DNA of 10,491 nucleotides from Planctomycetota bacterium (lineage in GTDB: Bacteria > Planctomycetota > Phycisphaerae > UBA1845 > CAIVHJ01). Shown here piece after piece: positions 1 through 10,491 of the stretch. Numbering within the stretch: position 1 is the first letter of the stretch; each line of letters starts with the position of its first letter. The notes under the pieces were generated by a model. It was not told the origin of the DNA. It ran no database searches and was given only the letters and a program-made list of their open reading frames with translations. Position numbers and translations under genes: made by a program. The stretch spans positions 1 through 10,491 of the forward strand of contig JADFJZ010000011.1 in NCBI GenBank assembly GCA_022565195.1, read 5' to 3'.

Positions 1-725
1 AATGGACCGACCCACCCAAGCAAGTCTGGGACGCCCTGGCTTCGCATCCGCGGTTCAAGCTTTTCAAGGATGTGCCGGGTAAGGACTTGGCGGTTTCCAC
101 GCGGATCTTTTCGCGTAATGCCTGCCGGCGCATTCTCCGCGAGGCCTTCGCCTACGCCGGGAAGTTTGGCTACAAATCCGTTACCGTTTGCGAGAAGCCA
201 AACGTGATTCGTGAAACCTCCGGCATGATGCGGGCGGCAGCGAGGCAAGCCGCCAAGGACTATCCCGAGATACCTCTTTGGGAAACCAACATCGACGCTC
301 AGATGATGTGGCTCACCAAAAACCCGGAGGACTACGGCGTTCTGGTCTCCGGCAACATGTTCGGGGACATTGTTTCGGACGGATTCGCCGGATTGGTGGG
401 CGGCCTGGGCTTTGCGTGCAGCGCCAACATCGGGCGCGAAGTAGCCGTCTTCGAGCCCACACATGGTTCGGCGCCGAAGTATGAGAAGCTTGATCCGCCC
501 ATCGTCAATCCGATCGCTATGATCCTGTCGGCCTGCATGATGCTCGACCACCTCGGCGAAACCGACAAAGCCGAACGAATCCGCACCGCGGTCGGCGCGG
601 TCGTCGCCGAAGGCAAGACCCGCACCTACGATATGATGCGGCTGACGGGCGGGCCGGACGTCTTCGAGAAAGGCGCGGCCACCACGAAGCAGATGACCGA
701 CGCAATCCTCACAAAGGTCGCGTAG
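1..725 (+). CDS. icd: Isocitrate dehydrogenase, NADP-type, C-terminal part (5' end outside window)
   Basis: The gene is open from the left edge (first full codon at base 3), so about 240 C-terminal residues are visible. It belongs to the isocitrate/isopropylmalate dehydrogenase family, which oxidatively decarboxylates 2-hydroxy acids in the cytoplasm. Visible motifs are the catalytic lysine in EKPNVIRETSG, the metal-binding Asp in NIDAQMM, the paired Asp residues in GNMFGDIVSD, GGLGFACSANIG, and the coenzyme loop THGSAPKY. The Lys-Tyr of APKY and the Tyr and Arg of TYDMMRL align with E. coli Icd Lys344, Tyr345, Tyr391 and Arg395, which contact the NADP 2'-phosphate. This predicts NADP rather than NAD use. 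The substrate-selecting N-terminal loop is outside the window, so homoisocitrate cannot be excluded. The next gene, an aconitase homologue, starts 36 bp downstream, which fits consecutive steps in one operon. Confidence 0.88.
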   Translation, partial: WTDPPKQVWDALASHPRFKLFKDVPGKDLAVSTRIFSRNACRRILREAFAYAGKFGYKSVTVCEKPNVIRETSGMMRAAARQAAKDYPEIPLWETNIDAQMMWLTKNPEDYGVLVSGNMFGDIVSDGFAGLVGGLGFACSANIGREVAVFEPTHGSAPKYEKLDPPIVNPIAMILSACMMLDHLGETDKAERIRTAVGAVVAEGKTRTYDMMRLTGGPDVFEKGAATTKQMTDAILTKVA

Positions 726-749
726 GCAGGATCAAGCAGTCAGTAAACC

Positions 750-754
750 GAGGA
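750..754 (+). promoter_or_regulatory. Ribosome binding site for the GTG-started aconitase homologue
   Basis: GAGGA lies 7 nt before the GTG at 762. It supports that non-ATG start, which also puts Gly-Gln-Thr-Leu directly after the initiator, as in fungal Lys4 proteins. Confidence 0.6.
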
Positions 755-761
755 TTATCCG

Positions 762-2783
762 GTGGGACAGACGCTCGTCGAGAAGATTGCACAACGGTTC
801 GCCGTCGGAGTGCCGGAAGGGCACACTGTCCGCAGTGGTGACTTCCTCTCCATTCGGCCGGCGCACGTCATGACGCATGACAACACCGCCGCCGTGATAC
901 CCAAGTTCGAAAAGATGGGAGCCACGGAGATATCCGATCCGGCCCAACCCGTCTTCACGCTCGACCACGACATTCAAAACACCGCTCCGGAGAATCTGGG
1001 AAAGTATGCCAAGATCGAAGCCTTTGCCAAGAAGGAGGGCGTCGCATTCTATCCGGCCGGCCGAGGCATCGGACACCAGATCATGGTTGAAGAGGGTTAT
1101 GTGTTGCCCGGTTCTTTGGTCGTGGCGTCCGACTCGCATTCCAATCTATATGGGGCTCTGGGTGCGCTGGGCACGCCGGTAGTCCGCACCGACGCCGCCG
1201 CTATCTGGGCCACCGGGCGGACATGGTGGCAGGTGCCGGATGTCGCGCGCGTGTGTTTCAGCGGTGAGTTGCAGGCGGGGGTTGTCGGCAAGGACGTGAT
1301 CATCGCGCTGTGCGGCGTGTTCAACAAAGACGAAGTGCTCAATTGCTGCGTCGAGTTCACCGGCCCCGGTGTGGCCGGCTTGAGCATGGAAGAGCGGCTG
1401 ACCATCAGCAACATGACTACCGAATGGGGCGCGCTGGCGGGCGTGTTTCCGTACGATGAAGTCACTCGGCAATACTTGTTGGCCCGTGCGGAGCATTTCG
1501 AGGAGCGCGGCGACCAAGCTCCGCGCATCACGGCCGAGTTGGTTCGGAAACTGGATGCCGACGCCCTGCAAGCCGATGACGACGCATTGTATGCCAAGGA
1601 GTTGGAGTTTGATCTTGCGGCCGTCACGCCTTTCATCTCCGGGCCCAATACGGTCAAGACCATCACGGCACTGCCCGAACTGGAAGAAAAGGACATCCGC
1701 ATCGACAAAGCATACTTGATGAGCTGCGTCAACGCCCGTGTACAGGACTTTGAAGCCGCGGCCAAGGTTGTTCGCGGACAGCGCGTGGCGGACCATGTGG
1801 AGTTCTATATCGCCGCCGCATCGGACGAGGTCGAACGCGAAGTGAAGCAGCGCGGATTGTGGAAGACGTTGCTCGACGCAGGCGCGATCGAGCTTCCGCC
1901 CGGCTGCGGGGCGTGCATCGGGCTTGGTCGCGGCACGCTCGAAGCGGGCGAAGTCGGTATTTCCGCCACCAATCGCAACTTCAAAGGCCGAATGGGCTCG
2001 CGCGAAGCATTTGTGTACCTGTCCAGCCCGGCCGTGGTCGCAGCGTCGGCCATCGCCGGTAGGATTACCTCTCCCCACTCGCTTGATGACAAAGAGCCGC
2101 GGGCGGAACCTGTCCCGATGGGATCGGGAGCCCGCGCGGACGCAAGAGAAGTGGCCGCAGCCCTCCAGCGTGGTGCTTCCTGCCGCGTCAACAAGCGCCC
2201 GCCTGCGGTCGCTGCGGCCCTGCAAATCCTACCCGGCTTTCCAAAGCAGATCGAAGGCGAACTGCTGCTCGTGCCACAGGACAACCTTAACACCGACGGC
2301 ATTTACAGCAAGGACTATACATACAAGGAAGGCATGACGCCGGAGCAAATGGCCGCCGTGGCCATGGAGAATTACGACCCGAATTTTCAGAAAATCGCCA
2401 AGGAGGGTGACATCCTGGTCGGCGGGTACAATTTCGGCAGCGGCTCTTCTCGCGAGCAGGCCGCCACGGCGCTCAAGTACCGCGGCATCGCCATGATCAT
2501 CGCCGGCTCGTTCAGCCAGACCTACAAACGCAACGCCTTCAACAACGGCTACATTTGCATCGAGTGCCCGGAACTGGTCGATGATTTGAAGGCAGCCCAC
2601 GCAGATGATTCGTCGGCGACCATCCGCGTTGGCGGCGTTGGCACAGTTAATTTCTCAGAATCCCAGATCGAATTCAGAGGCACGCAATATGGATTCTCAC
2701 CTCTTGGCGAAATCGCCCAAGAGTTGGTGGTCAAGGGCGGTTTCGAGGCGGTGATTGGAGCGCAATTGAGGACTGATGACTGA
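762..2783 (+). CDS. Aconitase-superfamily hydratase, fungal Lys4 (homoaconitase)-like
   Basis: A 673-residue [4Fe-4S] hydro-lyase expected to isomerise citrate/isocitrate or a longer homologue through the cis-aconitate-type alkene. The whole protein matches the style of fungal homoaconitase: PVFTLDHDIQN, FYPAGRGIGHQ, VVASDSHSN, GTPVVRTDAAAIWATG, NMTTEWGALAG, GISATNRNFKGRMGSREA, then a swivel domain with NTDGIY, GGYNFGSGSSREQAATA and AGSFSQTYKRNAFNN. Cluster cysteines are Cys322 (LMSCVNAR), Cys382 and Cys385 (PPGCGACIGLG). The length is close to Lys4 and shorter than bacterial AcnA or AcnB. The neighbouring NADP-type isocitrate dehydrogenase and citrate lyase genes point to citrate or a close analogue, whereas family resemblance points to homoaconitate, so substrate is open. 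Codons 445-459, in the linker before the swivel domain, are made by a 45-nt palindromic repeat (separate entry). Confidence 0.88.
   Translation: MGQTLVEKIAQRFAVGVPEGHTVRSGDFLSIRPAHVMTHDNTAAVIPKFEKMGATEISDPAQPVFTLDHDIQNTAPENLGKYAKIEAFAKKEGVAFYPAGRGIGHQIMVEEGYVLPGSLVVASDSHSNLYGALGALGTPVVRTDAAAIWATGRTWWQVPDVARVCFSGELQAGVVGKDVIIALCGVFNKDEVLNCCVEFTGPGVAGLSMEERLTISNMTTEWGALAGVFPYDEVTRQYLLARAEHFEERGDQAPRITAELVRKLDADALQADDDALYAKELEFDLAAVTPFISGPNTVKTITALPELEEKDIRIDKAYLMSCVNARVQDFEAAAKVVRGQRVADHVEFYIAAASDEVEREVKQRGLWKTLLDAGAIELPPGCGACIGLGRGTLEAGEVGISATNRNFKGRMGSREAFVYLSSPAVVAASAIAGRITSPHSLDDKEPRAEPVPMGSGARADAREVAAALQRGASCRVNKRPPAVAAALQILPGFPKQIEGELLLVPQDNLNTDGIYSKDYTYKEGMTPEQMAAVAMENYDPNFQKIAKEGDILVGGYNFGSGSSREQAATALKYRGIAMIIAGSFSQTYKRNAFNNGYICIECPELVDDLKAAHADDSSATIRVGGVGTVNFSESQIEFRGTQYGFSPLGEIAQELVVKGGFEAVIGAQLRTDD
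2094..2138 (+). repeat. 45-nt palindromic repeat, copy 1, in frame inside the aconitase homologue
   Basis: This stretch matches 5608-5652 at 43 of 45 positions. It folds into a 7-bp outer stem (2098-2104 with 2130-2136) and a 7-bp inner stem (2113-2119 with 2123-2129, loop GGG), with an 8-nt bulge at 2105-2112. The length is a multiple of three and no stop occurs in any of the six frames. It is translated here as EPRAEPVPMGSGARA. The two differences from copy 2, at 2101 and 2133, are opposite each other in the outer stem. I do not recognise the family; in-frame palindromic elements of Rickettsia are the nearest analogy. Confidence 0.85.
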
Positions 2784-2807
2784 TTACTCTATGCAGGAAC
2801 CAGAACC

Positions 2808-3365
2808 ATGCGTGAAGACATCAAGGCCCTGTTCCCGGAACTCGAACAGATCGCAGACGCCAGCCTCCGCGAGAAGGTGATCGACGTGTGGGTCGATTCG
2901 TTGACCACCGGCGGATGGACTGTTGAGGAATTGAAACATGTTCCGTTCACGCTGCTGGCAGGCGATATTGACATTCGTTTTCTTGAACACGTGCGGACCT
3001 GCGCACGGATGTCGATCGCGATCCATGACGTGCTTAAAGATGCCTACGGCGAGCGCATGCCCTTGCATAAGGACCATTTGATCGCCGGAGCGCTGTTGGC
3101 GGACGTCGGCAAGCCGATCGAATACGTCAAAGGCCCGGACGGCACACCGGCCAAGGGCCGTCGCGGCGATATGCTGCGGCACCCATTCAGCGGCGTAGGC
3201 ATGTGCTGGAAACACGGTCTGCCGGACGAAGTGATGCACATGGTCGCGACGCACTCCAAGGAAGGTGATCACGTGCAGCGAACGCTCGAATCGATCATAT
3301 TCCATCATGCGGACTTTGTGGATTTCGATATTGCTTGTGCGTTGGGTAAGATGGGAAGGAAGTAG
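2808..3365 (+). CDS. HD-superfamily protein with an altered HD dyad
   Basis: A 185-residue soluble protein with the spacing of an HD-type metal phosphohydrolase. Candidate ligands in order are His61 (FLEHVRT), Asp99 in GALLADVGK, His125 (LRHPFSG), His149 (VATHSKEGDH) and His166/His167/Asp169 (FHHADF). The first residue of the signature His-Asp dyad is Ala98, so the usual two-metal centre may be incomplete. The ATG at 2808 is chosen because AGGA at 2795-2798 lies 9 nt upstream; an ATG at 2791 is out of frame. The gene starts 24 bp after the aconitase homologue, so it is probably co-transcribed with it. Its position in a citrate lyase neighbourhood suggests a regulatory or metabolite-handling role, but no substrate can be named. 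Confidence 0.7.
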   Translation: MREDIKALFPELEQIADASLREKVIDVWVDSLTTGGWTVEELKHVPFTLLAGDIDIRFLEHVRTCARMSIAIHDVLKDAYGERMPLHKDHLIAGALLADVGKPIEYVKGPDGTPAKGRRGDMLRHPFSGVGMCWKHGLPDEVMHMVATHSKEGDHVQRTLESIIFHHADFVDFDIACALGKMGRK

Positions 3366-3425
3366 AGACATCGTCCGTCGTTTGCTCGTACAACTTGAAT
3401 AGAAACCCGAATCTCGTTCGGAAAA

Positions 3426-3483
3426 GCTGCTAAACGGCAAGCCACGGGTGGGTCTCTCAATGTGACTTCGTCGTTTAGCAGAC
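3426..3483. repeat. Hairpin element with terminal inverted repeats
   Basis: This lies in the 190-bp gap between the HD gene and the PrpD-family gene. A perfect 10-bp inverted repeat, CTGCTAAACG at 3427-3436 and CGTTTAGCAG at 3472-3481, can be extended inward by a G-T and a C-G pair and encloses about 35 nt. Inside is a small CCAC-GG-GTGG palindrome at about 3442-3451. The right end, 3463-3483, recurs as an exact 21-nt inverted copy at 10198-10218. It has no coding capacity. It could be a small non-autonomous mobile element or a repeated intergenic hairpin; no T-run follows, so a classical terminator is not supported. I see no other clear signal in the gap apart from the ribosome binding site at 3544-3548. 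Confidence 0.65.
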
Positions 3484-3555
3484 GCTGCGATTTGTGCTGT
3501 CCGTCAGGAATCAATAGCGGGCATCGCATCGCTGAATGTTCTCAGGAGTTCTGGA

Positions 3556-4929
3556 ATGTCGACGATTACCGAGACAATCGCGCGTTGGGCGTGCGATTTG
3601 AAATATGAAGACTTGACTGCCGAGTCCATCGACGCCGCCAAGCGTTTCTTGTACGACACGATCGGCTGTGCGCTGGGCGGGTATCAAGTGCATGACTGCG
3701 AGATGTTTCTCGAACATTATCGTGACCTTGGCCAGCCGGGGCCTTGTACGGTGATTGGCGCGGGTGACAAAATGAACGTCGTCGCCGCGTCCATGCTCAA
3801 CGCCTTGATGGTTCGGGCGATGGACTATAACGATATCTATTGGAAGCAGGACCCGTCGCACCCGTCTGACTTGCTCAGCGCCCCGTTGGCCATCGCGGAG
3901 TGGAAGAAGATGACCGGCAAGGATTTGCTCGTCGGCATCGTCCTCGGCTACGACATCACCATGCGGCTGTGCCACATTGCCACGCCGGGCATCCGCGAGC
4001 GCGGCTGGCACCATGCGACGCTGATGGCCTATGCCACGCCAGTGGTGGCGGGGCGGATGCTTGGGCTATCTGCCGAGCAAATGCAACACGCCATCGGCAT
4101 CGCCAGTTGCCATGGCTTCACGCTCGGCTGTGCGGTGGCGGGCAAGCTGACCAAGATGAAGAACACCGTCAGCCCGATGGCCACCCGCGACGGCGTCGAG
4201 GCAGCGCTGCTGGCGTTGAAGGGCTACACCGGCCCCGAAGGCGTCATCGAGGGCAAAGAAGGCATGGAGCACTGCCTCGGCGAAGGCTGGGACTACAGTT
4301 GGATCACCGACAACCTCGGCGACCGCTTCATGATTACGGATTGCGGCATGAAGAGCTTCCCGATCGAAGCCCTGATGCACTCGCCGGTCTCCGCCACGCT
4401 GCACTTGGTCAAGGAGCACAGCCTCACGCCGGAGAACATCAAGGAAATCCGAATCGACTCGATCGCCCGCGCGGCCGACATCCTGTCCGACCCTGCCAAG
4501 TACAAGCCCGAGAGCAAAGAGTCAGCCGACCACAGTCTGCCGTATTGCATCGCGGCGGCGGTGACCGACGGCATGGTCACGCCGAAGCAATTCAAGGACG
4601 ATCGCTTGTGGGACGAGCGCCTGCGGGCCCAAATGGCCAAGGTCAAGGTCGTCGCCAACGAGGAGTTCGAGCGGGCCTTCCCCGCCAAGCAATGTACGCG
4701 TGTGACGATCACCACGACCGACGGCAAGCAAGTGACGCACGCGCTCGACGTGCCCAAGGGCGACCCCCGCGACCCCATGACGCCCGACGAACTGCAAGTC
4801 AAATTTGACGCCCTCGCCGAGCCGGTCATGTCCGATAAGCGCCGTGCGGAATTGAAGGATTGCATATTCTCTTTGGAATCGCTCGACGATGTCAGTAGAT
4901 TGATGGCACTGACTGTCGCTGACAAATGA
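3556..4929 (+). CDS. MmgE/PrpD-family protein (2-methylcitrate dehydratase / cis-aconitate decarboxylase fold)
   Basis: A 457-residue cytoplasmic enzyme of the family that includes 2-methylcitrate dehydratase PrpD, cis-aconitate decarboxylase and iminodisuccinate epimerase. By motif alignment it keeps the active-site set of the cis-aconitate decarboxylase/PrpD fold: Asp93 in AMDYNDIY, His102 in HPSD, His152/His153 in GWHHATL, Lys202 in TKMKNTVSP, Lys266 in CGMKSFP and His275 in ALMHSP. ESADHSLPY and the closing PKGDPRDPMT are also family motifs. AGGAG at 3544-3548, 7 nt before the ATG, supports the start. It ends 11 bp before citDE. The setting suggests dehydration of a tricarboxylate such as 2-methylcitrate or citrate, but these residues do not separate the family's reactions, so no symbol is given. 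Confidence 0.88.
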   Translation: MSTITETIARWACDLKYEDLTAESIDAAKRFLYDTIGCALGGYQVHDCEMFLEHYRDLGQPGPCTVIGAGDKMNVVAASMLNALMVRAMDYNDIYWKQDPSHPSDLLSAPLAIAEWKKMTGKDLLVGIVLGYDITMRLCHIATPGIRERGWHHATLMAYATPVVAGRMLGLSAEQMQHAIGIASCHGFTLGCAVAGKLTKMKNTVSPMATRDGVEAALLALKGYTGPEGVIEGKEGMEHCLGEGWDYSWITDNLGDRFMITDCGMKSFPIEALMHSPVSATLHLVKEHSLTPENIKEIRIDSIARAADILSDPAKYKPESKESADHSLPYCIAAAVTDGMVTPKQFKDDRLWDERLRAQMAKVKVVANEEFERAFPAKQCTRVTITTTDGKQVTHALDVPKGDPRDPMTPDELQVKFDALAEPVMSDKRRAELKDCIFSLESLDDVSRLMALTVADK

Positions 4930-4940
4930 GCTGAGTGGTA

Positions 4941-6197
4941 ATGCAATCCAACCCTAACACTGCCGAGGCCGGGCGCCGTGGCGAAGACGTGCGCAGCGAT
5001 TGCTGGGTGCGGATTGCGCCGACGGATTCCGGCGGGATCGAGCTTGATCTGAAGAGCAAGGTCGAGTCGATGTACGGTGACTCGATTCGCGCGCTCGTGG
5101 CGGATGAGTTGGCGGCGCTGGGCGTGGGCAATGCCAAGGTCGAGATTGAGGACGCCGGAGCTTTGCCGTTTGTGCTCATGGCGCGACTGGAATGTGCAGT
5201 GCGGCGACTCGGTGTGAATGTTGGCGACGGTTATGTGCCGGATTTCGCAGCAGGGACGGAGTATGAAACTGAGCGTGAGCGTTTTCGGCGCTCGCGGCTG
5301 TACTTGCCGGGCAACGAGCCGAAGTTCATGCTCAACGCCGGTTTGCACGGGCCGGACGGCGTGATTCTCGATCTGGAAGACAGCGTGGCGGCTTCGGAAA
5401 AGGACGCCGCTCGGCTGATCGTGCGTAATGCCCTGCGCAGCGTCGATTTCAAAGGCGCCGAGCGCATGGTCCGCATCAATCAGGGTGAAATGGGTTTGGA
5501 GGATCTCGACTACATCGTGCCGCACAATGTCCACGTGGTTGTGATTCCCAAAGTCGAGTCGCCCGAACAAGTACAACAAATCGACGCCCGAATACAAGAC
5601 ATCCAAGGAGCCGCAGGCGGAACCTGTCCCGATGGGATCGGGAGCCTGCGCGATGACGCCGAATCAGGCAACACCGGGAACAACATTTTCCTCATGCCGA
5701 TCGTCGAAAGTGCCCTCGGCGTGATTCGAGCATATGAAATCGCCACGAGTTCGCCGAACATCTGCGCGATCACCATCGGCCTGGAGGATTACACGGCGGA
5801 TATCGGCACGGAGCGCACCGACGACGGCCGAGAGAGCTTCTGGGCACGTTCGCAGGTGGTCAACGCCGCCCGGGCAGCCGGCGTGCAGCCGATCGACTCG
5901 GTGTTCTCCGACGTCAGCGATATGGGCGCCCTGCGCGAGAGCGTGCTGGAGGCTAAGGGCCTCGGCTTCGACGGCAAAGGCTGCATCCACCCGCGCCAAA
6001 TCGCTGTGGTACACGAGGCCTTCGCGCCGACGAAGACCGAACTGGAGAAGGCCCGGAGGATCGTGGCTGCTTTTGAAGAAGCGCAAGAGAAAGGCCTCGC
6101 GGCGGTGTCGCTGGGCAGTAAGATGATCGATCCGCCGGTCGTGAAGCGGGCGCAGCGCGTGGTGCGTTTGGCCTGGACGACGAGAATGGTACAATAA
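4941..6197 (+). CDS. citE: Fused citrate lyase acyl-carrier and beta subunits (CitD-CitE)
   Basis: A 418-residue fusion. Residues 1 to about 97 resemble CitD, the acyl carrier: WVRIAPTDSGGIEL, SKVESMYGDSIRA and DAGALPFVLMARLE correspond to the E. coli CitD core. Ser19 (VRSDCW) is the likely attachment point for phosphoribosyl-dephospho-CoA, though its register is one residue off the E. coli ES pair. Residues 115-418 are CitE, which cleaves citryl-ACP to acetyl-ACP and oxaloacetate: RRSRLYLPGNEP, DGVILDLEDSV, MVRINQ, VIPKVESPEQ, FLMPIVES, LEDYTADIGTERT and GFDGKGCIHPRQI. An in-frame GTG at 4935 is possible, but the ATG at 4941 is preferred; neither has a strong ribosome binding site. A 45-nt repeat adds residues in a loop before FLMPIVES. 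The partner citF lies 1.35 kb downstream beyond an inserted patch. A lyase acting on a citrate homologue remains possible. Confidence 0.85.
   Translation: MQSNPNTAEAGRRGEDVRSDCWVRIAPTDSGGIELDLKSKVESMYGDSIRALVADELAALGVGNAKVEIEDAGALPFVLMARLECAVRRLGVNVGDGYVPDFAAGTEYETERERFRRSRLYLPGNEPKFMLNAGLHGPDGVILDLEDSVAASEKDAARLIVRNALRSVDFKGAERMVRINQGEMGLEDLDYIVPHNVHVVVIPKVESPEQVQQIDARIQDIQGAAGGTCPDGIGSLRDDAESGNTGNNIFLMPIVESALGVIRAYEIATSSPNICAITIGLEDYTADIGTERTDDGRESFWARSQVVNAARAAGVQPIDSVFSDVSDMGALRESVLEAKGLGFDGKGCIHPRQIAVVHEAFAPTKTELEKARRIVAAFEEAQEKGLAAVSLGSKMIDPPVVKRAQRVVRLAWTTRMVQ
5608..5652 (+). repeat. 45-nt palindromic repeat, copy 2, in frame inside the CitE domain
   Basis: This is the second copy of the element at 2094-2138, with differences only at 5615 (A for G) and 5647 (T for C). 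These pair in the outer stem (5612-5618 with 5644-5650), so the change keeps the helix perfect. The codon boundary falls at 5607, giving a different reading frame from copy 1 and the peptide GAAGGTCPDGIGSLR. It sits in the loop after the RIQD segment and before the conserved FLMPIVES strand, where CitE proteins are normally shorter. Confidence 0.85.
6114..6195 (+). repeat. Direct repeat A: 3' end of citDE
   Basis: The last 27 sense codons of citDE plus the first stop base align without gaps to 6994-7075, matching at 66 of 82 positions. The two repeats bracket the nucleotidyltransferase/HEPN pair. Nine codons differ silently and five change the residue, so both copies evolved as coding sequence before the present arrangement formed. 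Confidence 0.8.
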
Positions 6198-6244
6198 GCG
6201 GCCGGTCACATGCCCCCGCCGGCGGAGGCAACATGGCCTGGTGC

Positions 6245-6248
6245 GGAG
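6245..6248 (+). promoter_or_regulatory. Ribosome binding site deciding the start of the first nucleotidyltransferase
   Basis: GGAG lies 7 nt before the ATG at 6256. The in-frame GTG at 6241 has only a GGAGG 12 nt upstream (6224-6228), so the ATG is preferred. Confidence 0.5.
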
Positions 6249-6255
6249 CCTCGAC

Positions 6256-6576
6256 ATGCGTGGTGATCTCAAAACGCTCCTGGGAGAACTGAAGGCCGGT
6301 TTGGACGGGCTCTACGGCGGTAGTCTGCGCGGGGTTTATCTTTACGGGTCGTACGCTCGCGGCGACTACGACGCGGAGTCCGATTTGGACGTGCTCGTGG
6401 TCCTCGACGATTTCAGATCGTACGGCGCACAGGTTGACCTCACAGCCGAATTGGCCGCCGCACTCTCTCTCGAATACGGCGTCAGTATCAGCCAGGTCTT
6501 CCTGCGCGAGCGCGACTGGCTATCATCCGATTCGCCCTTCCTGCGCAGTGTGCGCGACGAGGCCACCGCCGCATGA
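6256..6576 (+). CDS. MntA-like minimal nucleotidyltransferase (probable antitoxin)
   Basis: A 106-residue protein of the small nucleotidyltransferase family. Gly31-Ser32 and Asp43-x-Asp45 (YGSYARGDYDAESDLDVLVV) form the GSX10DXD signature of MntA-type antitoxins, which in studied pairs inactivate a HEPN RNase by adding AMP. The tail SLEYGVSISQVFLRERDW is typical of nucleotidyltransferases paired with PF05168-type HEPN proteins. The stop codon overlaps the HEPN start in an ATGA, which indicates coupled translation. A longer form from GTG 6241 would add five residues. The pair lies between citDE and citF with no evident link to citrate metabolism, and is inferred to be an acquired toxin-antitoxin module. 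Confidence 0.82.
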   Translation: MRGDLKTLLGELKAGLDGLYGGSLRGVYLYGSYARGDYDAESDLDVLVVLDDFRSYGAQVDLTAELAAALSLEYGVSISQVFLRERDWLSSDSPFLRSVRDEATAA

Positions 6577-6956
6577 ACGAGTCCACGTGCAAGTTGCTCG
6601 ATAAGACCGATCGGTCCATAGCCGCGGGCGAGAGTGCGCTGGCCGATGGTCACGTCGAGGCCGCTGCCAATCGGGCGTACTACGCGATGTTTTACGTCGC
6701 CGAGGCGCTGCTCAATGAGCGCGGGTTGCATTTTCGCAAGCACGGCGGCGTGCATGGCGCCTTCGGAGAACATTTTGCCGAGACCGGCCTGCTTGATCCT
6801 CTGTATCATCGTCGACTGCTGGCGGCCTTCAACAAGCGCATTGCCGCCGATTACGGTTTGGATGCGGAAGTGAGTGCCGCGGAGGTTGAAGAAATGCTTG
6901 CTCAAGCGCGCGAATTCCTCCAGGCCGCGCGAGGATTTCTGGGAACGAGCGCGTGA
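6573..6956 (+). CDS. HEPN-domain protein (probable toxin partner of the nucleotidyltransferase)
   Basis: A 127-residue all-helical protein matching the HEPN domain style of PF05168: AANRAYYAMFYVAEALL, then LHFRKHGGVHGAFGEHF, and a C-terminal helix with EVEEMLAQAREFL. It overlaps the upstream nucleotidyltransferase by 4 bp, the normal layout of MNT-HEPN pairs. The RX4-6H RNase motif typical of HepT toxins is not in its usual place; the only match by spacing is Arg55-X5-His61, in an atypical position, so RNase activity is uncertain. Duplicated citE sequence begins almost at the stop codon, and the last codons may overlap the junction. Confidence 0.78.
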   Translation: MNESTCKLLDKTDRSIAAGESALADGHVEAAANRAYYAMFYVAEALLNERGLHFRKHGGVHGAFGEHFAETGLLDPLYHRRLLAAFNKRIAADYGLDAEVSAAEVEEMLAQAREFLQAARGFLGTSA

Positions 6957-7086
6957 CCGGCAGAAAGGATTCAACCCCGGCGTCTTCCCGTTTGGCAGCA
7001 GGATGATCGACCCGCCGGTCGTCACACGTGCGTTGCGAGTCGTGCGCTTGGCCGGGACAGCGAGAATGGTGCAATCAGTGGGATGA
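6957..7086 (+). pseudogene. citE 3'-end remnant (direct repeat B)
   Basis: This codes in one frame for the C-terminal end of a second CitE: QKGFNPGVF, GSRMIDPPVVTRALRVV and RLAGTARMVQ, ending at TGA 7084-7086. The core 6994-7075 matches the citDE end (6114-6195) at 66 of 82 bases and 22 of 27 residues. It has no start codon or enzyme body, so it is a relic. Its GVF-x-x-GSRMID segment looks more like the usual CitE family end than the intact gene does, so it may be the older end of the resident citE. Weak similarity in this frame may reach back into the HEPN 3' end at about 6939. Confidence 0.78.
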
Positions 7087-7123
7087 TCATAAGTTGGACT
7101 CACACAGAGGATGTGGGAACCAC

Positions 7124-7129
7124 GGAGAG
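7124..7129 (+). promoter_or_regulatory. Ribosome binding site deciding the start of the second nucleotidyltransferase
   Basis: GGAGAG is centred well upstream of the GTG at 7138 (8-nt spacer). The in-frame ATG at 7111 has AGAGG directly touching it, which is too close to work, so GTG 7138 is preferred. Confidence 0.5.
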
Positions 7130-7137
7130 CAGATACA

Positions 7138-7446
7138 GTGAACTCGATTGTCGAAGATCGCCGGGCCGAAGTGGCGGACATTTGCTGCCGATTCGAAGTC
7201 GCTCGCCTGGAAGTTTTTGGATCAGCGGTCACTGGTGAATTTGACGAGGAGCGCAGCGACCTGGACTTTCTCGTGGAGTTCGGCTCTGCGCTCACAAGTC
7301 AGCGTTTTGACGCGTTCTTTGGGCTGCAGCGCGCCTTGGCTGAACTGTTCGGTCGATCAATCGATCTCGTCGAGGCAGGGGCGCCGCGCAACCCGTACTT
7401 CATTCGCCGGCTTAATGAGACGAGGAAAGTCGTTTATGCTGCATGA
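7138..7446 (+). CDS. Second MntA-like nucleotidyltransferase, partner gene broken
   Basis: A 102-residue protein of the small nucleotidyltransferase family. Gly28-Ser29 and Asp41-x-Asp43 (EVFGSAVTGEFD then RSDLDFLVEFG) form the nucleotide and metal site, with 11 residues between GS and DXD. The end GRSIDLVEAG, NPYFIRRLNE and VVYAA is typical of proteins that precede DUF86/HepT toxins. It overlaps the next reading frame by 11 nt, as in intact mntA-hepT pairs, but that frame is badly deleted, so this is an orphan antitoxin. It is only distantly similar to the nucleotidyltransferase at 6256, so it is a separate acquisition rather than a tandem duplication. Confidence 0.82.
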   Translation: MNSIVEDRRAEVADICCRFEVARLEVFGSAVTGEFDEERSDLDFLVEFGSALTSQRFDAFFGLQRALAELFGRSIDLVEAGAPRNPYFIRRLNETRKVVYAA

Positions 7447-7547
7447 TCCGCAGAAGTACGTTTACCGTCTGGAATGTGATCGAAGAGAAGCTGCCGTCGC
7501 TCACCAGCGAAGCCCGGAAGCTGCTCGCTGAACTGGATTCGGAATAA
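7436..7547 (+). pseudogene. HepT/DUF86 toxin remnant with a large internal deletion
   Basis: The ATG at 7436 starts MLHDPQKYVY, the characteristic N-terminus of DUF86/HepT proteins. Directly after it, in the frame starting at 7467, comes VWNVIEEKLPSLTS and EARKLLAELDSE then TAA, the characteristic C-terminus. The two ends are out of frame with each other by one base. Family members run to about 110-120 residues, so roughly 75-80 codons are missing, including the RX4-6H active site. Read straight through, the frame from 7436 ends at 7531. The product cannot be an active toxin. The citF GTG follows 3 nt after the TAA. Confidence 0.82.
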
Positions 7548-7550
7548 GAA

Positions 7551-9107
7551 GTGGAACATCAATTCATCGAGAATGCACTCGGGCGTATGGTTCCCGCAGT
7601 GATCAACGGCCTGGCTGCAATACCGTTCAAGGGCATCGGCAAGTGTCAGCCGAAAGGCACAAAGGCTGCTCCGGCGGTTCGGAGCTGTGCCGACTATCCC
7701 GCCGACGGCAACAAAGTTGCTGCGGACCTGGCCACGGCGCTGAAGAACGCCGGCCTGCGGGATGGAATGACGCTCTCTACCCATCATCATTTTCGCAATG
7801 GCGACAAGGTGGGCAATGCTCTGTTCGACGCGGCGGCAGCGCTGGGCGTGAAGGAATTGCGCTGGTTCCCGAGCGCGTCGTTTCCCTGTCACGCTCCAAT
7901 TCTCGAGCATCTCGAGAATCACGTCATCCACCATATTGAAGGGAGCATGAACGGGCCGCTCGGGGATTACTGCTCGCAGGGCAAGATGCGGGGCATGGGC
8001 GTGCTGCGTTCGCACGGCGGACGATGGCAGGCAGTGCAGGACGGCGAAGTGCATATCGACATCGCCGTGATCGCCGCGCCGACGGCGGATGCGTTCGGCA
8101 ATTGCAACGGCGTGACCGGGCCAAGCGCCTGCGGGTTGCTCGGCTTCGCGCTGGTGGACTCGATCTACGCCGATCACGTCATTGTCGTGACCGACAACTT
8201 GATCCCGTTTCCGTGCATTCCCTGGCAGATTCAGGGCAACAACGTCGATCAAGTCGTGGTGATGGATTCGATCGGCGATCCGTCGAAGATCGTCTCGGGC
8301 ACGACGCAACTGACCAAGAGCCCCGATCGGCTGCTGATTGCGGAGATGACTGCTCGGTTCGTGCGCGAAGCGGGCATCATGCAGGACGGCTTCAGCTTCC
8401 AGGCCGGCGCGGGCGGCACGGCGTTGGCCTTTGCGATCTACCTGAAGGAAATGATGCGCGAAGCCGGGGTCAAAGCCCGGTTCATTCGCGGCGGCAGCAC
8501 CAAATATCTGGTCCAGATGCTCGAAGAGGGCCTGACCGACTACATCCTCGACGGGCAGACATTCGATCTCGACGGCGTGCGCTCGATGCGCGACAATCCG
8601 AACCACCAGGACACCAGCCCGTTCACCAGCTACAACTACCACGGCAAGGGTTGCTTTGCTTCGTTCATCGACGCAGTGGTGCTTGGCGCAACGGAGGTCG
8701 ATGTCGATTTCAATGCCAACGTCGTGACGCACTCCGACGGCCGACTGCTGCATGGCATCGGCGGCTGGCAGAACTGTCTTGCGGGCCGGTGTGTCATCTT
8801 GCCTATTCCTGCGGTTCGGGATCGAATACCGGTCATCGTCGATCGTGTCACGACCCTCTGCGGGCCGGGTGAATTGATCGATGTCATCGTCACCGAGCGC
8901 GGCATCGCGATCAACCCTCGGCGCACCGATCTGCTCGACGCGGTCAAGGGCTCCAAGCTGCCGATCCGGCCTATCCAGGACATCAAGGCGGAGGTCGATG
9001 CCATTTGCGGCGGCCCGCCGGCGGCGCCCAAGTTCGGCGAGAAGATCGTGGCGGCCATCAAATGGGTGGATGGCACGGTGATCGATTGCGTACGGCAAGT
9101 GGGATAG
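7551..9107 (+). CDS. citF: Citrate lyase alpha subunit (citrate:acetyl-ACP transferase)
   Basis: A 518-residue CitF, close to E. coli CitF (about 510). It swaps acetyl for citryl on the acyl carrier before CitE cleaves it, acting in the cytoplasmic lyase complex. Motifs in order are NALGRMVPAVING and PFKGIGK at the N-terminus, DGMTLSTHHHFRNGD, CHAPILEHLENHV, RSHGGRW, DAFGNCNGVTGPSACG, QAGAGGTALA (284-293), IRGGSTKY (312-319), DNPNHQDTSPF, EVDVDFNANVVTHSDG (from 382) and the closing DGTVIDCVRQVG. The GTG at 7551 is preferred because the conserved N-terminal NALGR segment lies upstream of the next in-frame ATG (7587); its ribosome binding site is weak. The enzyme needs the CitD-CitE fusion encoded at 4941, from which it is separated by the accessory patch. 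Confidence 0.9.
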   Translation: MEHQFIENALGRMVPAVINGLAAIPFKGIGKCQPKGTKAAPAVRSCADYPADGNKVAADLATALKNAGLRDGMTLSTHHHFRNGDKVGNALFDAAAALGVKELRWFPSASFPCHAPILEHLENHVIHHIEGSMNGPLGDYCSQGKMRGMGVLRSHGGRWQAVQDGEVHIDIAVIAAPTADAFGNCNGVTGPSACGLLGFALVDSIYADHVIVVTDNLIPFPCIPWQIQGNNVDQVVVMDSIGDPSKIVSGTTQLTKSPDRLLIAEMTARFVREAGIMQDGFSFQAGAGGTALAFAIYLKEMMREAGVKARFIRGGSTKYLVQMLEEGLTDYILDGQTFDLDGVRSMRDNPNHQDTSPFTSYNYHGKGCFASFIDAVVLGATEVDVDFNANVVTHSDGRLLHGIGGWQNCLAGRCVILPIPAVRDRIPVIVDRVTTLCGPGELIDVIVTERGIAINPRRTDLLDAVKGSKLPIRPIQDIKAEVDAICGGPPAAPKFGEKIVAAIKWVDGTVIDCVRQVG

Positions 9108-9118
9108 GAAACAAGTTC

Positions 9119-10198
9119 ATGCGCAGTAAGACGATCACGACTTCCTTCGGGCCGTGCGTTGTCCAGATCGGCGAGGGCGCCCTGGCTTGCCTGGGCGATG
9201 TGGCGGCGGGGGCCAGTTCGATTGTCATCGTCACGGATGATGTCGTTGCACCTCTCCACGGCTCGAAGGTTCTCGATGCACTCGACAACGTGAACCTGAC
9301 CATGCACGAATGGACAGTGCCCGCCGGTGAAGCCAGCAAGTCGCTGTGGCAGGCGGAGAGCTTCTATGATTTCCTGGCCTCCAAGAGGTGCGATCGGGGC
9401 ACCCTGATTGTGGCGCTGGGTGGCGGGGTGGTCGGCGATCTGGCAGGGTTTGTAGCGGGCACGTGGATGCGCGGCGTCCGAATCGTGAACTGCCCGACCA
9501 CGCTCCTGGCCATGGTCGATGCATCGATCGGCGGGAAGACCGGCCTGAACCACGCCGGGCGCAAGAACGCCGTCGGCGTGTTCCACCAGCCGGAAGCTGT
9601 ACTCGTTGACGTAACGACGCTCACCACACTGGATGATCGCGCGTTCAACGCCGGGATGGCGGAGAGCATCAAGCACGGCATGATCGCGGACGAAGTGTTC
9701 TTGTCGTGGCAGATGGAGCACGCCCAAGAAATCAAGGGACGCGAACCGCGCGTTCTGGAGGATCTTGTCGCGCGCAACATCGAGATCAAAGCTGCTCATA
9801 TCGAGCAGGACGAACGAGATCAGAGCGGTGTGCGGGCGAAGTTGAATTTCGGGCACACTATTGGGCACGCCATTGAAGTCGTATCCGGCTATGCGCTTCC
9901 GCACGGTGAGTGCGTCGGGCTCGGGATGCTGGCGGCCGTCCGCATCGCGATCGGCAGAGGGCTGGTGAATGAGGACGTTCGTGATCGTTTACGCACGGGC
10001 CTGAACTCATTCTCGTTGCCATGTCAATTCACTTCTCAAGGCGACATTAGCGCAATGATGAGCGCGCTCCGCGGCGATAAAAAGTCGGTTGGCGGGGTTG
10101 CGCGGTTTGTGCTGCCGACGAAGATCGGCGAGGTCACGGTGGGGTATGAAGTGGGTGATGCTGAGATCGAAAGTGCGATCGCTGAGTTGATGGAGTAG
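9119..10198 (+). CDS. aroB: 3-dehydroquinate synthase
   Basis: A 359-residue AroB, which converts DAHP to 3-dehydroquinate in the shikimate pathway using NAD and zinc. Visible motifs are PAGEASKS, VALGGGVVGDLAGFVAGTW, RGVRIVNCPTTLLAMVDASIGGKTG, NAVGVFHQPEAV, the zinc-ligand Glu in NAGMAESIKHG, and the zinc-ligand His residues in LNFGHTIGHAIE and LPHGECVGLGM, followed by GDKKSVGG. The length is normal. The ATG at 9119 is chosen because AGGA overlapping the citF stop lies about 9 nt upstream and the N-terminus then matches the family; an upstream GTG-type extension would run into citF in another frame. It sits only 11 bp after citF, so it probably shares that transcript, although its pathway is unrelated. 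Confidence 0.93.
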   Translation: MRSKTITTSFGPCVVQIGEGALACLGDVAAGASSIVIVTDDVVAPLHGSKVLDALDNVNLTMHEWTVPAGEASKSLWQAESFYDFLASKRCDRGTLIVALGGGVVGDLAGFVAGTWMRGVRIVNCPTTLLAMVDASIGGKTGLNHAGRKNAVGVFHQPEAVLVDVTTLTTLDDRAFNAGMAESIKHGMIADEVFLSWQMEHAQEIKGREPRVLEDLVARNIEIKAAHIEQDERDQSGVRAKLNFGHTIGHAIEVVSGYALPHGECVGLGMLAAVRIAIGRGLVNEDVRDRLRTGLNSFSLPCQFTSQGDISAMMSALRGDKKSVGGVARFVLPTKIGEVTVGYEVGDAEIESAIAELME

Positions 10199-10218
10199 TC
10201 TGCTAAACGACGAAGTCA
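10198..10218 (-). repeat. Half copy of the hairpin element, inverted
   Basis: These 21 nt are the exact reverse complement of 3463-3483, the right end of the element at 3426-3483, and begin at the last base of the aroB stop codon. The match stops after base 10218 and no second inverted arm follows, so this is a truncated or diverged copy. The remaining gap to 10307 shows no clear terminator or gene. Confidence 0.65.
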
Positions 10219-10307
10219 GTTCGAATGTGCCTTCCGGGGGTGTGCAGTCTGGATGTGCAGTGCAGGGGAGAGGAACTCTTGTGGGGGATGCGCTTGTGCT
10301 GCACGGA

Positions 10308-10491
10308 TCATGTGCCCCGGGTGCGCTGCTGTAATTTCCACTTCGCGTATTCGAGATCATCTGGGTAGTCGATGTCGAGCACGGAGTCGGCGGGCGTGCG
10401 GTAGGGGATCACGATGCCGTCGTAGATGTTCTCCGCTGACATCAGCGTCGCGATCCGCCACCAATACACCGTGCCGTCGGGATGGCAGAGT
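10308..10491 (-). CDS. Probable acylneuraminate cytidylyltransferase family protein, C-terminal end only
   Basis: About 61 residues are visible on the minus strand, ending at the stop that reads TCA at 10308-10310 on the plus strand. The segment has CHPDGTVYWWRIATLM, then IPYRTPADSVLDIDYPDD and LEYAKWK. The DID-x-P-x-DLEYA close is typical of CMP-sialic acid/pseudaminic acid synthetase-type nucleotidyltransferases, which activate nonulosonic or related sugars with CTP. The start and the active-site N-terminus lie beyond the right edge. The gene converges with aroB and probably belongs to a separate surface-sugar locus. Confidence 0.6.
   Translation of the reverse strand, partial: LCHPDGTVYWWRIATLMSAENIYDGIVIPYRTPADSVLDIDYPDDLEYAKWKLQQRTRGT

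Follow-up and report, generated by a model that had tools for sequence, protein, structure and literature searches.

Two hairpin copies in an aconitase gene and a citrate lyase gene

The window, i.e., the whole stretch of 10,491 nucleotides analysed here (Planctomycetota bacterium, contig JADFJZ010000011.1), contains two enzyme genes, each of which carries a copy of the same palindromic element in frame (Table 1). A first-pass annotation had reported near-identical 45-mers at these two places, and both the coordinates and the identity of 43/45 were borne out. The two mismatches fall at element positions 8 and 40, which form a single base pair, G-C in one copy and A-T in the other, and are thus compensatory; all 14 assigned stem pairs (7 outer and 7 inner) are intact in both copies. 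As the annotation had also stated, none of the six frames of either copy contains a stop codon, and the two hosts read the element in different frames. Allowing up to three mismatches, the window has two occurrences of the 24-nt core, and 200 shuffles gave no match. Most dinucleotide-shuffled controls folded less well as single strands than the copies did (z −2.2 to −2.7).

Table 1 Host genes, element copies and stem arms in the window
Feature	Position	Strand	Remarks
Host gene 1, homoaconitase/aconitase-family protein	762..2783	+	PF00330 and PF00694 in homologues
Element copy 1, long-loop form	2094..2138	+	within the aconitase-family gene; translated as EPRAEPVPMGSGARA
Copy 1 outer stem, left arm	2098..2104	+	pairs with 2130-2136; same pairing in the minus-strand fold
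Copy 1 inner hairpin of the long loop	2113..2129	+	7-bp stem, GGG loop
Copy 1 outer stem, right arm	2130..2136	+	
Host gene 2, fused citrate lyase ACP (CitD) and CitE-type lyase	4935..6197	+	PF06857 and PF03328 in homologues
Element copy 2, long-loop form	5608..5652	+	within the CitD-CitE gene, in another frame; translated as AAGGTCPDGIGSLR
Copy 2 outer stem, left arm	5612..5618	+	A 5615 pairs with T 5647; G-C in copy 1
Copy 2 inner hairpin of the long loop	5627..5643	+	
Copy 2 outer stem, right arm	5644..5650	+	

The repeat family and its placement

Both copies belong to a REP-like family with the consensus CAA(G/C)-GAGCCGC(R)GGC-loop-GCC(Y)GCG-CGRA and a core length of 22-43 nt. In the sister MAG G001, 92 matches to the family pattern were found, and none to the reversed control. 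Of 91 copies, 22 lie in predicted genes, 67 are intergenic and 2 are partly genic, the gene calls behind these counts coming from a home-made codon model and not from a standard gene finder. Variant stems escape the strict DNA pattern, so that neither the G001 aconitase copy, which has one change in the right arm, nor a variant-stem copy in the valyl-tRNA synthetase (ValRS) is among the 91. The genic copies are translated in five of the six frames, and Pfam domains were recognized in 18 of the 20 host ORFs scanned, a set that did not include the citE ORF; among them are UvrA (with two copies), AlaRS, PurL and thiolase. A core length that preserves the frame was found in 21/22 genic copies and in 55/69 of the others, and is not significantly commoner in genes (Fisher p 0.11).

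In the 89 fully flanked G001 copies the stem covaries, a left A occurring with a right T in 38/40 and a left G with a right C in 49/49, within a search pattern that admits only A or G on the left and C or T on the right. Conservation around the core extends from about −4 to +9, comprising CAA(G/C) upstream and CGRA downstream, and the 45 nt given by the annotation are therefore not the natural boundary of the element, even though the copies themselves stand. CGGA follows the hairpin in 34 of 49 G-stem copies of G001, as read in the orientation of the search pattern. Inverted doublets occur in G001 with a spacing of 65-66 nt (C57, C97, C111, C208 and C290) and as 49-nt doublets in G009.

Across the class, the exact short form with a TTYA loop was found in 45 of 397 genomes, with up to 186 copies each and none for the reversed control. 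The long-loop form is rarer and was found in 6 of the 397. An exact 31-mer of the long form had no match in the genome contigs searched, nor had a 28-mer in the viral contigs searched, which indicates that this form is rare and variable. A looser pattern (CCGCRGGCN{2,32}GCCYGCG), tried on 150 genomes, was replaced by the tight short-form pattern, as its reversed controls were often near or above the matches.

The same sites in related genomes

A search of G001 gave two related copies, at up to three mismatches, besides the aconitase copy, so the element recurs outside the window; this and the state of the citE site in homologues speak for the annotation under the refuting conditions that it had set. 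At the aconitase site, the long form is present both in the window and in G001 (L001, with one right-arm mismatch). At the citE site, the window has the long form and G001 the short TTCA form, whose loop is 21 nt shorter; homologues at this site have a shorter version of the element or none. The aconitase site reads EPQASACA in P0003, EPRASARA in P0004 and a diverged version in P0002, and some homologues have a different peptide at the two sites or lack one there. When 120 homologues of each protein were fetched, TTYA-family peptides were found in the loop of 5 of 108 anchored aconitases and 18 of 116 anchored CitE proteins, with 4 and 1 matches, respectively, elsewhere in the protein; the census patterns exclude long-loop copies. 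The short hairpin already occupies both sites in close homologues (at citE from DNA, at the aconitase from peptides only). It is therefore improbable that the window copies are two new 45-nt insertions into genes that had no element before, and the long loop seems to have come later, at sites where a hairpin was already present.

Y1 transposases in frame with host enzymes

In relatives, class-3 HUH (Y1) transposases sit in frame inside host enzymes and are flanked by hairpins of this family. Host domains were recognized (Pfam E ≤ 0.001) in 34 of 39 Y1-containing ORFs, which had been picked for their long open frames: ValRS in 13, AlaRS in 10, PurH in 5, DUF1156 in 3, and LeuRS, MutS and MmeI in one each. 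A fused ValRS aligns to the Thermus thermophilus (Tth) enzyme 1gax as far as chain residue 367, and the alignment picks up again at 365 after about 240 aa; from this alignment, the insertion is clean, with no host residues lost. Relatives without the insert at the same sites keep all host residues, and the ValRS and PurH sites of G001 are empty of embedded Y1. No empty-site pair with a target duplication was obtained.

The transposase alignment contains the HUH, W[TA] and Y----Q motifs. By profile alignment, the two catalytic histidines are each present in all 46 Y1 proteins, and the tyrosine and the glutamine in 45 each. In a wider set of 47 genome rows the glutamine is kept in only 16, which indicates that many of those Y1 are more distant. 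The Y1 tree has 7 host changes where the minimum possible is 6, in keeping with entry into several hosts; it is strongly sorted by host, so that jumps of the full element are rare. PurH-Y1 forms a single clade of 19 rows (support 99/93), and the one unsaturated pair, G022/G058, gave a Y1 dN of 0.08 against a dS of 0.66. In G248, L212 and L219, by our reading, the Y1 at the PurH site is of another type. An AlphaFold model of PurH-Y1 (14 rows) had a mean pLDDT of 59.8 and a pTM of 0.30, and nothing was concluded from it.

Eight Y1 domains are adjoined by 16 exact short-form copies, against 0.10 expected from genome density, and of the 6 loci bearing any exact copy, 5 have the plus orientation on the left and the minus orientation on the right. 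The hairpins at embedded Y1 are mostly inverted and translated. Under the strict pattern, of the 24 placed Y1 loci just 6 showed the element on both sides. At the protein level, 46 proteins were found and 43 anchored, and in 22 of the 43 the left and right end peptides match (RA/AR, QA/AC, RT/VR, RP/GR, PT/VG or RH/CR), whereas 5,000 anchors placed at random in these proteins gave no such match. Both ends are recognizable but belong to different variants in four (P0243, P0247, P0249 and P0252), and in 17 this comparison recognized no end peptide on at least one side.

In G001, no cognate Y1 of the embedded type was found; of two matches, the one listed (C232) is weaker and standalone. The standalone Y1 genes of this genome were considered as the cognate enzyme and are unsupported as such, the element being absent within 500 nt of all six loci; the C168 locus has a copy about 630 nt away, in a neighbouring gene. 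Two of the six loci, C30 and C168, have other palindromes alongside, as seen by eye. G398 has 73 exact copies and no Y1 match, so that copy number does not simply track the transposase in these MAGs.

Comparison with known systems

REPs are described as 20-40-nt hairpins of high copy number that are mostly intergenic, form doublets and in some cases lie entirely within ORFs, and REPtrons as Y1 transposase genes (TnpA_REP or RAYT) flanked by such hairpins, in the part of the source drawn on here (PMC3733652). The present family resembles them in its short, abundant and mostly intergenic palindromes, its inverted doublets and, in relatives though not at the six Y1 loci of G001, in the Y1 gene flanked by elements. 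It differs in having CAA(G/C) and CGRA flanks and no GTAG or CGTC tag at one end, and in that the Planctomycetota transposases themselves lie in frame in host genes, a feature outside the sections of PMC3733652 used here.

A further close match is class 3 of TnpA_Y1, for which the sections consulted of PMC6006769 give Y----Q and W[TA] motifs, occurrence in Planctomycetes and atypical high-copy flanking hairpins. The motifs, the host phylum and the flanking high-copy hairpins are shared. Class-3 hairpins also have a 5' tetranucleotide foot CnGA, with which the CGGA of the G-stem copies may be compared. In those sections, class 3 is described as separate genes (the table row gives 178 aa) and a few unexpectedly long proteins, taken as fusions or annotation errors, were discarded, whereas the long frames found here are in-frame insertions in recognizable enzymes.

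Rickettsia palindromic elements are about 150 bp long and lie in frame inside unrelated genes, as far as PMC10969869 was drawn on. The likeness to them suggested by the annotation, of a palindrome inserted into variable loops of genes, is supported; the differences are the 22-43-nt cores, the Planctomycetota hosts and the transposase partner in relatives. The genic insertion that the annotation had seen in a family it did not recognize was confirmed, but the family is more than gene-inserted, given its intergenic majority, its doublets and its place at Y1 transposon ends in relatives. In-frame insertion within essential enzymes also recalls inteins; no intein or Hint family was detected among the 39 Y1-containing ORFs (Pfam, E ≤ 0.001).

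Origin of the elements

From sequence comparison, we consider it likely that the window 45-mers are long-loop members of a Phycisphaerae-type REP-like family whose copies are non-autonomous derivatives of class-3 TnpA_Y1 (HUH) transposon ends, and we infer that the family hairpins are mobile. A Y1 enzyme would nick the hairpins and move them through single-stranded DNA, copies would land at many places, and selection would retain those in genes only if they are stop-free, preserve the frame and lie in a loop or linker that can accommodate them. The long loop would probably have arisen by exchange or insertion within a resident short hairpin; as the step is 21 nt, the frame is kept.

It is unlikely that this is instead an ordinary REP family, dispersed through slippage or by a RAYT of another kind, whose repeats were picked up by embedded class-3 Y1 genes at shared tolerant sites. 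Tolerant loops do seem to draw several unrelated palindromes, judging by the other Y1 types at the PurH site, and the Y1-free G398 and the four proteins with unlike ends fit such a history. Independent capture does not predict the same stem variant at both ends of 22 proteins, however, and the excess of exact copies beside Y1 domains also counts against it. Still less probable is domestication, in which the peptides or embedded Y1 domains would be under selection for a role in the host enzyme. The single PurH-Y1 clade and the low dN relative to dS of G022/G058, the only measurable pair, which points to purifying selection, do speak for long residence, but relatives lack the insert at the same sites with no host residue lost, the ends vary and multiply, and the PurH site, by our reading, accepts other Y1 types. 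Least probable is a functional RNA structure (an mRNA hairpin, attenuator or stability element) that is conserved in these transcripts and not mobile: the covarying stems and the favourable folds speak for it, whereas the copies lie in both orientations, in unrelated genes, in intergenic gaps and in five frames, and the corresponding sites of homologues hold a different peptide or no insert.

Beyond the transposon-end origin of the hairpins, we lean towards the view that these Y1 elements are translation-through transposons, i.e., HUH elements with hairpin ends that can be read through in more than one frame. An essential gene could then house the complete transposon together with its enzyme, as an insertion that is intein-like but unspliced and sheltered by the host gene, and short remnants of the ends would give rise to many in-frame peptides throughout the proteome. 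If true, such transposons would be a source and a mechanism for gene-inserted palindromic elements. In the parts of the two sources used here, no tested mobilising enzyme is named for the Rickettsia elements (PMC10969869) and association alone is given for intragenic REPs (PMC3733652). Here, the same hairpins flank an HUH transposase, catalytically intact as judged by its residues, in one frame with tRNA synthetases and PurH, which makes mobilisation testable with one enzyme and one hairpin. The embedded sites mark loops at which an essential enzyme can take up some 200 additional residues, and embedded Y1 would explain odd long insertions and annotated fusions; one protein of the embedded type is already named PurH / RayT in one source.

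The 45-nt copies and their host sites

The window covers 10.5 kb of a Planctomycetota genome. The record closest to it was found to be L001, the matching locus of the sister MAG B14T1B10 (genome G001); the aconitase-family proteins of the two are 98% identical and their DNA is 91.5% identical across about 4 kb. The first-pass annotation had reported two near-identical 45-mers in different enzyme genes, free of stops in every frame. Both were confirmed in the window sequence, and all six frames are open in both. The copies differ solely at positions 8 and 40, which pair with each other, as G-C in the aconitase gene and as A-T in citE, and the outer and inner 7-bp stems are unbroken in both. The short form of this GAGCCGC hairpin family, in contrast, has a TGA in one antisense frame, and its TTTA-loop version also stops in one sense frame.

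Coordinates of the repeats and associated features
Feature	Record	Position
Long-loop 45-mer, aconitase-family gene	window	2094-2138
Long-loop 45-mer, CitE domain of citD-citE gene	window	5608-5652
93-nt repeat, last 93 nt of citD-citE gene	window	6109-6201
93-nt repeat, downstream copy	window	6989-7081
Small ORF	window	6241-6576
Small ORF	window	6573-6956
Intergenic inverted repeat, exact core around CGTTTAGCAGAC	window	3442-3483 / 10198-10239
Recurrence of the CGTTTAGCAGAC repeat	L001	4114-4134
Copy in AMP-binding enzyme gene	L151 (G001, contig C168)	1956

At the citE site, the upstream flanks of the window and G001 are identical over the aligned 50 nt, as far as the left arm, and the loop is the 4-nt TTCA in G001 versus 25 nt in the window, a 21-nt step that keeps the frame. 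Just downstream of the element the two are diverged and differ in length. In the comparison with homologues that had been proposed, proteins P0125 and P0128 carry no element here. At the aconitase site the long form is present in both the window and G001; short-form peptides occur in the related proteins P0003 and P0004 and a diverged peptide in P0002. A long loop thus now stands at sites that hold the short hairpin in relatives. The change may have been an exchange, a conversion or an insertion within the loop. A palindrome array on contig C30 of G001 has GGAATGAAAATA between its hairpins, which is similar to GGAATGAAA of the long loop; two REP families may have combined to give the long form. 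This array (loci L137 and L150) adjoins a standalone gene for a Y1 (TnpA_Y1, HUH) transposase.

The hairpin family in G001 and the class

The pattern GAGCCGC-R-GGC-loop-GCC-Y-GCG gave 92 matches in G001 and none in the reversed control. Most copies have a TTCA or TTTA loop and a core of 22 nt, while about one-fifth are long-loop copies with GGAA plus a second hairpin and a core of 42-44 nt. Conservation of the flanks begins at CAA(G/C) on the upstream side and reaches CGRA on the downstream side. Among the 89 full-flank copies of 91 distinct ones, the two bases of the variable stem pair covary (A with T in 38/40, G with C in 49/49), under a pattern that admits only A/G on the left and C/T on the right. 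Inverted doublets 65-66 nt apart were observed on five contigs. With genes called by a home-made codon model, 22 of the 91 copies are intragenic, 67 are intergenic and 2 straddle a gene edge, against a coding share of 75% in the element-centred stretches that were fetched; hence, genes are avoided. The in-gene copies are read in five of the six frames, the sixth having a TGA, and Pfam domains were found in 18 of 20 host ORFs scanned. Across the class, the exact short form is present in 45/397 genomes (reversed control, zero matches) and the long form in 6/397.

Y1 domains inside host enzymes

Y1 transposases (PF01797) were searched in 12 copy-rich relatives, and weak matches sat in very long open frames. 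These proved to be Y1 domains, each about 170 aa long, that form in-frame insertions in host enzymes; several of them are bordered on either side by a translated GAGCCGC hairpin. An alignment of six embedded domains (A1) matched in 221/397 genomes at E ≤ 1e-6, many matches being standalone, more distant Y1 genes; at least about 42, counted by eye among the matches listed, belong to frames no shorter than 400 aa. Host domains were scanned in 39 long frames, picked for length: 13 were ValRS (one, L266, is cut by the contig end and was identified only as class I), 10 AlaRS (one with two Y1 domains), five PurH, three DUF1156 methyltransferase and one each LeuRS, MmeI and MutS, the Y1 preceding the first MutS domain; five had no host domain. 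On reading of the domain tables, host sequence flanks the Y1 on both sides in 28/39 (12 ValRS, nine AlaRS, five PurH, LeuRS and MmeI). The PurH site is empty in G001 and G242 and holds what reads as another Y1 type in G248.

Other Y1 types were also seen as in-frame insertions in ValRS, PurH, AlaRS and a restriction-type gene (L209, L212, L219, L205, L208, L215 and L207; hosts of L209, L212, L219 and L207 assigned by eye). Their translated ends are very different (GTGVSPV/GRDARAT, CGTGLQPV/HRLKTGAT, RARKEA/PLPYGRGS, VAQPPPAG), so the phenomenon extends beyond one hairpin family. The ValRS insertion site of G009 and G248 (L292, L295, L291, L296) contains an in-frame GACGAAGG-type short repeat and no transposase. 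The ValRS of G001 (L294, contig C302) has no Y1 insertion, but carries elsewhere in the enzyme a solo family hairpin, read as ESARAEARGSL, whose stem is variant yet still complementary.

The Y1 region of a fused ValRS was searched against 5.8 billion proteins (candidates about 0.55-1.75 times the query length), giving 46 matches at E ≤ 0.001, which the Pfam columns assign to ValRS (25), PurH (14) and MmeI-type proteins (7). One of them, P0264, which is labelled as a protein of Phycisphaerae bacterium RAS2, is encoded on a contig of 4,324,589 bases, which makes an assembly chimera unlikely. The active-site residues are kept (His 46/46, His 46/46, Tyr 45/46). The alignment of the fused ValRS L213 with Thermus ValRS (1gax) runs to chain residue 367 and restarts at 365, indicating that about 240 residues were gained and none lost there. 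In a Y1 tree of 79 rows, PurH forms a single clade of 19 (99/93), ValRS needs four changes, three of them forced, and all hosts need seven versus a shuffled mean of 38.8. Full elements appear to jump seldom between hosts and then to reside there for long. The one pair close enough for rates, G022/G058, gave dN 0.08 and dS 0.66.

Ends of the embedded domains

The ends carry a matching variant on both sides in 22 of 43 anchored proteins (for example, EPRASARA/ARAEARGS, EPRTSVRA/ARTEVRGS and EPRPSGRA/ARPEGRGS) and recognisable peptides of differing variants in four. By the same test, a recognisable end peptide was missing on one or both sides in 17, some of which use another frame for the left end, AAGFSPR. 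Random anchors, placed in those proteins whose Y1 motif is clear, yielded 0/5,000. In DNA, a strict pattern placed elements on both sides at L218 and at six of the 24 loci with a placeable Y1 domain (30 loci given); it found no such element at the other 18, a result that implies nothing about the nature of their ends. Sixteen copies of the exact short form adjoin eight Y1 domains, versus 0.10 expected from genome density. They occur at six of the eight loci, five in plus-left/minus-right arrangement and L226 with minus on both sides, and are absent beside Y1 at L229 and L236.

Proposed mechanism and earlier work

Among relatives in this enzyme superfamily, TnpA_REP is reported to cut REP substrates, in single-stranded form, next to the hairpin and to join strands in vitro (PMC8266576). 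By analogy, a class-3 Y1 would cut and join at the GAGCCGC hairpin; an element landing in frame in a gene's loop would survive, its enzyme might then be expressed with the host, and enzyme-less short copies, as in the window, would follow. The A1 profile search of the class genomes found no cognate Y1 in G001.

Intragenic REPs are already known (PMC3733652), as are class 3 TnpA_Y1 enzymes of Planctomycetes accompanied by high-copy hairpins (PMC6006769), but the latter survey set long proteins aside. Among the mainly open-access journal papers searched, no title or start of abstract described in-frame insertion of Y1 transposases into tRNA synthetases or PurH.

Other repeats

The two 93-nt repeats are 78% identical, the second lying 880 nt downstream of the first. 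The small ORFs between them look like a nucleotidyltransferase-HEPN pair, and the whole resembles a cassette inserted at the gene end. The CGTTTAGCAGAC inverted repeat is perhaps another dispersed family. The L151 copy begins family-like (CAAGGAGCCGCAGGCTT) but finishes with a different palindrome, as though recombination had joined two families.
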